DNA of 64,000 nucleotides, taken from contig JAJDTL010000051.1 of the NCBI GenBank assembly GCA_022827195.1, positions 1-64,000 of the forward strand, in the 5' to 3' direction. The translations under genes and the position numbers were made by a program. The notes under the pieces are model-generated. The model was given only the letters and a program-made list of their open reading frames with translations, was not told the DNA's origin and did not search any database. Source of the stretch: Caldilineaceae bacterium. GTDB taxonomy: Bacteria; Chloroflexota; Anaerolineae; Caldilineales; Caldilineaceae. Of the stretch, positions 1-64,000 are shown piece by piece. Each line of letters opens with the position of its first letter. The stretch's first letter is position 1.

Positions 1-642
1 TGCGAGCCGGACGAGATCCGCGTCTCCGACGGGCGGGTGATGGGACCGGGCGGCGACCTGCCGTTCTCGGAAATCGGCCGGGTCTGGTACATCAACCCGG
101 AGGAGCTGCCGGCCGACGTCGACACCGACGGCGTCGAGGCGGTGGTCGGCTACCGCCCGGAACCCGATCACGGCACGTTTTCCTACTCGACCCATGCGGC
201 GGTCGTGGCGGTCGATCCCGACACCGGGGCGGTCGAAGTGCTCGACTACGTGGTGGTCGAGGATTGCGGCACCATGGTCAACCCGATGGTGGTCTCGGGC
301 CAGGTCTATGGCGGCGCGGCTCAGGGCATCGGCACGGCGCTGTTCGAGGAATCTCCGTTCGACGAGCTCGGCCAGCCGCTCGCCTCCACCTTCGCCGACT
401 ATCACCTGCCCGGCGCGGCCGAGGTGCCGGCGTTCCGGCTTGCGCACATGGTCACGCCCTCGCCGCACACCGAGCACGGCATCAAGGGGATGGGCGAAGG
501 CAGCACCATCCCGACCCCGGCGGTGATCGGAAACGCGGTCAACGACGCGCTCAGGCGCTACGGCGCCGAGGTCAACGAAACCCCGATATCGCCGCGGCGC
601 GTCCTCGCGGCGATCGCGGAGGCCGAGGGAGAGGCGGCATGA
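1..642 (+). CDS. CoxL/xanthine dehydrogenase-type molybdopterin subunit, C-terminal part
   Basis: The reading frame is open from the first base, so the start lies outside the window and only the last 213 residues are seen. This is the end of a large molybdenum-binding hydroxylase subunit, which binds the Mo-pterin cytosine dinucleotide cofactor. The family-typical stretch VEDCGTMVNPMVV, then GGAAQGIGTALFE and GIKGMGEGSTIPTP, matches the end of the second CoxL-like protein in this window. It overlaps the following FAD subunit by ATGA, giving an L-M-S gene order instead of the M-S-L order of classical CO dehydrogenase. The substrate cannot be told, because the active-site loop lies outside the window. 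Third positions are almost all G or C, more extreme than in most of the window. Confidence 0.9.
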   Translation, partial: CEPDEIRVSDGRVMGPGGDLPFSEIGRVWYINPEELPADVDTDGVEAVVGYRPEPDHGTFSYSTHAAVVAVDPDTGAVEVLDYVVVEDCGTMVNPMVVSGQVYGGAAQGIGTALFEESPFDELGQPLASTFADYHLPGAAEVPAFRLAHMVTPSPHTEHGIKGMGEGSTIPTPAVIGNAVNDALRRYGAEVNETPISPRRVLAAIAEAEGEAA

Positions 643-1463
643 AACCGGCCAGATTCGATTACGCGCGCGCCGGCGACGTCGCCGACGCGATCCGGCTGCT
701 GGACTCGTCCGACGGGTTCAACAAGCCGCTCGGCGGCGGGATGTCGCTCGGGCCCATGATGAACCTCCGTCTCGCACAGCCCGACCTCGTGGTCGAGGTC
801 CGCAAGCTCGACGCGCTGAAGGCGGTCGCCGAGGAAGGCGACAGTCTCGTCGTCGGAGCGGGCATCACCCACGCGGAGATCGAGGACGGCAAGATCCCCG
901 ATACCACCAACGGCATGATGCGCTTCGTCGCCGGTCAGATCGCCTATCGCGCGGTGCGCAACCGGGGCACCGTCGGCGGCTCGATCGCCCATGCCGATCC
1001 GGCGGCGGACTGGCCGACCGCGCTCCGCGCGCTGGGCGCGGAAGTGGCGATCGACGGGCCCGACGGCGCGCGGGTCGTCGCGCTTTCCGATTTCCAGCTC
1101 GCCGCCTTCACCGTCGCGCTGGAGCCCGCCGATATCGTGACGGCGCTCCGCATCCCGAAGCTCTCTCCCGGGGCCAGATGGGGCTACTACAAGATCTGCC
1201 GCAAGCCGGGCGAGTTTGCGGATTCCATCGGCGCCGTGGTCCACGACCCGGATCGCGGTTACACGAGCGTCGTCCTCGGCGCCACGGACGGCGCGCCGCT
1301 CGACGTGCCGGCGCTCGCCGACGCGGTCCGGGACGGGAAGGATGTCGAGATCGACGACGCCAAGGCGGCGCTCGCCGCCCAAGGCGCGGTGTTCGACGAT
1401 TACGGCAACCAGATCCACGCTGTCGCGCTCAGCCGCGCGATCAAGGGAGCGTTCGCGTCATGA
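639..1463 (+). CDS. CoxM-type FAD-binding subunit of molybdenum hydroxylase
   Basis: A 274-residue protein of the CO dehydrogenase/xanthine dehydrogenase medium-subunit family, which passes electrons from the Fe-S subunit to an external acceptor through FAD. The family's two FAD-contact regions are visible: KPLGGGMSLGPMMNLR near residues 32-47 and NRGTVGGSIAHADPAADWP near 107-125. Its length is typical (about 270-290). The start was set at the ATG that overlaps the stop of the preceding large subunit; a longer upstream reading in the same frame is only the shadow of that gene. It ends in an ATGA overlap with the Fe-S subunit, so the three subunits look translationally coupled. The substrate is unknown. 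Confidence 0.93.
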   Translation: MKPARFDYARAGDVADAIRLLDSSDGFNKPLGGGMSLGPMMNLRLAQPDLVVEVRKLDALKAVAEEGDSLVVGAGITHAEIEDGKIPDTTNGMMRFVAGQIAYRAVRNRGTVGGSIAHADPAADWPTALRALGAEVAIDGPDGARVVALSDFQLAAFTVALEPADIVTALRIPKLSPGARWGYYKICRKPGEFADSIGAVVHDPDRGYTSVVLGATDGAPLDVPALADAVRDGKDVEIDDAKAALAAQGAVFDDYGNQIHAVALSRAIKGAFAS

Positions 1464-1939
1464 CCGAGATCAGCCTCACCATCAACGGCGAGCCGGTGAC
1501 GGCGAGCGTGGAGCCGAGGACCAGCCTCGCTGACTTCGTGCGCGACGGCCAGCGCCTGACCGGCACCCATCTCGGCTGCGAGCACGGCGTCTGCGGCGCC
1601 TGCACCGTACTCCTCGACGGTGAAGCCGTCCGCTCCTGCCTGCTCTTCGCCGTGCAGACGAATGGCCGGGAGGTGGCGACCGTCGAGAGTTTGGACGCCG
1701 GCCCGCACGATCTGCACCCCCTGCAGCACGGCTTTTGGGAGGCACACGGCCTTCAGTGCGGCTACTGTACGCCAGGCATTCTGATGTCGCTAATCCCTTT
1801 CCTGCGGGAGAATCCAAGTCCATCCGAAGCCGAAATTCGAGAACTGCTTTCGGGCAACATCTGCCGCTGCACCGGCTACCAGAAGATCGTCGAGGCTGTG
1901 CAGTTAGGCGCTGAGCTGATACGGGAGAAACCTACGTGA
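1460..1939 (+). CDS. CoxS-type [2Fe-2S] subunit of molybdenum hydroxylase
   Basis: A 159-residue small subunit carrying two [2Fe-2S] clusters. The plant-ferredoxin-type cluster motif is CEHGVCGACTVLLDG (about residues 38-52), with a further cysteine in SCLLF. The C-terminal helical domain has CGYCTPG and CRCTGYQ, the second cluster motif. The length is normal. The start codon overlaps the CoxM stop. Codon use changes inside the gene: up to about base 1730 the third positions are nearly all G/C, while the last 60 codons use cta, cct, cca, agt, att, tta and ata, like the genes that follow. The reading frame and protein motifs run through that point without a break. Confidence 0.94.
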   Translation: MTEISLTINGEPVTASVEPRTSLADFVRDGQRLTGTHLGCEHGVCGACTVLLDGEAVRSCLLFAVQTNGREVATVESLDAGPHDLHPLQHGFWEAHGLQCGYCTPGILMSLIPFLRENPSPSEAEIRELLSGNICRCTGYQKIVEAVQLGAELIREKPT

Positions 1940-3273
1940 GTTCCTTGTTCTTGCAGGGTCTGATCTTTTCAACGCTGGTCTTGGCTGCACTGGCCGTTCT
2001 GGCCTGGTGGCTCTATCTTTCGCCGTTTAAGTTGCCCAACGGCCGCGGTCGGGCCGCTGAAGACATGGCTGTCGCAGCTTCTCACCGTCTTGCCTTTACG
2101 CTCGCACTCCTGATTGGTATCGGCTCTCAGCTCAACATCTTTGGCGGTTACTGGGACCTGAGCGAGCACCTTGTCACCGGCATCGTGCCGGGCGGAGAGG
2201 ACTTCCTGTGGCCGCCCCACTTGATGGTGTACGCCGGTTTCCTGATCGCCTTCATCGTCGCCCTGAGCGGACTAGTCGCCATCGCCGTCCCCAACCTGAA
2301 ACGAGGAATCAAGGACCCGCGCAGATGGGTCCGGCGCAATCCCTTCGTCGGCGCTGTCGTGATCATCGCCGGATACGGCCTCCTCTCAATACCCGGCGAC
2401 GCGATCTGGCACGAACTGTATGGAATCGATCTGACGGCATGGAGTCCTCCACACCTCTTTCTGACATTCTCCGCGGCGAGTCTGCCCGTCTTTGCGGCTG
2501 GACTATTCACGAGCGGCCAGAAATCAAGCCGCGCCTCCGCGCAAGGACTGCCGAATCGCGAACTCCGAGACTCACCCCAGGCAGCCGGCCCTCAAGCCGG
2601 CGCGTTGAAGCGGGTCAGCGAGTTCGCCTCTGCCATGGACTGGCCCAGCATCGTGCGACTGCTGTATATGGCGACCTCTCTGCTCCTGCTGGTCTTCGTC
2701 GGCGTCGTGGAGTGGGAAGTGGAATCGATTAACGCCTATGTGGACAAGCGCCCGGTCTGGCTCTACCCGACCATAATCGGCGTCGCTTCTTTCTTCCTGC
2801 TGGTTGTAGCAAAACGGCTCGTGCCCGGCCCCTGGACCGCCACCGTGATGGCGCTGTTCTACTTCGGCCTCCGCATCGCCGTGAGCGCGTTCGCCGACGT
2901 AATGAGCGGTGCCCCGCCGCGAATGACGCTCGTCTTCATCCTTGGCGCAGTCCTGCTGGACCTGACATATCAGTGGATGCAGCGCTTGGGCTTCAGGCCC
3001 GGCGACTGGCAAGTGAGGCTGGCCGTCCCGGGCGCCTTCGTGGCTGGCTACACGCTTGTCGCTCAGCCCACCATCGAGTACTATCTATTGCAGTTCCTGC
3101 CTTCATTTACCCTCCCGGACCACCTGCTTACCGCCCTGTTTACCTTACTCGCATGCGCCGCCATCTATCCGGTAGCGGCCGGGCTGGGAAACTGGCTCAG
3201 CACGCCCTCCGGGGTGGAGATGGAGACCGAGCTTGAATTGCCGAACGCCGCCTCCGTTCCATTGAAGAGCTGA
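1936..3273 (+). CDS. Polytopic membrane protein, about 11 TM segments, unknown function
   Basis: A 445-residue protein starting at a GTG that overlaps the CoxS stop (GTGA), so it appears co-transcribed with the molybdenum hydroxylase subunits. I count about eleven hydrophobic segments, with a polar stretch around residues 195-225. Two short motifs resemble each other: EDFLWPPHLMVY (about 90-101) and AWSPPHLFLTF (about 168-178), each a PPHL at the start of a membrane segment; GDAIWHELYG lies between them. Such conserved His/Trp/Pro patterns could bind a metal or cofactor, but that is speculation. I do not recognise the family. Placement between two CoxL-type genes may mean a role in electron transfer or anchoring, or nothing at all. 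Confidence 0.8.
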   Translation: MSSLFLQGLIFSTLVLAALAVLAWWLYLSPFKLPNGRGRAAEDMAVAASHRLAFTLALLIGIGSQLNIFGGYWDLSEHLVTGIVPGGEDFLWPPHLMVYAGFLIAFIVALSGLVAIAVPNLKRGIKDPRRWVRRNPFVGAVVIIAGYGLLSIPGDAIWHELYGIDLTAWSPPHLFLTFSAASLPVFAAGLFTSGQKSSRASAQGLPNRELRDSPQAAGPQAGALKRVSEFASAMDWPSIVRLLYMATSLLLLVFVGVVEWEVESINAYVDKRPVWLYPTIIGVASFFLLVVAKRLVPGPWTATVMALFYFGLRIAVSAFADVMSGAPPRMTLVFILGAVLLDLTYQWMQRLGFRPGDWQVRLAVPGAFVAGYTLVAQPTIEYYLLQFLPSFTLPDHLLTALFTLLACAAIYPVAAGLGNWLSTPSGVEMETELELPNAASVPLKS

Positions 3274-3366
3274 GGCCCCGCCGCATGGCCAACCGGCTCT
3301 TGCGGCGCAGCTGTCCCGCTAGACACAGGAAGCCCACCGGCGGTCGAGGAAATAGGAGCCGCTCCT

Positions 3367-3401
3367 GTCCGGCCCCTCGCTGCCCCGCCTGGGGGCCGGA
3401 C
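3367..3401 (+). terminator. GC-rich hairpin between membrane protein and second CoxL gene
   Basis: GTCCGGCCCC (3367-3376) and GGGGCCGGAC (3392-3401) form a perfect 10-base-pair stem with a 15-base loop in the 149-base gap. No T-run follows, so it may be a weak terminator, an RNA-stabilising element or an attenuator between two transcription units. Confidence 0.4.
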
Positions 3402-3422
3402 TTCCCATAGCTCGCCTGTCAA

Positions 3423-5774
3423 ATGTCCACACGTCACTTTGGTCAGCCGGTCAAACGCAACGAAGACCCCCGTCTCTTGACCGGCCGCGCCCTCTTCACC
3501 GACGATGTGCAGATCGCCGGAATGCTGCACGTCGCCTTCCTGCGCAGCGACCTCGCCCACGCCCGCATCCGCAACGTTGACCTCGGCGGCGCGCATGAAC
3601 GCCCCGGCGTTATTGCCGTATACACAGCCGCTGACCTCGGCGACTTCTGGCAGCCGGGACCCCTTCTCGTGCCGCCGCCGCCCGTCGAGAAGCTCGAATT
3701 CCACCAACGCACACAGGTGCCCCTCGCAAAGGAGAAAGTGCGCCACGCCGGTGAAGCGGTCGTCATGGTCGTCGGAGAAAGTCGGTACGTGGCCGAAGAC
3801 GCGCTCGACGACATCTACGTCGACTACGAACCGCTGGACGCCGCCGTCGACCTCGAAGCGGCCCTGGCCGCGGACGCGCCCCTTGTCCACGAAGACCTGA
3901 AGAGCAACGTCAGCGCCGCCGTCTTGCAGACCAAGGGCAGCTGGGCCCAGGCCGAGGCCGAAGCCGACACCGTAATCTGCCGCCGCCTCCACTACGACCG
4001 CGGAACGGCCGCCGCCATGGAAAACCGGGGCATCGTCGCCAGCTGGGAGGAAAAGAGCCAGCAGCTGACCATCTGGGACACCACCCAGGCACCCATCGCG
4101 ATCCGCAATGGCCTGGCTGCCATGCTCGGCCTGTCCGAACACCAGGTGCGCGTCATCGCTCCCTTTATCGGCGGCGGCTTCGGTCCCAAGATCATGATGT
4201 TCTACCCGGAAGAGGTCCTGCTCGCCTGGGCCGCGTTGCAGCTGGGCCGGCCCCTGAAGTGGATCGAAGACCGCGAGGAGAACTTCTACGCCACGACGCA
4301 GGAACGCGGCCAGGTGCACGACGCGGCCATCGCCCTCAAGCGCGACGGCACCATTCTGGGCGTGAAGGACCTCTTTCTCCACGACGCCGGAGCCTACGCC
4401 CCCTACGGCCTCACCCTTCCGATCAGCAGCCAGTGCACGCTCCTCGGCCCCTACGTAGTCCCGCATTACCACTCCGAGTTCACCAGTGTCTTCACCAACA
4501 AGCCTATCGTCACACCCTATCGCGGCGCCGGCCGGCAGCACGGCGTCTTTGTGATGGAACGCCTGCTCGATGCTGCCGCCCATGAGCTGTCGCTCGACCC
4601 GGTCGAGATCAGGCGTCGTAACTTCATCCGCCCTGACCAGTTCCCTTACTCAAACGAAATCATCTTCCAGGACTTCGCACCGCTCGTCTATGACAGCGGC
4701 GACTACGAACCGGCGCTCGACCGCGCGCTGGAGTTGATCGGTTATGAAGAGTTCATCCGCGAGGAACAGCCGCGCCGAGAGACCGCGGGGGAACGCGTCG
4801 GCATCGCCGTTGTCAACTATATCGAAGGCACCGGCATCGGCCCGTACGAGGGGGCCCGCGTAACCGTCGCGGCCAGCGGCAAGGTCAGCGTTGCCACAGG
4901 CGTCGGCACGCAGGGCCAGGGCCACTTCACCAGCTTCGCCCAAATCGTGGCCGACCAGGTTGGCGCGGCCATCCAGGACATCCACGTCGTCACCGGCGAC
5001 ACTGACCAGTTCTACTGGGGCGCCGGGACATTCGCCAGCCGCGGCGCGGTCGTCGCCGGAAACGCCATGCACGCAGCCGCAGCCAAGGTGAGAGAAAAAA
5101 TTCTCAAACTGGCAGGCCAGAAACTGGAAGCCGCAGAGGAGGACCTCGAGCTGATCGACGGGCATGTACGCGTCAAAGGCGTACCGGAAACATCGATCTC
5201 GCTCGGAGAGCTGGCGGTCGAGGCTAACCCGATGCGCGGCGCTGTCAAGCCGGGGACCGAACCAGGGCTGGAAGCGACCGAATACTTCGGGCCGGAGCGC
5301 GGCGCCACCGCCTCAGGCGTCCACGCCATGATCCTGAAGGTTGACCCGGAGACATTCCTGCTCGAAATCGAAAAGTATGTCGTCGTCCACGACTGCGGCA
5401 CGGTGATCAACCCCCTCATCCTCGACGGGCAAATCCAGGGCGGCGTCGCCCAGGGCATCGGCAACGCCTTCTACGAGCAGCTGCACTTCGACGAAAACGG
5501 CGCGCTGCGCAACGCCTCGCTGATGGACTACCTGCTGCCGACCGCCACCGACGTGCCCAACATCGTCAGCGATCACGTGGAGACGCCTTCGCCGCTGAAT
5601 CCGCTGGGCGTGAAGGGTGCAGGCGAGGCCGGCGCCATCCCTGTCGGCGCACTGTTCGCGCAGGCGCTCGACAACGCCTTCCGCGACATCGGCCTGGAAG
5701 TGCGCGAGATTCCACTCAGCCCGAACCGGCTGTTCGAGCTGGTCTCGGAGGCCGCGGCGGAGGGCACCAGATGA
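3423..5774 (+). CDS. CoxL/xanthine dehydrogenase family molybdopterin-binding subunit
   Basis: A 783-residue complete large subunit of the molybdenum hydroxylase family. The N-terminus has the typical GQPVKRNEDPRLLTGRALF. The Mo-pterin region has IAPFIGGGFGPKI (about residues 242-254). The active-site loop reads TPYRGAGRQ (about 364-372), the xanthine-dehydrogenase-like form, and lacks the cysteine of the true CO dehydrogenase loop (AYRCSFR), so CO oxidation is unlikely. GVKGAGEAGAIP near the C-terminus carries the conserved catalytic glutamate region. No FAD or Fe-S subunit gene accompanies it, so it may use the CoxM/CoxS pair upstream. The start is the family-consistent ATG, although no strong ribosome site precedes it. 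Its stop overlaps the next gene by ATGA. The substrate is unknown. Confidence 0.93.
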   Translation: MSTRHFGQPVKRNEDPRLLTGRALFTDDVQIAGMLHVAFLRSDLAHARIRNVDLGGAHERPGVIAVYTAADLGDFWQPGPLLVPPPPVEKLEFHQRTQVPLAKEKVRHAGEAVVMVVGESRYVAEDALDDIYVDYEPLDAAVDLEAALAADAPLVHEDLKSNVSAAVLQTKGSWAQAEAEADTVICRRLHYDRGTAAAMENRGIVASWEEKSQQLTIWDTTQAPIAIRNGLAAMLGLSEHQVRVIAPFIGGGFGPKIMMFYPEEVLLAWAALQLGRPLKWIEDREENFYATTQERGQVHDAAIALKRDGTILGVKDLFLHDAGAYAPYGLTLPISSQCTLLGPYVVPHYHSEFTSVFTNKPIVTPYRGAGRQHGVFVMERLLDAAAHELSLDPVEIRRRNFIRPDQFPYSNEIIFQDFAPLVYDSGDYEPALDRALELIGYEEFIREEQPRRETAGERVGIAVVNYIEGTGIGPYEGARVTVAASGKVSVATGVGTQGQGHFTSFAQIVADQVGAAIQDIHVVTGDTDQFYWGAGTFASRGAVVAGNAMHAAAAKVREKILKLAGQKLEAAEEDLELIDGHVRVKGVPETSISLGELAVEANPMRGAVKPGTEPGLEATEYFGPERGATASGVHAMILKVDPETFLLEIEKYVVVHDCGTVINPLILDGQIQGGVAQGIGNAFYEQLHFDENGALRNASLMDYLLPTATDVPNIVSDHVETPSPLNPLGVKGAGEAGAIPVGALFAQALDNAFRDIGLEVREIPLSPNRLFELVSEAAAEGTR

Positions 5775-6598
5775 CCACGGCGCAGAGCCGCTATATCGAC
5801 GCGCTCGCGGCCGAAGCCGAAGCCGACCCGCGCGTGCGCGCCGCATGGCTGGCCGGAAGTTTTGGCAAAGGGAAAGGAGACCGCTGGAGCGACGTCGACG
5901 CCCATCTGCTGATAGAGGCCTCCGCGTTGGACGGGTTCAGCAATGACGCAGAGACGTGGCTGGCGCAGATCCGCCCTCTGGTCTTCGTGCGTCGCATGTT
6001 CGACGGGCGCATGATCAACGCCTTGACCGACGAGGCGATGCGCCTCGATGTCTGGTTGCACGCGGACGGCCCCGCCAAAGTTGCCGAAGGCGAGACGCGC
6101 GTCCTGTACGCCGAGGCGGGTGCCCTGTCGTGGCAGCTTTCGGCGGGAGAAGAATTGACGCCCGAGGCCGCAGCCGCCGAGCTGAACCGAGCAGTCCCCG
6201 AGTTTTGGCGCTGCGTTTCGATGCTGCCCGTACCTCTGGGTCGCGACGAGAAACTGGTCTGCGCGGCCGGCAACTTCCTTATCCTGATGCTTCTCACCGA
6301 CGTGCTCAGCGTCGCCGGCGGCCGCCGTCGCGATCGCGGCGTCAAGGCCCTCAATGACTTCCTACCCACCCGCTTCCGCCGGCTTGCTGAAAACGCGACC
6401 CACTTCAACGAACTGTCGCTCGAAGAGCTGGCCCGCTTCCAGTTGCGGCTGGTCCGCATCATGCAGAAGCATGGCCCAACTATCTGCGCGCAGTGGGGCG
6501 TTGAGTACCCGCACGCGATGGAGGAGGCCGTCCTGCGCTATGTGCGGCAGGAGCTGCGCTACCTCTGGCTCGCCGCCCCGCTCGAGGAACTCCGTTAG
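5771..6598 (+). CDS. Nucleotidyltransferase-fold protein
   Basis: A 275-residue protein with the polymerase-beta-type nucleotidyltransferase signature near the N-terminus: GSFGKGKGDRWSDVD (residues 29-43), with the two metal-binding aspartates as D41 and D43. The remaining roughly 200 residues are mainly helical and resemble the accessory region of adenylyltransferases that act on small molecules, including aminoglycosides, but no specific subfamily can be named. It starts at an ATGA overlap with the molybdopterin subunit, so the two are likely co-expressed. A link to molybdenum cofactor nucleotide chemistry is possible only in principle; Mo-cofactor cytidylyltransferases belong to a different fold. 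Confidence 0.75.
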   Translation: MTTAQSRYIDALAAEAEADPRVRAAWLAGSFGKGKGDRWSDVDAHLLIEASALDGFSNDAETWLAQIRPLVFVRRMFDGRMINALTDEAMRLDVWLHADGPAKVAEGETRVLYAEAGALSWQLSAGEELTPEAAAAELNRAVPEFWRCVSMLPVPLGRDEKLVCAAGNFLILMLLTDVLSVAGGRRRDRGVKALNDFLPTRFRRLAENATHFNELSLEELARFQLRLVRIMQKHGPTICAQWGVEYPHAMEEAVLRYVRQELRYLWLAAPLEELR

Positions 6599-6706
6599 CC
6601 CCTGCAGCTCCGAACGACCGAAAACAGTTGGAACTGACCCGTCGCGCGTTCGCCTTCCGTACAGAGTACAGCCCGCCGATGCTCATCGAACAACAGAAAG
6701 GCCCTG

Positions 6707-7333
6707 TTACTCAATCTCAACCGGGATCAGGTCCTCAATCCCCTCGATGGCGTCTATATTGCATTCAACCAAAAAGTCGTCCGGATTCTCCATAAGCACC
6801 ATGAACAGCGGCATCAGGGCGGCAAACGCCTCCGTCACCGACTTCTCCTCGATGCCTCGCAGCGGCTCCAGGTTTTCCACGACGCAGCTGAGGACCGGCT
6901 GAATCTCGTCGTAGATCGGAGATGGAGTGTCTATCAGGCTGTGTGCGTCATGGAACTCAAACAGCATGTCCAGCACCTCTGCGATGACCGTAAATGTCTC
7001 CACGGGGTCGTCCGATTCGAACAGTTCCTCCAGCCCTGCCGCTCGCTCCTCGAAGCCCAGCATCTCCTGCTCCAGCCAACCGATGTACTCCTCCTCGGTC
7101 ATCGAGACCGGCTTTCCCGAGCCGCTCGCGGGCTCAGTCTCCGGCTGCGCGGTCAGCTCGGCGACCTGGATCTCCAGCGCGGCGATCCGTTCCTCATATG
7201 CCTCGACCCTCTCCAGACGCACAAGGATATCCACAACCTGCGCCCTGATGTCGGGCAGCTCCTCGGATGCAAAGACGGGAACGGCTGCGCACAGCACCAC
7301 AAGCAGCGCGGTTACAATCCACTGTTTCTTCAT
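6707..7333 (-). CDS. Small secreted protein with signal peptide and coiled coil, unknown function
   Basis: A 208-residue protein. The start was placed at the ATG at 7331-7333, preceded at seven bases by GAGGAG and opening a clear signal peptide (MKKQWIVTALLVVLCAAVPVFASE). An upstream ATG would add 34 residues without a ribosome site. After cleavage comes a short coiled coil (DILVRLERVEAYEERIAALEIQ, cut here into heptads of L/V/I), then an acidic, glutamate-rich body with a predicted mostly helical character. It is convergent with the nucleotidyltransferase and divergent from the nitrilase gene. I know no family for it. Confidence 0.7.
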   Translation of the reverse strand: MKKQWIVTALLVVLCAAVPVFASEELPDIRAQVVDILVRLERVEAYEERIAALEIQVAELTAQPETEPASGSGKPVSMTEEEYIGWLEQEMLGFEERAAGLEELFESDDPVETFTVIAEVLDMLFEFHDAHSLIDTPSPIYDEIQPVLSCVVENLEPLRGIEEKSVTEAFAALMPLFMVLMENPDDFLVECNIDAIEGIEDLIPVEIE

Positions 7334-7461
7334 CGACGGACTCCTCATGGGGTGGTTGAAAAGGACGGGTTGGTTCCGGCCATGTCCCGATGGTTGTCGC
7401 AAAGTGCCGAAATCCTGGAGCTGCCCAGGCAACAATCGACTTCAGTCTCCGGTAAAGAGTA

Positions 7462-7490
7462 ATTGTATCACGCCGTCCACCGAGTGGCAG
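7462..7490 (-). promoter_or_regulatory. Putative promoter of the secreted coiled-coil gene
   Basis: Read on the minus strand: CTGCCA (7485-7490), 17 bases, then TACAAT (7462-7467) preceded by TGA, an extended -10. It would give a leader of about 120 bases before the ATG at 7333. Confidence 0.5.
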
Positions 7491-7539
7491 GAGCGAAAAA
7501 ACAGAGGAGAAAGCGGAATTCCCGATTGCCATGATGCTC

Positions 7540-7548
7540 TGCTACAAT
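7540..7548 (+). promoter_or_regulatory. Putative extended -10 promoter of the pyrimidine-catabolism operon
   Basis: TGCTACAAT at 7540-7548 is an extended -10 element about 50 bases before the nitrilase ATG, which itself has an AGGAGG ribosome site. No good -35 box is found at 16-18 bases, so the call rests on the -10 alone. Confidence 0.4.
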
Positions 7549-7596
7549 CCCAGACGAGAAAGTCCCGTTTAGACTCGAACCACAGGAGGACCGCCC

Positions 7597-8469
7597 ATGA
7601 CCCGCATCGTACGCGCCGCGCTGCTCCAGGCATCTTGGACTGGCGACCAGGAGTCAATGGTCCGCAAGCACGAAGAGTACGCCCGCCAGGCCGCCGAGCA
7701 GGGCGCGCAGGTCTTCTGCTTTCAGGAGCTCTTTTGCGGGCCCTACTTCTGCCAGGTGCAGGACCCGCATTGGTACGGCATGGCCGAGCGAGTCCCCGAC
7801 GGCCCGACCACCGGTCGCATGCAGGAGCTGGCCGCAGAGACGAAGATGGTGCTGGTCGTGCCTCTATACGAAGAGGAGCAGCCCGGGCTTTACTACAACA
7901 CGGCCGCCGTGATCGACGCCGACGGCAGCTACCTCGGCAAGTACCGCAAGACCCATCTGCCGCATCTGCCCGGCTTCTGGGAGAAGTTCTACTTCCGGCC
8001 CGGCAACCTCGGCTACCCGGTATTCGACACCGCAGTCGGCAAGGTGGGCGTCTACATCTGTTACGACCGCCATTTCCCTGAAGGCGCGCGCATGTTAGGT
8101 CTGAACGGCGCCGAGATCGTCTTCATTCCGTCGGCCACCTCGCGCGGGCTGTCGCAGCATCTGTGGCGCATCGAGCAGACCAGCCACGCCATCGCCAATG
8201 GCTACTTCGTCGGTACGGTTAACCGCGTCGGCGTCGAAACGGAGCAGGGAGAGAATGACTTCTACGGCCAGAGCTATTTCTGCACGCCGCGCGGCGAGTT
8301 CGTCACCACGCTGGGCGGGCGAGACGATCTGCCCGCCCAGGGCGACCCTTACGCCGAGGAGCTGATCGTCCGCGACCTGGACCTCGGCCTTATCCAGGAG
8401 GTGCGCGACACGTGGCAGTTTCTACGCGATCGCCGGCCTGACATGTATGGGAAGATCGCTGCCGCCTGA
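7597..8469 (+). CDS. Nitrilase-family amidohydrolase, beta-ureidopropionase type
   Basis: A 290-residue carbon-nitrogen hydrolase. The Glu-Lys-Cys triad is visible: E44 in FQELFCGPYF, K118 in GKYRKTHLP and C155 in YICYDRHFPE. These motifs, with the LPGFWEKFYF segment, fit the branch containing N-carbamoyl-beta-alanine amidohydrolase and N-carbamoylputrescine amidohydrolase. Because the next gene encodes a dihydropyrimidinase, beta-ureidopropionase (the last step of reductive pyrimidine breakdown, releasing CO2, ammonia and a beta-amino acid) is the better guess. The length is typical. An AGGAGG ribosome site lies just before the ATG. It is cytoplasmic by lack of a signal. The substrate is inferred from context. 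Confidence 0.88.
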   Translation: MTRIVRAALLQASWTGDQESMVRKHEEYARQAAEQGAQVFCFQELFCGPYFCQVQDPHWYGMAERVPDGPTTGRMQELAAETKMVLVVPLYEEEQPGLYYNTAAVIDADGSYLGKYRKTHLPHLPGFWEKFYFRPGNLGYPVFDTAVGKVGVYICYDRHFPEGARMLGLNGAEIVFIPSATSRGLSQHLWRIEQTSHAIANGYFVGTVNRVGVETEQGENDFYGQSYFCTPRGEFVTTLGGRDDLPAQGDPYAEELIVRDLDLGLIQEVRDTWQFLRDRRPDMYGKIAAA

Positions 8470-8546
8470 GAGCCTGCGGCGATAGCCGCCGCTCTCCGCC
8501 CGGATTCTCTGCCTGCCGCTGCGGGTCCGACCAAGAGGAACAAACG

Positions 8547-9953
8547 ATGCCCACCCTGATCAAGAACGGAACGATTGTCACTGCCGCCGACACGGTCCAG
8601 GCCGATCTTCTCATCGACGGCGAACAGGTTGCGCTGATGGGACGAAATCTGCCGTCGGAGGGCGCGCAGGTCATCGACGCCGCGGGCAAACTGCTACTGC
8701 CTGGCGGTATCGACGTCCACACGCACCTGGAGCTGCCCTTCGGCGGGACCGTCTCCTCGGACGACTTCTTTACCGGCCATCGCGCGGCCGCGTTCGGCGC
8801 GACCACAACGCATCTCGACTTCGTGATCCAGCCCGTGGGCGGCTCGCTCAAGGAGGGGATCGATGAGTGGCACGCCAAGTCCACACCAAAGGCCGCCATC
8901 GACTACGGCTTTCACGTCGCCATTACCGACCTGCGCGACGACGTGTTGACCGAAATCCCGTCGGTTATCGACGAAGGCATCACCAGCCTCAAGCTATTCA
9001 TGGCCTACAAGGGCCTCTTCCAGATCGACGATACGACGCTCTTCCGCGCCATGCAGGTCGCCGCTGAGCACGGCCTGTTGATCATGGTCCACGCCGAAAA
9101 CGGCGACGTCATTGCCGAGCTGACGAAACAGCTGCTCGATGAAGGCAAGACCGCGCCCAAGTACCACGCCGTTGCCCACCCGGCAATCGCCGAGGCGGAG
9201 GCGACCGGCCGCGCGGTCGCGCTCGCGGGCATCAGCGGCGCCTCGCTTTACGTAGTCCACGTCACCTGCGAAGAGGCGGTCGAGCAGATTGCGCTGGGCC
9301 GCGCCAAAGGCTTCCCGGTCATGGGCGAGACCTGTACCCAGTACCTGTTCGTCTTCGAGGAGGACCTCGCCCGGCCCGGATACGAAGGCGCGAAATACGT
9401 CTGTTCGCCGCCGGTGCGCCAGCCCAAGGATGCCGCTGTCCTCTGGAAATCGCTGGCCGGCGGCGACCTGCAGGCGATCTCGACCGACCACTGCCCCTTC
9501 TGGTACGAGGGCGGCGTCGAAGGGCGCATCGCCGGCAAAGAACTGGGCCGCGAGGCCTTCCACCAGATTCCCAACGGCATGCCCGGCATTGAGGACCGTA
9601 TGCCGGTGATGTGGCACGCGGGAGTGGGCGGCGGCCACTACAGCGCCAACCGATTCGTCGAGATCGCAAGCACGAACCCGGCCAAGATCTTCGGCCTCTA
9701 CCCCCGCAAGGGCACGATCACGGTCGGCTCCGACGCCGACATCGTCATCTGGGATGCCGACAAAGAACATACGATCTCGGCGGCCACACACCACATGAAC
9801 ACCGACTACAACGTCTACGAGGGCATGCGCGTGCGCGGCTGGCCCGAAAAGGTCCTCCTGCGCGGTCGTGTAATCGTCGACGGCGAAGAGTGGCTCGGCG
9901 CCGCCGGCGAAGGCAAGTTTCTGCGGCGCAAACCGTTTGGGGACGTGTTGTGA
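8547..9953 (+). CDS. hydA: Dihydropyrimidinase (hydantoinase family)
   Basis: A 468-residue cyclic amidohydrolase that opens dihydrouracil or dihydrothymine (or hydantoins) to the N-carbamoyl-beta-amino acid used by the preceding nitrilase. Binuclear zinc ligands are all present: H58 and H60 in GIDVHTHLELP, the carboxylated K149 in ITSLKLFMAYKG, His in MVHAENGD and in YVVHVTCEEA, and Asp in STDHCPF. The length is normal. The gap to the nitrilase is 77 bases, with GAGGAAC before the ATG. It ends in a GTGA overlap with an ABC permease gene, tying the enzyme to an import system. No dihydropyrimidine dehydrogenase gene is in the window. Confidence 0.92.
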   Translation: MPTLIKNGTIVTAADTVQADLLIDGEQVALMGRNLPSEGAQVIDAAGKLLLPGGIDVHTHLELPFGGTVSSDDFFTGHRAAAFGATTTHLDFVIQPVGGSLKEGIDEWHAKSTPKAAIDYGFHVAITDLRDDVLTEIPSVIDEGITSLKLFMAYKGLFQIDDTTLFRAMQVAAEHGLLIMVHAENGDVIAELTKQLLDEGKTAPKYHAVAHPAIAEAEATGRAVALAGISGASLYVVHVTCEEAVEQIALGRAKGFPVMGETCTQYLFVFEEDLARPGYEGAKYVCSPPVRQPKDAAVLWKSLAGGDLQAISTDHCPFWYEGGVEGRIAGKELGREAFHQIPNGMPGIEDRMPVMWHAGVGGGHYSANRFVEIASTNPAKIFGLYPRKGTITVGSDADIVIWDADKEHTISAATHHMNTDYNVYEGMRVRGWPEKVLLRGRVIVDGEEWLGAAGEGKFLRRKPFGDVL

Positions 9954-10867
9954 GATTCGCCAGGGCGGGATCGCTGCGCGCAGTCGGTTACTTCCTTATC
10001 ATCGTTTTGCTGCTGACGCTGTTCTGGGAGGCGTACAAGCTCCTGGCCGCGCCGGGCGGAGCCTATCTGATCGGGACGGTCCCGGTGCAGGCAGAACAAG
10101 AAAGGCCGGCCGGAGCGCTGTGCGTTGCAGTGGGTCTATGCGAAATCGAGCTGCCCATACGCGCCGATGACCGCGCCATGCCCCACGTATGGGAGATTGT
10201 GGGGACGATCTTCGAGCCACCCCGACGCGGCAGCGACACGATTCTACTGACGATCCTGCTGCGCGCGTCGCTCTTCACGCTGCAGGAGGCGGTGGCCGGA
10301 TTCCTCATCGGCGGACTGCTCGGTTTCACTTTGGGCATCGCTTTCGCCCACTCCGGCCTGCTCGAGCGCGGCCTGCTGCCCTATGTTGTGGCCTCGCAGA
10401 CGGTCCCGTTGCTGGCAATCGCCCCTATGGTGGTGATCTGGCTGGGAGGCAGCTGGTTTTCGGTTGCCGTCATCGCCGCCTACCTGACCTTCTTTCCCGT
10501 CACGATCAACACCCTGCAGGGGCTCCGCTCGCCTGAACCGACCGCGGTCGAGCTGATGCACTCCTACGCGGCCTCATCCTGGGATATCCTGTGGAAGCTG
10601 CGCGTCCCTGCGGCGCTGCCCTACATCTTCACCGCCCTTAAAGTGTCGGCGACCGCCAGCGTGGTCGGCGCAATTATCGGCGAGCTGCCCAGCGGCATTG
10701 CCGACGGACTTGGACGCGTCATCCTCAACTTCAACCAGTACTACGCAACCGGCCCGGAAAAGCTGTGGGCGTCGATCCTCTTCGCCTCCCTCACCGGCAT
10801 GCTCTTCTTCATCGTCATCACGCTGCTTGAACGAGTCGTTGTCCACAAACAACCATCGGAGTCTTGA
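9950..10867 (+). CDS. ABC transporter permease, SsuC/TauC/ThiX type (first of two)
   Basis: A 305-residue inner-membrane permease. The start chosen is the GTG that overlaps the dihydropyrimidinase stop and opens directly into a hydrophobic segment (YFLIIVLLLTLFWEAYKLL). The C-terminal half has the permease coupling-loop pattern, ELMHSYAASSWDILWKLRVPAALPYIF, split here as ELMHSYAASSWDILWK and RVPAALPYIF. Between the first and second membrane segments is a loop of about 70 residues, longer than usual for this family. The partner ATPase, second permease and binding protein lie beyond an oppositely oriented sulfatase gene. The likely cargo is a pyrimidine or related base, judged from the neighbours. 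Confidence 0.88.
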   Translation: MRFARAGSLRAVGYFLIIVLLLTLFWEAYKLLAAPGGAYLIGTVPVQAEQERPAGALCVAVGLCEIELPIRADDRAMPHVWEIVGTIFEPPRRGSDTILLTILLRASLFTLQEAVAGFLIGGLLGFTLGIAFAHSGLLERGLLPYVVASQTVPLLAIAPMVVIWLGGSWFSVAVIAAYLTFFPVTINTLQGLRSPEPTAVELMHSYAASSWDILWKLRVPAALPYIFTALKVSATASVVGAIIGELPSGIADGLGRVILNFNQYYATGPEKLWASILFASLTGMLFFIVITLLERVVVHKQPSES

Positions 10868-10889
10868 GCCTGGGCAGGTCGAGGCCGCC

Positions 10890-12368
10890 TCATAGCCGCC
10901 GATCTGGTACTTGCGGCACGACGTCGCTTGTCTCCACGTACCAGTCCAGCATGCGCTCCTTGAGCGCGGCAAGTTCTTCGCTGTATGCCGGATCGTCGAT
11001 CAGATTGCGGGTCTCGCGCGGGTCCGCACGCAGGTCGTAGAGTTCATCCCATTCATAGTAGCGCCGGACATACTTGTGTTTGGCCGTGCGGCACATCGCT
11101 GCCTTCGTATGCTCCGGCCCTTCGGACATCTGCAGGCGCAGGCGCGGCCAGTAGAGATTGTCTTCGTTTTCCCAGCTTTCCAACTCCATACACTGACGTT
11201 CGCCGTGCCGGCGCCCGCCCTCGCAGAACACGGCGTCGCGGTGCTCATCGGTCTCTCCCGCAAGCAGGGGCAAGAGCGAGCGCCCGAAGTGATCGTGGCC
11301 GGGATCGATGCCTGTGAGAGCGTAAACTGTCGCCGGAAAATCAATCAGCTCGACCAGCGCGTCCGAGACGCGCGGCTTGACCGGAGTCCCCCGCGGCGGC
11401 TTCACCAGCAGCGGCACGCGCGTCAGGCAGTCCTGAAACGTGTTCTGGGTCTTTTCGACCAAACCGTAGTCGCCGGTAAAGTCACCGTGATCGGAGAAGA
11501 AGAAAACAAGCGTATCGTCGTAGATGCCCGCCTTCTTCAGCGCGTCCAGGACCATACCGAACTGGTGGTCAACCCGGGCACACATTCCGTAATAGGTCCG
11601 CCGCAGTTCGCGCAGCCGGTCTTCCGACCAGCCCTGAATCCCCTGGCCTTCGTAAATGCCCTTCATCAGACTGGGAAGGCCCTCCCAACCGTCTGGGGGC
11701 GTGGGTGTGCGATCGGGGATCAGCGCCGGGTCGATCTGGCTGTACCACGGGTCTTCCACCAGGTAGGGTGGATGCGGATAAAACAGGGGCAGGTAAATGC
11801 AGAGAGGCTGGTCCCGCGGTGCGCTGCCAATCTGCTCGATCGCACCTTCGACCATCGCCCAATCCTCGTCGTATGCCACGGTCTCCCCTGCCGGGATCTC
11901 CCGCCGTCCCGCGTAAAAGGAATAGTAGTTGTCGCCGTCGGGATCGCCCCTCCAGCCTTTCAGGGAATGCGGGTCCGGCAGGAGCCGCTCAGGCTGAGGC
12001 GGCGCGAATTTAACATCACAGTAACCGGCGAAACCGTTCTGGGCCGGCACGGCATCGTTCTTTCCGCCCCACCAGACGAAGTAGCCATGCTGCCTTAAGG
12101 TCCGCAGGAGCATCGGCTCATCCGGACGCAGCATGTGGTACATCGTGCGGTGGCCGCGTACGTGGGGATACCAGCCGGTCAAAAAGGAGCATCGGCTCGG
12201 CGTGCAGACCGGGTTCTGGCAGAAGGCGTTGGCGAACGAGACGCCCTCCTCAGCAGCAAATTGGTCCAGCACCGGGGTCACCGCCCCGGCGTTCCCCAGA
12301 TGGCCCATCACGTCCCCGCGCCACTGGTCCGGGTTGAAAATCAGTATATGCGGCAGTCGGTCCGACAT
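10890..12368 (-). CDS. Sulfatase family hydrolase
   Basis: A 492-residue type I sulfatase or phosphonate-type hydrolase. The N-terminus has the metal-binding pattern ILIFNPDQWRGDVMG, and the formylglycine site is NPVCTPSRCSFLTG (C-x-P-S-R), where the cysteine would be oxidised. FFFSDHGDFTGDYGL supplies further metal ligands. The start was placed at the ATG at 12366-12368, preceded by GGAGA; an ATG 30 bases upstream is less supported. No signal peptide is seen, so it would act in the cytoplasm unless exported otherwise. It sits on the minus strand between two halves of an ABC importer operon, tail-to-tail with the first permease and divergent from the ATPase gene. The substrate is unknown. Confidence 0.9.
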   Translation of the reverse strand: MSDRLPHILIFNPDQWRGDVMGHLGNAGAVTPVLDQFAAEEGVSFANAFCQNPVCTPSRCSFLTGWYPHVRGHRTMYHMLRPDEPMLLRTLRQHGYFVWWGGKNDAVPAQNGFAGYCDVKFAPPQPERLLPDPHSLKGWRGDPDGDNYYSFYAGRREIPAGETVAYDEDWAMVEGAIEQIGSAPRDQPLCIYLPLFYPHPPYLVEDPWYSQIDPALIPDRTPTPPDGWEGLPSLMKGIYEGQGIQGWSEDRLRELRRTYYGMCARVDHQFGMVLDALKKAGIYDDTLVFFFSDHGDFTGDYGLVEKTQNTFQDCLTRVPLLVKPPRGTPVKPRVSDALVELIDFPATVYALTGIDPGHDHFGRSLLPLLAGETDEHRDAVFCEGGRRHGERQCMELESWENEDNLYWPRLRLQMSEGPEHTKAAMCRTAKHKYVRRYYEWDELYDLRADPRETRNLIDDPAYSEELAALKERMLDWYVETSDVVPQVPDRRL

Positions 12369-12535
12369 CGCTTGTCTCCGTGGTATGAGTGCGCTCATCC
12401 GGGCGCGGCTTATGCCGCAAAACGCAGTTTCCGCATCTTAACAGAGAGCATGACCGCGCAAAACTCGTGCAATGGTCCAGCGCCGCCTCTGCCATCGTTT
12501 TTCTGCTTTGCCCAAAGGAAGCAAAGCTGCTATCC

Positions 12536-12565
12536 TTGTTTTTTTTGGCGCGCCTGTGCTAGAAT
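12536..12565 (+). promoter_or_regulatory. Putative promoter of the ABC ATPase-permease-binding protein operon
   Basis: TTGTTT (12536-12541), 18 bases, TAGAAT (12560-12565) preceded by TGC (extended -10). It would start transcription about 120 bases before the ATPase ATG. The 322-base divergent gap also holds TGTTAAGAT on the minus strand (12435-12443), a possible -10 for the sulfatase gene. Confidence 0.5.
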
Positions 12566-12690
12566 CGGCGCCATAATTTGGGTCAGGTCCCCACAGTCTG
12601 GCTTGAGCCGCCCTGGATGTGCAGCCCGAGCTCCCTGAATCAATGAAATCGCAGTAGCGAGCGCGGTTTCGCTGTGAAGTGTGACCTTTC

Positions 12691-13494
12691 ATGACCGGTC
12701 CCGTCGTTTCTCTCGAAAAAATCGACAAGACATTCGGAGAAGGCGCCTCCGACCAGGTCCACGCGCTCAAAGAGATCAATCTGGAAATCGAGAAGAACGA
12801 TTTCATCTCGTTGATCGGCCCGTCCGGCTGCGGCAAGTCGACGTTGCTGCGCGTTGTCGGCGATCTGATCGAGCCATCTGCCGGGGCGGTAACTGTAAAC
12901 GGCAAGAGTGCGCGCCAGGCCCGCCTCGACCAGGACTACGGCATCGTCTTTCAGGCCGCAACGCTGTACGACTGGCGCACGGTCGCCAAAAACGTGCAGC
13001 TACCCCTCGAGCTGATGGATTTCAGCCGGGCCGACAAGGAACAGCGCACGCAGACGATGCTTGAGCTAGTCGAGTTGTCCGACTTCGCCGCCCACTATCC
13101 CTGGCAACTTTCGGGTGGGATGCAGCAGCGCGTAGCCATCGCCCGCGCGCTCGCCTTCGAACCGTCCATCCTGCTAATGGATGAGCCGTTCGGCGCGCTT
13201 GACGAGATGACCAGGGAAAGACTCAATCTCGAGCTGCTCGAAATCTGGCGCAAAACGGACACGACCGTGCTCTTCGTCACCCACAGCATCACCGAGGCGG
13301 TCTTCCTGTCGACACGCGTGATAGTCATGTCCGCCCGCCCCGGCCGCATCACTGTGGACATCGCCATCGATCTGCCTCAGCCCCGCAACGCCGATACACG
13401 CAGCAGCGTGCGCTTCTTCGAACTGGAGACTGCGGTGCGAGAGGCCCTGCGTGTCAGCGAGGCGGGTCACGAGTCCGGGGAGCCGGCCAAGTGA
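12691..13494 (+). CDS. ABC transporter ATPase, SsuB/TauB type
   Basis: A 267-residue ATP-binding subunit. Walker A is GPSGCGKST (residues 43-51), the signature LSGGMQQR lies near residue 140 and Walker B ILLMDEPFGALDE near 160, followed by the switch histidine in LFVTHSITEAV. The length and motif set match the nitrate/sulfonate/taurine/HMP family of importers. It ends in a GTGA overlap with the second permease. With the permease at 9950-10867 it would complete an importer with two different permeases. Confidence 0.93.
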   Translation: MTGPVVSLEKIDKTFGEGASDQVHALKEINLEIEKNDFISLIGPSGCGKSTLLRVVGDLIEPSAGAVTVNGKSARQARLDQDYGIVFQAATLYDWRTVAKNVQLPLELMDFSRADKEQRTQTMLELVELSDFAAHYPWQLSGGMQQRVAIARALAFEPSILLMDEPFGALDEMTRERLNLELLEIWRKTDTTVLFVTHSITEAVFLSTRVIVMSARPGRITVDIAIDLPQPRNADTRSSVRFFELETAVREALRVSEAGHESGEPAK

Positions 13495-14444
13495 GCGAGC
13501 GCAGGCAGCGCATCTGGGCGCCTGTTATCATCCTGATCGTGCTCGTGCTCCTGTGGGAGGCGCTGGTGACCGCCTTCGAAATTCAACAGTTCCTTTTGCC
13601 TAAGCCGTCGGCCATTGTCGGCAACCTGGTACAGGTCGTGGTGATCGACGCTACCGCGCAGGCTGGGGAGACAGGCGCGGCAAGAGAGACCTCGGTTGGC
13701 AGCCGATTTCTGGTCTTTCTGACGTCCGCGCTCTCCTCCGATGAGCAGGCGGCATTTGAAGAAGCCCTCCTGTTCCGGATTCCATTGGGCGGCCGCAGTG
13801 TTTCTGTTTTACGTGGAGCAAACCTGTCGCCCATTCTGGCCGCGAGCTGGTTCACGCTCAAAGAGGCGCTAGGCGGGCTGGCTTTGGGCACCCTCACGGC
13901 GATTGCCGTTGCGCTGGCCACGACGCGCTGGGCCGCCTCACGCGAAGCGCTGCTGCCCTTCGCCATTGCCGCCAATTCGATGCCGATCATCGCCTTCGCA
14001 CCGATCATGAACAACTGGTTCGGAATCGATAACCCGTTCTCGAAGATGGCGATCGTAACGATCATGATCTTCTTCCCCATAATGATCAATACCGTGCGCG
14101 GGCTGATTTCGGTCGACCACCGCTCTCTGGAGCTGATGCACTCCTACGCTGCCAGCGATGCAGAGATCCTTCTCAAACTGCGAATTCCCAACGCCCTGCC
14201 CTCGCTCTTCAGCGGGCTCAAGGTGGCCGGGGCGCTCGCAATGATCGGTGCGATCGTGGGCGAGTATTTCGGCGGGCCGCGCATTGCACTCGGTGTATTC
14301 ATAACCCAGGAGGCCGCACTGTTTCGATTTGCTTCGGCCTGGGCCGCAATTCTCGTCGCCTGTCTCCTGGGCATTGCTCTCTATCTCATCATTCTGACGG
14401 CGGAAAGACTGGCGATGCCCTGGCATCAGACATTCCGCCCCTAG
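13491..14444 (+). CDS. ABC transporter permease, SsuC/TauC/ThiX type (second)
   Basis: A 317-residue permease starting at the GTG that overlaps the ATPase stop. A first membrane segment (WAPVIILIVLVLLWEALVTAF region) is followed by the family-typical LPKPSAIVGNL, then by an extracytoplasmic loop of about 70 residues before the transport core. The coupling loop ELMHSYAASDAEILLKLRIP is nearly the same as in the first permease, showing that the two are paralogues. Both have the unusually long first loop, so they probably pair as a heterodimer. It lies 42 bases before the binding-protein gene. Confidence 0.9.
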   Translation: MSERRQRIWAPVIILIVLVLLWEALVTAFEIQQFLLPKPSAIVGNLVQVVVIDATAQAGETGAARETSVGSRFLVFLTSALSSDEQAAFEEALLFRIPLGGRSVSVLRGANLSPILAASWFTLKEALGGLALGTLTAIAVALATTRWAASREALLPFAIAANSMPIIAFAPIMNNWFGIDNPFSKMAIVTIMIFFPIMINTVRGLISVDHRSLELMHSYAASDAEILLKLRIPNALPSLFSGLKVAGALAMIGAIVGEYFGGPRIALGVFITQEAALFRFASAWAAILVACLLGIALYLIILTAERLAMPWHQTFRP

Positions 14445-14486
14445 CACGGCGATCTTTCCTATCTAACTGTTTCTCAGGAGGAGACT

Positions 14487-15632
14487 ATGAAGACTCGAAC
14501 CACATTCTTGCTGACAGTGGCTGCCCTGCTGGTCCTTGCGCTGGGCGCGTGCGTAGCGCCTGCTGCTCCAGCCGCGGATTCCGGCGCTGAAGAGGCGCCC
14601 ATGGACGACATGGCCTGCGCCGAACTCACGCCTGTCAAGCTTCAACTGCAGTGGGTGACACAGTCCCAGTTTGCCGGCTACTTTGCCGCCGTCGATCAGG
14701 GCTTCTACACCGACCACTGCCTCGATGTGACGATTCTCGAGGGCGCGGTCGACATCGTCCCGCAACAGGTTGTTGCCTCGGGCCAAGCCGAGTTTGGGCT
14801 GGCGTGGGTGCCGAAAGTACTGGCTTCACGCGCCGAGGGCGCCGACCTGGTGAACATCGCCCAGGTATTCCAGCGCAGCGGCACGCTCGAGGTTTCGTGG
14901 GCCGACGCGCCTGTCGCAACCATCGCCGACATGGCGGGCAAGAAGGTCGGCACGTGGGGATTCGGCAACGAGCATGAGCTGTTCGTCGCCATGCGCGCCG
15001 AGGGCATCGATCCCAACAACCCGGACGACGTGACCATAATCCAGCAGAGCTTCGACATGTTGGCACTGCTCAACCGGGAACTGGACGCGGCCCAGGCCAT
15101 GACCTACAACGAGTACGCCCAGGTGCTGGAGGCGATCAACCCGGAGACTGGCGAGCTCTTCCAGCCCTCTGACCTGGTCGTAATCGACTTCAACGACGTC
15201 GGCACGGCCATGCTGCAGGACCATGTCTTCGCCCGCGAGGCCTGGCTGGCCGAAGAGGGCAACGAGGATATTGCAGTGCGCTTCCTGGCAGCCAGCTTCC
15301 AGGGATGGCAGTTCTGCCGCGACAACTTCGACGCCTGTGTCCAGGTCGTGCTCGACAACGGCCCAACGCTCGGCCACAGCCACATGAGCTGGCAGCTGAA
15401 CGAGATCAACCAGCTGATCTGGCCCTCCCCAAGCGGAATCGGCGTGATGGATCAGGCGCTGTGGGACCAGACGGTGCAGGTATCCGTGGACGGCGGCGTC
15501 ATCGCCGAAGCGCCGAGCGCTGGCGCATTCCGCACCGATTTGGCTGAGGCGGCCCTGGGGCTGCTGGAAGGCGACGCGACCGGAGAGAGTTACTCGCCCA
15601 TCGAGGTGGAGCTGGTCGAGGGCGGCGAATAG
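14487..15632 (+). CDS. ABC importer substrate-binding lipoprotein, NMT1/THI5-like
   Basis: A 381-residue protein with a lipoprotein signal (lipobox LGAC, cysteine about residue 22), so it is anchored outside the membrane. The mature part has the NMT1/THI5-like opening KLQLQWVTQSQFAGYFAA, and later ASGQAEFGLAW and GKKVGTWGFGNEHEL. In this superfamily ligands include thiamine precursors, riboflavin precursors, pyrimidines and sulfonates. Clustering with dihydropyrimidinase and a beta-ureidopropionase-like enzyme favours a pyrimidine-type ligand, but this is inference. GGAGGAG precedes the ATG. A 14-bp hairpin lies after the stop. Confidence 0.9.
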   Translation: MKTRTTFLLTVAALLVLALGACVAPAAPAADSGAEEAPMDDMACAELTPVKLQLQWVTQSQFAGYFAAVDQGFYTDHCLDVTILEGAVDIVPQQVVASGQAEFGLAWVPKVLASRAEGADLVNIAQVFQRSGTLEVSWADAPVATIADMAGKKVGTWGFGNEHELFVAMRAEGIDPNNPDDVTIIQQSFDMLALLNRELDAAQAMTYNEYAQVLEAINPETGELFQPSDLVVIDFNDVGTAMLQDHVFAREAWLAEEGNEDIAVRFLAASFQGWQFCRDNFDACVQVVLDNGPTLGHSHMSWQLNEINQLIWPSPSGIGVMDQALWDQTVQVSVDGGVIAEAPSAGAFRTDLAEAALGLLEGDATGESYSPIEVELVEGGE

Positions 15633-15656
15633 CAGGTCCCTTCCTTCCTTAGGCCC

Positions 15657-15690
15657 GGGTGGTGGCCGGTTCACAGACCGGTCACTACCC
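15657..15690 (+). terminator. 14-bp hairpin after the binding-protein gene
   Basis: GGGTGGTGGCCGGT (15657-15670), a six-base loop, and ACCGGTCACTACCC (15677-15690) pair over 14 positions with two G-U pairs. No T-run follows. It probably ends the importer transcript or buffers it from the Uma2 gene; its core resembles the GGCCGGT repeats found elsewhere. Confidence 0.5.
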
Positions 15691-15716
15691 GCCGCGTCTC
15701 GTAAACGGAGGAGCAG

Positions 15717-16325
15717 ATGCGGCGCATGCGCGAATCCCGAACAGCCACATACGCTGCGCAGACGGAGCAGTCTCCGGTCCAGGGGCAGTGGACCTATGAC
15801 GACTACGCCCGCCTCCCCGAAGATGGCATGCGATACGAAGTGATTCGGGGAGACCTATTCATGTCGCCAGCCCCGCGACCGTTGCATCAAGTTGTCATCA
15901 CGCTGACATCCTATTTTCTCGATGAATTCCTCAAGGTCAGTCGACTCGGCAAGTCCTTCGTCTCCCCAATCGATGTCATCCTCCCTCAGCAACTGGGGGA
16001 CCCTGTTCAACTTGACATCGTCTTCATTTCCAACGAACGGCTCAATATTGTAGGCGAAGTCAACATCCAGGGGGCGCCCGACCTGGTGATCGAAGTCCTG
16101 TCGCCGTTCAACCCGGAATATGACCGCTCCGTCAAGTACGAAATTTATGCCGAAGCGGGAGTGCCGGAGTACTGGATAATTGACCCGCACGAACGGACGG
16201 TAGAGGTTTTCGCACTTCGCGACGGCGGCTACCTGCCGCTGGGACGCTACAGCAAAGGCGATACTGCACGTTCAGAACTGCTTGCGGGCTTTACGGCAGC
16301 GATAGACGAGATCATCCCCGCATGA
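15717..16325 (+). CDS. Uma2 family (DUF820) restriction-endonuclease-fold protein
   Basis: A 202-residue protein of the Uma2 family, which has a PD-(D/E)xK nuclease fold and unclear function; it is often multicopy in Chloroflexota and cyanobacteria. Family motifs are seen: YDDYARLPEDGMRYEVIRGD near the N-terminus, then LDIVFISNERL, PDLVIEVLSP with the putative catalytic D and E, and EAGVPEYWIIDP. GGAGGAG precedes the ATG. The stop overlaps the next start (ATGA). No transposase or methylase is beside it. Confidence 0.88.
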   Translation: MRRMRESRTATYAAQTEQSPVQGQWTYDDYARLPEDGMRYEVIRGDLFMSPAPRPLHQVVITLTSYFLDEFLKVSRLGKSFVSPIDVILPQQLGDPVQLDIVFISNERLNIVGEVNIQGAPDLVIEVLSPFNPEYDRSVKYEIYAEAGVPEYWIIDPHERTVEVFALRDGGYLPLGRYSKGDTARSELLAGFTAAIDEIIPA

Positions 16326-17167
16326 TCCTGGTCACCGGCGCAGGGGGAAAGACCGGCAAGGCCGTCATCAGAGCCCTCGACCAGGCCGGCCAGCCGGTCC
16401 GCGCGTGGCTGCGCCGGCCCGAACAGGTTGAAGAGATACCTGAAACCGACTTTTTTGTCGGTGACATGCAGGACGCCGCCCTATGGCGCCGGGCCTGCCG
16501 GGACGTGGAAGCACTCTATCTCATCTGCCCCAATATGCACGCCAGCGAACTAGAAATCAGTCGGAAGGCATTGCGGGCGGCGCAGGCGGCAGGCGTGAGT
16601 CGCTTCGTCTACCATTCGGTGCTTCACCCTCAGACAGAGGACATGCCCCACCACTGGCAGAAACTGCGCGTTGAAGAGATGATCTTCCGCAGTGGACTGC
16701 CATTTACCATCCTCCAACCCTGCGCCTATATGCAGAACATTCTGGCCTTCCGGTCGGCGATTGCAAGGGCCGGAGAATATCTCGTGCCCTACGATGTCCG
16801 CGCCCGCTTCGCTCTCGTTGACCTCGAAGACGTCGCCCAGGCTGCCGCCTGCGCGCTCACCAAATCCGGTCACAACAGCGCGATTTACGAACTGGCGGGG
16901 CCGGACAATCTGTCCTCCACTGAGATTGCGCAGCACTTGAGCGACCATCTGCAACGACCGGTAGAGGCCGTGCGCATGCCACTGGAGCGATGGAGAAGGA
17001 CGGCCGAAGAAAGCGGATCGCCGGCCGCTACGATCGAATCCCTGGCCGCAATGTTCCGCTACTATAACGCCTACGGCCTGGCCGGCAACGGCAACGTCTT
17101 GGGGTGGCTACTGGGCCGCCGCCCTACGTCGCTGGCGCAGTTTCTGGAGCGGTCATATCCCGTCTGA
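16322..17167 (+). CDS. NmrA-type NAD(P)-binding oxidoreductase
   Basis: A 281-residue protein with an N-terminal Rossmann motif ILVTGAGGKTGKAVI (residues 2-16) and NmrA-like features: LRRPEQ after the second strand, YHSVLHP and LQPCAYMQN. It belongs to the atypical short-chain dehydrogenase group that includes NAD(P)H:quinone oxidoreductase 2-like and NmrA regulators. Its substrate is unknown. It starts at an ATGA overlap with the Uma2 gene, so the two are probably translated from one message. Confidence 0.85.
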   Translation: MILVTGAGGKTGKAVIRALDQAGQPVRAWLRRPEQVEEIPETDFFVGDMQDAALWRRACRDVEALYLICPNMHASELEISRKALRAAQAAGVSRFVYHSVLHPQTEDMPHHWQKLRVEEMIFRSGLPFTILQPCAYMQNILAFRSAIARAGEYLVPYDVRARFALVDLEDVAQAAACALTKSGHNSAIYELAGPDNLSSTEIAQHLSDHLQRPVEAVRMPLERWRRTAEESGSPAATIESLAAMFRYYNAYGLAGNGNVLGWLLGRRPTSLAQFLERSYPV

Positions 17168-17242
17168 CGCGAGCGCATCAGACTGTCGTGTACGCACGCC
17201 GCCGCAGTCGACCTTGGGCCGTGTCCAGCAGGAGTCCAACTC

Positions 17243-18109
17243 ATGCGTTTCATCCTGTCCACCGGCTCCCTTTACAACTACAGCGTAGACCGCGTCTTCG
17301 CTCTCGCAGCCGAGGCCGGCTTCGACGGCATCGAATTGATGGTGGACGAACGCTGGGACACGCGCCAGGCTAACTTTCTCAAACAGGTCGCTACCAATCA
17401 TGCCCTGCCCATCCACGCGCTCCACAGCCCGTTCAACCGCAACTGTAGAGGCTGGGGTGAGTCCGAATTCGGCGCAATTGCGCGCACGGCCGAACTTGCC
17501 GCAGAACTTGGTGCACAGGTCGTCGTTCACCACCTTCCCATGCGCGTGTCACTTGCCTTCCTGCAGACAGGCAAGCGAACCATCCGGCTACCTAATCCCT
17601 TCGACTGCAGCAACCGTCAATACGTGGACTGGCTCAACGAGAGCTATCAGGTACTCCAGGCTTCGACCGGCGTCCTGCTGTGCATCGAAAATATGCCGGC
17701 AGTGCGCGCGCTCGGCATGCGCGCCAACGCATCCTTCTGGAACGCCCGCAGCCGAGCCACGCTGGACCAGATAACGCGCTTCCCCAACATCACCCTGGAC
17801 ACAACCCACCTCGCCACGTGGGGGCTGGACCCGTTTGAGGCATACAACCGCTGGGGCGAACGCGTCAAGCACATCCATCTGAGCAACTTTGACGGCAGCG
17901 AACACCGCCGCCCCGAAAATGGCTCTCTGCGGCTGGACGCATTGCTTGCGCGATTGGCCGCCGACCGCTACCGTTTCTCCGTCTCACTCGAGTTGCAGCC
18001 TGACGCACTAGACGCCGGCGCGCCCGACGAACGCGTGGTCGCTTTGCTGAGGGGAAGCCTCGAATACTGCCGCCGCGCCGCCGCCAAGGCAGAAGGCGCA
18101 GCTGCATGA
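17243..18109 (+). CDS. Sugar phosphate isomerase/epimerase-like TIM barrel
   Basis: A 288-residue AP-endonuclease-2-type TIM-barrel protein. Typical strand ends are visible: FDGIELMVDE near residues 31-40, HALHSPFN, CIENMP and ITLDTTHLATWG, then VKHIHLSNFDG with its metal-binding histidine. Members usually isomerise or epimerise keto-sugars or dehydrate inosose, using a divalent metal. A GGAGTCC stretch precedes the ATG. It is convergent with a Gfo/Idh/MocA gene, a frequent partner in sugar and polyol breakdown. The substrate is unknown. Confidence 0.85.
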   Translation: MRFILSTGSLYNYSVDRVFALAAEAGFDGIELMVDERWDTRQANFLKQVATNHALPIHALHSPFNRNCRGWGESEFGAIARTAELAAELGAQVVVHHLPMRVSLAFLQTGKRTIRLPNPFDCSNRQYVDWLNESYQVLQASTGVLLCIENMPAVRALGMRANASFWNARSRATLDQITRFPNITLDTTHLATWGLDPFEAYNRWGERVKHIHLSNFDGSEHRRPENGSLRLDALLARLAADRYRFSVSLELQPDALDAGAPDERVVALLRGSLEYCRRAAAKAEGAAA

Positions 18110-18136
18110 GGACGAAATTGGGGTAAGACCGGAAAC

Positions 18137-19123
18137 CTACGCCGTCTCCATTGGATAGCGCAAGCCCCATTCCGCGCGCAGGCCGTCCATCAATCGCGTG
18201 ATCGCCAGCGACTCGTCCAGTGGCATCAGCGGGTGTTCGGTGAAACCCTGGCGCAGACAGCGACCGCATTCGCGGGCCTGATAGTTCCAGCCGTTGCCCA
18301 CAATGTCGGGCCGGACTGTCTCCTGCGCGTGCCCATCGCGGCTGATTGTGAATCCTGATGGCAACCACCAGCCTTCTTGCGCGACAATCTCCCCCTCCGT
18401 TCCGCTGATGACGAGCGAGTGCGGCGTGCTTGCCCTGATAGCCGCCGACATCACCGCCAGCGCGCCGTCGTCATACTGGAACAGAATGCCCACCTGCTCA
18501 TCCACCTCTGTAACGCCCAAGTGGGCCAGCGAGGCAATACGGGCCGGCCCGCCCAGGAGGTGATGGGCCAGCGCGATCGGATACACACCAATGTCGAGCA
18601 GTGCACCGCCGCCCAACGCGGGGTTGAACGTACGCTTCTCCGGGTCCAGCTCGGCGCGATAACAGAAATCGGCCAATATCAGCCGGATGTCGCCGATTTG
18701 GCCCTCTTCAATGCGTCGCTTCATCTCCTGAATATGGGGCAGAAAGCGCGTCCACATTGCCTCCATAAGAAAGCGGCCATGTGTCCGCGCGCAATCGATC
18801 ATTTCCTGCACTTCGCCGCTGTTCATGGCAAACGGCTTTTCACACAGCACCGCCTTCCCCGCGCGCAGACAGGTTATCGTGTTCTCCTTGTGCAGCGGGT
18901 GCGGCGTGGCAACATAGATAATATCCACGTCGGGATCGGCGGCCAGCGCGTCGTAAGTAGGGTGGCGATTGGGTATATCGAACCGTTGCCCGAACGCGTC
19001 AGCGGTCGCCTGCGCCCGCGAACCCACGGCGACGACTTCGGCATCTTCCTCCGCGCCGAGTCCGGTTGCAAAGTCACCGGCAATGCGGCCCGTCCCCAGA
19101 ATTCCCCAGCGGATCTTTTCCAT
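18137..19123 (-). CDS. Gfo/Idh/MocA family oxidoreductase
   Basis: A 328-residue NAD(P)-dependent dehydrogenase. The N-terminal Rossmann motif is WGILGTGRIAGDF, and the family lysine motif is VLCEKPFAMN (about residues 92-101). FNPALGGGALLDIGVYPI in the C-terminal domain resembles the trans-1,2-dihydrodiol dehydrogenase branch. Its length is typical. It is convergent with the sugar isomerase, leaving only 27 bases between the two stops. The substrate is probably a sugar or cyclitol derivative, but is not identified. Confidence 0.9.
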   Translation of the reverse strand: MEKIRWGILGTGRIAGDFATGLGAEEDAEVVAVGSRAQATADAFGQRFDIPNRHPTYDALAADPDVDIIYVATPHPLHKENTITCLRAGKAVLCEKPFAMNSGEVQEMIDCARTHGRFLMEAMWTRFLPHIQEMKRRIEEGQIGDIRLILADFCYRAELDPEKRTFNPALGGGALLDIGVYPIALAHHLLGGPARIASLAHLGVTEVDEQVGILFQYDDGALAVMSAAIRASTPHSLVISGTEGEIVAQEGWWLPSGFTISRDGHAQETVRPDIVGNGWNYQARECGRCLRQGFTEHPLMPLDESLAITRLMDGLRAEWGLRYPMETA

Positions 19124-19193
19124 TTCCCGTGCTCCAAAACTGTGAATGCGGCCGGTTGAAGTGGTTGCAGAAGTAAATCACGACTGCAGGGGA

Positions 19194-19222
19194 CTGTCAA
19201 CCGCTTGGCTCTATGTTATACT
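19194..19222 (+). promoter_or_regulatory. Putative promoter of the FlgD-Ig lipoprotein gene
   Basis: CTGTCA (19194-19199), 17 bases, TATACT (19217-19222) preceded by TGT. It lies inside a longer upstream reading of the downstream frame and therefore supports the shorter start at 19281. Confidence 0.5.
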
Positions 19223-19280
19223 TGACCCGTTCCCGGAACGCCGTTCAAGAGACAACGCTTGGAATGCCGAAACGCAGACG

Positions 19281-20624
19281 ATGAATAGGTCATTCCGCTT
19301 TCTGATACTTTTCGCCCTGCTACTGAGCGGGTGCGGTCGTCTCGATTGGAGATTCGGCCCGCTGCTGCGCGACGTGGTCGTCGACCCAAGCCGGATTTCG
19401 CCCAACGCCGACGGCGATACCGACGTCACGCAGATTCGCTACAGCCTCAGCCGCTCCGCCTACGTCAGCATCTTTTTCGAAAATGAGGACGGCGATCGAT
19501 TCTACTTCCGCAAAGACCGCCGCCGCTCCCCCGGAAGCTATAGCGTCCTCTGGGGGGGCGTTATGGACGAACCGGAGGTCGAGGAGGTCGAAGGTGGCAC
19601 AAATGAAATCCTCAGCCAGGTCCTGCAGGACGGCAAGTACAGCTGGGTGGTCCAGGCGACAGACGACAACGCGGTAACCGAAAGCGCAAACGGTACCATA
19701 GCCCTCGAAGACGGAGACACGATTCTGCCGCGACTGGACAACTTCGCGGTCGTACCCCTGGTATTTCGCCCCAATCTTGACGGCCTGCGCGACGATTGGG
19801 TCAGCATCACCTATAACTTGTCAAAAGAGGTGGAGAACATCCAGGTCTATCTGCTCGATGCGGAGAATCCCGGTGTAAAGGTCCACATTGCCGAGGGGCC
19901 GAACACGATCGAGCGCGAGGAGCCGGGCAACCACACGTACAAATATTACGGCGGCGTTGACCTGAATGCAGAGCCGCCGCCTGACGGCCCCTATCTGGTC
20001 GTCGGCGAAGCCAACGACTTCGCCGGCAATCGCGTGCGAGTTACCCGCCGGTTGACGATCGAGGGCGGCGGCGTCCCGCGTGCCGACGTCTTTCAGGGCG
20101 AGATTGACTGGTTCGCCGTTATCGACGGAAAGACGTTTGAGGAGACGAACCGCCTCGTCAGCGTTCCCGTCGGCCAGAGGCTCTGCTTTTCTGCCATAGT
20201 CAGGAACGAGGGCGAAGTTCCCATCCGCACCACCGGCCCCTGGCCGGGCCAGGAATACGTCGTTCACGAAGACTGGACGAACGAAAACTTCACGGTAATG
20301 GCCAGGGAGGCTGCCGGCCGCAATGAATTCTGGTTCGAACGGGGCGGCACCTTTCGCTTCGGTATCCACTTCAGTACGGCCGGCACAAACTACCCCTTCC
20401 GCTGGGCGGTCGGACGCCAGGAAGATCTGAAGTTACTCGAATTCGAGGAGGGGTCGGCCTGGTACCTGATGCCAGGCAAATCGGGAGAGGTTAATGGCTG
20501 CATTCGCTTTGATGGCCCGCCCCCCGGCCCCAACGTTCTCTGGTGGGGCGGCCTGATCCACGAAGCCTACGGCCATGCCAATGAGTATATCGACCGCATC
20601 ACAGTTAACATCGGCGTGGACTGA
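19281..20624 (+). CDS. Surface lipoprotein with two FlgD-like Ig domains
   Basis: A 447-residue protein. The start chosen is the ATG that opens a lipoprotein signal with lipobox LLSGC (cysteine about residue 19); a longer frame upstream would bury this signal. Two domains resemble the FlgD/CHU-type Ig fold: the first begins VDPSRISPNADGDTDVTQ with a closing DGKYSWVVQATDDN, the second begins VPLVFRPNLDGLRDDWV with DGPYLVVGEANDFAGN. The C-terminal 170 residues (from about GEIDWFAVIDGKTF) are of unknown type and rich in aromatic residues. It is probably displayed outside the membrane. Two glycosyltransferase genes follow at 56 and 31 bases, possibly one operon for surface polysaccharide. Confidence 0.75.
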   Translation: MNRSFRFLILFALLLSGCGRLDWRFGPLLRDVVVDPSRISPNADGDTDVTQIRYSLSRSAYVSIFFENEDGDRFYFRKDRRRSPGSYSVLWGGVMDEPEVEEVEGGTNEILSQVLQDGKYSWVVQATDDNAVTESANGTIALEDGDTILPRLDNFAVVPLVFRPNLDGLRDDWVSITYNLSKEVENIQVYLLDAENPGVKVHIAEGPNTIEREEPGNHTYKYYGGVDLNAEPPPDGPYLVVGEANDFAGNRVRVTRRLTIEGGGVPRADVFQGEIDWFAVIDGKTFEETNRLVSVPVGQRLCFSAIVRNEGEVPIRTTGPWPGQEYVVHEDWTNENFTVMAREAAGRNEFWFERGGTFRFGIHFSTAGTNYPFRWAVGRQEDLKLLEFEEGSAWYLMPGKSGEVNGCIRFDGPPPGPNVLWWGGLIHEAYGHANEYIDRITVNIGVD

Positions 20625-20680
20625 ATTCGATGAGGCTCTCGAACTGAAACCTTGCTGCCAGGAAAGCATCTCCTCCGATC

Positions 20681-21679
20681 ATGCGACTGTCCGTCATCAT
20701 CGTCTCCTACAACGTATGCGGCCTGCTGCGCCGCTGCCTTCAGAGTGTCGACGCCTCAGCCAGGCTAACCTCCGATTGGCTGTCGGTCGACGTAACCGTC
20801 GTTGACAACGCCAGCGTCGACGCCAGCGCACAGATGGTCGCGATCGAGTTCCCGCACGTCCATCTGATCGCCTCGCCCGTCAACCTGGGCTTCCCACGCG
20901 CCAACAACCTTGCGCTCAAACACCTGGGATTCGGCGAAAACCGCGACCGGCGGGACGCGCCGGAGCTCGTGATGCTGCTGAACCCGGACACTGAAGTCGT
21001 GGACGACGCGCTTGGCAAGATGGCCGCGTTCCTGCGCGACCATCCGCACGCGGGCGCCTGCGGCCCGCGCCTGCACTACGCCGACGGCAGCCTGCAACAC
21101 GCCGCCTTTGCCTTCCCTGGTCTGGCCCAGCTAATCTTGGATCTCTTGCCGCTCGCCGATCTGCCGGTGGCCCGGCGTGTGCTCCACCACCTGCTTGACA
21201 GCCGGCTCAACGGTCGTTACCCCCGGCGGCAATGGCTCGGCGTAATGCCGTTTCCGGTCGGATTCATACTTGGCGCGGCGCTCATGGGGAGCGCCGAGAG
21301 CGTTCGCAAGACTGGGCTGCTTGACGAAGGCTACTTCATGTACTGCGAGGAGATGGACTGGTGCCTGCGGATGCAGGCGGCGGGCCTGCCGCTTTTCGCT
21401 GTTCCCACGGCGCAGATCATCCATCACGAGGGCCGCAGCAGCAGCCAGCTCCGCTGGAAGTCATTCGAGCGGCTGTGGGCCAGCCGAATGCGCTTCTTTC
21501 GCCTCCACTCCCGCCTCTACCCAGCCGGATTCCAGCATTGCCTGCGGGTCATGCTGCACCTCGGCCTGGCCTGGAACGGCCGGATCGCTCGTCGCAGTTT
21601 CGCCCGGGGCCACCTCAGCGGTGACCGGCTTGCCGAGCAGCTTGACACCTATGCCAGGGTGTTGAAGCTCTGCTGTTAG
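20681..21679 (+). CDS. Glycosyltransferase family 2 (rhamnosyltransferase-like)
   Basis: A 332-residue GT2 enzyme. The N-terminus LSVIIVSYNVCGLLRRCL is the nucleotide-sugar-binding start, and MLLNPDTEVV carries the family acidic motif for metal binding. FMYCEEMDWCLRMQAAG is the ED-type acceptor/catalytic region typical of the rhamnosyltransferase-like group. A C-terminal region of about 80 residues is Arg-rich and may sit at the membrane. It probably builds a surface glycan with the adjacent GT2. Confidence 0.9.
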   Translation: MRLSVIIVSYNVCGLLRRCLQSVDASARLTSDWLSVDVTVVDNASVDASAQMVAIEFPHVHLIASPVNLGFPRANNLALKHLGFGENRDRRDAPELVMLLNPDTEVVDDALGKMAAFLRDHPHAGACGPRLHYADGSLQHAAFAFPGLAQLILDLLPLADLPVARRVLHHLLDSRLNGRYPRRQWLGVMPFPVGFILGAALMGSAESVRKTGLLDEGYFMYCEEMDWCLRMQAAGLPLFAVPTAQIIHHEGRSSSQLRWKSFERLWASRMRFFRLHSRLYPAGFQHCLRVMLHLGLAWNGRIARRSFARGHLSGDRLAEQLDTYARVLKLCC

Positions 21680-21710
21680 CTATTTTACGCCACGGAACGA
21701 ATGGAGTCCT

Positions 21711-22463
21711 ATGGCGATGCATCTCACGGCCGTCATCATCACGAAAAATGAGGCCCACAACATCGCCGACTGCATCGCCGCCCTGCGCGACTGGACCGAC
21801 GCGGTCGTCGTGCTGGACTCGTGCAGCCGGGACGAAACGCGGCAAATAGCTCAAAAGGCCGGGGCGCGCGTGATTGCGCGCCCATTCGACGACTACGCCC
21901 GCCAGCGCCAGGCCGCCCTCGACAGCATCGACAGCGACTGGGTCCTCTTTGTCGACGCCGACGAGCGGGCAACCCCGGCCCTTGCGCAGGAGGTGCTGAA
22001 GGCCAGCCGCGACGCGAACCGTGCCGGCTACTCGATTCCACGGCGCAACTTCATCGTCGGCCGCGAGATTCGCGGCGGCGGCTTTGCGCCCGACTATCAG
22101 CTGCGGCTACTGCAGCGGCGCCGCGCCCGCTACGACCTGAGCCGCGAAGTCCACGAAATCGTTATTCTTGACGGCGAGGAGGGCCGGCTAGGTGAACCCC
22201 TGCTGCACTACAATTACGCTGACTGGCCCCAGTTTCACAGAAAACAGCGGGTTTACGCACGCTACGAGGCGCGCATTCTCGCCGAGCAGGGCACACGCGC
22301 ACGGCCGCACCACTTGGTCCTCCAGCCCGCGCGCGAGTTTCGCCGCCGCTTTTTCGATCTGCGGGGCTGGCGCGACGGCTTACACGGGCTGCACATCGCC
22401 CTGCTGCTCGCCTGGTACTACGGCTTCGTTCCCTACTGGGTACTCTTGCGGGCAGATGCGTAG
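21711..22463 (+). CDS. Glycosyltransferase family 2, WaaE/KdtX-like
   Basis: A 250-residue GT2 of the lipopolysaccharide core beta-glucosyltransferase-like branch. Motifs are LTAVIITKNEAHNIADC at the N-terminus, VVLDSCSRDET, WVLFVDADER (metal-binding DxD) and the branch-specific HYNYADWPQFHRKQ region. GGAGTCC lies before the ATG; a second ATG two codons later is equally possible. The presence of this branch does not prove a lipopolysaccharide, because such enzymes are also found in monoderm and Chloroflexota-type bacteria. Confidence 0.88.
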   Translation: MAMHLTAVIITKNEAHNIADCIAALRDWTDAVVVLDSCSRDETRQIAQKAGARVIARPFDDYARQRQAALDSIDSDWVLFVDADERATPALAQEVLKASRDANRAGYSIPRRNFIVGREIRGGGFAPDYQLRLLQRRRARYDLSREVHEIVILDGEEGRLGEPLLHYNYADWPQFHRKQRVYARYEARILAEQGTRARPHHLVLQPAREFRRRFFDLRGWRDGLHGLHIALLLAWYYGFVPYWVLLRADA

Positions 22464-22514
22464 CACATCTGAAGCGTAGGTTTCCGGCAGCAGTCAGGAT
22501 TCGGTCCGGACTCG

Positions 22515-23510
22515 TCATTCATCGCGCCGTTCAAAGGCGGCGCGGTGCGCATCCCGCACCGCGTTGTCCTCTAGCTTGGCATAGATGCGGGTCGTATTGG
22601 GGCTGGCGTGGCCGAGGGCGGTCTGGGTGACCGCCAGGTCGTGCGTGGTCTGATAGATGCGGGTCGCAAAGTAATGGCGCAATGCATGCGGCGTGATACC
22701 TTTGGCCGCCAGGCCGGCCCGCTCGGCCAGGCGGCGAATTGTGTTCTGCACTGTCTGCGTCGAGAGCGGCAGCACCTGGGATCCGGCCTTCCTGTCGTGG
22801 CGCGCAAAAACCGGCAACTCGGACAGCGGACGCCGCGTCCCGCCGTCGAACGGCTGCCGCTCCCGTAAATAGCGATGGATCGCCTCCCAGGCTCGTTCAT
22901 CGAAATAGACTCTGCGGACCTTGCTGCGCTTGCCCACAACCCAAGCGGCCCGCTCGTCATCCTCCAACTGCTTTCGTGAAATGCCGACCAGTTCCCCCAC
23001 GCGCATGCCCGAACATCGCAGCGTCTCGACGATCGCAATGTCTCGCAGGCGGGCCAGCTGTTCACGCAGATCGTCGGGGCGGCGTAACGAGGTCTCCCGA
23101 GCTGCCGTGACGAGCGCCTCCATCTCCTCCTTGCGGGGCGGATAAGGCAGCAGATCGGGCGGGCGCTGGTTGCGGCGTATGCGCTTGACGCCGTCTTCCA
23201 GACGCGCCAGCTCCTGGGAACTGAACGGCAGCCAGCCCCGCACCTGCAAATAGCCTACCCAGCCCACCAGCGCGGCCAGATAGGTGTGCAGCGTACGCTG
23301 GCCGATTCCCCCCCTGTCCAGCAGCCACGTTGCGAAGGCCAGCAGCCGGTCCACGTCCAGGTAGTCCAGGTCCTTCGTCTCCGGCGGGAGCCCGGCCTCT
23401 TCCAGGTATTCCCTGAAGAGATTGAGGGCTGTGCGGTAGGTGCGCCTCGTAAAAGGCGTCCCTGTTTCCGCATTGCCCAGATAGCTCTCGATCGAGTCAG
23501 TAATAAACAT
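22515..23510 (-). CDS. Tyrosine recombinase (XerC/D-like integrase)
   Basis: A 331-residue complete tyrosine recombinase. The N-terminal SAM-like core-binding domain covers about residues 1-105. The catalytic residues are all visible: R170 (LRCSGMRVGELVGI), a lysine at 194 or 197, H275 and R278 (ITPHALRHYFAT), H301 (LGHAS) and the nucleophile Y310 (TRIYAKLED). It may be a chromosome-dimer-resolution enzyme or a domesticated integrase. No attachment sites, phage genes or direct repeats were seen beside it, and both neighbours are metabolic or surface genes, so Xer-type housekeeping is slightly favoured. Confidence 0.92.
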   Translation of the reverse strand: MFITDSIESYLGNAETGTPFTRRTYRTALNLFREYLEEAGLPPETKDLDYLDVDRLLAFATWLLDRGGIGQRTLHTYLAALVGWVGYLQVRGWLPFSSQELARLEDGVKRIRRNQRPPDLLPYPPRKEEMEALVTAARETSLRRPDDLREQLARLRDIAIVETLRCSGMRVGELVGISRKQLEDDERAAWVVGKRSKVRRVYFDERAWEAIHRYLRERQPFDGGTRRPLSELPVFARHDRKAGSQVLPLSTQTVQNTIRRLAERAGLAAKGITPHALRHYFATRIYQTTHDLAVTQTALGHASPNTTRIYAKLEDNAVRDAHRAAFERRDE

Positions 23511-23543
23511 CAGATGGTGTATGCAGCTGGGAATACAGGTGGT

Positions 23544-25181
23544 CTAACTCACGCGCCCCGGGCCGCTCACAATTCGGCCCGGCAGGGCGCCGGTGTGCGC
23601 GCCGAAAGCATAGACGCGTTCGCCGTTGATCCACACATCACGCACGCCGACCGAGAGTTGGTGCGGCTCGGCAAATGTAGCCCTGTCTCCGACAGTCTCC
23701 GGATCGAAGATTACCACGTCGGCATAGAAGCCCTCGCGCAGCTGTCCTCTGTCGCGCAGACCGAGCCGGTCGCAAAGGGCCGATGACATCTTACGCACCG
23801 CGTCCTCCAGCGGAATGACTTTCTCTTCGCGCACGTATTTGCCCAGCACGCGTGCGTACGTGCCGTACGCACGTGGATGATAGGGCCCGGTGGCCGCAGC
23901 CCAGGACGGGTCCAGCCCCCCGGCGTCGGTGGAGATCATTATCCACGGCTGTTGCAGCTGCCTGCGCAAATTCTCCTCGCTCATGACAAAGTAGAAGGAG
24001 CTGATCCGTTGCCCCTCCGATGCCAGCAGGCCCATGGCTGCGTCCGGCCACTCCACGCCATTCTCCGCCGCTATTTCCGACAGACGCATGCCAACATAGC
24101 GCCGGTTCTCCTCCTTCAGAAAGCCGACCGGCATCACACCCTCTGGGCCGGCCATATCGGCCATCGCCTCCCATTCACCGTTGGGATGCAAAGCCGCCTC
24201 TTTGATCTTCGCACGCATCGCAGGGTCGGCCAGATTCTCATACAGTTTGTCGCCTGCGGCAGCCCAGGGAGGCAAGACCGAAGTCAGGCCGGTGCCCGCA
24301 GCTGCATAGCTGTACATGTCGGCGGTGATGTCGATCCCCTGCGAGCGAGCCTCCGATATACGTTCCATGGCCGAGGCCAGCTTGTGCCAGTTACGCGTGC
24401 CTGCCGCCTTCAGGTGATAGACCTGGACCGGCACCTCGGCCACACGGCCGACCGACAACGCCTCTTCCAGCCCCTCCATAAAGGAGTCGGCCTCCGAACG
24501 CAGGTGCGTGATGTAGATGCCGTCGTAGGGTCGCATCGCCCTGGCGACAGCCACGATCTCTTCTGTCTCGGCGTAACTGCTTGGCGGATAGATCAACGCG
24601 AACGAGACGCCGAACGCTCCGTCCTCCATTGCTTCAGCCGTAACCCGCTCCATTGTCGCCAATTCGTCGGCCTTCGGCGGGCGCATATCCATGCCCATAG
24701 CGTACTTTCGCAGTGTACCACCGCCCAGAAACGAGCCAATGTTGGGCGACACGCCCCACTCGATCATCGCCTCCAGCCAGTCCCGGAACCGCTTCCACCT
24801 GCGCATTCTTTCGGCCCAGGCCGGGTCCAGCAGCTGTGAGAACTGATGTGCGGGCAGCTCCGGGCTGATTCTGCCGCCGACCGGCGCAGGCGTCCACCCT
24901 TCGCCCATCACTTCGGTCGTAACGCCTTGCGCTATCTTGGAGAGGCTGCGGCCGTCCACCATCAGCGAGAGAATCGAGTGGCTGAGAATGTCGACGAATC
25001 CGGGGCATACGACATGTCCGGCGGCGTCGACCAGTTCGGCGCAGCTATCGACGGGAATCGCGCCTGGAGGTGCCACCGCCGCAATGCGGTCGCCGGTAAG
25101 TGCGACGTCGCCGAAGCGCCACGGAGAACCGGATCCGTCAACAATGCGGGCATTGCGAATAAGGGTCGTTGCGTTTGCCAT
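23544..25181 (-). CDS. N-acyl-D-amino-acid deacylase family amidohydrolase, altered metal motif
   Basis: A 545-residue amidohydrolase of the D-aminoacylase family, with the small N-terminal beta domain and typical strings SLSKIAQGVTTEVMGEGW and GIDITADMYSYAAAGTGL. Members remove N-acyl groups from D-amino acids or dipeptides. The metal-binding motif after the first strand is odd: residues 64-70 read D-I-L-S-H-S-I, where the family normally has D-x-H-x-H. The first histidine is leucine (codon CTC at 24984-24986). The other motifs and the length are intact and the frame is open. It may be an inactive or altered enzyme. It is transcribed away from the subtilase gene. Confidence 0.87.
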   Translation of the reverse strand: MANATTLIRNARIVDGSGSPWRFGDVALTGDRIAAVAPPGAIPVDSCAELVDAAGHVVCPGFVDILSHSILSLMVDGRSLSKIAQGVTTEVMGEGWTPAPVGGRISPELPAHQFSQLLDPAWAERMRRWKRFRDWLEAMIEWGVSPNIGSFLGGGTLRKYAMGMDMRPPKADELATMERVTAEAMEDGAFGVSFALIYPPSSYAETEEIVAVARAMRPYDGIYITHLRSEADSFMEGLEEALSVGRVAEVPVQVYHLKAAGTRNWHKLASAMERISEARSQGIDITADMYSYAAAGTGLTSVLPPWAAAGDKLYENLADPAMRAKIKEAALHPNGEWEAMADMAGPEGVMPVGFLKEENRRYVGMRLSEIAAENGVEWPDAAMGLLASEGQRISSFYFVMSEENLRRQLQQPWIMISTDAGGLDPSWAAATGPYHPRAYGTYARVLGKYVREEKVIPLEDAVRKMSSALCDRLGLRDRGQLREGFYADVVIFDPETVGDRATFAEPHQLSVGVRDVWINGERVYAFGAHTGALPGRIVSGPGRVS

Positions 25182-25212
25182 TTCAACACTTTCGTCGCGT
25201 GCGAGAGACCTC

Positions 25213-25243
25213 TTGCATCTTCGATTTTACCATATGATATAAT
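25213..25243 (+). promoter_or_regulatory. Divergent promoter region between deacylase and subtilase genes
   Basis: On the plus strand TTGCAT (25213-25218) and TATAAT (25238-25243) preceded by TGA form an extended -10 promoter with a long 19-base spacer. On the minus strand TGGTAAAAT (25224-25232) is an extended -10 aimed at the deacylase gene. The two overlap, so the genes may compete for polymerase. Confidence 0.5.
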
Positions 25244-25362
25244 CATTTTGTCCCCGGGCAGCTTTTCCGGGCTGTCGAAAAGTCTGTCCTCGGCAGGAAC
25301 TATTCTCACTTCAATCCCATTCGGATGGCGTTAGGGTACAGGCGCCTCCCTGCGGCAACTAC

Positions 25363-26859
25363 ATGGTTCAAAACTCTCGCAACCGTTCCTTTCTTATTTG
25401 CGTTCTTCTCCTTCTGCTCCACACTCTCGCAGTTTCCTGTGTAGGCGATGCGCAAGCTCCCCGGTTGATCCGACGGCAAGAAACCTATGTTTCGGGCCGC
25501 ATCTTGATCAAATACCGCCAGGGCGCAACCGAACTGACCCTGCCCGCCAAGGCAGAGGAATTCGATCTGCAGCCTTCCGAGCTTTCCTGCGGCTCAGTCC
25601 GCGTTTACCGCGTCCGCCCCGGAACCGAACTGGAAGCCGCCGCAACGCTGGCGCTGGACCCCTCGGTAGAATATGCCGAGCCGGACTATCTGATATTTGC
25701 CGCCGGCTCGGTTGCAGAATCACCTGCGCTTGCCTTTCCCGCTCCCACCTTGGGCCGTCCTGATGCCGAAAGTCGGTCTCTTTCCAGGTCGGAGTGGGCT
25801 GCCGACGCGCCCAACGATCCTCTCTACGACAAACAGTGGGCGCTGTCCAAAATCGAGGCCGAAGGCGCCTGGAGAATCTCCGGCGGCGACGACATAACGA
25901 TCGCCGTCATTGATTCAGGGACCGACCTGGACCACCCGGAGTTTACCGGGCGAATCGTCGATGGCTATGACTTTGTAAACGGAGACGACGAAGCCGACGA
26001 TGATTACGGCCACGGCACACAGGTGGCAGGGGTTGCCGCCGCGGCCGCCAACAATGACCTCGGCATTGCCGGGCTGGCCTGGGATGCGAAGATCATGCCG
26101 GTGAAAGTGCTGGACAACCGCGGACGGGGCATGAGCAGCAACCTGACCTGCGCCCTCTACTGGGTCGCAGACAAAGGTGCCCACGTGGTCAACATCAGCA
26201 TAATCAGCTTCGGCCCTTCGTTGGGGATGCAGAGCGCCATCAACTACGCGGTCGAGGAAGATATGCTAGTCTTCGCGGCTGCCGGCAACCTTTTCGAGGA
26301 AGGCAACCCTATCACATATCCCGCTGCCCTGGAAGGCGTCGTCGCAGTCGCGGCCAGCGACAAAGACGACGGACACGCGTGGTTCTCCAGCGCAGGAAGC
26401 TTTGTAGACATCGCCGCCCCGGGCGTTAGCATTTTCAGCCCCTTCCCTCCCAGCCACGACGAGTTTCGATCGGTCTACGGCACGAGCTTGGCGTCGCCTC
26501 ACGGTGCAGGACTGGCCGCGCTCATTCTTTCGGTCGCGCCCAGTCTGCAGCCTCTAGAGGTGGAAAGAATCATCCAGGAGAGCGCGGCAGACCTGGGCGA
26601 TGCCGGCCGCGATGACAAGTTCGGTCATGGTCGCGTCGACGCGCAGGCGGCCATGGAGCTGACGCTTTCCTCGCTGCCCGAGCAGCTCTTCTTGCCTTCC
26701 GCGCAGTTCCCCTCGCCAACGCCAGCCGACACACCCACACCAACCAGCACACCGTCGGAGACAACCACTGGAACGCCCACGCCCACGTCGTCAGAGACGG
26801 CAACGCCGACCCCCACACCCTCTTCGACCCTGTCGCCAACGCCGGATTCCAGCGGGTAG
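25363..26859 (+). CDS. Secreted subtilisin-like serine protease (S8) with Thr/Pro-rich tail
   Basis: A 498-residue protease. A signal peptide ends near SCVGD (cysteine about 26, possibly a lipobox). A propeptide-like region (SGRILIKYRQG to DPSVEYAEPDYL, about 44-110) is followed by the catalytic domain. The triad is D184 (VIDSGTDLDHPE), H217 (DYGHGTQVAG) and Ser near 375 (GTSLASPHGAG). The last 50 residues are short repeats of Thr, Pro and Ser, a common flexible tail in Chloroflexota exoproteins, with no recognisable anchor after it. It is convergent with the aminotransferase gene. Confidence 0.93.
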   Translation: MVQNSRNRSFLICVLLLLLHTLAVSCVGDAQAPRLIRRQETYVSGRILIKYRQGATELTLPAKAEEFDLQPSELSCGSVRVYRVRPGTELEAAATLALDPSVEYAEPDYLIFAAGSVAESPALAFPAPTLGRPDAESRSLSRSEWAADAPNDPLYDKQWALSKIEAEGAWRISGGDDITIAVIDSGTDLDHPEFTGRIVDGYDFVNGDDEADDDYGHGTQVAGVAAAAANNDLGIAGLAWDAKIMPVKVLDNRGRGMSSNLTCALYWVADKGAHVVNISIISFGPSLGMQSAINYAVEEDMLVFAAAGNLFEEGNPITYPAALEGVVAVAASDKDDGHAWFSSAGSFVDIAAPGVSIFSPFPPSHDEFRSVYGTSLASPHGAGLAALILSVAPSLQPLEVERIIQESAADLGDAGRDDKFGHGRVDAQAAMELTLSSLPEQLFLPSAQFPSPTPADTPTPTSTPSETTTGTPTPTSSETATPTPTPSSTLSPTPDSSG

Positions 26860-26904
26860 CAGGAGATTGAGCATGAGCTCTGCCGCGCCAGGCGCGCTGA
26901 CGGG

Positions 26905-28230
26905 CTAAACGCCGAGGCGGCGCAGGAATCGGTACATTCTCTCCAGGGCGACCTCCAGCTTCGACATCTCAACCGGATAGGCACAACGGATATGGCCCTC
27001 ACCTCCTGCCCCGAAACCGCTGCCCGGAATCACCGCGACCCGTTCCTCCTGCAGAAGTTGCTCGGAAAACGAAAACTCATCCATGCCCGTTCGTCGGACG
27101 CTGGGGAAGGCGTAAAAGGCACCCTTCGGTTCGAAGCAATCGAGGCCGATCTCGTTCAACCCATCGACGAGAAACCTGCGCCGTTCGCCGTAGCTGGCGA
27201 CCATCTCCTGGACAGCAGCTTCTGCAGCAGGATCGCTCAGTGCATGCAGCGCGGCCGCCTGTCCGCCTGTCGGCGCCGACATGATCAGGTATTGGTGAAT
27301 TCGACGCATTGCGCCGAGCAACTCTGCCGGTCCCGCGGCATAACCGATACGCCAACCCGTCATGGCATAGTCCTTGCTCATGCCGCCCAGATGAACTGTT
27401 CTCTCAGCCATTCCGGGTAGGCTGGCGAACATTACGTGCTCGTGGTCATCATAGACCAGGCGGTCATAGATCTCATCCGAAATCACGATCAGGTCATGCT
27501 TGCGCGCCACGCGCGCGATCTCTGATAACTCGTCGCGATTCATCACCGCGCCGGTCGGGTTGCAGGGGTAGCCGATAAGGAGCACCTTTGTGCGCGGCGT
27601 GATCGCTGCCTCAATCTGCGCTGACGTCAGCACGAAGTTGTCGGCAGCATAGGTGGGGATATCCACGACCGTGCCCCCGGCCAGGATGACGTCAGCCGTG
27701 TAAGAGACGAAACAGGGCTGGGGGACGAGTACCTCGTCTCCTTCGTCGATCAGTGCCTGCATCGCCAGGTACATCGCCTCGCTGACGCCGACCGTGATCA
27801 GTACTTCGCTCTCGGCGTCGTAAGCCGGCGCATCGTACAGCTCCGCCAGTTTGCGCGCCACGCCGGCGCGCAGCTCCAGCATCCCGGCATTGGAGGTATA
27901 CGAAGTATTGCCTTCGCGCAGGCTCTGCGCCCCCGCGTTGAGAATCGGCGGCGGCGTAACGTAGTCCGGTTCACCGATGCCGAGACTTATCACGTCGTCC
28001 ATCGTCGTCGCAAGATCGAAAAAGCGACGGATGGGGGAAGGGGGCACGCGCCGTACGCGGCTGCTGAGGCGGCTCTCCAGCGAGCGCCTCAAGCCGCTTG
28101 TCACCGCAGCCTTTTCATCGTTCGTCGTTGACCGGGGGGCAGTCAGTGGTTCTGGGGATCTCATAAGGAGTGAACTCATTTCTTGTCTATCGCACCCGGC
28201 ATGCGCCGGTCTTGGACCCTTCAAAGTCAT
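26905..28230 (-). CDS. Class I/II aminotransferase (PLP-dependent)
   Basis: A 441-residue fold-type I aminotransferase. ISLGIGEPDYVTPPPI marks the N-terminal substrate region, PCNPTGAVMNRDEL the conserved Asn, SDEIYDRLVYD the Asp and Tyr that hold PLP, GGMSKDYAMTGWRIGY the Schiff-base lysine and Arg. It resembles the aspartate/aromatic branch, which uses 2-oxoglutarate and varied amino acids. The first ATG has a GGAG six bases before it and was kept, giving an N-terminal extension of about 55 residues that carries no motif; an internal start near 28179 is possible. Confidence 0.9.
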   Translation of the reverse strand: MTLKGPRPAHAGCDRQEMSSLLMRSPEPLTAPRSTTNDEKAAVTSGLRRSLESRLSSRVRRVPPSPIRRFFDLATTMDDVISLGIGEPDYVTPPPILNAGAQSLREGNTSYTSNAGMLELRAGVARKLAELYDAPAYDAESEVLITVGVSEAMYLAMQALIDEGDEVLVPQPCFVSYTADVILAGGTVVDIPTYAADNFVLTSAQIEAAITPRTKVLLIGYPCNPTGAVMNRDELSEIARVARKHDLIVISDEIYDRLVYDDHEHVMFASLPGMAERTVHLGGMSKDYAMTGWRIGYAAGPAELLGAMRRIHQYLIMSAPTGGQAAALHALSDPAAEAAVQEMVASYGERRRFLVDGLNEIGLDCFEPKGAFYAFPSVRRTGMDEFSFSEQLLQEERVAVIPGSGFGAGGEGHIRCAYPVEMSKLEVALERMYRFLRRLGV

Positions 28231-28398
28231 CCTTCCGCTCCGTCCTCCTGCGATCAGGAAGTAAGCCTATGCTGCCGATTCCACAACGGCCAGTGACTCA
28301 ACCGGACCGTTGCCGGCAGAATGCGTCTGCTGCTGCCCACCCACAGCTATGTACACGCAAGAGCGTTCTCTTCCGCAGGTCCACTAGGCCGTTCACAC
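28231..28398. other. Intergenic stretch between gatA and aminotransferase genes
   Basis: This 168-base gap lies upstream of the aminotransferase gene and downstream of gatA, both on the minus strand. I see the ribosome site of the aminotransferase gene on the minus strand at its left edge and no gene, tRNA or clear promoter. Confidence 0.5.
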
Positions 28399-29856
28399 TC
28401 ACAGATTCGGTCTCCGCAAATGCCAATCGGTACTCTGCTCGTAGGCGTACGCGGCCCGCAGAATAACCTCTTCGCCCAGCGAAGGTCCGAGCAGTTGCAG
28501 GCCGATCGGCAATCCTTCGCCATCAAAGCCGCAGGGAACACTGATTCCGCACAAACCGCACAAATTGGCTGTCGTTGTGAAGATGTCGGTCAGAATCATC
28601 GCCATCGGGTCGTCCACCTTTTCGCCGATGCGAAACGCAGTGGTCGGCGACGTCGGTGAAAGTACGACGTCCACTTCGGTGAAGGCCCGTTCAAATTCCT
28701 GCCGGATCAGGGTTCGCACCTGCTGCGCCTTGAGATAGTAGGCGTCGTAGTAGCCGGCGCTCAGGGCGTAGGTCCCGAGCATGATGCGGCGCTTAACTTC
28801 CGGACCGAAACCTGCGCCGCGCGTCTGCCGGAAATGGTCGAAGATCGTCTCGCCGTCGACGCTCAGCCCAAACCGAATGCCATCATAGCGAGCCAAATTG
28901 GCGCTCGCTTCCGCGGTCACGACCATGTAATAGACCGGCAGCGCCAACTCCGTGCTGGGCAGTTGAATCGGCACGATCTCCGCGCCCAATGTCGCGAACT
29001 GCTCGATCGCGATTCGAATCGCGGCCTCAACTTCCGGCTGTATTCCTTGCACGAAGTACTCCTGTGGAATACCAATCCGTATGCCCTCTGCTTTCTCGGA
29101 CAGCGCTTCCGCGTAGTTGGGCACGTCCGCCGGCAGTGTGGTGCTGTCGTGCGAGTCCGCACCGGCGATCACCTGCAGCAGCAGCGCGGCGTCGACGACG
29201 CTCTTCGTTAGCGGACCTATCTGATCGAGGCTGCTGCCGTACGCTATCAGACCGTAGCGACTGACGCGGCCGTAAGATGGCTTCAGGCCGACAACTCCGC
29301 AGAGGGCAGCCGGTTGTCGCACACTCCCTCCGGTATCGGTGCCCAAGGCGGCCGGCGCTTCATCCGCTGCCACCGCCGCCGCCGATCCCCCGCTGCTTCC
29401 GCCTGGCACACGCTCAGCATCCCACGGGTTCCTGGTCGCGCCATAGCCGCTGTTCTCAGTACTGGACCCCATTGCGAATTCGTCGGTGTTTGTCTTGCCC
29501 AGCACGATTGCGCCGGCAGCCTCAAGCTTTTGCACGGCCGTCGCAGTGTAGGGCGGCACAAAGCCTTCGAGAATCCGGCTGCCCGCGGTCGTCTCGATCC
29601 CTTCCGTCATCAACACGTCCTTTATCGCAAGCGGAACACCCAGCAGGGGACGGTCGTCGCCATCGGCCCGCAAGCGATCGGCCTCCGCAGCCGCCTCAAG
29701 GGCCTTTGCCGGGGTTGTGCGCAGATAGGCGTGCAGGGCACCGTCGACTTCCTCTATACGCTGCAGATTGGCCTGCGTCAGCTCCACCGAGCTGAACCGA
29801 CCGTCGGCGAGACCGGCGCGCGCATCCGCCACGCCCAAATTAGTCAACTGTTCCAT
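28399..29856 (-). CDS. gatA: Asp-tRNA(Asn)/Glu-tRNA(Gln) amidotransferase subunit A
   Basis: A 485-residue amidase-signature enzyme that frees ammonia from glutamine for transamidation of mischarged tRNA in the GatCAB complex. The Ser-cisSer-Lys triad is K79 (LLGVPLAIKDV), S154 (PGGSSGGSA) and S178 (TDTGGSVRQPA). The start was moved to the ATG at 29854-29856, which has GGAG five bases before it, instead of an ATG six codons upstream without one. gatC precedes it by 81 bases. gatB is not in the window, so the complex must be completed from elsewhere on the chromosome. Confidence 0.94.
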   Translation of the reverse strand: MEQLTNLGVADARAGLADGRFSSVELTQANLQRIEEVDGALHAYLRTTPAKALEAAAEADRLRADGDDRPLLGVPLAIKDVLMTEGIETTAGSRILEGFVPPYTATAVQKLEAAGAIVLGKTNTDEFAMGSSTENSGYGATRNPWDAERVPGGSSGGSAAAVAADEAPAALGTDTGGSVRQPAALCGVVGLKPSYGRVSRYGLIAYGSSLDQIGPLTKSVVDAALLLQVIAGADSHDSTTLPADVPNYAEALSEKAEGIRIGIPQEYFVQGIQPEVEAAIRIAIEQFATLGAEIVPIQLPSTELALPVYYMVVTAEASANLARYDGIRFGLSVDGETIFDHFRQTRGAGFGPEVKRRIMLGTYALSAGYYDAYYLKAQQVRTLIRQEFERAFTEVDVVLSPTSPTTAFRIGEKVDDPMAMILTDIFTTTANLCGLCGISVPCGFDGEGLPIGLQLLGPSLGEEVILRAAYAYEQSTDWHLRRPNL

Positions 29857-29937
29857 GACACTCCGACCGCGCATCGAAATCGCCGGGCCCAGCAGGCCAA
29901 CTGAATTCGCACCGCCGCGTCCCCCAAATTGCGCCCT

Positions 29938-30237
29938 CTACGGATCCACATCGTCAAAGACGGCTACGACACGAAAATAGCCGTCGTCCGCGTCAGGGGC
30001 ATTGTCCACAGCCTGCGCGGCCGAAAGACCCGCCATTGGTGCATCCTCCGCCAGCACATTGGTGAGGGGGAGGACCTGGGGTGTTGGCGGCACATCGCTC
30101 GTATCCACCGACTGGACCTGCTGGGCATAGGTCAGAATCTGCCCCAGCTGACCGGCATACGCCTCCAACTCGGCTTCGCTCAACTGTAGTCTTGCCAGCT
30201 CAGCAACGTGGCGGACTTCATCCTTCGTCAGTTTCAC
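29938..30237 (-). CDS. gatC: Asp-tRNA(Asn)/Glu-tRNA(Gln) amidotransferase subunit C
   Basis: A 99-residue subunit that holds GatA and GatB together. Typical features are LTKDEVRHVAELARLQLSE (cut) and the C-terminal LRxD-like region around DNAPDADDGYFRV. The start was set at the GTG at 30235-30237, preceded by AGAGGTC, giving the normal length; longer readings add 22 residues lying over the terminator hairpin upstream. Its leader is about 230 bases, with a strong promoter at the far end and an intrinsic terminator about 40 bases before the start, suggesting that expression of gatC-gatA is controlled by read-through. Confidence 0.9.
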   Translation of the reverse strand: MKLTKDEVRHVAELARLQLSEAELEAYAGQLGQILTYAQQVQSVDTSDVPPTPQVLPLTNVLAEDAPMAGLSAAQAVDNAPDADDGYFRVVAVFDDVDP

Positions 30238-30277
30238 TTCGACCTCTTTGCCTGGATTTCGGCGACGAAACGGCCAC

Positions 30278-30307
30278 AAAAAAACGCCGTGGTGCGAATC
30301 CACGGCG
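30278..30307 (-). terminator. Intrinsic terminator inside the gatCA leader
   Basis: On the minus strand the stem CGCCGTGG (30300-30307) pairs with CCACGGCG (30285-30292) around a seven-base loop, followed at once by seven T residues (30278-30284). It is a textbook Rho-independent terminator, placed about 40 bases before the gatC start. Confidence 0.85.
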
Positions 30308-30467
30308 CATTTGAGCGTCTCCTTGGCGCCGTGCCCCTGTCCGGTGCCTACGGCGCAGTGTAACCGAAGCTACTCGCTACCGCAGCACGCGCGTTGCTGC
30401 GCACTCTGCCGCACGGGTAGCAGTTCCCTTAGAGTAGTCCGTCTGCCTTGGAGAGTTGAAATGCATT
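30278..30467 (-). ncRNA. Structured leader RNA or independent small RNA upstream of gatC
   Basis: A transcript from the promoter at 30474-30502 would begin near 30467 and end at the terminator at 30278, about 190 bases. It contains a hairpin CGCAGCA-loop-TGCTGCG with further pairing of GCTAC to GTAGC and CTACTC to GAGTAG outside it. Just before the terminator, CACGGCGC (30326-30333) can pair with the terminator's own 5' arm GCGCCGTG, giving a possible antiterminator; a GCGCCGT further upstream (near 30350-30356) could in turn pair with CACGGCGC. No open reading frame with a ribosome site and no T-box sequence were found. It may be an attenuator of gatCA or a stand-alone RNA. Confidence 0.5.
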
Positions 30468-30473
30468 CCCAGG

Positions 30474-30502
30474 AGTATATCGTCCGCTTGTGAAAAAGTC
30501 AA
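30474..30502 (-). promoter_or_regulatory. Strong promoter for gatC-gatA leader
   Basis: On the minus strand TTGACT (30497-30502), 17 bases, TATACT (30474-30479): a near-consensus sigma-70-type promoter at ideal spacing. Confidence 0.7.
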
Positions 30503-30615
30503 GTGTACGACAATTTGAAACTTCGATGTCGGATGAAGCGGTCTCTGTACCCAACTTCCGCTTGACATCAACTTGCGACACGCCTCAAAGCTCACCGCGT
30601 GGCAGCCGCATACGA

Positions 30616-30644
30616 TTGACAGAAAGAGCTCCATAGGATACAAC
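30616..30644 (+). promoter_or_regulatory. Promoter of the AAC(3)-like gene
   Basis: TTGACA (30616-30621), 17 bases, TACAAC (30639-30644), about 45 bases before the ATG. It diverges from the gatC promoter; the roughly 110 bases between the two hold nothing else I can name except another TTGACA at 30562. Confidence 0.65.
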
Positions 30645-30688
30645 GGAAACATCTCGACCCGACCACTCAGCGCGGAAGCCGACCGCTC

Positions 30689-31540
30689 ATGGAGCTCACA
30701 CTGACGCGAAAGAAAATTGCCGCAGCCTTGGACGCGCTCGGAGCGGTGCCGGCCAGCGTAATATTTGTTCACAGCTCGATGAGCAGCATGGGTCGCGTCG
30801 AGGGCGGCGCCGCTGCCGTCGTCGATGCTTTACTCGACGTCCTGGGTCCGGCAGGCACGCTTGTCGTTCCGACGTTTACATTCGCCCATAGCAGGCGCAG
30901 CGGCCCCGTTTTCGACCCGGCGCACGATCCCTCCGAAATGGGCCGCATCACCGAAGAGACACGGACGAGAAGGGGCGCGCAGAGGAGTTGCCATCTGCTC
31001 CACTCCATCGCTGCCCTGGGCAGTCACGCCGGTGAGATCACCGCGGTTCATGGCCCGTCGGCGTGGGCCGCCGACGGCCCATTCTGGAAGCTGCATGAGT
31101 TAAACGCCCAGATCCTGCTCCTGGGCGTTCCATACCTTCGCTGTACCTACTTCCATCTCCTGGAGCAGCTTGTACAGGTCAGCTACCGTCGCTGGCGCGC
31201 AGTAGAGGCGCATGCGCGCGCGCCCGACGGGTCGCTTCGACCGCTGCCCACCTTCGTCTACAGCCCTGGGCCCGGCTTTCCCGGCAACGATTTCAACAAG
31301 CTGGGCAACCTGCTTGAGAGACGAGGACTGGCGCGGGTGGGGACTGTCGGAAACGCCGTTGCACGGCTCTTCAGCGCCCGCGACGCGCTCGACCTTGGCT
31401 TGGCGCAATACCGTAAAGATCGACATCTATTCCTCTTGACAGGCGCACGCTGCACGCAGCTGCGCGACGGCGTCCTGACCGAAGAGCTCAACAGTGAGAA
31501 GTCGGTCGTGGACCCGGCGCGCATCTACCGCCGGAGTTGA
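30689..31540 (+). CDS. AAC(3) family aminoglycoside N-acetyltransferase-like protein
   Basis: A 283-residue member of the antibiotic N-acetyltransferase (AAC(3)/YokD) family. Motifs in order: VIFVHSSMSSMGRVEGGA (residues about 24-41), GTLVVPTFTFAH, FDPAHDPSEMGRITEETR and RSCHLLHSIAALG with the family catalytic histidine region. Members use acetyl-CoA to acetylate the 3-amino group of aminoglycosides, but many environmental homologues act on unknown amines. LLLGVPYLRCTYFHLLE is also typical. It is a single gene with its own promoter and no resistance genes or mobile elements beside it, so resistance should not be assumed. Confidence 0.87.
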   Translation: MELTLTRKKIAAALDALGAVPASVIFVHSSMSSMGRVEGGAAAVVDALLDVLGPAGTLVVPTFTFAHSRRSGPVFDPAHDPSEMGRITEETRTRRGAQRSCHLLHSIAALGSHAGEITAVHGPSAWAADGPFWKLHELNAQILLLGVPYLRCTYFHLLEQLVQVSYRRWRAVEAHARAPDGSLRPLPTFVYSPGPGFPGNDFNKLGNLLERRGLARVGTVGNAVARLFSARDALDLGLAQYRKDRHLFLLTGARCTQLRDGVLTEELNSEKSVVDPARIYRRS

Positions 31541-31572
31541 CAATCCACTGATCCCTCCGCGGCTGGAATGGA

Positions 31573-31601
31573 TTGTTGAGGGCGTGTCCAGATGCTATAC
31601 T
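31573..31601 (+). promoter_or_regulatory. Promoter of the SDR gene
   Basis: TTGTTG (31573-31578), 17 bases, TATACT (31596-31601) preceded by TGC. The start point near 31608 lies before the TTG start at 31666 and excludes a longer N-terminus. Confidence 0.6.
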
Positions 31602-31665
31602 GGATGCGACTTCCCTTTCCAGGAACATTCAATTCTTGGCGGCAGGCCTCGGCGGGAGCGATCAG

Positions 31666-32451
31666 TTGACGCAACTTCCCAGTTTCGATCTGGCTGGCAA
31701 AGTCGCGGTAATCACCGGGGCCTCCAGGGGTATCGGCGCCGCAATCGCCCGCTGCTACGCCGCGATGGGCGCTGCCGTCGTGCTCAGCAGCCGCAAGCAG
31801 GAGGCCGTCGAAGAGGTGGCCGGCTCAATCCGGACAAACGGCGGCAAGGCCTTGGCCGCGGCCGCACATACCGGCGACAGTTGCGCGATCGACGCGCTGG
31901 TGCAGCAGGCCGTCGGCGCTTTCGGCGGCATCGACATCCTCGTCAACAATGCGGCCACCAACCCCCATTTCGGCCCGGTCCTCTCCGCCGAGGAGAGCCA
32001 CTGGCAGAAGATACTCGATGTCAACCTCGTCGGCTACTTCCGCATGGCAAAGTCCTGCAGCGCGCAAATGATCAGACGTGGCGGCGGCAGGATAATCAAC
32101 GTGGCCTCGATCGCCGGCAAGCGACCGCAGCCCGGCATGGGCGTCTACTGTGTCAGCAAGGCTGCCGTCCTGATGCTGACCGAGGTGCTGGCCGCGGAGC
32201 TTGCGAGCGATGGCATCCAGGTAAACGCGATCGCGCCCGGTTATGTCAAGACCGCATTCAGCCGCGCCGTCTGGCAAGACGCCGCCCTTAACGAGGCGGC
32301 GCTGCGCTCGATTCCCCAAAAAAGGATTGCCGAAAGCGGCGAACTCACCGGCATTGCGCTCTACCTCGCCTCGGACGCCAGTAGTTTCACAACCGGAGGC
32401 ACTTTTCTGGTTGACGGCGGTCAGTGGGTCGACGCCGGGCTGGGCATGTAA
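31666..32451 (+). CDS. Short-chain dehydrogenase/reductase (classical SDR)
   Basis: A 261-residue SDR. The NAD(P) motif TGASRGIG follows LAGKVAVI near residue 12; NNAA is present, and the catalytic Ser-Tyr-Lys set is S in [10 protein letters not shown] and YCVSK. The C-terminus [16 protein letters not shown] is the usual FabG-like ending. The start was set at a TTG with GGGAG upstream, because it gives the standard short N-terminus and lies downstream of the promoter; longer readings in frame lack support. An acyl-CoA dehydrogenase gene follows at 82 bases, so a shared fatty-acid or carboxylic-acid pathway is likely. The substrate is unknown. Confidence 0.9.
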
Positions 32452-32533
32452 CGACGCCGGGGCGGCCCCGGAACCCATCCTTGGAAAAGTTCCGGGCCGC
32501 ACAGCTTCGAATTGCGGAAGAGGGGAGTCCCCA

Positions 32534-33718
32534 ATGATGAATGACAAACTGTCCGACCTTTTGCCCCGCGTCCGGCAAGTCGTAGACGCCGAAGTCATTC
32601 CGCTGGAAAAGCTGCTGATCAGCCGCCCCTGGGCCGAGGTTGAGCCGATATTCAATCAGAAACGCGACGTCGTCAGAGAGGCCGGCTTGTGGGGGCTGGC
32701 CCTACCGGTTGCGTACGGTGGGCAAGGGTTGACGCTGGCCGAGTTCGGACGCGTCAGCGAGGTCCTTGGCCGGACTCCAGGCGGACACTACGTCTTCGGC
32801 TGCCAGGCCCCCGACATGGGCAATATGGAGTTGCTCGTCCACGCCGGAACCGAGGACCAACGCGCGCGCTTTTTGCTGCCTCTCGCCCGCGGCGAGGTCC
32901 GCTCCTGCTTTGCCATGACCGAACCAGAGCACGCCGGGTCCAACCCGACCTGGATGAGCACGACCGCTCTGCGCGACGGCGACCAGTATGTCATAAACGG
33001 CCACAAGTGGTTTACGACAGCCGCCGAAGGTGCAGCCTTTGCCGTCGTCATGGCAGTCACCAATCCGGACGCTGAAAGCCGCCACGCCCGCGCCAGCCAG
33101 ATCATCGTGCCACTGGACACGCCCGGATTTCACATCGAGCGCAACATCTCTGTAATGGGCGAGGCGCATGGAGGCTGGAACAGCCACGCCGAGGTCTGGT
33201 TCGAGGACGTACGCGTCCCGCAGGAGAATCTGATAGGCGAAGAGGGCAAGGGGTTCGCCCTGGCACAGCTTCGGCTCGGTCCGGGCCGTATCCACCACTG
33301 CATGCGTTGGATTGGCATCTGTGAACGTGCCTTCGACATCATGTGCAGCCGCGCCGCGCGGCGCGAAGTCGCGCCGGGACGTCTTCTCGGCGGACAGGGG
33401 ATGGTTCAAGCGTGGATTGCCGAGAGCCGTGCGGAGATAAACGCCGCGCGCCTGATGGTCCTCGACACCGCCCAAAAGATCGATAGCGAAGGCATCTACG
33501 CAGCCAGAGATGAGATTTCGCTGATAAAGTTCTTCGCAGCCGAGGTCCTGATGCGCGTACTGGACAAGGCGCTGCAGACGCTCGGCGGCCTGGGTATGAG
33601 CGACGACACGCCCATCGCATTCTGGTATCGCCACGAACGCGCCTCCCGCATCTACGACGGCCCCGACGAGGTCCACAAGATGAGCGTCGCCCGCCGCATC
33701 CTGCGGCGCTATCAGTAG
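32534..33718 (+). CDS. Acyl-CoA dehydrogenase
   Basis: A 394-residue FAD enzyme that introduces a 2,3-double bond into acyl-CoA. Typical motifs are GLALPVAYGGQGLTLAEFG, CFAMTEPEHAGSNPTWM (FAD and substrate contact), YVINGHKWFTTAAEG, and the C-terminal IYDGPDEVHKMSVARRIL, which resembles the ACAD10/11-like branch. The start is the first of two ATGs after AGGGGAG; longer in-frame readings overlap the preceding SDR. It probably forms a unit with the SDR gene. Chain length is not predictable. Confidence 0.92.
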   Translation: MMNDKLSDLLPRVRQVVDAEVIPLEKLLISRPWAEVEPIFNQKRDVVREAGLWGLALPVAYGGQGLTLAEFGRVSEVLGRTPGGHYVFGCQAPDMGNMELLVHAGTEDQRARFLLPLARGEVRSCFAMTEPEHAGSNPTWMSTTALRDGDQYVINGHKWFTTAAEGAAFAVVMAVTNPDAESRHARASQIIVPLDTPGFHIERNISVMGEAHGGWNSHAEVWFEDVRVPQENLIGEEGKGFALAQLRLGPGRIHHCMRWIGICERAFDIMCSRAARREVAPGRLLGGQGMVQAWIAESRAEINAARLMVLDTAQKIDSEGIYAARDEISLIKFFAAEVLMRVLDKALQTLGGLGMSDDTPIAFWYRHERASRIYDGPDEVHKMSVARRILRRYQ

Positions 33719-34551
33719 CGTAGGGGCGAGATTTGCCTTGCCGACCGGCAGTCCGAGAGCATGACAACGGTCATTTGCAAACACCCTCACGTAATCGTCT
33801 CTTGCGCCCGCTAGCCTCACTCTTCCGGCCACAAAGCCCATAGAATTAGATCCCCGCAAAAAGCCGCAGGCCGCCGACAACTCTCGCTACCAAGGGCAGA
33901 TGTCTGAATACATCCCTGGCCGGGATAGTCGTTCCAATTGCCGTTCAGATCGATCAGTCCGCCGCGTCGTCGCTTTTCTACGCGAAGCTTTCGCGCGTTA
34001 ACCCTTGCTATAAGTAGAGACCCCGCAGAACAGACGGCTGGGTAGCGCCGCAGTGCCATTCCGTTGATGCACTCCCCTCCCAGATTCTAAGATTTCGCCC
34101 AACTTTACTTGCGTTCACCGCGCTCACCGAGCCGACGCACGCGACCCGCCGCGCCGCTGAGTTTGGGTGCACACTTCTCTTTTCAAAGCTAGACCGGCGG
34201 CTCAATCGACGGGAAGCCGGACCCTCTGAACTTCCGCTCTTGAATTCATCCGTCCGCTTGACTGTGAAGGCCCGTTCTACGATTCGATCAGACCGCCTCC
34301 CAGCTTTCCCTGCAAGAGGGTTGCCATGGATTTTTCCTAGAATCTGGTCATATTGCACAAAAATCGAAGAAGGGATTGATGCAAAAGCGCGAATAGTCGG
34401 CCAATCACCCTGAATTCCTGGATACAACTTGTGCGTTTAGTACAATCATTGCTTTTTCTTTTTGGCCAATCTGGCAATACCGCCCTTGCCGGCGCTGCCG
34501 TATTCTTGCCTTGTAGGGATCGGATTCGTGCCCAAAAGGGAGTCGGACCTA
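33719..34551. other. 833-base region without a convincing gene, upstream of nirA
   Basis: This is the longest gene-free stretch in the window. Base composition is more AT-rich and stop codons are frequent. Short frames on both strands (for example 33817-34059 on the minus strand) have no ribosome site or recognisable motif. A TGCTATAAG (34006-34014) looks like an extended -10, and TACAAT (34441-34446) lies about 105 bases before nirA, neither with a good -35 box. It may be the regulatory region of the nitrate operon together with remnants of a lost gene. Confidence 0.5.
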
Positions 34552-36165
34552 ATGAACAAGACAGCTGTAAATGGTGCAATTCCAGCCGCGCCAGTCTCAT
34601 TGAGAAAAAACGGAAAAGCCAGCGCCAACGGCAAGCCCAAACTGAGCAAGGTTGAACTGCTAAAGCTCAAGAAAAGTCCCCTTAGCCTCATTCATGACAT
34701 CTATCGCTGGGCCGATGAAGGCTTCGAGGCCATCCCGCCCGAATATTACGATCTCTTCAAATGGCATGGGTTCTTCTACCGCAAGCAAACGCCCGGCTAC
34801 TTTATGCTGCGCACCCGCATCTCGAACGGAATCATAAACTCGACCCAGCTGCGCGCAATCGCCTCTCTCGCACGCGACTACGGACGCGGCGTGGGCGACT
34901 TCACCACGCGCCAGAATATGCAACTGCGGTGGATCACAGTTGAATCGATGCCCAAGATCATCGAAACGCTGCAATCGGTCGGGTTGGGCGCCGAGCAGAC
35001 CGGAATGGATAACTTCCGCAATGTGACCGGCTGCCCTCTGACCGGACTTACCCGCCACGAACTGCTCGCCACAGAACAGTTAACAACTGCGACGGCGCTA
35101 TCGCTCCTCGGCCCGGCCTTTGAAAACATCCCCCGCAAATTCAACATTTCGATAAACGGCTGCCGGCTGGACTGCACGCACGCCCAGAGCAATGACATCG
35201 GTCTGACCCCGGCCCTCGGCCGGATAGGAGGCCGTCCTGTGCCCGGATTCAATGTCGTCGTTGGCGGCCACATGGGAAGCAGAAGTCCACATCTCGCAGT
35301 CCCGCTCGACGCATTCGTTCGTCCCTCGCAGGTTACACCGCTCTGCCGCGCCATTCTGACCGTCTTCCGCGACCACGGAGACCGCTCTGTCCGCGGCAGA
35401 ACGCGCATGTGGTACCTGATTGACAGGTGGGGCATGGCGCGATTTCGCGACGAGGTGACGAATGCCCTCGGCGAGTCCCTGCCATCCGCGGGCGACTGCC
35501 TGCTCTACAACGAGCCCGACCCGCACAAGCAGGACCACATTGGCGTCCATCCCCAACTTCAGGCAGGCCTGAGCTACGTTGGAATGGTCGTGCCGACCGG
35601 GCGCGTCACGGCCGAGCAGCTATTTGCCCTGGCCGATCTGGCCGACCAATACGGCAGCCGCGAACTTCGCCTCACAAACGATCAGAACGTGATCATCCCC
35701 AACGTTCCCAATCCAAGGCTCGGCGAGCTCCTGTCTGAACCGCTGCTCGAAGAGTGGAGCCCGGAGCCATCCGGCGTTGTGCGCGGCCTTGTCACATGCA
35801 CCGGCATCGACTACTGCCACTTCGCACTCAACGATACCAAGGGCATCTCCCTGGCGATCGCGCGCAAGTTGGAGGAGCGGCTGCCCGACCGCGATAAGAT
35901 TGTGCGCCTCAACGTCTCCGGCTGCGTTCACGCCTGCGGCCGCCACCGGCTGTCCGAAATCGGGCTGGAGGCCACCCGTCTGCGGCGGGAAGGAACTGTG
36001 ATCGACGGCTTCAACATCTTTGCCGGCGGCCGTGCTGGTGAGAATGCGAGGCTGGGAGAGGAGATCCACAACAAGGCCACCATAGAAGAGACAACCGAAC
36101 TGCTGGCAGAGGCCATCGCGGCTCGCTACCGCGCGCAAAGGCCCCTGGCCGCACCGGCAATCTAG
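34552..36165 (+). CDS. nirA: Ferredoxin-type assimilatory nitrite reductase
   Basis: A 537-residue siroheme/[4Fe-4S] reductase that takes nitrite to ammonium with six electrons. The cluster cysteines are C416 and C422 (TCTGIDYCHF) and C458 and C462 (SGCVHACGRH). The two-fold NirA/CysI repeat is visible: RQNMQLRWI and NVTGCPLTG in the first half, NDQNVIIPNV in the second. The start was set at the ATG at 34552 after GGGAGTC, removing 30 unsupported residues. An N-terminal basic tail of about 40 residues precedes the enzyme core. Sulfite reductases share this fold, but the transporter and nitrate reductase genes that follow settle the role. Confidence 0.92.
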   Translation: MNKTAVNGAIPAAPVSLRKNGKASANGKPKLSKVELLKLKKSPLSLIHDIYRWADEGFEAIPPEYYDLFKWHGFFYRKQTPGYFMLRTRISNGIINSTQLRAIASLARDYGRGVGDFTTRQNMQLRWITVESMPKIIETLQSVGLGAEQTGMDNFRNVTGCPLTGLTRHELLATEQLTTATALSLLGPAFENIPRKFNISINGCRLDCTHAQSNDIGLTPALGRIGGRPVPGFNVVVGGHMGSRSPHLAVPLDAFVRPSQVTPLCRAILTVFRDHGDRSVRGRTRMWYLIDRWGMARFRDEVTNALGESLPSAGDCLLYNEPDPHKQDHIGVHPQLQAGLSYVGMVVPTGRVTAEQLFALADLADQYGSRELRLTNDQNVIIPNVPNPRLGELLSEPLLEEWSPEPSGVVRGLVTCTGIDYCHFALNDTKGISLAIARKLEERLPDRDKIVRLNVSGCVHACGRHRLSEIGLEATRLRREGTVIDGFNIFAGGRAGENARLGEEIHNKATIEETTELLAEAIAARYRAQRPLAAPAI

Positions 36166-36202
36166 CCTCATCTTTCCGAACAGCTGTAAGGAGACTCCCC
36201 CT

Positions 36203-37552
36203 GTGGATTTTAAGAACAAGGCCACCAAGATCGATCTCTTCAGCTTCAGCACACCCCACATGCGGGCCTTCCACGTTACTTGGTTCGCCTTTTTCCTCTG
36301 CTTCTTTGGTTGGTTTGGCATCGTTCCCCTGATGAAAGGGGACAACGGAGCGATTGCAGCGCTGGGCCTGACGCCGGCCCATGTGGGGAACTCCATTATC
36401 GCCGCCGTCTCCTTGACGATCGTCGCACGCCTCCTGATCGGCCCGATGTGCACCCGCTTCGGCGCCCGCAAAGTTTACACGGCCCTGCTCCTGCTGGGAG
36501 CGGCACCCGTCATGGGCATCGGCCTGGCGCAGACTCCCACCCAATTCATCGTCGCACGCATCCTGGTAGGCGCCATCGGCGCCTCATTTGTAATCACTCA
36601 GTACCACACCAGCGTCATGTTTGCGCCCAATGTCGTTGGAACGGCCAACGCTACCACCTCAGGCTGGGGCAATCTTGGCGGCGGCGTGACACAGGCCGTG
36701 ATGCCTCTCGTCCTCGCCGCCCTGCTTTCCTTTGTCCCCGCGGCCCTGGGATGGCGGCTGGCGATGGTCCTGCCGGGTTTTGCCATGCTGATTACAGCCG
36801 CAGCCTACTGGTTCCTGACCCAGGACGCGCCCGACGGCAACTACTCCGAACTGCGGGCACGCGGCGAAATGCCCCCGTCCTCAGATTCACGCGGCACGTT
36901 CAAAGAGGCAATCAGAGATCCCCGCGTGATCGCGCTCTTCTTCATTTACGCCGCTTGCTTCGGCATCGAGCTTACGATCAATGGCACGGCCGCGCTCTAC
37001 TTCTTCAATCGATTCGACCTGAATCTGGCAACCGCCGGTCTGGTCGCCGGCCTCTTCGGCTTGATGAACCTATTCGCCCGCTCGATGGGAGGTGTCTTCA
37101 GTGACTATATCAACCGCAGCGGCGGCCTGAGAGGACGCGTCCATTTCCTTTTTGTCTGCCTCATTCTCGAAGGAGTGGCGCTGGTACTCTTCGCTTCCAT
37201 GGGGCTCCTCGCGCTGGCGATTCCCGCGCTGATCGTCTTCAGCCTCTTTGTCCAGATGTCCGAAGGCGCCACATTCGCAATCGTTCCCTATATCAATAAG
37301 CGCGCCCTGGGTGCCATTGCCGGAATTGTCGGCGCCGGCGGCAACTTTGGCGCGATGCTGGCAGGCTTCCTATTCAGGCGCGAAGCTGAGTTGTACGGCC
37401 AGTCCTACCTGATCCTCGGCATTCTGGTAGTGGCGTGCGCCTTCATGGCGCTCATGGTTCGCTTCTCCGAACGCGAGGAGAAGGCCGCCTCAGAAGAGAC
37501 CGCCGCCCGCCTGGCAGAGGCCAGCGATTCGGTCCTGACTGGCGCGCACTGA
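36203..37552 (+). CDS. Nitrate/nitrite transporter, NarK/NasA-type MFS
   Basis: A 449-residue major-facilitator transporter with about 12 membrane segments. Both nitrate-signature motifs of the NNP family are present: SGWGNLGGGVTQAVMPL in the first half and AIAGIVGAGGNFGAMLAG in the second. FHVTWFAFFLCFFGWFG opens the first segment. The GTG start is preceded by AAGGAGA. It lies 37 bases after nirA and about 60-100 bases before the nitrate reductase gene, so nitrate uptake is its likely role. Confidence 0.92.
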   Translation: MDFKNKATKIDLFSFSTPHMRAFHVTWFAFFLCFFGWFGIVPLMKGDNGAIAALGLTPAHVGNSIIAAVSLTIVARLLIGPMCTRFGARKVYTALLLLGAAPVMGIGLAQTPTQFIVARILVGAIGASFVITQYHTSVMFAPNVVGTANATTSGWGNLGGGVTQAVMPLVLAALLSFVPAALGWRLAMVLPGFAMLITAAAYWFLTQDAPDGNYSELRARGEMPPSSDSRGTFKEAIRDPRVIALFFIYAACFGIELTINGTAALYFFNRFDLNLATAGLVAGLFGLMNLFARSMGGVFSDYINRSGGLRGRVHFLFVCLILEGVALVLFASMGLLALAIPALIVFSLFVQMSEGATFAIVPYINKRALGAIAGIVGAGGNFGAMLAGFLFRREAELYGQSYLILGILVVACAFMALMVRFSEREEKAASEETAARLAEASDSVLTGAH

Positions 37553-37648
37553 TCGAATGAGACACCTGCCGGTTCGGCCCCTTAAGAGTTACTTTGTCCT
37601 TGCCTTGGACCGATGCCAGGGGCGGCCGGCCTCAACGGACCGATCGTC

Positions 37649-39985
37649 ATGACCACTCGAAGCGTCCCAAACCGAAATGGCAAACCCAGCGCCCAGATCG
37701 ATCGCTGGCACAGCACCTACTGCCCGTACTGCGGCGTCGGCTGCGGCCTTCGCGTCGGCACCAAAGACGGTAAGGTTGCCAAAGTCCTCGGCGATCCCGA
37801 TCATCCCTCCTCACTGGGTGATCTCTGCCTCAAGCCGATCCACCTGCCTGCCGCGCTCGACACGCCCGACCGCATTCGCGAGCCGATGATTATTACGCCC
37901 GCGAGCGCGAACCGCGCGACCCCTGCCGGCAACGAGTTCAAAGGGGTACCGTGGGATATCGCTACCGCCTACATCGCCGAAAACCTTACGCGGATCGTCC
38001 GGCAGAATGGCCCCGAATCCGTCGCCTTTTACGGTTCCGGCCAGTTCACAACCGAAGACTATTACGTCGCCAATAAGCTACTCAAAGGCTTCATCGGCTC
38101 CAACAACTTCGACGCCAATTCCCGCCTTTGCATGGCCTCGGCCGTCGCGGGCTACGTCTCCGCGCTCGGCTCTGACGGCCCGCCGCCGGCCTACCAGGAC
38201 ATCGACCGCGCCGACCTCTTCTTCCTGATCGGCACCAACACGGCCGATTGCCATCCGGTCCTCTTCAACCGCATAAAGCGCCGCAAGAAAAGGGACCCCG
38301 ACAACGTCAAGGTGATCGTGGTCGACCCCAGAGAGACCCGCACGGCCGCCGTCGCCGATCTCTTTCTTCCGATCAGGCCCGGCACCGATGTCGTGCTCCT
38401 CAACGCGATGCTGTTCCTACTGCACGGCGAAGAGTTGACCGATCCCGAATTCATCGATTCCCACACCAACGGCTTCGGTCCCCTGCTGGACGCGGCGCGC
38501 CAGGTCCCGGCCGCCGACGCGGCCAGAGTCTGCGACGTTCCCGAGAGTGACCTGATCGAGGCAGCGCGGCTCTTCGGGAACGCGCAGGGCGCCCTCTCAT
38601 TCTGGAGCATGGGACTGAACCAGAGCGTAAACGGCGTGGCCAAGAACCAGGCAGTTATCAACCTGCACCTCGCCACCGGGCAGATCGGTCGCCCAGGCAG
38701 CGGACCCTTCTCGCTCACCGGCCAGCCGAACGCCATGGGTGGGCGCGAAGCCGGCGGGCTTTCCCACCTGTTGCCGGGCTATCGCTCGCTCAATAGCCGG
38801 CGGCATCGACAGGAGATCGAACGCTTCTGGCAGACGCCGCCGGGCCGCATCGCCGAAAAGCCAGGGCTGGCCGCAGTCGACATGTTCGAAGCCGCCGCGA
38901 GGGGCGAGATAAAGGCGATGTGGATCATGTGTACCAATCCCCTCGTCTCTATGCCGAATATCGAAGTTGTCGAAGCCGCCATGAAAAAACTTGAACTGCT
39001 GATCGTGACCGACGCCTACCACCCGACCGACACAACCCGGTATGCACACGTGCTTCTGCCGGCCGCCCAGTGGTCCGAACGCGAAGGTGTGATGACCAAC
39101 TCCGAGCGGCGCATCACGTACCTGCCCCGCATGGTGAACCCCGTCGGTCAGGCAAGGCCGGACTGGCGCATACTGGCTGATGTGGCCGCGGCAATGGGCT
39201 TCGCCGATGCCTTCACCTACGAATCAGCCGCCGAGGTCTTTGAGGAGTTCACACAATTGACCAAGGGCCGCCTCTGCGACTACAGCGGTGTCACCTATGG
39301 GCGCCTGCAGACCGAAGGGCCGCTCCAATGGCCGGTCCCCAAACTCGACCATCCCGGAACCGTCAGACTCTATTCGGGACTACACGAAGAAGCGTCTGGC
39401 CCAACCAGGCCGCGCCTGCCGGCCTGCGAAGGTGCGACCGGAAAGGATGCTGCCGCCGCCGCTGAATGCGAAGATCGCAAGTTCTTTGCCACTGCCGATG
39501 GCAAAGCGACTTTCCATACGCCTCAATTCGTTCCGCCCGCCGAACTACCAAACAGGAGGTTTCCTTTGCTCCTGACTACCGGCCGTGTGCGCAACCAGTG
39601 GCACACGATGACGCGTACCGGCAAGTCGGAAAGTCTTCTGAAGGGTGCGCGCGAACCGTTCCTGGAGATTAACCCGGTTGACGCCGTGCGGCGCCAGATT
39701 GAAAACGAAGACGTGGTGGAGGTGCGCTCACGCAGAGGCGAAGTCTGGGCCAAGGCGCGCGTAACACACAAGATCCGCCCGGGCACCTGTTTCATGCCCT
39801 TTCACTGGGGACGCATGGCGGACCCGCTCAGCGCAGCCAACAATGTCACACTCGCTGCGGTAGATCCCATCTCGCTCGAGCCCGAACTCAAGGCTTGCGC
39901 CGTCGAGGTTAGCCTGCGTCCGGGCTACAGGGCCCTAGGGGCCTCGAGGCTCATCAAGAATGTTGCCGGGCTTCTCAAGCGGTGA
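37649..39985 (+). CDS. narB: Assimilatory nitrate reductase, molybdopterin [4Fe-4S] (NarB/NasA type)
   Basis: A 778-residue bis-MGD enzyme that reduces nitrate to nitrite in the cytoplasm. The [4Fe-4S] cysteines are C25, C28, C32 (CPYCGVGCG) and C60 (GDLCLKP). The Mo-ligand cysteine is about C161 in ANSRLCMASA. TGQIGRPGSGPFSLTGQPNAMGG is a pterin-binding region (cut into two parts in the protein). TTGRVRNQWHTMTRTGKS starts the C-terminal MopB domain. The ATG at 37649 was preferred; another ATG at 37613 would add 12 residues, and neither has a clear ribosome site. A low-complexity insert (about residues 593-610) precedes the C-terminal domain. Ferredoxin is the likely donor. Confidence 0.9.
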   Translation: MTTRSVPNRNGKPSAQIDRWHSTYCPYCGVGCGLRVGTKDGKVAKVLGDPDHPSSLGDLCLKPIHLPAALDTPDRIREPMIITPASANRATPAGNEFKGVPWDIATAYIAENLTRIVRQNGPESVAFYGSGQFTTEDYYVANKLLKGFIGSNNFDANSRLCMASAVAGYVSALGSDGPPPAYQDIDRADLFFLIGTNTADCHPVLFNRIKRRKKRDPDNVKVIVVDPRETRTAAVADLFLPIRPGTDVVLLNAMLFLLHGEELTDPEFIDSHTNGFGPLLDAARQVPAADAARVCDVPESDLIEAARLFGNAQGALSFWSMGLNQSVNGVAKNQAVINLHLATGQIGRPGSGPFSLTGQPNAMGGREAGGLSHLLPGYRSLNSRRHRQEIERFWQTPPGRIAEKPGLAAVDMFEAAARGEIKAMWIMCTNPLVSMPNIEVVEAAMKKLELLIVTDAYHPTDTTRYAHVLLPAAQWSEREGVMTNSERRITYLPRMVNPVGQARPDWRILADVAAAMGFADAFTYESAAEVFEEFTQLTKGRLCDYSGVTYGRLQTEGPLQWPVPKLDHPGTVRLYSGLHEEASGPTRPRLPACEGATGKDAAAAAECEDRKFFATADGKATFHTPQFVPPAELPNRRFPLLLTTGRVRNQWHTMTRTGKSESLLKGAREPFLEINPVDAVRRQIENEDVVEVRSRRGEVWAKARVTHKIRPGTCFMPFHWGRMADPLSAANNVTLAAVDPISLEPELKACAVEVSLRPGYRALGASRLIKNVAGLLKR

Positions 39986-40048
39986 AAACGACCGGCCGTC
40001 CTTGCCGGCTGCCAACCTTACGCAGTACACCCGCGACGTCCCGGTCAG

Positions 40049-40834
40049 CTACGTAGCCCGGAGGCCTATGGGCTTCCGAGCTTCGAGCAGGTAGTTTATC
40101 GCCTTGAACGCCAGCAGGCCCCGCGTCTCCAACTGCCGCTGCAGTGCAAGCAAGCCGTCGAGATGCGCGTCAACAGAGAAGCCGGGTACCAGCCAGGGCA
40201 CCGCCTTGAGGTAGTAGACGACGGCGCCTACGTCGCGAAACGCAAGTGTACCGGACCACTCGCGCCGGTCGACCAATTCGAGTCCGACGCGTTTCAGCCA
40301 AGGCACGTATTTCCGCGGCGAAGCATCCGGCCACTGCGGGTATGCGCCGAAAACGGCAAGCAGGTCATGCGCCCACATGCCGTGCACCTGGCGCGTCAGG
40401 AGGGTCCCGCCTGGAGCGAGAATTCGCCCGATCTCATCGAGATGCAGGGCCGCATGGCGGTTGATCACGAGATCGAACTCCCCGTCAGCGAATGGCATCG
40501 GGCTGAACTCGTCGCTGTCGGCTGCCACGACCCGCACACCAAGCGGCCCCAGCCGCACAGACGCCAGAGCAAAGTTAGGAGAATACCCTTCTGTCGCCGC
40601 GACCTTCGTCGGCCAGCTGTCCTGCATTTCAAGCAGCCGCTCCCCGCCGCCCGTCGCGATATCAAGCACGGACGACGCCCGCCCCATCAGCTCTTTGGCG
40701 CGCGCCGTGTAGGACCAGGGCGGCTGGTCCAGCAACATACGCCCATCCAGGTAGGAGAAATCCCAGCCCGAAAAAGGAATCTCCTCCTCAGCCTTCCACA
40801 GTTCCTGCAGGTCGGATGCGCCCTGCATCGACAT
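40049..40834 (-). CDS. Class I SAM-dependent methyltransferase
   Basis: A 261-residue methyltransferase. Motif I is VLDIATGGGERLLEM (about residues 56-70), with an acidic residue in the next strand region (AATEGYSPN) and FDLVINRHAALHLDEIGRIL as the motif IV region, then APGGTLLTRQV. The substrate is unknown. It starts nine bases after the stop of the DUF2905 gene and would be driven by the promoter in front of that gene. It is convergent with the nitrate reductase gene. Confidence 0.87.
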   Translation of the reverse strand: MSMQGASDLQELWKAEEEIPFSGWDFSYLDGRMLLDQPPWSYTARAKELMGRASSVLDIATGGGERLLEMQDSWPTKVAATEGYSPNFALASVRLGPLGVRVVAADSDEFSPMPFADGEFDLVINRHAALHLDEIGRILAPGGTLLTRQVHGMWAHDLLAVFGAYPQWPDASPRKYVPWLKRVGLELVDRREWSGTLAFRDVGAVVYYLKAVPWLVPGFSVDAHLDGLLALQRQLETRGLLAFKAINYLLEARKPIGLRAT

Positions 40835-40843
40835 CTCCGCGTA

Positions 40844-41050
40844 TCAGCGGTTGAGAATATTCAGAATCAGGGTCAGCGCGATGCTCAACAACAACATCGA
40901 CGTGATCGGAACGAATATCTTGACCGATCCCGACTCGACGTTTATGTCGCCGGGCAGCTTGCCGAACCAGGCGAACAGCCACGGCGCGAACTGCAGCGCC
41001 GCCCCAATGAGAAGCAGGACAATCCCTGCAACAATCAGCCACTTCGCCAT
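40844..41050 (-). CDS. DUF2905 family small membrane protein
   Basis: A 68-residue protein with two membrane segments (WLIVAGIVLLLIGAALQF and ITSMLLLSIALTLILNIL) separated by the family signature FGKLPGDINVESG. This matches DUF2905, a widespread small-protein family of unknown function, often found in operons with RuvB or other housekeeping genes. The start was set at the internal ATG at 41048-41050; the longer reading would add 19 residues over the promoter leader. The methyltransferase follows directly. Confidence 0.88.
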   Translation of the reverse strand: MAKWLIVAGIVLLLIGAALQFAPWLFAWFGKLPGDINVESGSVKIFVPITSMLLLSIALTLILNILNR

Positions 41051-41105
41051 AGGTCCACCAGTCCGGAGAATCCAGTGCGGCGCCCGTTTCGCCTCTGCCG
41101 CCCTC

Positions 41106-41114
41106 ATTATAGCA
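41106..41114 (-). promoter_or_regulatory. Extended -10 promoter of the DUF2905-methyltransferase pair
   Basis: On the minus strand TGCTATAAT (41106-41114) is a perfect extended -10 about 50 bases before the ATG. The -35 region is poor. The rest of the 383-base gap (to 41433) holds only a weak TAAAAT on the plus strand at 41274. Confidence 0.5.
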
Positions 41115-41433
41115 GACGGCCTCCCGCAGCTTCGCCCCGGTCCTTCGCCGCCACCCCTTAGTAGGCGACATCCGTTGCAATTCGATTCGTAGATGCATCG
41201 TAGGGAACTTGCCCATGAGGGACGATTTGCCTCCCGCAGAGCAGGAATCGCTGGGCCATTCGTCTCTCCAGTGTAAAATGCCGGATCTCCACCCCTTTAC
41301 AGCTCCAATCGGGTCTAAGCCCGGTATCGGGCCCCCTTTGACTTCCGATTCCAGACATAGCAGAATGGCAGATACGGATCGCGGACAGGCTCTTCGTCTC
41401 GCACGTAAGCCCTAATCCAAACAGGAAATACAG

Positions 41434-43656
41434 ATGCGCTCTCATTCTTCGCCTCTCGCCCGGACCCGTCTTGCGTTGCTCATTGCAGTTACGGCAACGC
41501 TGCTGCTGGCCTTGCTGCCGCAGAGAACAGGCGCCGGCTCCGTCGAAACGATCGAGCAGGCACAGGGTACCGACTGCGCCAGCACACACACCGTGCAGGC
41601 CGGAGAGATGCTCTCGGCCATAGCCGAAGACGCCGGCGTTTCGGTCGCGGCCCTAACCCAAGCCAACAGCATTTCCGACCCCAACCACATCTATGTGGGT
41701 CAGGTGCTCTGTATCCCCCACTCCCAGATCATCGCGGCCCAGGCCGCGCCTTCCACACCTGACCCGGCACCTTCCACGCCTGCCTCAACGCAGCCGACTG
41801 GAACAGCCGCCAGTTGGACGGGTAAATACTATAGCGGCCAGACGTTGAGCGGCGACCCGGTCCTTACGCGCCAGGACGCGGCGATCGATTTCGACTGGGG
41901 GTCGGGCAGCCCCGACACTACGGTTTCCAACGACAGCTTCAGCGTCTCCTGGACGGCCTCCGTCGATTTTGCCGCCGGCACCTACCGCTTCTCCGCCCGC
42001 TCCGATGACGGCGTCCGCATCTACGTGAACGATGCCGCCGTCCTCGAGGACTGGAATGTTCACCCCGCCACCACCACGGTCAGCGATACTTCCCTGACCG
42101 CGGGCAGTCACACGGTCCGGGTCGAGTACTTTGAGGCCGATGGCGATGCCTCCGTCATAGTCTGGTGGGAGCTTCAGGCCGAGGAGGAGCCCGACTGCGA
42201 CATTCAACCTCATGACGAACTGAGCGCGCGCTGGTCGCACGCCGCGCTCGGCTGCCCCACAGGCGCGGCGGAGACGATTTGGTCGGCCTGGCAGCGCTTC
42301 GAAAAGGGCCACATGATCTGGCACATGGGCGATGGTTCGCTCTACGTGTATGTCGAGGACGGGAGCTGGGGAACATACGCCGACAGCTGGGACGAACAGG
42401 ACCTGGCCGGTCGCGGGACGCCTCCTTCGGGGCTGCAGTCCCCCGTTCGCGGCTTCGGCTACCTGTGGGAAACAAATGACGATGTCTATGCCGACCTTGG
42501 CTGGGCAGAGAATGCGGAAAAAGGCTTTTGCGCTCTCGTCCAGGAATTCGATAGTGGCAGGATGCTGGTTGCAAACACTGAGGGTTCTTGCCAGGACAAC
42601 CAGCACAACTTCGCCATAGACACGCCCTTCTACCGGGGGTTGCTGCAGGCGTCGACGGCCGGCACCTGGGAGCGAGCCTGCAAGGAAAGCCCCGACAGCG
42701 CAATTGCCCCCTTCTGGGACCAGCCCGCGCATGGATGCGTCACCGGAGACGCGTCCGTTATGTGGCTCTCCTTGCAGGCCTTCCAGAAGGGCCACATGTT
42801 GTGGCAGTCCGGCCAGGACTCCATCTATGTCTTTGCCAACGACGGTGCGTGGACCGAGTACTCGGATGACTGGGACGAACAGGTCCTCACCGACGTCCGC
42901 GGCACGCCTCCCGACGGCTTCCAGTCACCTGTACGCGGCTTCGGCTACCTGTGGGAGACCGACGACGGTGTCTACGACGACCTGGGATGGGCCTCGGACG
43001 AAGAAAGGGGAATGTGCGCCTCGGTGCAAGTGGTCGAAAATGGTACCATCCTCGCAAAAGAACCAAGCGGGGATTGCTCCCACGTGGGAGACGATCTTGA
43101 GTCTGAAGAAACACTCCTCGGCGACAACGCCCTCCTGATGGGAAGTGGCGCGGCCTGGAGTATCCTCTGTCCTTATGCAACCCACGACAAGCTGGACCAC
43201 CTCTGGAGCTTCGCCGATCACGGTTGCCCGACCGCAGAAGGCGGCATCATTTGGGCAGCCTGGCAGCCATTCCAGACCGGCCACATGATCTGGAAACAAC
43301 ACGACGATGCCATATTCGTCTTCGCCAACGACGGCGAATGGACCCGTGTTGACGACGACTGGGACAATCAGGAGCTTACCGGCGACCGCGGCGACGCTCC
43401 CACGGGCATGCAGAGCCCCGTGCGCGGCTTCGGCTATCTCTGGGAAAGCGACGACGACGTCTACGCCGACCTGGGATGGGCGACTGCCGAAGAACGGGGA
43501 TTCTGCGCGGCACACCAGGAATTCGACAACGGCTTCCTGCTCTTGAGCGATCCCGTCGATTCCTGCCTCGCAGGCCACCACAACGAGGCCACCGAGCTCG
43601 ACTTCGCCCTGCATTCGCTGGAAGCACTGGACGGAGGTGAATGGACTCTCAAATAG
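41434..43656 (+). CDS. Secreted LysM + PA14 protein with three C-terminal PVRGFG repeats
   Basis: A 740-residue exported protein. A signal peptide covers about residues 1-35. A LysM domain (THTVQAGEMLSAIAEDAG to YVGQVLCIP, about 51-97) should bind peptidoglycan or chitin-like glycans. A Thr/Pro linker leads to a PA14 domain (WTGKYYSGQTLSGDPVL to VIVWWELQA, about 129-248), a beta-barrel seen in carbohydrate-binding proteins. From about residue 252 come three copies of a module of about 160 residues, each with KGHMIW or KGHMLW, a DxWDxQxL stretch and SPVRGFGYLWE, plus conserved cysteines. I know no named family for this module. No catalytic motif is evident, so adhesion or wall binding is the best guess. 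murJ follows. Confidence 0.85.
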   Translation: MRSHSSPLARTRLALLIAVTATLLLALLPQRTGAGSVETIEQAQGTDCASTHTVQAGEMLSAIAEDAGVSVAALTQANSISDPNHIYVGQVLCIPHSQIIAAQAAPSTPDPAPSTPASTQPTGTAASWTGKYYSGQTLSGDPVLTRQDAAIDFDWGSGSPDTTVSNDSFSVSWTASVDFAAGTYRFSARSDDGVRIYVNDAAVLEDWNVHPATTTVSDTSLTAGSHTVRVEYFEADGDASVIVWWELQAEEEPDCDIQPHDELSARWSHAALGCPTGAAETIWSAWQRFEKGHMIWHMGDGSLYVYVEDGSWGTYADSWDEQDLAGRGTPPSGLQSPVRGFGYLWETNDDVYADLGWAENAEKGFCALVQEFDSGRMLVANTEGSCQDNQHNFAIDTPFYRGLLQASTAGTWERACKESPDSAIAPFWDQPAHGCVTGDASVMWLSLQAFQKGHMLWQSGQDSIYVFANDGAWTEYSDDWDEQVLTDVRGTPPDGFQSPVRGFGYLWETDDGVYDDLGWASDEERGMCASVQVVENGTILAKEPSGDCSHVGDDLESEETLLGDNALLMGSGAAWSILCPYATHDKLDHLWSFADHGCPTAEGGIIWAAWQPFQTGHMIWKQHDDAIFVFANDGEWTRVDDDWDNQELTGDRGDAPTGMQSPVRGFGYLWESDDDVYADLGWATAEERGFCAAHQEFDNGFLLLSDPVDSCLAGHHNEATELDFALHSLEALDGGEWTLK
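42186..43630 (+). repeat. Three tandem PVRGFG modules within the LysM-PA14 gene
   Basis: Modules begin near 42186, 42660 and 43165. Each encodes, in the same order, a Cys-containing start, GHM(I/L)W, a short Asp-rich strand pair, QSPVRGFGYLWE (near 42434, 42922 and 43411), DDVYADLGWA or a variant, and a C-A-x-x-Q ending. The copies differ too much at DNA level to be recent duplications. Confidence 0.8.
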
Positions 43657-43667
43657 GCTGAACCGAA

Positions 43668-43711
43668 CCGTGGAAAGGGGTCGGACGAATCGGTCCCCGC
43701 CCCTTCCACGG
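43668..43711 (+). terminator. Hairpin after the LysM-PA14 gene
   Basis: CCGTGGAAAGGGG (43668-43680) and CCCCTTCCACGG (43700-43711) pair over 12 bases with one bulged A. It lies 11 bases after the stop. No T-run follows, so termination may be incomplete before murJ. Confidence 0.5.
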
Positions 43712-43751
43712 CCTCCTCGCCCGTCCTCCCGGCGACTTTCCGGGCACTTCG

Positions 43752-45302
43752 ATGTCCCGCACTCCGCACCTGGTCCGCTCCTCTTTCCTCGTCTTCTTCA
43801 TATTCGGGCTGGACAAAATCACAGGCTTCGTCAAGCTGCTGGTTACCACCCGACTCTTCGGTACGGGTCCCGAAATGGACGCCTTCGCCACCGCCAATCA
43901 GCTGCCCGAACTCCTGCTCGCATTGCTGGCAGCCGGCGCGCTCTCGGCAGCCTTTATCCCAGTCTACTCCGGTTACCTCACCCAGGCCCGCAGGCGCGAG
44001 GCCGCCTCGCTCGCCAGTACCGTCTTCACGCTAACGATGATCGTCATGGGCGCCGCCTGTCTGCTTGCCATCGCGGCCGCGCCCTGGCTCATTCGCGTGC
44101 TGCTGGCGCCCCACTTTCCCGCCGAAACGCAGCACCTCAGCGCCCAGATGATGCGCATCTTCCTGCTCGCCGCGCTTCTGATCAGCGTCTCAGGTGTCTT
44201 TGGCAGTCTGCTCCATTCCCACCAGCACTTTCTGACCCCGGCGCTGGGACGCGTCCTGATCGACAGCGGCCAGATCGTCGGCCTCTTCGCACTGGTGCCC
44301 CTCTGGGGCGTTTACGGCATGGCCTGGGGCAGCGTGCTCGGCGCCATGCTGACCGTCCTCGTTCAGATCCCCGCCCTGGCGCGTAACCGGATCCGCCTCC
44401 GCTTGCAGATCGACCTGCGCCTGCAGGGCTTGCGCGAGATCATCCGGTTGATGGGGCCGCGCATCGTGACACTCGGCGCGTTCCAGGCCGCCGACCTGGT
44501 CTTTATCCGCCTGGCCTCGACTCTACCGGCCGGCAGCATCGCCGCCTTCTACTACGCCATGCTCGCGATGCTTTCAATGCCCAAATCCCTCTTCGCGGCC
44601 GCGGTCTCGCAGGTCATCTTCCCGACGATGGCCGAACAGCACAACGCCGGCGAGGGCCGTCAGCTGCGCCTGACCGTCACGCAGGGGTTGCGCGCCACCT
44701 GGCTGCTCCTGCTTCCCGCCGCGGTCGGGCTCCTGGCGCTGGGACGGCCGGCAGTCTCCTTCCTCTTCGAACGCGGCGCCTTCGGGCCGGAATCCAGCGC
44801 ACTGGTCTTCCTGCTCATGGCGATCTTTTCCCTGCGCCTGCTCGGCGAGGCCTCGTACGACGTGCTGGCGTTGACGTTTTTCGCCAGGCACAACACGCAC
44901 GTGCCGATGTGGGCGACGCTGGGTTGGATGATTGTCAACGTGGGGTTGAGCCTGCTGCTCGTGGGGCCGTTCGGCATCGCGGGGTTGGCCTGTGCGACGT
45001 CGATCGCGGCAGTAGCCCTGGGTTCAGCGATGCTGGCGCTCAATCTGCGCGTCGGCGGCGTCGCATTGGCGCTGCTCCGCACCGCCTTGGTCCGCGCGCT
45101 GGCGGGCAGCCTGGGCATGTACGCAGTGGTCCTGCTGCTTCACCAGTTGCGGCTGCCGGCCCCGCTCTTTATCCTCGCCGGCGCCAGCTGCGGCGGCTTG
45201 GCATTCTTCGGCATATACCTTGCACTGGGCGGAACAGAGGTACTCACCGCCCTCAAGATCGTGGGGCGCGCCCTGCGCCTGGCCGGAGAACCCACTATCT
45301 GA
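43752..45302 (+). CDS. murJ: Lipid II flippase MurJ (MviN)
   Basis: A 516-residue membrane protein with about 14 hydrophobic segments, of the MOP exporter superfamily, which moves lipid II across the membrane for peptidoglycan synthesis. Family motifs are the N-terminal GTGPEMDAFATANQLPELL, then LAAGALSAAFIPVYS and the FLTPALGRVLIDSGQ region. The length is normal. Its position beside a LysM protein fits a cell-wall theme. It is convergent with the PhyH gene, 11 bases apart. Confidence 0.92.
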   Translation: MSRTPHLVRSSFLVFFIFGLDKITGFVKLLVTTRLFGTGPEMDAFATANQLPELLLALLAAGALSAAFIPVYSGYLTQARRREAASLASTVFTLTMIVMGAACLLAIAAAPWLIRVLLAPHFPAETQHLSAQMMRIFLLAALLISVSGVFGSLLHSHQHFLTPALGRVLIDSGQIVGLFALVPLWGVYGMAWGSVLGAMLTVLVQIPALARNRIRLRLQIDLRLQGLREIIRLMGPRIVTLGAFQAADLVFIRLASTLPAGSIAAFYYAMLAMLSMPKSLFAAAVSQVIFPTMAEQHNAGEGRQLRLTVTQGLRATWLLLLPAAVGLLALGRPAVSFLFERGAFGPESSALVFLLMAIFSLRLLGEASYDVLALTFFARHNTHVPMWATLGWMIVNVGLSLLLVGPFGIAGLACATSIAAVALGSAMLALNLRVGGVALALLRTALVRALAGSLGMYAVVLLLHQLRLPAPLFILAGASCGGLAFFGIYLALGGTEVLTALKIVGRALRLAGEPTI

Positions 45303-45313
45303 GGCAACTTCCT

Positions 45314-46108
45314 CTACACATCCAGTACTGCCCTCTGCGCCGCACTGAGGCGCGCCGCCGTCTCCGGTCGGAAAAGGGCCCGCTGGTCGGTCTGCTGCGG
45401 CACATTGCGCCAGCAGTAGTAGCAGTGGATCGCACGGCGCGGTTCGCTTGAACGGTTGAGCGTACCGCCGTGCCACGTCTGCGCGTTGAAGACGAAGACC
45501 GTCCCCGCTTCGCCCAGGACCATTATCTCGTCCGGATGCGGCGCCTGCGCGTCGTCCAGATGCTTGCGCGGGTCGAGCCCCAGTTTGTGCGAACCTGGGA
45601 CCAGCCGCGTTGCGCCGTTCTCGTGCGTGAAATCGTTCAAGAGCCAGATCGAATTGCAGGCATAGTACCGCTTGCTGCTGTCCGCAGGCGATGGCGCGAC
45701 GCCGGGAATCTGATACGCCCCGTCAGTGTGCAGCGCCTGCAGGCCTTCACCCGGTAGCGCCGCCCGTGAATTGAGCGAAGAGAGCCGCAGGTCGCCGCGC
45801 AGCACATGGGACATCGCCGCCAGCACCTTGGGATGCGTCCAGATCAGGTCAAAGATTGGGCCCTTGTTGACCAGGTTCGCGAGCCGGGCCGTCCCGGCCT
45901 CCTGATGGACCTCCTTGCCCGCTTCCTCACCTTCCGCCTCCTCCAGCGCCTGCAGCCGCGCCCGCAACGCCTGCACCTGTTCCGGTGTCAGGACACCCGG
46001 TAGCGGCAGATAGCCGTTCTCGTCCAGCGCCTCCTTCTCGGCAACCGTCAGCGTATCCTGGCGCACGCCAAGGGCGCGCAGTGCACTCCCAATGTCCATC
46101 GTTTTCAC
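45314..46108 (-). CDS. Phytanoyl-CoA dioxygenase (PhyH) family oxygenase
   Basis: A 264-residue Fe(II)/2-oxoglutarate dioxygenase. The iron ligands are H127 and D129 (ALHTDGAY) and H213 (AQTWHGGTL), and R224 or R225 probably binds 2-oxoglutarate. PhyH homologues hydroxylate many small molecules in bacteria, so phytanoyl-CoA is not implied. A GTG start at 46106-46108 with AGGAAA five bases before it was kept; the ATG three codons later is an alternative. It is the last gene of a minus-strand cluster with two Gfo/Idh/MocA proteins. Confidence 0.88.
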   Translation of the reverse strand: MKTMDIGSALRALGVRQDTLTVAEKEALDENGYLPLPGVLTPEQVQALRARLQALEEAEGEEAGKEVHQEAGTARLANLVNKGPIFDLIWTHPKVLAAMSHVLRGDLRLSSLNSRAALPGEGLQALHTDGAYQIPGVAPSPADSSKRYYACNSIWLLNDFTHENGATRLVPGSHKLGLDPRKHLDDAQAPHPDEIMVLGEAGTVFVFNAQTWHGGTLNRSSEPRRAIHCYYCWRNVPQQTDQRALFRPETAARLSAAQRAVLDV

Positions 46109-46120
46109 CGTCTTTCCTGC

Positions 46121-47272
46121 TCACGACCGGCCCAAACGCCAGGTCTCAGTGTCGACCAGTTCCAGCCTTCCGCTCTCCGCCGAACGCAGCCCGGCGTCGA
46201 GGATCGCCATCACCTCCAAATTGAACGCAAGCTCCAGCGTCTCGTGCAGAGGGTCGCCCGTCTCGAGCCGGTGAATGAACTCCCGCGCAATGTCCGTGCG
46301 GCCCCCCGGCATCGGGCTGCACTCGTGGTACTCCGTCTCCCCGCCGCCCCTCTCAATCCGTACCCGAACAGGCTGATTGGCCGGCTCCTTGTCCACGACC
46401 AGCGTACCCTTTGTTCCGTAGACGATCGGACCGAGCGTCACGCCGTGATCGCGGGTTGTCCAGGACGCCTCGCATAACGCCATAGCCTGCGGAAAACGGA
46501 TGAGCATGGCCGCGTTGTCCTCGGCATCACCCCAATGGCTGTCTAGGTTGGCTCGCATCCCCATCACGGCAGAGGCTGGCTCGCCCACCAGCCAGCGCGC
46601 CACCAGCGAGCCGTAACAGCAGTAATCGAGCATAGCACCCCCACCGGCCGCACGCTGATGCCACCAGGTAGCGCCCCGCTCCACACCGCTCAGCTTGCGC
46701 GGGATTCCCTGACTGTCCTCGTCCCCGCCAGGATGGGAGACGCCCGCGCCCAACGGTCCCAGATGGCCGCCCCGCCACTTGACCGTCAGGACCCGCCCGA
46801 TCGCGCCGCCCTCTATCAACTCCTTGGCTTTGTGCGAGGCAGGCTGCCACGTGATCGGCCAGTTGACGACCAGTTCGATGCCTGCTGCCCGCGCTGCTCG
46901 GGCCATGCGCAGACCGTCCTCCAACGAGGAGGCCATCGGCTTCTCGATCATTGCGTGAACGCCCTGACCCGCGCACGCCTCCACAACCGCAGGATGTTGC
47001 CCGTTCTCAGAGCAGACGACGACGATGTCAAGACTCTCCTGTGCAAGCATCGCACGGTAGTCGTCGTACGCCTTCGGCATCCCCAGGTCGTCAAGCGCGT
47101 GACGCAAGTTCCAAGCACGCGTATAGTGAGCCTCGCGCAGCTCCGGCGCCAGCGGCGTCGTGTCCGCGCAGGCCGCCAGCTCCGCCTGCGGGTGCGACGC
47201 AAAGCGTTCGAGAAGATGGTTGATATGCATGTGGGCAAAGCCGATGGCGCCGATGCGGTAGGTCTTTGTCAT
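46121..47272 (-). CDS. Gfo/Idh/MocA family oxidoreductase (second of cluster)
   Basis: A 383-residue dehydrogenase. The N-terminus YRIGAIGFAHMHINHLLERF replaces the usual GxGxxG with G-x-x-G-F-A-H, as in a subgroup of this family, so cofactor binding may differ. The family EKP motif is present (AMIEKPMASSLEDG). The C-terminal part has WHQRAAGGGAMLDYCCYGS. It lies 12 bases before the PhyH gene and 51 bases after the other Gfo gene, so one operon is likely. The substrate is probably a sugar, cyclitol or amino sugar. Confidence 0.87.
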   Translation of the reverse strand: MTKTYRIGAIGFAHMHINHLLERFASHPQAELAACADTTPLAPELREAHYTRAWNLRHALDDLGMPKAYDDYRAMLAQESLDIVVVCSENGQHPAVVEACAGQGVHAMIEKPMASSLEDGLRMARAARAAGIELVVNWPITWQPASHKAKELIEGGAIGRVLTVKWRGGHLGPLGAGVSHPGGDEDSQGIPRKLSGVERGATWWHQRAAGGGAMLDYCCYGSLVARWLVGEPASAVMGMRANLDSHWGDAEDNAAMLIRFPQAMALCEASWTTRDHGVTLGPIVYGTKGTLVVDKEPANQPVRVRIERGGGETEYHECSPMPGGRTDIAREFIHRLETGDPLHETLELAFNLEVMAILDAGLRSAESGRLELVDTETWRLGRS

Positions 47273-47323
47273 ACGGTCTCTTTTGCGAAAACTGTTGAAT
47301 CCGATTTTTGCCGCCCCCGACGG

Positions 47324-48433
47324 TCAGAACGTCGTCCGCAGCTGCTGCGCCTGCCCCGACTCGGCCGAACGGTACGCGGCGTCGAAAATCTCGATGACGT
47401 GACGCGCATGCTCCGCGGTCGACGTCGTCGGAATATCCTCGCGAATCCAACGGACCAGCTGCATCACGTCCTCGTAGACGTGCGCCTCTTCCATATCCCG
47501 GTGCGCGCCGACCGCATGCGGCAGCGCCGTCTGCGTCCCGTAGGCCTCATCGATCTCCCGGCCCGGGTAGTCGAACGCCTCGCCATTCAGCATGCCGCCG
47601 TTGATGACTCCCTTGGTGCCGAAAATCAAGGGACGGTCCATGCCGGGCAGGCCGCCGGCCGCGACCCCGTAGACAAACGCGAACAGGCTTTCGCCAAAAT
47701 CGAGGACCATCAACGTGTTGTCGTCCATGTCGGTAGGTAGCATCTCGCCGTAAAACTCCCTCTCCTTCACGCGTACACCCGAAAAGGCGGTGACAGCCTT
47801 TGCCGGCCCTAGAATTCCCGTCATTGCGTGCAGGCCGTAAACCGTCATGTCGTAGAGCGGACCGCCGCCCGGTTTGCGGAAATACCACGCCGGGTTGACG
47901 TTGCTGAGCGGGTCGTTTCCGCCCCGCACCCGTTCCTCTTCGTGGTAGCGTCCGAAGGCCGCCCCCGTTACGGCCCAAGTTAGCCTCCCCAGCACGCCCT
48001 CTTCGATCATCTCCTTGATGCGTTGATGACGCGGCCGCAACATCTCCCCTGGGCAGGAGACCAGCTTGACCCCCTTTGCCGCGGCCGCCGCGATCACGGC
48101 ATCGGCCTCGTCCACGGTCGTCGTCATCGACTTGTTGAAGTGAACGTGCATGCCAGCCTCCACGCACTGCATCCCCTGCTCGAAGTGGAAGCCGATCGGC
48201 GAGGCGATCGAGACCGCGTCGACCGTGCCGGAGTCCAGGAGCTCCTCCGCGCTGGCGTAGAAATTGGGCACGCCGAACCTGGCCGCGGCCGCCTCAGCCC
48301 GCTCCACGACCGGGTCGCATACGGCGGTGACATTGACTCGGTCCTGCACGTCCTCCATCGTCAGATGCGGCAGCAGCCCGCGAATCGAAATACTGCCCGT
48401 ACCGATGATGCCCAGCCGTACGATGTCGCTCAT
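47324..48433 (-). CDS. Gfo/Idh/MocA family oxidoreductase (first of cluster)
   Basis: A 369-residue dehydrogenase with a classical Rossmann motif LGIIGTGSISIRG. The EKP position reads HFNKSMTTTVDEAD, with N-K-S in place of E-K-P; the lysine is kept. AWYFRKPGGGPLYDMTVYG is the C-terminal domain's substrate loop. GGGAAG precedes the ATG. It begins the Gfo-Gfo-PhyH unit and has its own promoter about 150 bases upstream. The substrate is not known. Confidence 0.88.
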   Translation of the reverse strand: MSDIVRLGIIGTGSISIRGLLPHLTMEDVQDRVNVTAVCDPVVERAEAAAARFGVPNFYASAEELLDSGTVDAVSIASPIGFHFEQGMQCVEAGMHVHFNKSMTTTVDEADAVIAAAAAKGVKLVSCPGEMLRPRHQRIKEMIEEGVLGRLTWAVTGAAFGRYHEEERVRGGNDPLSNVNPAWYFRKPGGGPLYDMTVYGLHAMTGILGPAKAVTAFSGVRVKEREFYGEMLPTDMDDNTLMVLDFGESLFAFVYGVAAGGLPGMDRPLIFGTKGVINGGMLNGEAFDYPGREIDEAYGTQTALPHAVGAHRDMEEAHVYEDVMQLVRWIREDIPTTSTAEHARHVIEIFDAAYRSAESGQAQQLRTTF

Positions 48434-48585
48434 TGCAGACTTCCCGTGTGAATGTGTTTAAGTCAGACGTTGGCGTCCACGCGTCACCGCTTTCGACCGG
48501 CGGTACAGCCTGCATCTGCCCCTTTCCCGTGCACATGCAGCACCGTCAAGAGCCGCCCGTATCTCGTCCGGACCTCCATTACGCG

Positions 48586-48614
48586 ATTGTATCATGGCGC
48601 CATTTGGCGAACAA
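48586..48614 (-). promoter_or_regulatory. Promoter of the Gfo-Gfo-PhyH unit
   Basis: On the minus strand TTGTTC (48609-48614), 17 bases, TACAAT (48586-48591) preceded by TGA. It sits between the isomerase stop and the first Gfo start, so the three downstream genes can be transcribed separately from the isomerase. Confidence 0.65.
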
Positions 48615-48628
48615 CAGGTATCCCCTGC

Positions 48629-49402
48629 TCAGGACAGCCCCATTTTCGCCAGGTTGCGGTAGCTTGTGGCCAGGCTCTCGAAGGGATCGCCCGGGCAGAT
48701 GTCCTGCTCGACAGCGTACCATTCAACTTTGGCTTCACGGCAGGCCTCGAGGATGCCCGGCCAGTTGAGGTTACCCTCGCCGACCTCCTTCATCACCTGC
48801 TCCCGCCAGCTGACAGTTGCCATGTCCTTCAGATGCACGACCGGCATGCGGTCCTTAACGCGCAGAATCCAGTCGCACACGTCGCCGCCTCCGAACTGGA
48901 TCCAGTAGGTATCCAGCTCCGCCTGCACGTAACGGGGATCGGTCTCATCAAACAGGATCTCCAACCCGTTCCTGTCACCGTAGCGAATGAACTCAAAACT
49001 GTGGTTGTGGTAGCTGAAAGTCAGGCCGGCCTCGTAGAGCGTCCGCCCCACTTCTGTCGCTTCAGCAGCAAACTGGCGGATGCCCGTCTCGCCTTCCTCG
49101 ATGAAATGGCGCGGCATACTGCCCACCGCGACGTGCCTGCACGCCCAAAGATGATGCTCCTCGATGACCGCGTCGATATCCTCCTGCAGACGAGGCCAGG
49201 CAATATGCGTATTCACGATCGTCAAACCGTTGTCGTCGCAGATTCGCTTGACGTCAGCCGGCTCGATTGGGCCGATCGCCGACACCTGCGCCGCCCTGTA
49301 TCCGATCGCACTGATCTTGGCCATCGACTCAGCGAACCCTTCCACGGTCTGCGTATGGTCCCGCACGGTAAACAGCTGCGCGGCAAGTACGTTCCGGCCC
49401 AT
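48629..49402 (-). CDS. Sugar phosphate isomerase/epimerase (IolE-like TIM barrel)
   Basis: A 257-residue AP-endonuclease-2-type TIM barrel. LAAQLFTVRDHTQTVEGF at the N-terminus, IVNTHIAWPRL, FSYHNHSFEF and VQAELDTYWIQFGGGD carry the metal ligands typical of this family, as does PVVHLKDMA. The start was set at the ATG at 49400-49402, preceded by GAGGAGAAAAGGA; the much longer frame upstream runs over the heptamer repeats and is not supported. It probably isomerises a keto-sugar or dehydrates an inosose as part of the pathway formed with the two Gfo dehydrogenases. Confidence 0.9.
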   Translation of the reverse strand: MGRNVLAAQLFTVRDHTQTVEGFAESMAKISAIGYRAAQVSAIGPIEPADVKRICDDNGLTIVNTHIAWPRLQEDIDAVIEEHHLWACRHVAVGSMPRHFIEEGETGIRQFAAEATEVGRTLYEAGLTFSYHNHSFEFIRYGDRNGLEILFDETDPRYVQAELDTYWIQFGGGDVCDWILRVKDRMPVVHLKDMATVSWREQVMKEVGEGNLNWPGILEACREAKVEWYAVEQDICPGDPFESLATSYRNLAKMGLS

Positions 49403-49594
49403 TCCTTTTCTCCTCTTTTCGTCCGAACAGTTGACAAGGTCTTTTAAGGCAGTTCCAAAGGCCAAGTAAACAATGGACTGTCCCGCGCGCGCAAGTTTCG
49501 TGGTCGGCGCTGAACTACGGCTGCAGTCCAAATCTGTGTCGCAACATTCCACGCGTATGAGAGCAACCGGGTCATATCCCGCCCCTGCAGTACC

Positions 49595-49629
49595 TGGCCT
49601 CCGACCACTGGCCACCGACCACCGACCAC
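49595..49629 (+). repeat. Heptanucleotide tandem repeat (five units)
   Basis: Five 7-base units: TGGCCTC, CGACCAC, TGGCCAC, CGACCAC, CGACCAC, consensus YGRCCAC. They lie in the 627-base divergent gap between the isomerase and the seven-gene operon. Related heptamers occur at 60702-60715 and 62969-62982. Confidence 0.75.
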
Positions 49630-49667
49630 TGCCCTTGGACGGTCGGGCCGATCCGGCCCTCCCTTGT

Positions 49668-49686
49668 GCGGGGGGAGTCCCCCCGC
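49668..49686 (+). repeat. Perfect GC-only hairpin in the divergent gap
   Basis: GCGGGGGG (49668-49675) and CCCCCCGC (49679-49686) form an eight-base-pair stem with a three-base loop. No T-run follows on either strand. Apart from this, the heptamers and the promoter near 49970, the 49403-50029 gap holds no gene I can support. Confidence 0.55.
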
Positions 49687-49963
49687 AGCGCCCCCCTGAC
49701 ACCTCTCCTCCAGCTCCGGGACGCGACTTTTGCAAAGTTAGAGTTCAGCGACCGGTAGGCAATGCCACCGTGCCCGCGCGAATCCAGCCCGCCGCCAGCG
49801 CGCCGCGGGCATGATGCAGCCGTTGCTGTTGCGGTTGCTGAAAACTCGAAACGCAAAACGGAAATCTGCCTTTTCCCGCATGGTCTCCCCGCCGGACAAT
49901 TTCTATCCCAACTGTGGGCCGCACCCCTGAAATACAACATCGTCTGGCTTGAAATCGATGCTG

Positions 49964-49972
49964 TGGTAGAAT
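49964..49972 (+). promoter_or_regulatory. Extended -10 promoter of the seven-gene membrane operon
   Basis: TGGTAGAAT (49964-49972), about 58 bases before the first ATG. A clear -35 box at 16-18 bases is lacking; TTGAAA at 49949-49954 is too close. Confidence 0.4.
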
Positions 49973-50029
49973 TGTCCAGACACCCTTGCGACCAGGAAAC
50001 CTTGAATTCGAAAGGTTTGAAACGCTGAA

Positions 50030-50311
50030 ATGACCGACAAATCGGTTGACGAGACGCTTGCCGCGGTTCGTCAATGGCAGATGGTGCTGCCCGCGCTCCT
50101 TTTCCTCGCCGGACATCGTCCTCTCGCCTTCCTCCTTGGGCAGACTCTCCTGACATTGCAGCCGCTCGCCGCGCTCCTCGGCCTCGACCGGCTCGGCCCC
50201 TGGGCCAAACTGCTGTCGCAGCCGGACGGGCTTTCCGACCTGACCGCGCGCTTGGCTGCCATGCAGGAGGAAGATGAGCGCGCGGTCCCCCGCCGGGAGG
50301 CAGAGGCGTGA
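50030..50311 (+). CDS. Small hypothetical protein, first gene of membrane operon
   Basis: A 93-residue protein with one or two hydrophobic stretches (MVLPALLFLAGHRPLAFLLGQTLLTLQPLAALL, here described in parts) and a charged C-terminal helix ending in an acidic/basic tail. I do not recognise a family. No strong ribosome site is visible (GAAACGCTGAA before the ATG). It overlaps the next gene by GTGA, which supports it as a real coding gene, as does its strong third-position GC bias. Confidence 0.65.
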   Translation: MTDKSVDETLAAVRQWQMVLPALLFLAGHRPLAFLLGQTLLTLQPLAALLGLDRLGPWAKLLSQPDGLSDLTARLAAMQEEDERAVPRREAEA

Positions 50312-50913
50312 TCTTCCACCTGCATCAGGAACGTCTTGCCGCGTCCTGGCGCCGGCGGGCGGATACGGCCGTTGAGCACGGTCAGACGCCCGCGCTTTCG
50401 CTCGGACTCGGCGCCCCTTTCCGTCACAGTTGCCTTGGACTGCTCGCCCTGGGCCGGGTCGCCCATCAACACCTGGGCCCGCAGAACCCGGTTGTGATCG
50501 CCGGCGGCGACGGCTGGCTCTGGCTGCTGGCGTCGCTCGTCTGGCGGCCCGCCGCCCGCCAACGCGCAACCGTCGCCAGACCGGCCGGCGATCAGACCCG
50601 TGGTGTCGACGACGCCTCCCGCTTGGTCCTCTATTCCGGCGCGGACAGCGCCCTATACGCCGCTTCGCACAACATTGCGGCGCTCGACAGCGACCCCGCT
50701 GCACTGCCGCCGGGACTGGACTGGACCGCATCGCCCACTGCAGTTCCCGCGGCCGAAGGATCCGAGAGCGAACTGCTCGCACAGATCTTCGTCCCCGAAA
50801 ACCATGCGCCCAACGGCTCCGAACCGGATGCACACGACTGGCTGCAGAAGGCTGGAGGTTGGGCGGGCGGTCTGTTGGCGCTAGGCCTGCTGGCAGCCGC
50901 ATTTTTCGGGTAG
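50308..50913 (+). CDS. Hypothetical protein with C-terminal membrane anchor
   Basis: A 201-residue protein starting at the GTG that overlaps the preceding stop. The N-terminal half is soluble and Arg/His-rich (HLHQERLAASWRRRADTAVE), with a Gly-rich stretch LGLGAPFRHSCLGLLALG. The middle is acidic, and one membrane segment closes the protein (AGGWAGGLLALGLLAAAFFG), so it is probably tail-anchored with the body in the cytoplasm. No known domain is recognised. The next gene follows after six bases. Confidence 0.65.
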   Translation: MIFHLHQERLAASWRRRADTAVEHGQTPALSLGLGAPFRHSCLGLLALGRVAHQHLGPQNPVVIAGGDGWLWLLASLVWRPAARQRATVARPAGDQTRGVDDASRLVLYSGADSALYAASHNIAALDSDPAALPPGLDWTASPTAVPAAEGSESELLAQIFVPENHAPNGSEPDAHDWLQKAGGWAGGLLALGLLAAAFFG

Positions 50914-50919
50914 CAGACG

Positions 50920-51549
50920 GTGTTCTCTTCTCGCTCGGGCTGGTCCAACCGCATTGGACTGCTTGTCGTGCTGGCGTGCGCCCTGGTGGTGATCTCCGCT
51001 CGCTTCGACCTGGCGGTCGCGCCGGCCGCGCTGGCAACGACCCTCTACGGCTGGGCTCTCCTGCTGGGGGCTTTCGCGCTGCTCTTGGGCGTTCTCAACG
51101 CCCTCTGGTATCACCTGCTGCGCGTGCAGCGCGGGCAGAAGGAATGGCTCCTCAGCCTCCTGCTGCTTGTAGCGTTCGCCCTCGTGTTTGGGTCCGGTGT
51201 CACTTCGCCGCAGGGGTCGGCCGCGCCCCTGGCCGAATGGGTCTTCGACGCAGTCCTGGCGCCGGGGCAGTCGACGCTCTTCGCCCTGACCGGCTTTTTC
51301 CTGCTGAGCGCGGCCTTCCACTACCTGCGCATCACCCGTCCCGGCGGCCTCTGGATCCTTGCCGGCGCCCTTCTGATGCTGCTCGTGCAGACGCCGGTCA
51401 CCCATCAGATCATGCCCGGGGCTCTGGCCGGCCTGTTCGACTGGCTCCTGAACTGGCCAGTGACTGCCGCCATGCGCGGTGTCCTGCTTGGAGGCGTGAT
51501 CGGCCTGCTTCTGATCGGCATCCGCCTCATTTTGCGAAGTGCAAAATAG
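50920..51549 (+). CDS. Polytopic membrane protein, about six TM segments
   Basis: A 209-residue, almost wholly hydrophobic protein starting at GTG six bases after the previous stop. Segments include IGLLVVLACALVVISA, LYGWALLLGAFALLLGVL, WLLSLLLLVAFALVFGSG, STLFALTGFFLLSAAF, LWILAGALLMLLVQTP and GVLLGGVIGLLLIGIRLIL. No charged motif suggests transport or catalysis. Unknown family; membership in the operon is the only clue to its role. Confidence 0.75.
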   Translation: MFSSRSGWSNRIGLLVVLACALVVISARFDLAVAPAALATTLYGWALLLGAFALLLGVLNALWYHLLRVQRGQKEWLLSLLLLVAFALVFGSGVTSPQGSAAPLAEWVFDAVLAPGQSTLFALTGFFLLSAAFHYLRITRPGGLWILAGALLMLLVQTPVTHQIMPGALAGLFDWLLNWPVTAAMRGVLLGGVIGLLLIGIRLILRSAK

Positions 51550-51634
51550 CCTGCAAAGATGGTAGTAGCGGCGCTTACCGGCGGCTGACTCCACCTCTTG
51601 CCCGCATCATCCCGACCTGGAATCTGCAATACCG

Positions 51635-53002
51635 ATGCAGACGCTCGACTGCCCACACTGCGGATACAGCAACACCGACGCTTCCCGCTTCTGCGAGCAA
51701 TGCGGCACCATCCTCGCGCGCAGGCCGCCGCCCACGCCTGCCGACCCTGCGCCGACCCCGCAGGACCCAACAGCAGCCGAGCGCAGCGGTTCCGAAGAGG
51801 GGCAGGGGTCGGAGGAACCTGTCCTTGGGCAAAGATTGCACGGTCCGCCGGCCGCGGGCGGCGAATCCGGCCAAGACCCTGAGTCCGACGCGACGCCCCT
51901 GCAGGACGACACGAAGCCGGAGCCCCTTCTGGGCGACCTTCCGGGCCTGCTCGAACCAGCGGACCCGCTTGAGTTCGCCACCGCAGGCTCCCGCATTTCA
52001 GAGCTTGGGACAGAAGGGCACAGGTCGCCGCCCGAGGCTGTCGATGAGGAATTACGGCGCCGGCTGCGCGAACTCTTCTCAGCCGAGCTCCCTCTCGACG
52101 CAGGGGTGGCGGCCGGCACGCCCCGCGATGCCGGCGCAGACCGACAGGTCGGCCGCGGCTTGCAAAGGCGCTTTCAACTTGAGTGGCTCCTGCTGCTTGT
52201 CCTGATCGTCGCCTATCTGCGCGCTGAACCGGCGCCGCCTGGCGGAACAGCGTCGCATCCCCTGCCTGGTCTGCCGCAGGCCCACCGGCAAATCGCAACG
52301 CTGCCTCCAAACAGTCTCGTTCTGGTGAACTGGGCCTACGACCCCGCCACCGCCGGCGAAATGGACCGAGCTGCTCAGCCGGTCATCGAGCATCTCCTGC
52401 TGCGGCGTGCAAAGCTGATCGTCGTCAGCCAGCTGCCCGCGGGACTGGCATCGGCGCGCCGGCTGATCGCAGAAGCCGAGGATGCCGTCCGCCAGCCGGG
52501 CCGCCCACAGGGGGAGACAAGCGTCGTCATCGAAGCGGGCTTTCTACCCGGCGGGGCCGCCTCCCTGCCACTGCTGGGCGTCGCCCCCGCCCGAGCGCTG
52601 CCGCTCGACCCAGGCCGGGTCGACCTCAAGGACCGCTTTACCCTCGCCGGCTTGGAGGCAACCGACACCGTCCTCCACCTGGTAATCGCCGCCCGCAACG
52701 AGGATGTCAGGCACTGGCTGGAGCAGGTCCAGCCGCTTAACCAAGTGTCCGTGATTGCCGTCACCAGCGCCGCGGCCGACATTCCATTGCGCCCCTACCT
52801 GCAAAGCGGGCAGCTCGCCGGCCTGGTCAGCGGCTGGGACGGCGGCAGCGCATACCGCCTCCGCTCGGAAAGGGCCGCCGGCCCCGAGGAAAGGGCTGTC
52901 GCGGGACGCCTGGTCAGCGGCCACAGTTGGGGATTCGGCATCCTGATCGTCGCCATCCTCCTTGGCAATCTGTCCGGCATTGCCGAACGGAGGCAACGTT
53001 GA
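51635..53002 (+). CDS. Zinc-ribbon membrane protein of uncharacterised family
   Basis: A 455-residue protein. A zinc ribbon opens it (C6, C9, C20, C23 in CPHCGYSNTDASRFCEQCG). An acidic/Pro-rich linker of about 150 residues follows, then a membrane segment (LEWLLLLVLIVAYLRA, about 187-202). The globular part (about 215-430) holds LPPNSLVLVNWAYDPATAGE, a Rossmann-like region with KLIVVSQLPAG, and PLRPYLQSGQLAGLVSGWDG; it ends in another membrane segment (FGILIVAILLGNLSG). From memory, similar globular parts occur in uncharacterised membrane-cluster proteins of other bacteria, but I cannot name the family. Its TGA is overlapped by the TTG start of the next gene. Confidence 0.75.
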   Translation: MQTLDCPHCGYSNTDASRFCEQCGTILARRPPPTPADPAPTPQDPTAAERSGSEEGQGSEEPVLGQRLHGPPAAGGESGQDPESDATPLQDDTKPEPLLGDLPGLLEPADPLEFATAGSRISELGTEGHRSPPEAVDEELRRRLRELFSAELPLDAGVAAGTPRDAGADRQVGRGLQRRFQLEWLLLLVLIVAYLRAEPAPPGGTASHPLPGLPQAHRQIATLPPNSLVLVNWAYDPATAGEMDRAAQPVIEHLLLRRAKLIVVSQLPAGLASARRLIAEAEDAVRQPGRPQGETSVVIEAGFLPGGAASLPLLGVAPARALPLDPGRVDLKDRFTLAGLEATDTVLHLVIAARNEDVRHWLEQVQPLNQVSVIAVTSAAADIPLRPYLQSGQLAGLVSGWDGGSAYRLRSERAAGPEERAVAGRLVSGHSWGFGILIVAILLGNLSGIAERRQR

Positions 53003-53889
53003 GCTCCTTCGGCGGAACTCTGCCCGGCTCGCTGCAGGATGCCGGCCTGCTACTCGGCCTCATCATCTCGCTGGCCATCGGTAGCTGCCTCATCCGCGAC
53101 AACGTCCTTGCCCGCCTCGCCCAGTACATCCTCGTTGGCGCCGGCCTGGGCTACATGGCAGTTGTCGCCTGGAGCAATGTCCTATGGCCGCAGCTGATCG
53201 CACCCTTCATGGCAGACCCCGCGTCGTGGCTAAGCGCCGAACGTCCGGAAGACCTGCAAAACCGGCTGCCGCTCCTGCTTGGGCTGGTCATGTGGCTGGG
53301 GGGCCTGGACCTGCTGTTCAGGCCGCCTGGCAAGTGGAGCGGACGGCGGCTGCTGCGGCTGCTGGCGGTGATACCGGCCGCCATTCTTGCCGGCGCCGGC
53401 CTCGGCGTGGGCCTCAGCGGCGCGCTGCAGGGCACGTTTTGGCCCCAGCTCGCGGCCGCGGTCGATCTCAGTCAGGCCAACCTCTCCGCCGCGCCCGCGG
53501 GAACGTCCGCCGGCGGGCAAACGCTATGGCTGCTCAGGCTTCTCACCCTGGTGATCACCGGCGGCGTCCTGGTCCACCTGCGGACGGGCCGCTCGGGCCT
53601 CGCCGCGAGTGAGCGACCCGCTTCCGAACCATCTTCGCGCGACATCGTCCCGCTCAGCACGGCCGCCGGGCCGGCTCCCCTGGCACGAGGCGCTCTTGCC
53701 AAGGTCCTGGCTGCCTGGGAAGGCGTCGGGCGCCGTGCCCTCTGGCTGGCTGCCGGCATGATTTTCGCCCGCCTGGTCGCGGCCCGGTTCACCCTCATCC
53801 TGGCCCGGCTGGAGTACTTTATGTTCGAGCTTCCCCGCAGCGAGCTCTGGCAGCTACTGTGGGCGGCCGCTCGGGGAGGCGGACAGTGA
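52999..53889 (+). CDS. Polytopic membrane protein, uncharacterised
   Basis: A 296-residue protein with about six membrane segments. The start was set at the TTG that overlaps the previous stop (TTGA); an in-frame ATG 72 bases upstream lies inside the preceding gene. Segments include GLLLGLIISLAIGSCLI, YILVGAGLGYMAVVAW, LPLLLGLVMWLGGLDLLF and LLAVIPAAILAGAGLGVGL, then two more near the C-terminus. A hydrophilic stretch around residues 205-235 is probably cytoplasmic. I recognise no family. Its stop is overlapped by the MutL-like gene (GTGA). Confidence 0.7.
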   Translation: MSSFGGTLPGSLQDAGLLLGLIISLAIGSCLIRDNVLARLAQYILVGAGLGYMAVVAWSNVLWPQLIAPFMADPASWLSAERPEDLQNRLPLLLGLVMWLGGLDLLFRPPGKWSGRRLLRLLAVIPAAILAGAGLGVGLSGALQGTFWPQLAAAVDLSQANLSAAPAGTSAGGQTLWLLRLLTLVITGGVLVHLRTGRSGLAASERPASEPSSRDIVPLSTAAGPAPLARGALAKVLAAWEGVGRRALWLAAGMIFARLVAARFTLILARLEYFMFELPRSELWQLLWAAARGGGQ

Positions 53890-55184
53890 GCCATTCCGAC
53901 CTGCAGCCGGCCCCAGCGCCCGGTCGCGCAAGCGCGACACCATCACTGGCAGACTTCGCGCCCAAAAACATCCTTCTCCTGGGCGCGGAGCCCCGCCGCG
54001 CAACCGCAGCTCTGATCGAACCTGTCGAAGAAATCTACCGTCTGATGGGATGGCAATCTACCGACCTGCCCGCCGACGCAAGCCCCGGTCAATGCGCCGC
54101 CGCGCTTGTGCAAGCGGTAAACCGGCTGGAGAACCAGTTTGACATCTCCCTTTGGAGCGAAGAGGAGGACCGGCCCCGGTTGCACACCTACGACCCAGCC
54201 CTCGTTAAGGGCGTCGGCCAGGCGGTTGCGGTGGCCGATTTGCTCCCGCCGCTGCGCGTTTGGATGGCCGGCCTTTCCGGCGGCACAAGCCTGATCGCCA
54301 GCCGGGACGCGCTCGCCGGTGCCCTCTGCAACTGCGTCGCTACCTACCGCTACAGCCCCTGGCACAGCACGGACGAGCTCGCGGCGGAACTGGAGCTGCT
54401 GCGCCCTGACGTCATCCTGGCCGTGGGCGGTTACCAAGAGACCGACCGGCGCGGCCAGGAGCAGGTACTTGCCTTGTGCCGCCACGTCATCGACGCCGCC
54501 GTGAAACTGCCCTTCGAGGACCGGCCACTCTTCTGCTTTGCCGGCAATCGCCAGTCGGCCCAGGCTGCGCTTGGCTATTGGCACGGGCGGACTGAGGGCA
54601 GCGCGGCAGTGCTGGCCGCCAATGTGCTCGCACCGAACGCCGGCCAGCGCGACACAGCCCTGGCCAGAGTGCTGGAACAGCACCACTGGCAGCGCTCCCA
54701 ACAGATGCCAGCCATGCGCAGGATTGCCGGCTGGCTCAACCATGCGCCTGAGCTGCGCAGCACTCAGTGGGCATTCGTTCAGGCGGTCAGGCTCTGGGCG
54801 CAACACCATCGGCTCACCTCTTTGCACGGCCTCTACGCGGCCGCCGACCGCTGGCTGCATGTGTGGACGACCGGCACGGCCGCCGACGCAGGGCGCGAAG
54901 GTCAACGCCAGGCGACGGGGCCGTTCTCGCCGGAGGGCGCCGGGCTGCGGCTCTGTTACGTTCGCCCCGGAGAGCGCCCGGACTTTCTGGCCGGCTGGCC
55001 GGCGCTGCGCCTTGTGAGCGGTCCGTGGCCCGAACAGTGGCCGCGCCCCGTCAGCCACTGGTGGGATCCACTGGGCCTTGTTCCCGTCGTCGCAGGCGCA
55101 GGCCAGGTCGCGCCCGAAGCCTCCTTACAGGTGCTGTCGGCAGACATTCTGGAAGAGACCGGACCCCCTCTCCGTCGCGCTTGA
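53886..55184 (+). CDS. Degenerate MutL (glutamate mutase activator)-like protein
   Basis: A 432-residue protein. The GTG start overlaps the previous stop; a longer in-frame ATG lies inside that gene. From about residue 28 it resembles the N-terminal half of the glutamate-mutase-associated MutL family (ASKHA ATPase fold, unrelated to mismatch-repair MutL): NILLLGAEPRRATAALIEPV where the phosphate-binding DxGxxxTK motif would lie, then LRVWMAGLSGGTSLI (about 123-137), LRPDVILAVGGYQETDR (172-188), RPLFCFAGNRQS (213-224) and NVLAPNAGQRDT. The nucleotide motif is lost, and the protein is shorter than full MutL (about 450-650). No glutamate mutase genes are here. The assignment is by remembered pattern. 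Confidence 0.55.
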   Translation: MSHSDLQPAPAPGRASATPSLADFAPKNILLLGAEPRRATAALIEPVEEIYRLMGWQSTDLPADASPGQCAAALVQAVNRLENQFDISLWSEEEDRPRLHTYDPALVKGVGQAVAVADLLPPLRVWMAGLSGGTSLIASRDALAGALCNCVATYRYSPWHSTDELAAELELLRPDVILAVGGYQETDRRGQEQVLALCRHVIDAAVKLPFEDRPLFCFAGNRQSAQAALGYWHGRTEGSAAVLAANVLAPNAGQRDTALARVLEQHHWQRSQQMPAMRRIAGWLNHAPELRSTQWAFVQAVRLWAQHHRLTSLHGLYAAADRWLHVWTTGTAADAGREGQRQATGPFSPEGAGLRLCYVRPGERPDFLAGWPALRLVSGPWPEQWPRPVSHWWDPLGLVPVVAGAGQVAPEASLQVLSADILEETGPPLRRA

Positions 55185-55272
55185 CGCAAAGGGCCTGCAT
55201 GACGAAAATGGGGTCAGTTCCGCACAGAAAAACCAGACCGACCAAAGGCAGCGCACCGACCTTGGGGGTACC

Positions 55273-56652
55273 ATGTCTGTTGCGTTACGTCTGTCCGACG
55301 GCGGATACATGCGAAAGACGGACATCGAACACATCATCCGGATGCTCTGCAGCGCCCGCTGCGTCGAGGTAACCGGTTTCAGCAACGTTGGAAAGTCCTC
55401 GCTGATGCGCCTGCTCGCCCAGGCCGACGTCTGGCTGCACAACCTGGGCGAGGAGGGCGGCGCCTATCTCCCTGTCTACATCGACTGCAACCGCATTCTC
55501 GACATGTCTGACCAGGGCTTCTATGAACTGGTGCTCCGTTGCCTGCGCGAAAGCAGCCCCGCCCTGGCGGCAGACGCGGTGCTGCAGACCGCCTACGAAG
55601 GCCTCGTCGCGCCTGCGAACGACTTTCAAGTGCCTCTCAACTTCAGCAACGGCCTCTCTGCCGCCCTCCAGAACAGCCACTACAATCTTATCCTCCTCTT
55701 TGACGAGTTCGACGAGCCTTTCCAGGAAATCGATCCGCGCGTCTTCCTCAACTTGCGCGCCAAAAAGGACCTGTTCGGCAACCGGCTCGTTTACGTTACG
55801 GCAACGGTTTGGCCGCTCGCCGAGCTTTGGCCAGGCGAGCACAGCGGGGAATTCGGTGAGCTCTTTTCCCATCAGCCCTGGCATCTCGGCCCCCTCCCGC
55901 ACCATGATGTGGAACACTATATTCGCAGTTTCGCCGAGCACAACGACGTCGAACTCTCCTCGCAGGACGTCGGCTTCGCCTACCACTGGACCGGCGGTCA
56001 TCCCGGCTACCTGGAAGGGGTCAGCAAGCTGCTGGGCGGCGCTGCCGCCGAACTGGAACGCCGGGGCGACGATGAGAAGGGGCGCTGGGCGCTGCACCGC
56101 GACCTTGCCGAACAGCTTCGCCAGGACCCCACCCTGCACACCGAGAGCGAAAAGATCTGGCACAGCTGCATGCCGGACCACCAGGAGGCCCTCAGGAGCC
56201 TCTTCTCTTCAAAGGAAGCCGATAGCGCCAGCCTTGCCCATCTGATGAAGCACCATATCCTGAAGCACGTGAAGGAAGAGTTGCGCGTCTTCAGCCGGCT
56301 CTTCGCCGAGTATGTGCTTGCTTTTCAAACCGACACCGGCGTACCGGAACGGCCCCGGGTCGAGCGCAAGGATGGCGAGTTTCTCGTCGGCGGCCGTCAG
56401 ATCGAGCTCTCCAAACTGGAGATTCGACTCATGACGCTTCTCTACGAAATGAGGAACAGGACTGTCGAGAAATTCGACATAGTCTCCGACGTCTGGGGAG
56501 AGGACTTTCTGGGCGAGGTGGACGATGCCCGCATTGAGAAACTGGTCAGCCGCCTGCGGCAGAAAATCGAGCCGGATCCCGCCAACCCGGTCCTGATCGT
56601 CACCATTCGCGGTCGAGGGTACCGGCTCCAGGCCGAATCCGGGGAACCTTGA
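55273..56652 (+). CDS. AAA-type ATPase fused to OmpR-like winged helix
   Basis: A 459-residue protein. The start was set at the ATG after GGGGGTACC; the frame is open further upstream over the end of the MutL-like gene. An N-terminal P-loop ATPase domain has Walker A GFSNVGKSS (residues 35-43) and Walker B LILLFDEFDEP (139-149), with GGHPGYLEGV, typical of the STAND/ATPase_2 group. The last 95 residues are a PhoB/OmpR winged helix: LSKLEIRLMTLLYEMRNRTV, then VSRLRQKIEPDPANP and IRGRGYRL. There is no receiver domain, so ATP or a partner, not phosphorylation, would control DNA binding. As the last gene of the operon it may regulate it or be localised by its membrane proteins. Confidence 0.85.
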   Translation: MSVALRLSDGGYMRKTDIEHIIRMLCSARCVEVTGFSNVGKSSLMRLLAQADVWLHNLGEEGGAYLPVYIDCNRILDMSDQGFYELVLRCLRESSPALAADAVLQTAYEGLVAPANDFQVPLNFSNGLSAALQNSHYNLILLFDEFDEPFQEIDPRVFLNLRAKKDLFGNRLVYVTATVWPLAELWPGEHSGEFGELFSHQPWHLGPLPHHDVEHYIRSFAEHNDVELSSQDVGFAYHWTGGHPGYLEGVSKLLGGAAAELERRGDDEKGRWALHRDLAEQLRQDPTLHTESEKIWHSCMPDHQEALRSLFSSKEADSASLAHLMKHHILKHVKEELRVFSRLFAEYVLAFQTDTGVPERPRVERKDGEFLVGGRQIELSKLEIRLMTLLYEMRNRTVEKFDIVSDVWGEDFLGEVDDARIEKLVSRLRQKIEPDPANPVLIVTIRGRGYRLQAESGEP

Positions 56653-56712
56653 GGCCCCTTCAGGAACCGAACTTGCCTTGGGCCCCACAATCCGATTCGC
56701 GGCTCAGATATT

Positions 56713-56740
56713 TTGTTCGCTTCACACTTCAGTCTATACT
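56713..56740 (+). promoter_or_regulatory. Promoter of the PH-like membrane protein gene
   Basis: TTGTTC (56713-56718), 16 bases, TATACT (56735-56740). The start point would be about 60 bases before the ATG at 56811. Confidence 0.55.
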
Positions 56741-56810
56741 ATACGCGAACTTGCCGGCGCAACATGGCTGCAGACGCCGGGCACAACACCGCACAAAGTA
56801 GAGTGGCAAG

Positions 56811-57344
56811 ATGGCTGAATCCACGCACGCAGGCGAAGCGCAGGAACCGCTGGTCTTCAGAGGGCGGCCGAAGTCGATGGTCTCGGCGGCCGCTCTGCTG
56901 ATCGCCGGAATCCTGACATTCTCAATGGGCATCAACCGCCTCTTCTTCGTCGAGGCCATCGCCTATACCTTTCTCATCTGGGGCGCGCTTCTCATGTATG
57001 GCCACATGATCGACATTGGTACGGTCTTTGAGGTAACCGATGACGCCTTCGAGCTGAGGAGCCCGCTGCGCTTCTGGGCATTGTCCCGTAAGTGGGATTG
57101 GGGCCATGTCACCCGGCTCGATCTGATCGTGCCCCGGATGGAGGCCGCCGCAGGCGACGTCGAAATGCAGGTCCACTACACGCCCGAAGGCTCGACCGTT
57201 CTCTACCGCGAAGACATTCCCTTCATTCCCGCCCTCGCCGAAGAAATCGCCGCCCGCGCCGGCCTGACGCCCGAGAGGCAGCAGGAAATGCAGTCCTTCG
57301 ACTCGATTCCCCAGGAAGAAAAAGCGACCTACACCTGGAACTAG
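56811..57344 (+). CDS. Small membrane protein with PH-like domain
   Basis: A 177-residue protein. Two adjacent membrane segments (VSAAALLIAGILTFSMGIN and FVEAIAYTFLIWGALLMYG) follow a short cytoplasmic N-terminus with RGRPKS. After them comes a beta-rich region (TVFEVTDDAFELRSPLRF to STVLYREDIPFIP), which resembles the bacterial PH-like (bPH2/YdbS-type) arrangement of two TM helices and a PH-fold. The C-terminus is acidic and disordered. Function unknown. It has its own promoter and stands apart from both neighbouring operons. Confidence 0.7.
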   Translation: MAESTHAGEAQEPLVFRGRPKSMVSAAALLIAGILTFSMGINRLFFVEAIAYTFLIWGALLMYGHMIDIGTVFEVTDDAFELRSPLRFWALSRKWDWGHVTRLDLIVPRMEAAAGDVEMQVHYTPEGSTVLYREDIPFIPALAEEIAARAGLTPERQQEMQSFDSIPQEEKATYTWN

Positions 57345-57400
57345 CGTTCCAGTTTGCCGATCCCGGTTTGCAGAAGAAGCAGAGGAGTTGAGCCCTGCCG

Positions 57401-58561
57401 TTAGCCCTGCTGGTGGGCTGATATGTCGAGCAGGTAGATCTGGCGGCCGTTTCCGCCGTGCGCCGAGTCGACTGTAACCAGCTTCCCGTCCCGGCTTGAA
57501 CGCGGGTGCAGATCGCAGCGCCACTCGCCCGTATAAGCGGGGAAAGCGGCAAACTCGCCCAGCTCAATTCGTTCGCCCCGTTCAACATTAAACAGATACA
57601 GCTCCTGCACGCTTCCCGCGCCGCGCGCGACCGGATAGGTGTCGTTCAGGATCCAGTTGGCGTCGGCAAGGTAAGTGCAGTGCCCGTTCAACGTCATCAC
57701 CCCTTTGCCGATCACCTCCACATCCTGCGTGCCGTCCCGGTAAACGTAGAAGGCGTCGCCGTGAGAGGGATGTCTCGCCCAGGCCAGGATATGCTCGGGG
57801 TCGCGCCAGATGAAGTGGGAAGTATGGCCGTACTCGTCCACCGCGTAAATCTCGGAGCCGTCAACCGCGGCCGTCATCATGCGCGTGCCGAAGCCCGGCC
57901 CGCCCAGACGCCAACGGTGCAGGAAGATAAAGCGTGAGCCGTCGGTGTTGAACAGCAAATGGTTGAAGTAATGCCGCGCCTCACCGAGGTTTTGGTGCGG
58001 ATACGGGATCGCAGCCACTTGCGCGATCGAGATCAGAAACTCAGCTTCGCCAGTCTCCAAGTCAACCCGGTAAATGCCGGCGTCGTCCGGCGCGAGCCTT
58101 TCGAAGTTCGGGTCCGGGATGCCGGCGTAGCCGTAGCCAGGCCTCATGTGGTTGATTCGGCGGAAGTCTGCGCCGATAGCCGTACGGCCGTCCGGTGACA
58201 GCGTGTAAATCGGGAACCCAATCGTCCGTTTTTTGCCCGACTTCACGTCCAGAACGTGGCAGATAAAGCGGTCGCCTTCTCGATCGTTCCAGATGACCTC
58301 GCTGTCAGAGCCCGGAATCCACTGCAGCATGCAACCCTGCTGCCAGCACCACGCCCGCGTCTCACCCAGCTCGATCCAGCGGTCGCCGTCGGCCAGGTCG
58401 ATCATCCCCACGCCGATCACGTCCCCGGCAGCCGGCGAACGGTGCTCGAAATCGACCTCCATCGCCAGCACGTAGCGGCCCGTCGGATCGAACTGCAGCT
58501 TGTCATAGTACCCGAACCAGTGATGCTTCGGTCCGGAGGTGATCGGGCGCGCAATCGTCAT
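57401..58561 (-). CDS. Beta-propeller protein, oligogalacturonate lyase/TolB-like
   Basis: A 386-residue protein without signal peptide. Repeated strand patterns such as FDPTGRYVLAMEVDF, LSPDGRTAIGADF, FNTDGSRFIFLHRW and HPRSSRDGKLVTVDS indicate a PD40-type propeller of about seven blades. The N-terminal SGPKHHWFGYYDK and the paired histidines (HFNHLLF region, GHTSHFIWRD) resemble the cytoplasmic oligogalacturonate lyase group, whose histidines bind a metal. Whether it is a lyase is uncertain. It follows the peptide-type ABC transporter genes at 30 bases on the same strand and is probably the last gene of that operon, which hints at handling the imported compound. Confidence 0.75.
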   Translation of the reverse strand: MTIARPITSGPKHHWFGYYDKLQFDPTGRYVLAMEVDFEHRSPAAGDVIGVGMIDLADGDRWIELGETRAWCWQQGCMLQWIPGSDSEVIWNDREGDRFICHVLDVKSGKKRTIGFPIYTLSPDGRTAIGADFRRINHMRPGYGYAGIPDPNFERLAPDDAGIYRVDLETGEAEFLISIAQVAAIPYPHQNLGEARHYFNHLLFNTDGSRFIFLHRWRLGGPGFGTRMMTAAVDGSEIYAVDEYGHTSHFIWRDPEHILAWARHPSHGDAFYVYRDGTQDVEVIGKGVMTLNGHCTYLADANWILNDTYPVARGAGSVQELYLFNVERGERIELGEFAAFPAYTGEWRCDLHPRSSRDGKLVTVDSAHGGNGRQIYLLDISAHQQG

Positions 58562-58591
58562 CGTACTCTCCCAGCTCTGGGCCGCTTCAGG

Positions 58592-59608
58592 TCAGACCGC
58601 TTCCGCGCCCGCCAGGTCGAGCTCTTCGGCAAAGTGGCAGGCGACAAACCGCCCGCCCGCGGCGCCGCGCAACTCCGGCGTCTCCTCGCGGCAGCGCTCC
58701 TGGACATAGCGGCAGCGCGGATGGAAATAGCAGCCGGACGGCGGATTGGAAGGATCGGCCACCTCGCCCTCCAGCACAATCCGCTCGTGCTGGCCGTGGG
58801 CGGGACCGGCGGTGTGGACGGCCGAAAGGAGTGCTTCGGTGTAAGGATGGAGTGGCTTACGGTAAAGGTCGTCGGCCTCGGCCAGCTCGACCAGCTTACC
58901 CACGTACATCACCGCCACCCGGTCGCTAATGTGCTTGACGACGCCGAGATCGTGGGCGATAAAAAGATAGGTCAGGTCCAGCTCCCGCTGCAGAAACTTC
59001 AACAGGTTCAGGATCTGCGCCTGCACCGAGACGTCCAACGCTGAGACCGGCTCATCCGCGATCACCAGCGTCGGGTTGAGGATCAGCGCGCGGGCAATGC
59101 CGATGCGCTGGCGCTGACCGCCGCTGAACGCATGAGGATAACGCGTGACGTACTCGGGACGCAGGCCGACCAACCGCAGCATCTCCACGACCCGGTCCTC
59201 CAGCTCGGACCCCCGGGCCATTCCATTCAGCCGCAGCGGCTCGCCGACAATATCCAGGATCGTCTTGCGCGGGTTCAACGACGAATAGGGGTCCTGAAAG
59301 ATCATCTGCAGGTGCGAGCGCACCGGCCGCAGCGCCGCGTGGTCCATTGCCGCCAGTTCGTAGTTCTCGCCCTCTTCGCCGTGCGGACGAAAATGGACCG
59401 CCCCGGCCGTCGGCGCGTAGAGGCGCATGATCAGCCTGCCCACAGTCGTCTTGCCGCAGCCGCTCTCGCCCACGAGGCCCAGCGTTTCTCCCTTATGCAA
59501 GGTGAAGTCGACCCCGTCTACCGCCTTGATGTGGCTGACCACCTTCGAGAACAGTCCCGAGGAGATGGGAAAATGCTTTTTCAGCCCGCTGACTTCGAGC
59601 AGCGGCAA
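58592..59608 (-). CDS. Oligopeptide/dipeptide-type ABC transporter ATPase (DppF/OppF)
   Basis: A 338-residue ATPase. Walker A is [11 protein letters not shown] (about residues 48-58), the signature LSGGQ-like stretch reads [15 protein letters not shown], and Walker B is [16 protein letters not shown]-terminal oligopeptide-transporter extension follows ([19 protein letters not shown]). The start is a TTG with AAGG before it; it leaves a 13-base gap to the preceding ATPase gene. It pairs with the next ATPase as a heterodimer. Confidence 0.92.
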
Positions 59609-59621
59609 ACCTTCGCCTACG

Positions 59622-60689
59622 CTATTGATTACTGATTTCCTCTGCGGTTAAAAGGGCCTGGCCTTCTGAGGCCGGCGCCCGCTCGGCGTGCTCCGTATAC
59701 AGCAGACAGCGCACCTCGCGCCCGTCATCAAGCGCGATCGGCTGAGGGACGATCTCATCGCAGACGCCGGGCATGAAGTCGGCGCAGCGAGGATGGAATG
59801 GACAGCCGCTGAGCGTGCTGTACGGGTCCGGCACAACGCCGCGGATCGTCTGCAGCCACTCCCGCTTCTGGTCCATGCGCGGCAGCGACTCCAACAAGGC
59901 GACCGTGTACGGGTGCCTGGGATCACGAAAGATGTCGGCTGCCGTACCCGCCTCCACCACCTTGCCCAAGTACATCACCGCCACCTCGTCCGCCATGTCT
60001 GCCACCACGCCAAGGTCATGCGTGATGAACATGATCGCCATGTCCAGCTCCGCCTGCAGCCCCTGCATCAGCTCAAGGATCTGCGCTTCGGTCGTCACGT
60101 CGAGCGCGGTTGTCGGCTCGTCTGCAATCAGCAGACTGGGGTGGCAGGAAAGCGCCATCGCAATCATAACCCGCTGGCACATGCCTCCGCTCAACTGGTG
60201 GGCAAAGGCTTGCATGCGCTGCTCGGCCAGGGGAATGTGCACCTGCCGCAGCATCTCGACCGCGATCTCCTCCGCCTGGGACGAGGTGACGTCCTGATGC
60301 AGCAGGATGTTCTCGGAGATCTGGTCGCCGATGCGATGGACGGGGCTGAGCGAAGCGCGCGGCTCCTGGAAGATCATGGCAATTTCGCCGCCGCGAATCA
60401 TGCGCATCTCCGGGCCGGTAGCGGGAAGCTGCAGCAGATCTATCTCTGTGCTCTGGCTGCCCTCGTCCGCGCGGGAATAGAGGATCTCGCCGTCAACTGT
60501 ATGGCCAGGTGGGCGCACCATGCGCATGATCGAACGCGCCGTAACGCTCTTGCCGCAGCCGCTCTCCCCCACGACGCCCAAGACCTGCCCGCGACCGATC
60601 GAAAAGGTCGTGCCGTCTACCGCCTTTGCCACGCCTTCGGCCATGAAAAAATGCGTTTGCAGGTTTTTGACTTCGAGGAGCTTGTCCAT
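59622..60689 (-). CDS. Oligopeptide/dipeptide-type ABC transporter ATPase (DppD/OppD)
   Basis: A 355-residue ATPase. Walker [17 protein letters not shown] lies near residues 39-54, the signature is [15 protein letters not shown] and Walker [15 protein letters not shown]. The C-terminal extension [15 protein letters not shown] holds the cysteines that bind an Fe-S cluster in related DppD proteins. An ATG with GAGGAG upstream is the start. A 68-base gap with heptamer repeats separates it from the permease gene upstream. Confidence 0.92.
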
Positions 60690-60701
60690 CGCTTGAGCCG
60701 C

Positions 60702-60757
60702 GGCCGGTGGCCGGTTTTGAGCAACTGGTTTGGGCGTCGGTCTGCGGGCGAAACCAG
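60702..60757 (-). repeat. Heptamer pair and hairpin between ABC permease and ATPase genes
   Basis: GGCCGGT occurs twice in tandem (60702-60708, 60709-60715). Next to it CTGGTTT (60725-60731) and AAACCAG (60751-60757) form a seven-base-pair hairpin that touches the permease gene's stop. Both are inside the apparent operon, so they may tune the expression of downstream genes. Confidence 0.55.
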
Positions 60758-61963
60758 CTACAGATCCGCGTAGGGGTCAGCCGCGTCGCGTAGGCCGTCA
60801 CCGATAAAGTTGAAGGCCAGTACCGTGGCAATGACAAACAGCGCCGGCGTCAGAATCCAGGGCCGGATCGCGATCTCGATGACCTGCTGCGCGTCCTTCA
60901 GCATCACGCCCCAACTCACGGTCGGCGACACGAGGCCAAGACCGAGGAAACTCAGGGCCGTCTCGCCCAGGATCATGCCGGGAATGGCCAGCGTCAGCGC
61001 CACGAGAACATAGCTCATGAAGGAGGGAATCAGATGCTGCCAGATCAGATACCACTGGTTGGCGCCCGCGGACTGGGCCGCCAGGACAAAGTCCTCCTCG
61101 CGCAGCGACAGGAACTTGCCCCGGATCACGCGCGCCAGCGTCGTCCACCCCAACAATGAGAGAATGATCGTGATGCCGAAGTAGATGCGCAGTTGGGGCC
61201 AGTCTCCCGGCAGCGCCGCCGCCAGCCCCATCCACAGCGGAATCGTAGGGATCGAACGCAAAAACTCGATCAGCCGCTGGATCAGATTGTCGATCACGCC
61301 GCCGTACAAACCCGAAAGCCCGCCCATCAGCAGGCCGATGAACAGGCTGATGCTGACGCCGACCAGACCGATCGTCAGCGAAATGCGGCCGCCGAAAAGA
61401 ATGCGCCCAAACACGTCGCGGCCAAACTTGTCGCCGCCGAGCAGAAAGATCGGCCCGACCTCCTCGGCGTTCTCGACGCCGTACAGGTGCCAGTCCAACT
61501 TGAAAAGGCCCCAGAGCTTGTATGGGTCCCCCTTGACCAAAACCCTGATCGGATACTTCTGTTCGCGGTCTTCGACAAATTCGCGCGTGAACGTCTCCTT
61601 GTTCGTCTTCATCGTCACTGCATAGACGAACGGACGCTGCCAGCTGCCGTCTTCGCCGCGAAATTGGATCGAACGCGGCGGCATGTAGAGGTGGCCATTG
61701 AATCGGTGCGCCTTGTCATACGGCGCAACCATCGGTGCAAACAGGGCGGCCAGGTAGAGCACAGCTAAGAACCAGAATCCCACGATCGCCAGCTTGTTGC
61801 GGCAGAATCGCATGTACATCAGCTGACGCGGCGTCAGGTATTGTGTGCGGCTCTCGCCAACTGTCCCCTCTGCATCCAAGAGGTCGTCGAAGAACCCGCT
61901 CCCGTACGGGGACGCGGCAGTGCCCTCAGCCCCGGCTCGTCCTCCTTCGGCTGACGCGGTCAT
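60758..61963 (-). CDS. Oligopeptide-type ABC transporter permease (DppC/OppC)
   Basis: A 401-residue permease, about 100 residues longer than typical. The extra length is a periplasmic insert between the first and second membrane segments (from FAPMVAPYDKAHRFNG to IFLLGGDKFGRDVFGR), seen in a subgroup of DppC proteins. FLSLREEDFVLAAQSAGANQ is the coupling loop that contacts the ATPase. GDKFGRDVFGRILFGGRISL is the usual start of the core. It starts at an ATGA overlap with the DppB gene. Confidence 0.9.
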   Translation of the reverse strand: MTASAEGGRAGAEGTAASPYGSGFFDDLLDAEGTVGESRTQYLTPRQLMYMRFCRNKLAIVGFWFLAVLYLAALFAPMVAPYDKAHRFNGHLYMPPRSIQFRGEDGSWQRPFVYAVTMKTNKETFTREFVEDREQKYPIRVLVKGDPYKLWGLFKLDWHLYGVENAEEVGPIFLLGGDKFGRDVFGRILFGGRISLTIGLVGVSISLFIGLLMGGLSGLYGGVIDNLIQRLIEFLRSIPTIPLWMGLAAALPGDWPQLRIYFGITIILSLLGWTTLARVIRGKFLSLREEDFVLAAQSAGANQWYLIWQHLIPSFMSYVLVALTLAIPGMILGETALSFLGLGLVSPTVSWGVMLKDAQQVIEIAIRPWILTPALFVIATVLAFNFIGDGLRDAADPYADL

Positions 61964-62958
61964 GTCGAACCTCGCTCACCGTAGCGAATGCGCGGATCGA
62001 CCCACGCCAGCAGTATATCCGACAGCAGCGTGCCGATCAGCGTCAGGGTACTCAGGATCATGATGAAGCTGGCCGCCAGGTAGAGGTCCTGAGCCATCAG
62101 TGCCCGCCACAGCAGCGGACCTGTTGTCGGCAGATTCAGGACCAGCGCCACCAGCACCGTGCCGGAGACAATCTCGGGCAGCAGCCAGCCGATCGTGCTC
62201 AGAATCGGGTTCAGCGCGACGCGCACCGGGTACTTCATCGTCAGCGGCCCCTCGCGCAGACCCTTCGCCCGCGCCGTCTCCACGTAAGGCCTCCCCAGCT
62301 CATCCAACGTCGTCGCCCGCATCACCCGAATCGTCGCCGCCGTGCCCGCCGTTCCCACGATGACCACCGGCAGCCCCATGTGCTTCAGCATATCCCACAC
62401 GCGCCCCACGCTCCAGGGCGCGTCAAGGTACTCCGGCGAGAATAGCCCGCCCGCGCTCGAGCCGAAATACTTGATGCCGATGTACATGAAGATCAGCGCC
62501 AGCAGAAAGTTCGGCGTCGCCAGTCCGATGAACCCGATAAACGTGAACAGGTAGTCAAACGAGCTGTACTGCCGCACCGCCGAGTAGATGCCGATCGGAA
62601 TCGCCATCGCGTAGACAAACAATAGCGATAGAAGGGACATGATCATCGTCAACATCAGCCGTTCGCCTATCAGCTTGTTAACCGGGCGGTCCCAGTAGAA
62701 TGAGAGTCCCATATCCCCCTGAACGAAGTTCGTGATCCACTTGACGTATTGCATGTACCCGGGCTGGTTCAGCCCGTATTGCATTTCCAGGTCGGCAATC
62801 TCCGCCTCGCTCAAAATCTCGCCGGCCGCGGTCATGTTGGCGACATAGTTCGTTACGTAGTCGCCGGGCGGGAGCTGGATGATCGTAAAGCTCACTATGG
62901 AGATGAGGAAGAGCGTCGGGATAAGCTGCAAGACCCGACGCAGGATGTATTCGCGCAT
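61960..62958 (-). CDS. Oligopeptide-type ABC transporter permease (DppB/OppB)
   Basis: A 332-residue permease with about six membrane segments. The N-terminus REYILRRVLQLIPTLFLISI is typical, as is the coupling region RVMRATTLDELGRPYVETAR and AKGLREGPLTMKYPVR. The family feature of a large loop after the first segment is present. It ends in an ATGA overlap with DppC. A 75-base gap with a long inverted repeat lies between it and the binding-protein gene. Confidence 0.92.
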   Translation of the reverse strand: MREYILRRVLQLIPTLFLISIVSFTIIQLPPGDYVTNYVANMTAAGEILSEAEIADLEMQYGLNQPGYMQYVKWITNFVQGDMGLSFYWDRPVNKLIGERLMLTMIMSLLSLLFVYAMAIPIGIYSAVRQYSSFDYLFTFIGFIGLATPNFLLALIFMYIGIKYFGSSAGGLFSPEYLDAPWSVGRVWDMLKHMGLPVVIVGTAGTAATIRVMRATTLDELGRPYVETARAKGLREGPLTMKYPVRVALNPILSTIGWLLPEIVSGTVLVALVLNLPTTGPLLWRALMAQDLYLAASFIMILSTLTLIGTLLSDILLAWVDPRIRYGERGST

Positions 62959-62968
62959 GAATTCAGTA

Positions 62969-63028
62969 GCCAGTGGCCAGTGATTGGCAGCTGCTTCCTA
63001 CGCTTGCCGCCAGTCACCGGCCACTGGC
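62969..63028 (-). repeat. Long inverted repeat built from heptamers
   Basis: Left arm 62969-62991 and right arm 63006-63028 pair over 23 positions with two mismatches and one G-U. The left arm contains GCCAGTG twice in tandem (62969-62975, 62976-62982). It lies between the binding-protein stop and the DppB start, a usual place for a transcript-stabilising hairpin that keeps the binding protein more abundant. Confidence 0.7.
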
Positions 63029-63033
63029 GTTGA

Positions 63034-64000
63034 CTAGCTCTGCTTGTAGAAGAACTGCTCCGGATGCACCGGAACCGCCCGGATTACCGAGAAGCCCCAC
63101 ACACCGTCGTCGGGGAAGTTTGTCAGGTTCTTCTTCATTACCACCGGCTTGGGGATGCCAACCGTGCCGAAACCGGGCAGGAAGTCATAGAACCACTCCC
63201 ACAGCTCGCGCGCAATCGCAACGTGCTCCTCTTCGGTCACCGCGTCAATCATCTCCTGCCAGCGCTTGTGGACCCAGGCCACCTCCTCCGGCGGCTCCAT
63301 GGCGAGCTCATTCTCGTGGTCGCCGTCCAGCCAGATGTCCCACGCCTTGCCCCACGGCACGTTGCACTGGCCGGGGTGGTTCAAGCGAGAGCACCAGACC
63401 CAGGTTATGTCGGAAATATCGCCTTCCCAGCCCGACATACCGGTGTCGTTGGCATTCACCAATTCGACCAGATGTGAGCGATTGATCGGGCGGATCACGG
63501 GATCGAGACCGACCGCGCGCCACTGCTCAACCACGAGCTCGAAGACATCGACAATGTCGGCCTGCTCTGTATCAAGCTGGATCACCCAACTGATGCGGGA
63601 GCCGTCCGGAAATAGGCGGAAACCCTCGCCGTCCTTCTCCGAATAACCCGCGGCGTCCAGCAGCTCCATCGCCATGTCAGGGTCGAACTGCGCCCAGTGG
63701 TTCTCGTCGCCCTCCTGGTAGTACTTCGAATTCGGCCACGCCGCCCATTGCCGCGGCTCACCCAAACCGAAGTAGACCACGTCGTTGATCTCCTCTCGGT
63801 TGACCGCCACCGACATGGCGTGACGGACGTCCTTGCTGCCGAAAAACTCGCGCACCTGCGGGTCCTTATGCGTAAGGTTGGGCACGATGATCGTGCGCCC
63901 TGGGAAGGTCGACTTCCACATCTTGATCTTCAGTTCCGCCGACTCCAGGTTGGCCATGTACAACTCCATGTTGGCCAGGTCCGCCTGCCGACCCGAGAAC
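63034..64000 (-). CDS. Family-5-type ABC substrate-binding protein, C-terminal part
   Basis: The frame is open to the end of the window, so only the last 321 residues or so are seen and the N-terminal signal is outside. This is the peptide/nickel/oligosaccharide class (SBP family 5): KDPQVREFFGSKDVRHAMSV and NREEINDVVYFGLG are the conserved region before the second lobe, and FDPDMAMELLDAAGY is typical of the hinge. VPWGKAWDIWLDGDHENELA belongs to the longer-type members found in Chloroflexota. The ligand is not clear; a downstream propeller resembling sugar-acid enzymes suggests an oligosaccharide as well as a peptide. Permease and ATPase genes follow. Confidence 0.9.
   Translation of the reverse strand, partial: FSGRQADLANMELYMANLESAELKIKMWKSTFPGRTIIVPNLTHKDPQVREFFGSKDVRHAMSVAVNREEINDVVYFGLGEPRQWAAWPNSKYYQEGDENHWAQFDPDMAMELLDAAGYSEKDGEGFRLFPDGSRISWVIQLDTEQADIVDVFELVVEQWRAVGLDPVIRPINRSHLVELVNANDTGMSGWEGDISDITWVWCSRLNHPGQCNVPWGKAWDIWLDGDHENELAMEPPEEVAWVHKRWQEMIDAVTEEEHVAIARELWEWFYDFLPGFGTVGIPKPVVMKKNLTNFPDDGVWGFSVIRAVPVHPEQFFYKQS

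Follow-up and report, generated by a model that had tools for sequence, protein, structure and literature searches.

A conserved membrane operon of Chloroflexota and its degenerate MutL-like protein in Caldilineaceae

Gene content of the locus

The window analyzed in the present study is a stretch of 64,000 nucleotides from a Caldilineaceae bacterium (contig JAJDTL010000051.1). The coordinates bear out the original prediction of seven genes on one strand (the forward strand, positions 50030 to 56652), with three start/stop overlaps (GTGA at g1/g2, TTGA at g4/g5 and GTGA at g5/g6) and a six-base gap between g2 and g3; the gaps at g3/g4 and g6/g7, on which the original prediction was silent, measure 85 and 88 bases.

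The first six are core genes, numbered in their order. The small g1 product (50030..50311, 93 aa) contains the hydrophobic or amphipathic stretch LFLAGHRPLAFLLGQTLLTLQPL, the g2 product (50308..50913, 201 aa) has one C-terminal membrane segment, and that of g3 (50920..51549, 209 aa) is polytopic, with about six segments. The g4 product (51635..53002, 455 aa) consists of an N-terminal zinc ribbon, a linker, a central membrane segment, an alpha/beta domain and a C-terminal membrane segment. It is followed by g5 (52999..53889, 296 aa), which starts with TTG and encodes a membrane protein of about six segments, and by g6 (53886..55184, 432 aa), a degenerate MutL-like ASKHA protein. Membrane segments had been expected in four genes, and prediction places them in g2, g3, g4 and g5. 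The last gene, g7 (55273..56652, 459 aa), is a lineage-restricted accessory that joins a STAND/AAA-like P-loop ATPase to a C-terminal OmpR-type winged helix. Every gene is conserved at the protein level in other species, with dN/dS against the nearest relative of 0.11–0.37 across g1 to g8, placing the locus well beyond chance.

Profile HMM searches of each protein detected the zinc ribbon that opens g4 (PF13240, 29.3 bits, cut-off 25), a sub-threshold similarity to MutL in g6, and nSTAND1 (27.3 bits, cut-off 27.1) and Trans_reg_C (68 bits, cut-off 26.2) in g7, and matched no known complex. These domains agree with what had been read from the sequence, including a final gene combining an ATPase with a DNA-binding domain. 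No Pfam or NCBIfam family was matched by g1, g3, g5 or g4 beyond its zinc ribbon, and an Rfam scan of the window was negative. The view of a membrane-bound unit unlike any described system also held, since Pfam, NCBIfam, PADLOC, PDB and the literature searched gave no match. The operon has no described function in these sources.

It was also observed that g8 (56811..57344, same strand, 177 aa, hydrophobic segments near the start), an accessory 3' of g7 in many Caldilineaceae, lies beyond the coordinates of the original prediction. Its relatives show 49–91% identity, with a dN/dS of 0.15.

Conservation across Chloroflexota

Gene order in distant genera had been set beforehand as a test, and the outcome was strongly positive: order and strand of g1 to g6 were the same in 33/33 loci from Caldilineaceae and 34/34 from other Chloroflexota. 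These six genes form a real operon and a conserved functional unit. The position of g1 is constant in the majority of loci, those of Chloroflexus- and Herpetosiphon-like genomes among them, and the second slot is filled by g2 or by a DUF6754 (PF20539) protein in all 53 loci with six genes.

Distribution was counted within Chloroflexota (a 301-genome sample, and 46 Caldilineaceae genomes for g9, described below). Among the 301 genomes, DUF6754 and g5 occurred together in 65 of the 66 genomes with DUF6754 and lay less than 8 kb apart in all cases sharing one contig (54/54), and the MutL-like gene was within 3 kb of g5 in 65/65 cases on one contig. The g4 gene was present in 45 of 46 genomes of the order, the sole exception being 69% complete, and the operon is therefore core rather than mobile. 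Searches of a plasmid collection with the g5 and DUF6754 proteins, and of viral contigs with the DUF6754 protein and a degenerate DNA pattern, gave no match; the g5 profile was too variable throughout to offer a stretch for such a scan. The operon is vertically inherited in Chloroflexota and belongs to the core genome in several lineages. Its ancestral set comprises g1, DUF6754, g3, g4, g5 and a MutL-like ASKHA ATPase, usually followed by g9 (barrel-sandwich/KOW). One genome (G285) has an intact MutL-like ATPase and no g9, and in another (G229) g7 replaces the MutL-like gene; strictly, then, not every part is required.

An anti-phage defence system might be proposed from the STAND ATPase of g7 beside uncharacterized membrane proteins. 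PADLOC returned no match for g2, g4 to g7 or four homologues from other loci, and the operon core is single-copy and vertically kept in whole families, neither patchy nor island-borne. Defence was dropped on these two grounds, and is the least credible of the roles considered.

A membrane operon of six to seven genes in fixed order across much of the phylum points to an important process that has no name as yet. Among the genomes that carry it are apparently those of cultivated Chloroflexus, Roseiflexus and Herpetosiphon. In Chloroflexus aurantiacus its locus tags probably run from Caur_0251 onward, beside korAB (Caur_0249/0250). Other bacterial phyla and archaea presumably also have relatives of DUF6754, g5 and the g4 C-terminal domain. 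A literature search found no mention of DUF6754 or PF13941, and other searches gave nothing on function.

Degeneration of the operon in Caldilineaceae

In the original prediction g6 resembled part of MutL and had no mutase beside it, and both points stand. Against PF13941 g6 scored 25.8 bits, just below the cut-off of 27, with residues 113–306 aligned to the middle part of the model; a six-frame search of the genome with PF13941 (E <= 0.001) had no match anywhere. The sequence LGAEPRRAT stands where DIGxxxTR is expected, the phosphate-1 DxG is missing, and the phosphate-2 strand and C-terminal domain are deleted. ATP motifs were lost in 32/32 Caldilineaceae; almost all others retain them, as do 6/6 two-gene loci. 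Operon copies elsewhere in Chloroflexota have the full MutL fold (1.6e-69, 4.5e-79) and span the whole MutL/GlmL model (PF13941, NF040745) with phosphate-1, phosphate-2 and adenosine-type motifs. They differ from MutL/GlmL in an extra C-terminal domain of about 120–250 aa and in the absence of mutase neighbours, while the Caldilineaceae copies, devoid of ATP motifs, are about 150 aa or more shorter. The MutL-like profile had no match among PDB sequences. With its ATP motifs gone, g6 has a dN/dS of 0.21, which indicates purifying selection. Judged from its sequence, g6 seems to have been reduced from an ATPase to a pseudo-ATPase scaffold.

The homology of g6 to PF13941/GlmL could also mean that it activates glutamate mutase or another B12 mutase and that the operon is metabolic. 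The score was 101.7, however, against an NCBIfam GlmL equivalog cut-off of 475, the ATP motifs are lost here, and no mutase gene was seen in or next to the operon in the loci read, nor were mutase subunits (MutS/MutE) among neighbouring ORFs in the window or related loci. Canonical MutL copies elsewhere in the phylum reach 455–567 bits against PF13941, and a genome may have one alongside the operon copy (e.g. G221 and G335). An activator role for g6 was rejected on scores, motifs and neighbours, and the metabolic reading is largely refuted and highly improbable. The operon accounts for one use of the abundant 'MutL' genes in genomes that have no glutamate mutase nearby.

A second reduction concerns g2. 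Other Chloroflexota have DUF6754 in its place (4e-26, 1e-39). Alone, g2 matched nothing in Pfam, including DUF6754 at its curated cut-off, and alignment against alignment (hhalign) gave a weak match (E 8.6e-5, probability 60%, 100 columns). The two share the operon slot and the g2 profile matches, weakly, in the right place; g2 differs in having no N-terminal membrane segment, and recognizable similarity is confined to the first part of the domain. Slot and profile suggest that g2 is probably a reduced, diverged DUF6754 remnant. Its predicted structure (pLDDT 47) was unusable. No relation was detectable between the g4 C-terminal domain and DUF6754, or between g3 and g5.

In g4, the linker looks disordered and lacks the LPxWL repeats of its relatives. 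Outside Caldilineaceae, the long cytoplasmic tail of g4 carries 4–12 copies per protein (shuffled sequences gave means below 0.5), and zero copies were found in the Caldilineaceae loci scanned. Four families (f29, f47, f21, f31) have a zinc-ribbon protein, in most cases with LPxWL, directly adjoining the MutL-like gene with the membrane genes absent, an arrangement that ties the g4 tail to the ATPase. Some ATPase-bearing operons of family f20 have a short, repeat-free g4; LPxWL would therefore not be the sole docking site. The g9 gene adjoins the MutL-like gene in many families, is an unlinked single copy in Chloroflexus-, Roseiflexus- and Herpetosiphon-like genomes, and was not found in 46 Caldilineaceae genomes, except for two weak partial matches. 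Caldilineaceae have lost the ATP motifs, LPxWL repeats and g9 together, and the degeneration is family-specific. This joint loss predicts which parts act together.

The C-terminal part of g4 (residues 176–455) was modeled by AF2 as alpha/beta with a pLDDT of 68. Fold matches (best Z 8.5, Foldseek E 9e-4) were generic alpha/beta (Rossmann-type) only, with no family prominent, and absence of a family from the match list excludes nothing. On this moderate model and its generic matches the alpha/beta domain is tentatively Rossmann-like; its profile had no match among PDB sequences. Positive-inside bias assigns the zinc ribbon to the inner side of the membrane and the alpha/beta domain to the outer side.

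The probable DUF6754 origin of g2, the working-looking ancestral ATPase with g9, and the family-specific degeneration had escaped the original prediction.

Possible function and the STAND ATPase neighbour

Direct observation covers the make-up of the operon, the order of its genes, their co-occurrence and the changes they underwent in concert in Caldilineaceae. The sequence features tentatively favor an ASKHA ATPase acting on a cytoplasmic tail in a membrane complex, whose Caldilineaceae form would be reduced to a pseudo-ATPase scaffold. In such a complex g3 and g5 would form the membrane core, with alpha/beta domains anchored by g4 at the outer face and by the DUF6754 protein at the cytoplasmic face. 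The MutL-like ATPase of most Chloroflexota would dock, possibly together with g9, on the zinc ribbon and LPxWL motifs of the g4 tail, and its ATP binding or hydrolysis may switch or assemble the complex, by analogy with ASKHA reactivases and actin-like proteins acting on their clients. In Caldilineaceae, ATP motifs, docking repeats and g9 having gone together, g6 would be a non-hydrolysing scaffold, and in some lineages the STAND-type regulator g7 was presumably acquired and may link the complex with transcription.

Actin-like/ASKHA proteins of the FtsA and PilM type dock on membrane partners, and the operon resembles these systems in encoding an ASKHA ATPase with small and polytopic membrane proteins; it differs in that no sequence match was found and docking is here deduced. 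None of the family matches of the operon proteins gives a client or substrate. It is possible, with somewhat less assurance, that an undescribed ATP-driven membrane machine is core in several Chloroflexota lineages, and that one whole family swapped its motor for a pseudo-ATPase, lost docking repeats and a partner protein simultaneously and sometimes gained a STAND regulator. If true, this would be a natural experiment on an ASKHA motor turning into a scaffold.

A transport or enzyme complex (e.g. a lipid or envelope-component transporter), with g3/g5 as permease and the MutL-like ATPase as energising or activating subunit, would also be in keeping with the pair of membrane proteins of six segments each, the ASKHA ATPase and the anchored alpha/beta domains, which could bind ligand. 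Neither g3 nor g5 has a significant transporter family match, however, and the ATPase motif is gone across a whole order while the membrane genes stay, unlike a pump, making this reading improbable.

Somewhat less unlikely is a membrane sensor or signal-transduction complex, in which g4, through its outer alpha/beta domain, and the membrane proteins would sense the state of the envelope or of energy supply and the cytoplasmic proteins would relay it, in Caldilineaceae via g7 to transcription. Consistent with this, Chloroflexus-, Roseiflexus- and Herpetosiphon-like genomes have g9 adjoining genes for response regulators and histidine kinases, and in several of these genomes g9 and the regulator genes lie next to the ATP synthase operon. 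Such receiver proteins, however, adjoin only the unlinked g9, and no known sensor domain was found in g1 to g6.

The sensor reading also draws on g7, which shares a P-loop-type ATPase (nSTAND1) and an OmpR-type DNA-binding domain (Trans_reg_C) with STAND/AAA_16 ATPases bearing such winged helices, and differs from them in having the winged helix C-terminal, after the ATPase, and in adjoining the operon in three families. Against a relay through g7, many operon-bearing genomes have it absent or unlinked: it is absent in near-complete Caldilineaceae genomes (the genus labelled g2; G034) and unlinked in several others, and therefore is not core. As the core output of the operon g7 was ruled out on this ground. 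The nucleotide-dependent transcription output originally proposed is supported only in part, and not as it was worded. In the 301-genome sample, full-length relatives of g7 (about 40% identity) occurred in only 3 genomes outside Caldilineaceae, in two of them at the operon, so g7 is not a chance neighbour.

Layout and conservation of the operon

The original prediction placed seven genes on one strand at 50030-56652, with two GTGA overlaps, one TTGA overlap and a six-base gap; the genes are present as described, and all of these junctions were confirmed. The genes are on the + strand, with GTGA at g1/g2 and g5/g6, TTGA at g4/g5 and the six-base gap at g2/g3. Further gaps precede g4 (85 bases) and g7 (88 bases), and an eighth gene, g8 (56811-57344), lies downstream of g7, as in many relatives. 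A family profile search detected a zinc ribbon in g4, a sub-threshold MutL match in g6, and a STAND-type ATPase joined to an OmpR-type winged helix in g7; g1, g2, g3 and g5 gave no family match at a meaningful level. All eight genes are under purifying selection (dN/dS 0.11-0.37 against the nearest relative). The source genome is of the Caldilineaceae type (5.2 Mb, 54 contigs). Read by eye, the flanks (45314-49735 and 57401-60689) hold apparently unrelated catabolic and transport genes (for a phytanoyl-CoA dioxygenase-like protein, Gfo/Idh-like oxidoreductases, a sugar phosphate isomerase-like protein and oligopeptide ABC ATPases).

The order and strand of the core genes g1-g6, whose conservation across distant genera would, according to the original prediction, support a functional system, were kept in 33/33 Caldilineaceae loci (one genome counted twice) and in 34/34 loci of other Chloroflexota. 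Complete six-gene sets were found at 27 of the former and 26 of the latter, and g4 was present in 45 of the 46 genomes of the order, the sole miss being a genome 69% complete. Matches to g4 were the first anchors for retrieving these loci; g5, DUF6754 and MutL matches were used afterwards. Such anchoring selects for the operon itself, so one set of 301 phylum genomes was also searched for single genes independently and the results were compared. DUF6754 (PF20539) was detected in 66 genomes, a solid g5 profile match in 70, and MutL above the cut-off in 121. DUF6754 and g5 were common to 65 genomes, an overlap whose computed probability disregards shared ancestry and means only that it is not chance, and they lay <8 kb apart in 54/54 one-contig cases; the distance from g5 to the MutL-like gene was <3 kb in 65/65 such cases. 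A single in-frame TAG falls inside the g5 match in six genomes of the Herpetosiphon-like genus g66 (G155, G079, G088, G123, G147, G326); this may only reflect a match running beyond the normal gene end.

No described system matching the operon was found in family, defence-system and structure libraries or in the openly accessible literature; within these sources, and with Chloroflexota as the genomes compared, it could be assigned to no known kind.

The unit outside Caldilineaceae

We read the form of the operon seen in other Chloroflexota as the ancestral one. There the g2 slot is occupied by DUF6754 (4e-26 and 1e-39), and g4 is typically 500-1600 aa long, carrying a zinc ribbon as well as LPxWL repeats (4-12 copies per protein scanned, versus <0.5 in shuffles). 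The exception is family f20, with a short g4 lacking both. At g6 these genomes encode a complete MutL-like ASKHA protein, about 550-750 aa long and extended by an extra C-terminal domain. In many families g9 (about 360 aa, barrel-sandwich-like plus KOW) lies directly 3' of this MutL-like gene. In Chloroflexus-, Roseiflexus- and Herpetosiphon-like genomes (the last two labels being assignments that we presume) g9 is unlinked and single-copy. Its neighbours there are a gene for a receiver-domain protein or two such genes (L138, L139, L140, L142, L143), and one of these proteins also has histidine kinase domains; at L138, L140 and L142 these genes adjoin the ATP synthase operon. Reduced loci in other families (L124, L125, L126, L127, L129) consist of a zinc-ribbon protein, in most cases with LPxWL repeats, then the MutL-like protein, usually with g9 and without membrane genes. 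A phosphoglycerate mutase-like gene lies near the MutL-like locus in two genomes of one family (L124:12983-14572, L129:9618-11201). The operon of genome G163, which we take to be probably Chloroflexus aurantiacus, adjoins a 2-oxoacid:ferredoxin oxidoreductase gene pair. This pair fits korA/korB (Caur_0249/0250) of Chloroflexus aurantiacus (PMC3150298).

Positive-inside bias, a hydropathy estimate rather than the output of a purpose-built topology predictor, averaged over 67 loci for g4 and 47 for DUF6754, places the g4 zinc ribbon, tail and C-terminus inside, its alpha/beta domain outside, and the DUF6754 domain in the cytoplasm. About six membrane segments each were found in g3 and g5. The C-terminal part of g4 was modelled with moderate confidence as a Rossmann-like alpha/beta domain, with generic matches only.

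Concerted loss in Caldilineaceae

All 32 Caldilineaceae loci having g6 have lost its DxG phosphate-1 motif and C-terminal domain, and in each the phosphate-2 strand has either been deleted or can no longer be recognised. The phosphate-1 glycine context is kept in 29/31 loci outside the family and in 6/6 two-gene loci; the exceptions are L088, where the MutL-like gene is truncated at the contig end, and L090. LPxWL repeats were not found in the Caldilineaceae g4 loci scanned, nor g9 in the 46 genomes apart from two weak partial matches. An hhalign comparison matched g2 to DUF6754 at E 8.6e-5 (probability 60%); together with the shared operon slot, this makes Caldilineaceae g2 a probable reduced relative of DUF6754. 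At L090:5746-9777 (G181; g3-g6), g6 lacks the phosphate-1 glycine and neither LPxWL repeats nor g9 were found, which may represent a second, independent ATPase loss.

As our preferred reading, though with a probability short of even, we suggest a putative membrane complex in which the ASKHA ATPase would dock on the cytoplasmic tail of g4 and act on it using ATP; in Caldilineaceae it would be reduced to a pseudo-ATPase scaffold.

The ATPase-winged-helix gene

The main rival, which we consider rather unlikely, is a sensing role with g7 as its output in some lineages. Most Caldilineaceae carry a full-length g7 relative; none is present in genus g2 or genome G034, and in G032, G037 and G040, among others, it is unlinked to the operon. 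Outside the family, relatives of about 40% identity were found in only 3/300 genomes. Two of these three lie at the operon: after g9 at L082, and in G229 (L074:5522-8411) directly after g5, replacing the MutL-like gene in its usual place. Since g7 is missing or unlinked in some Caldilineaceae yet at the operon in two of three outside genomes, it is a genuine but optional partner. G229 also carries a 1264-aa open frame with a MutL region and a cobalamin-binding-domain-like N-terminal part (L144:4233-8027), apparently a fused mutase-type protein not related to the operon.
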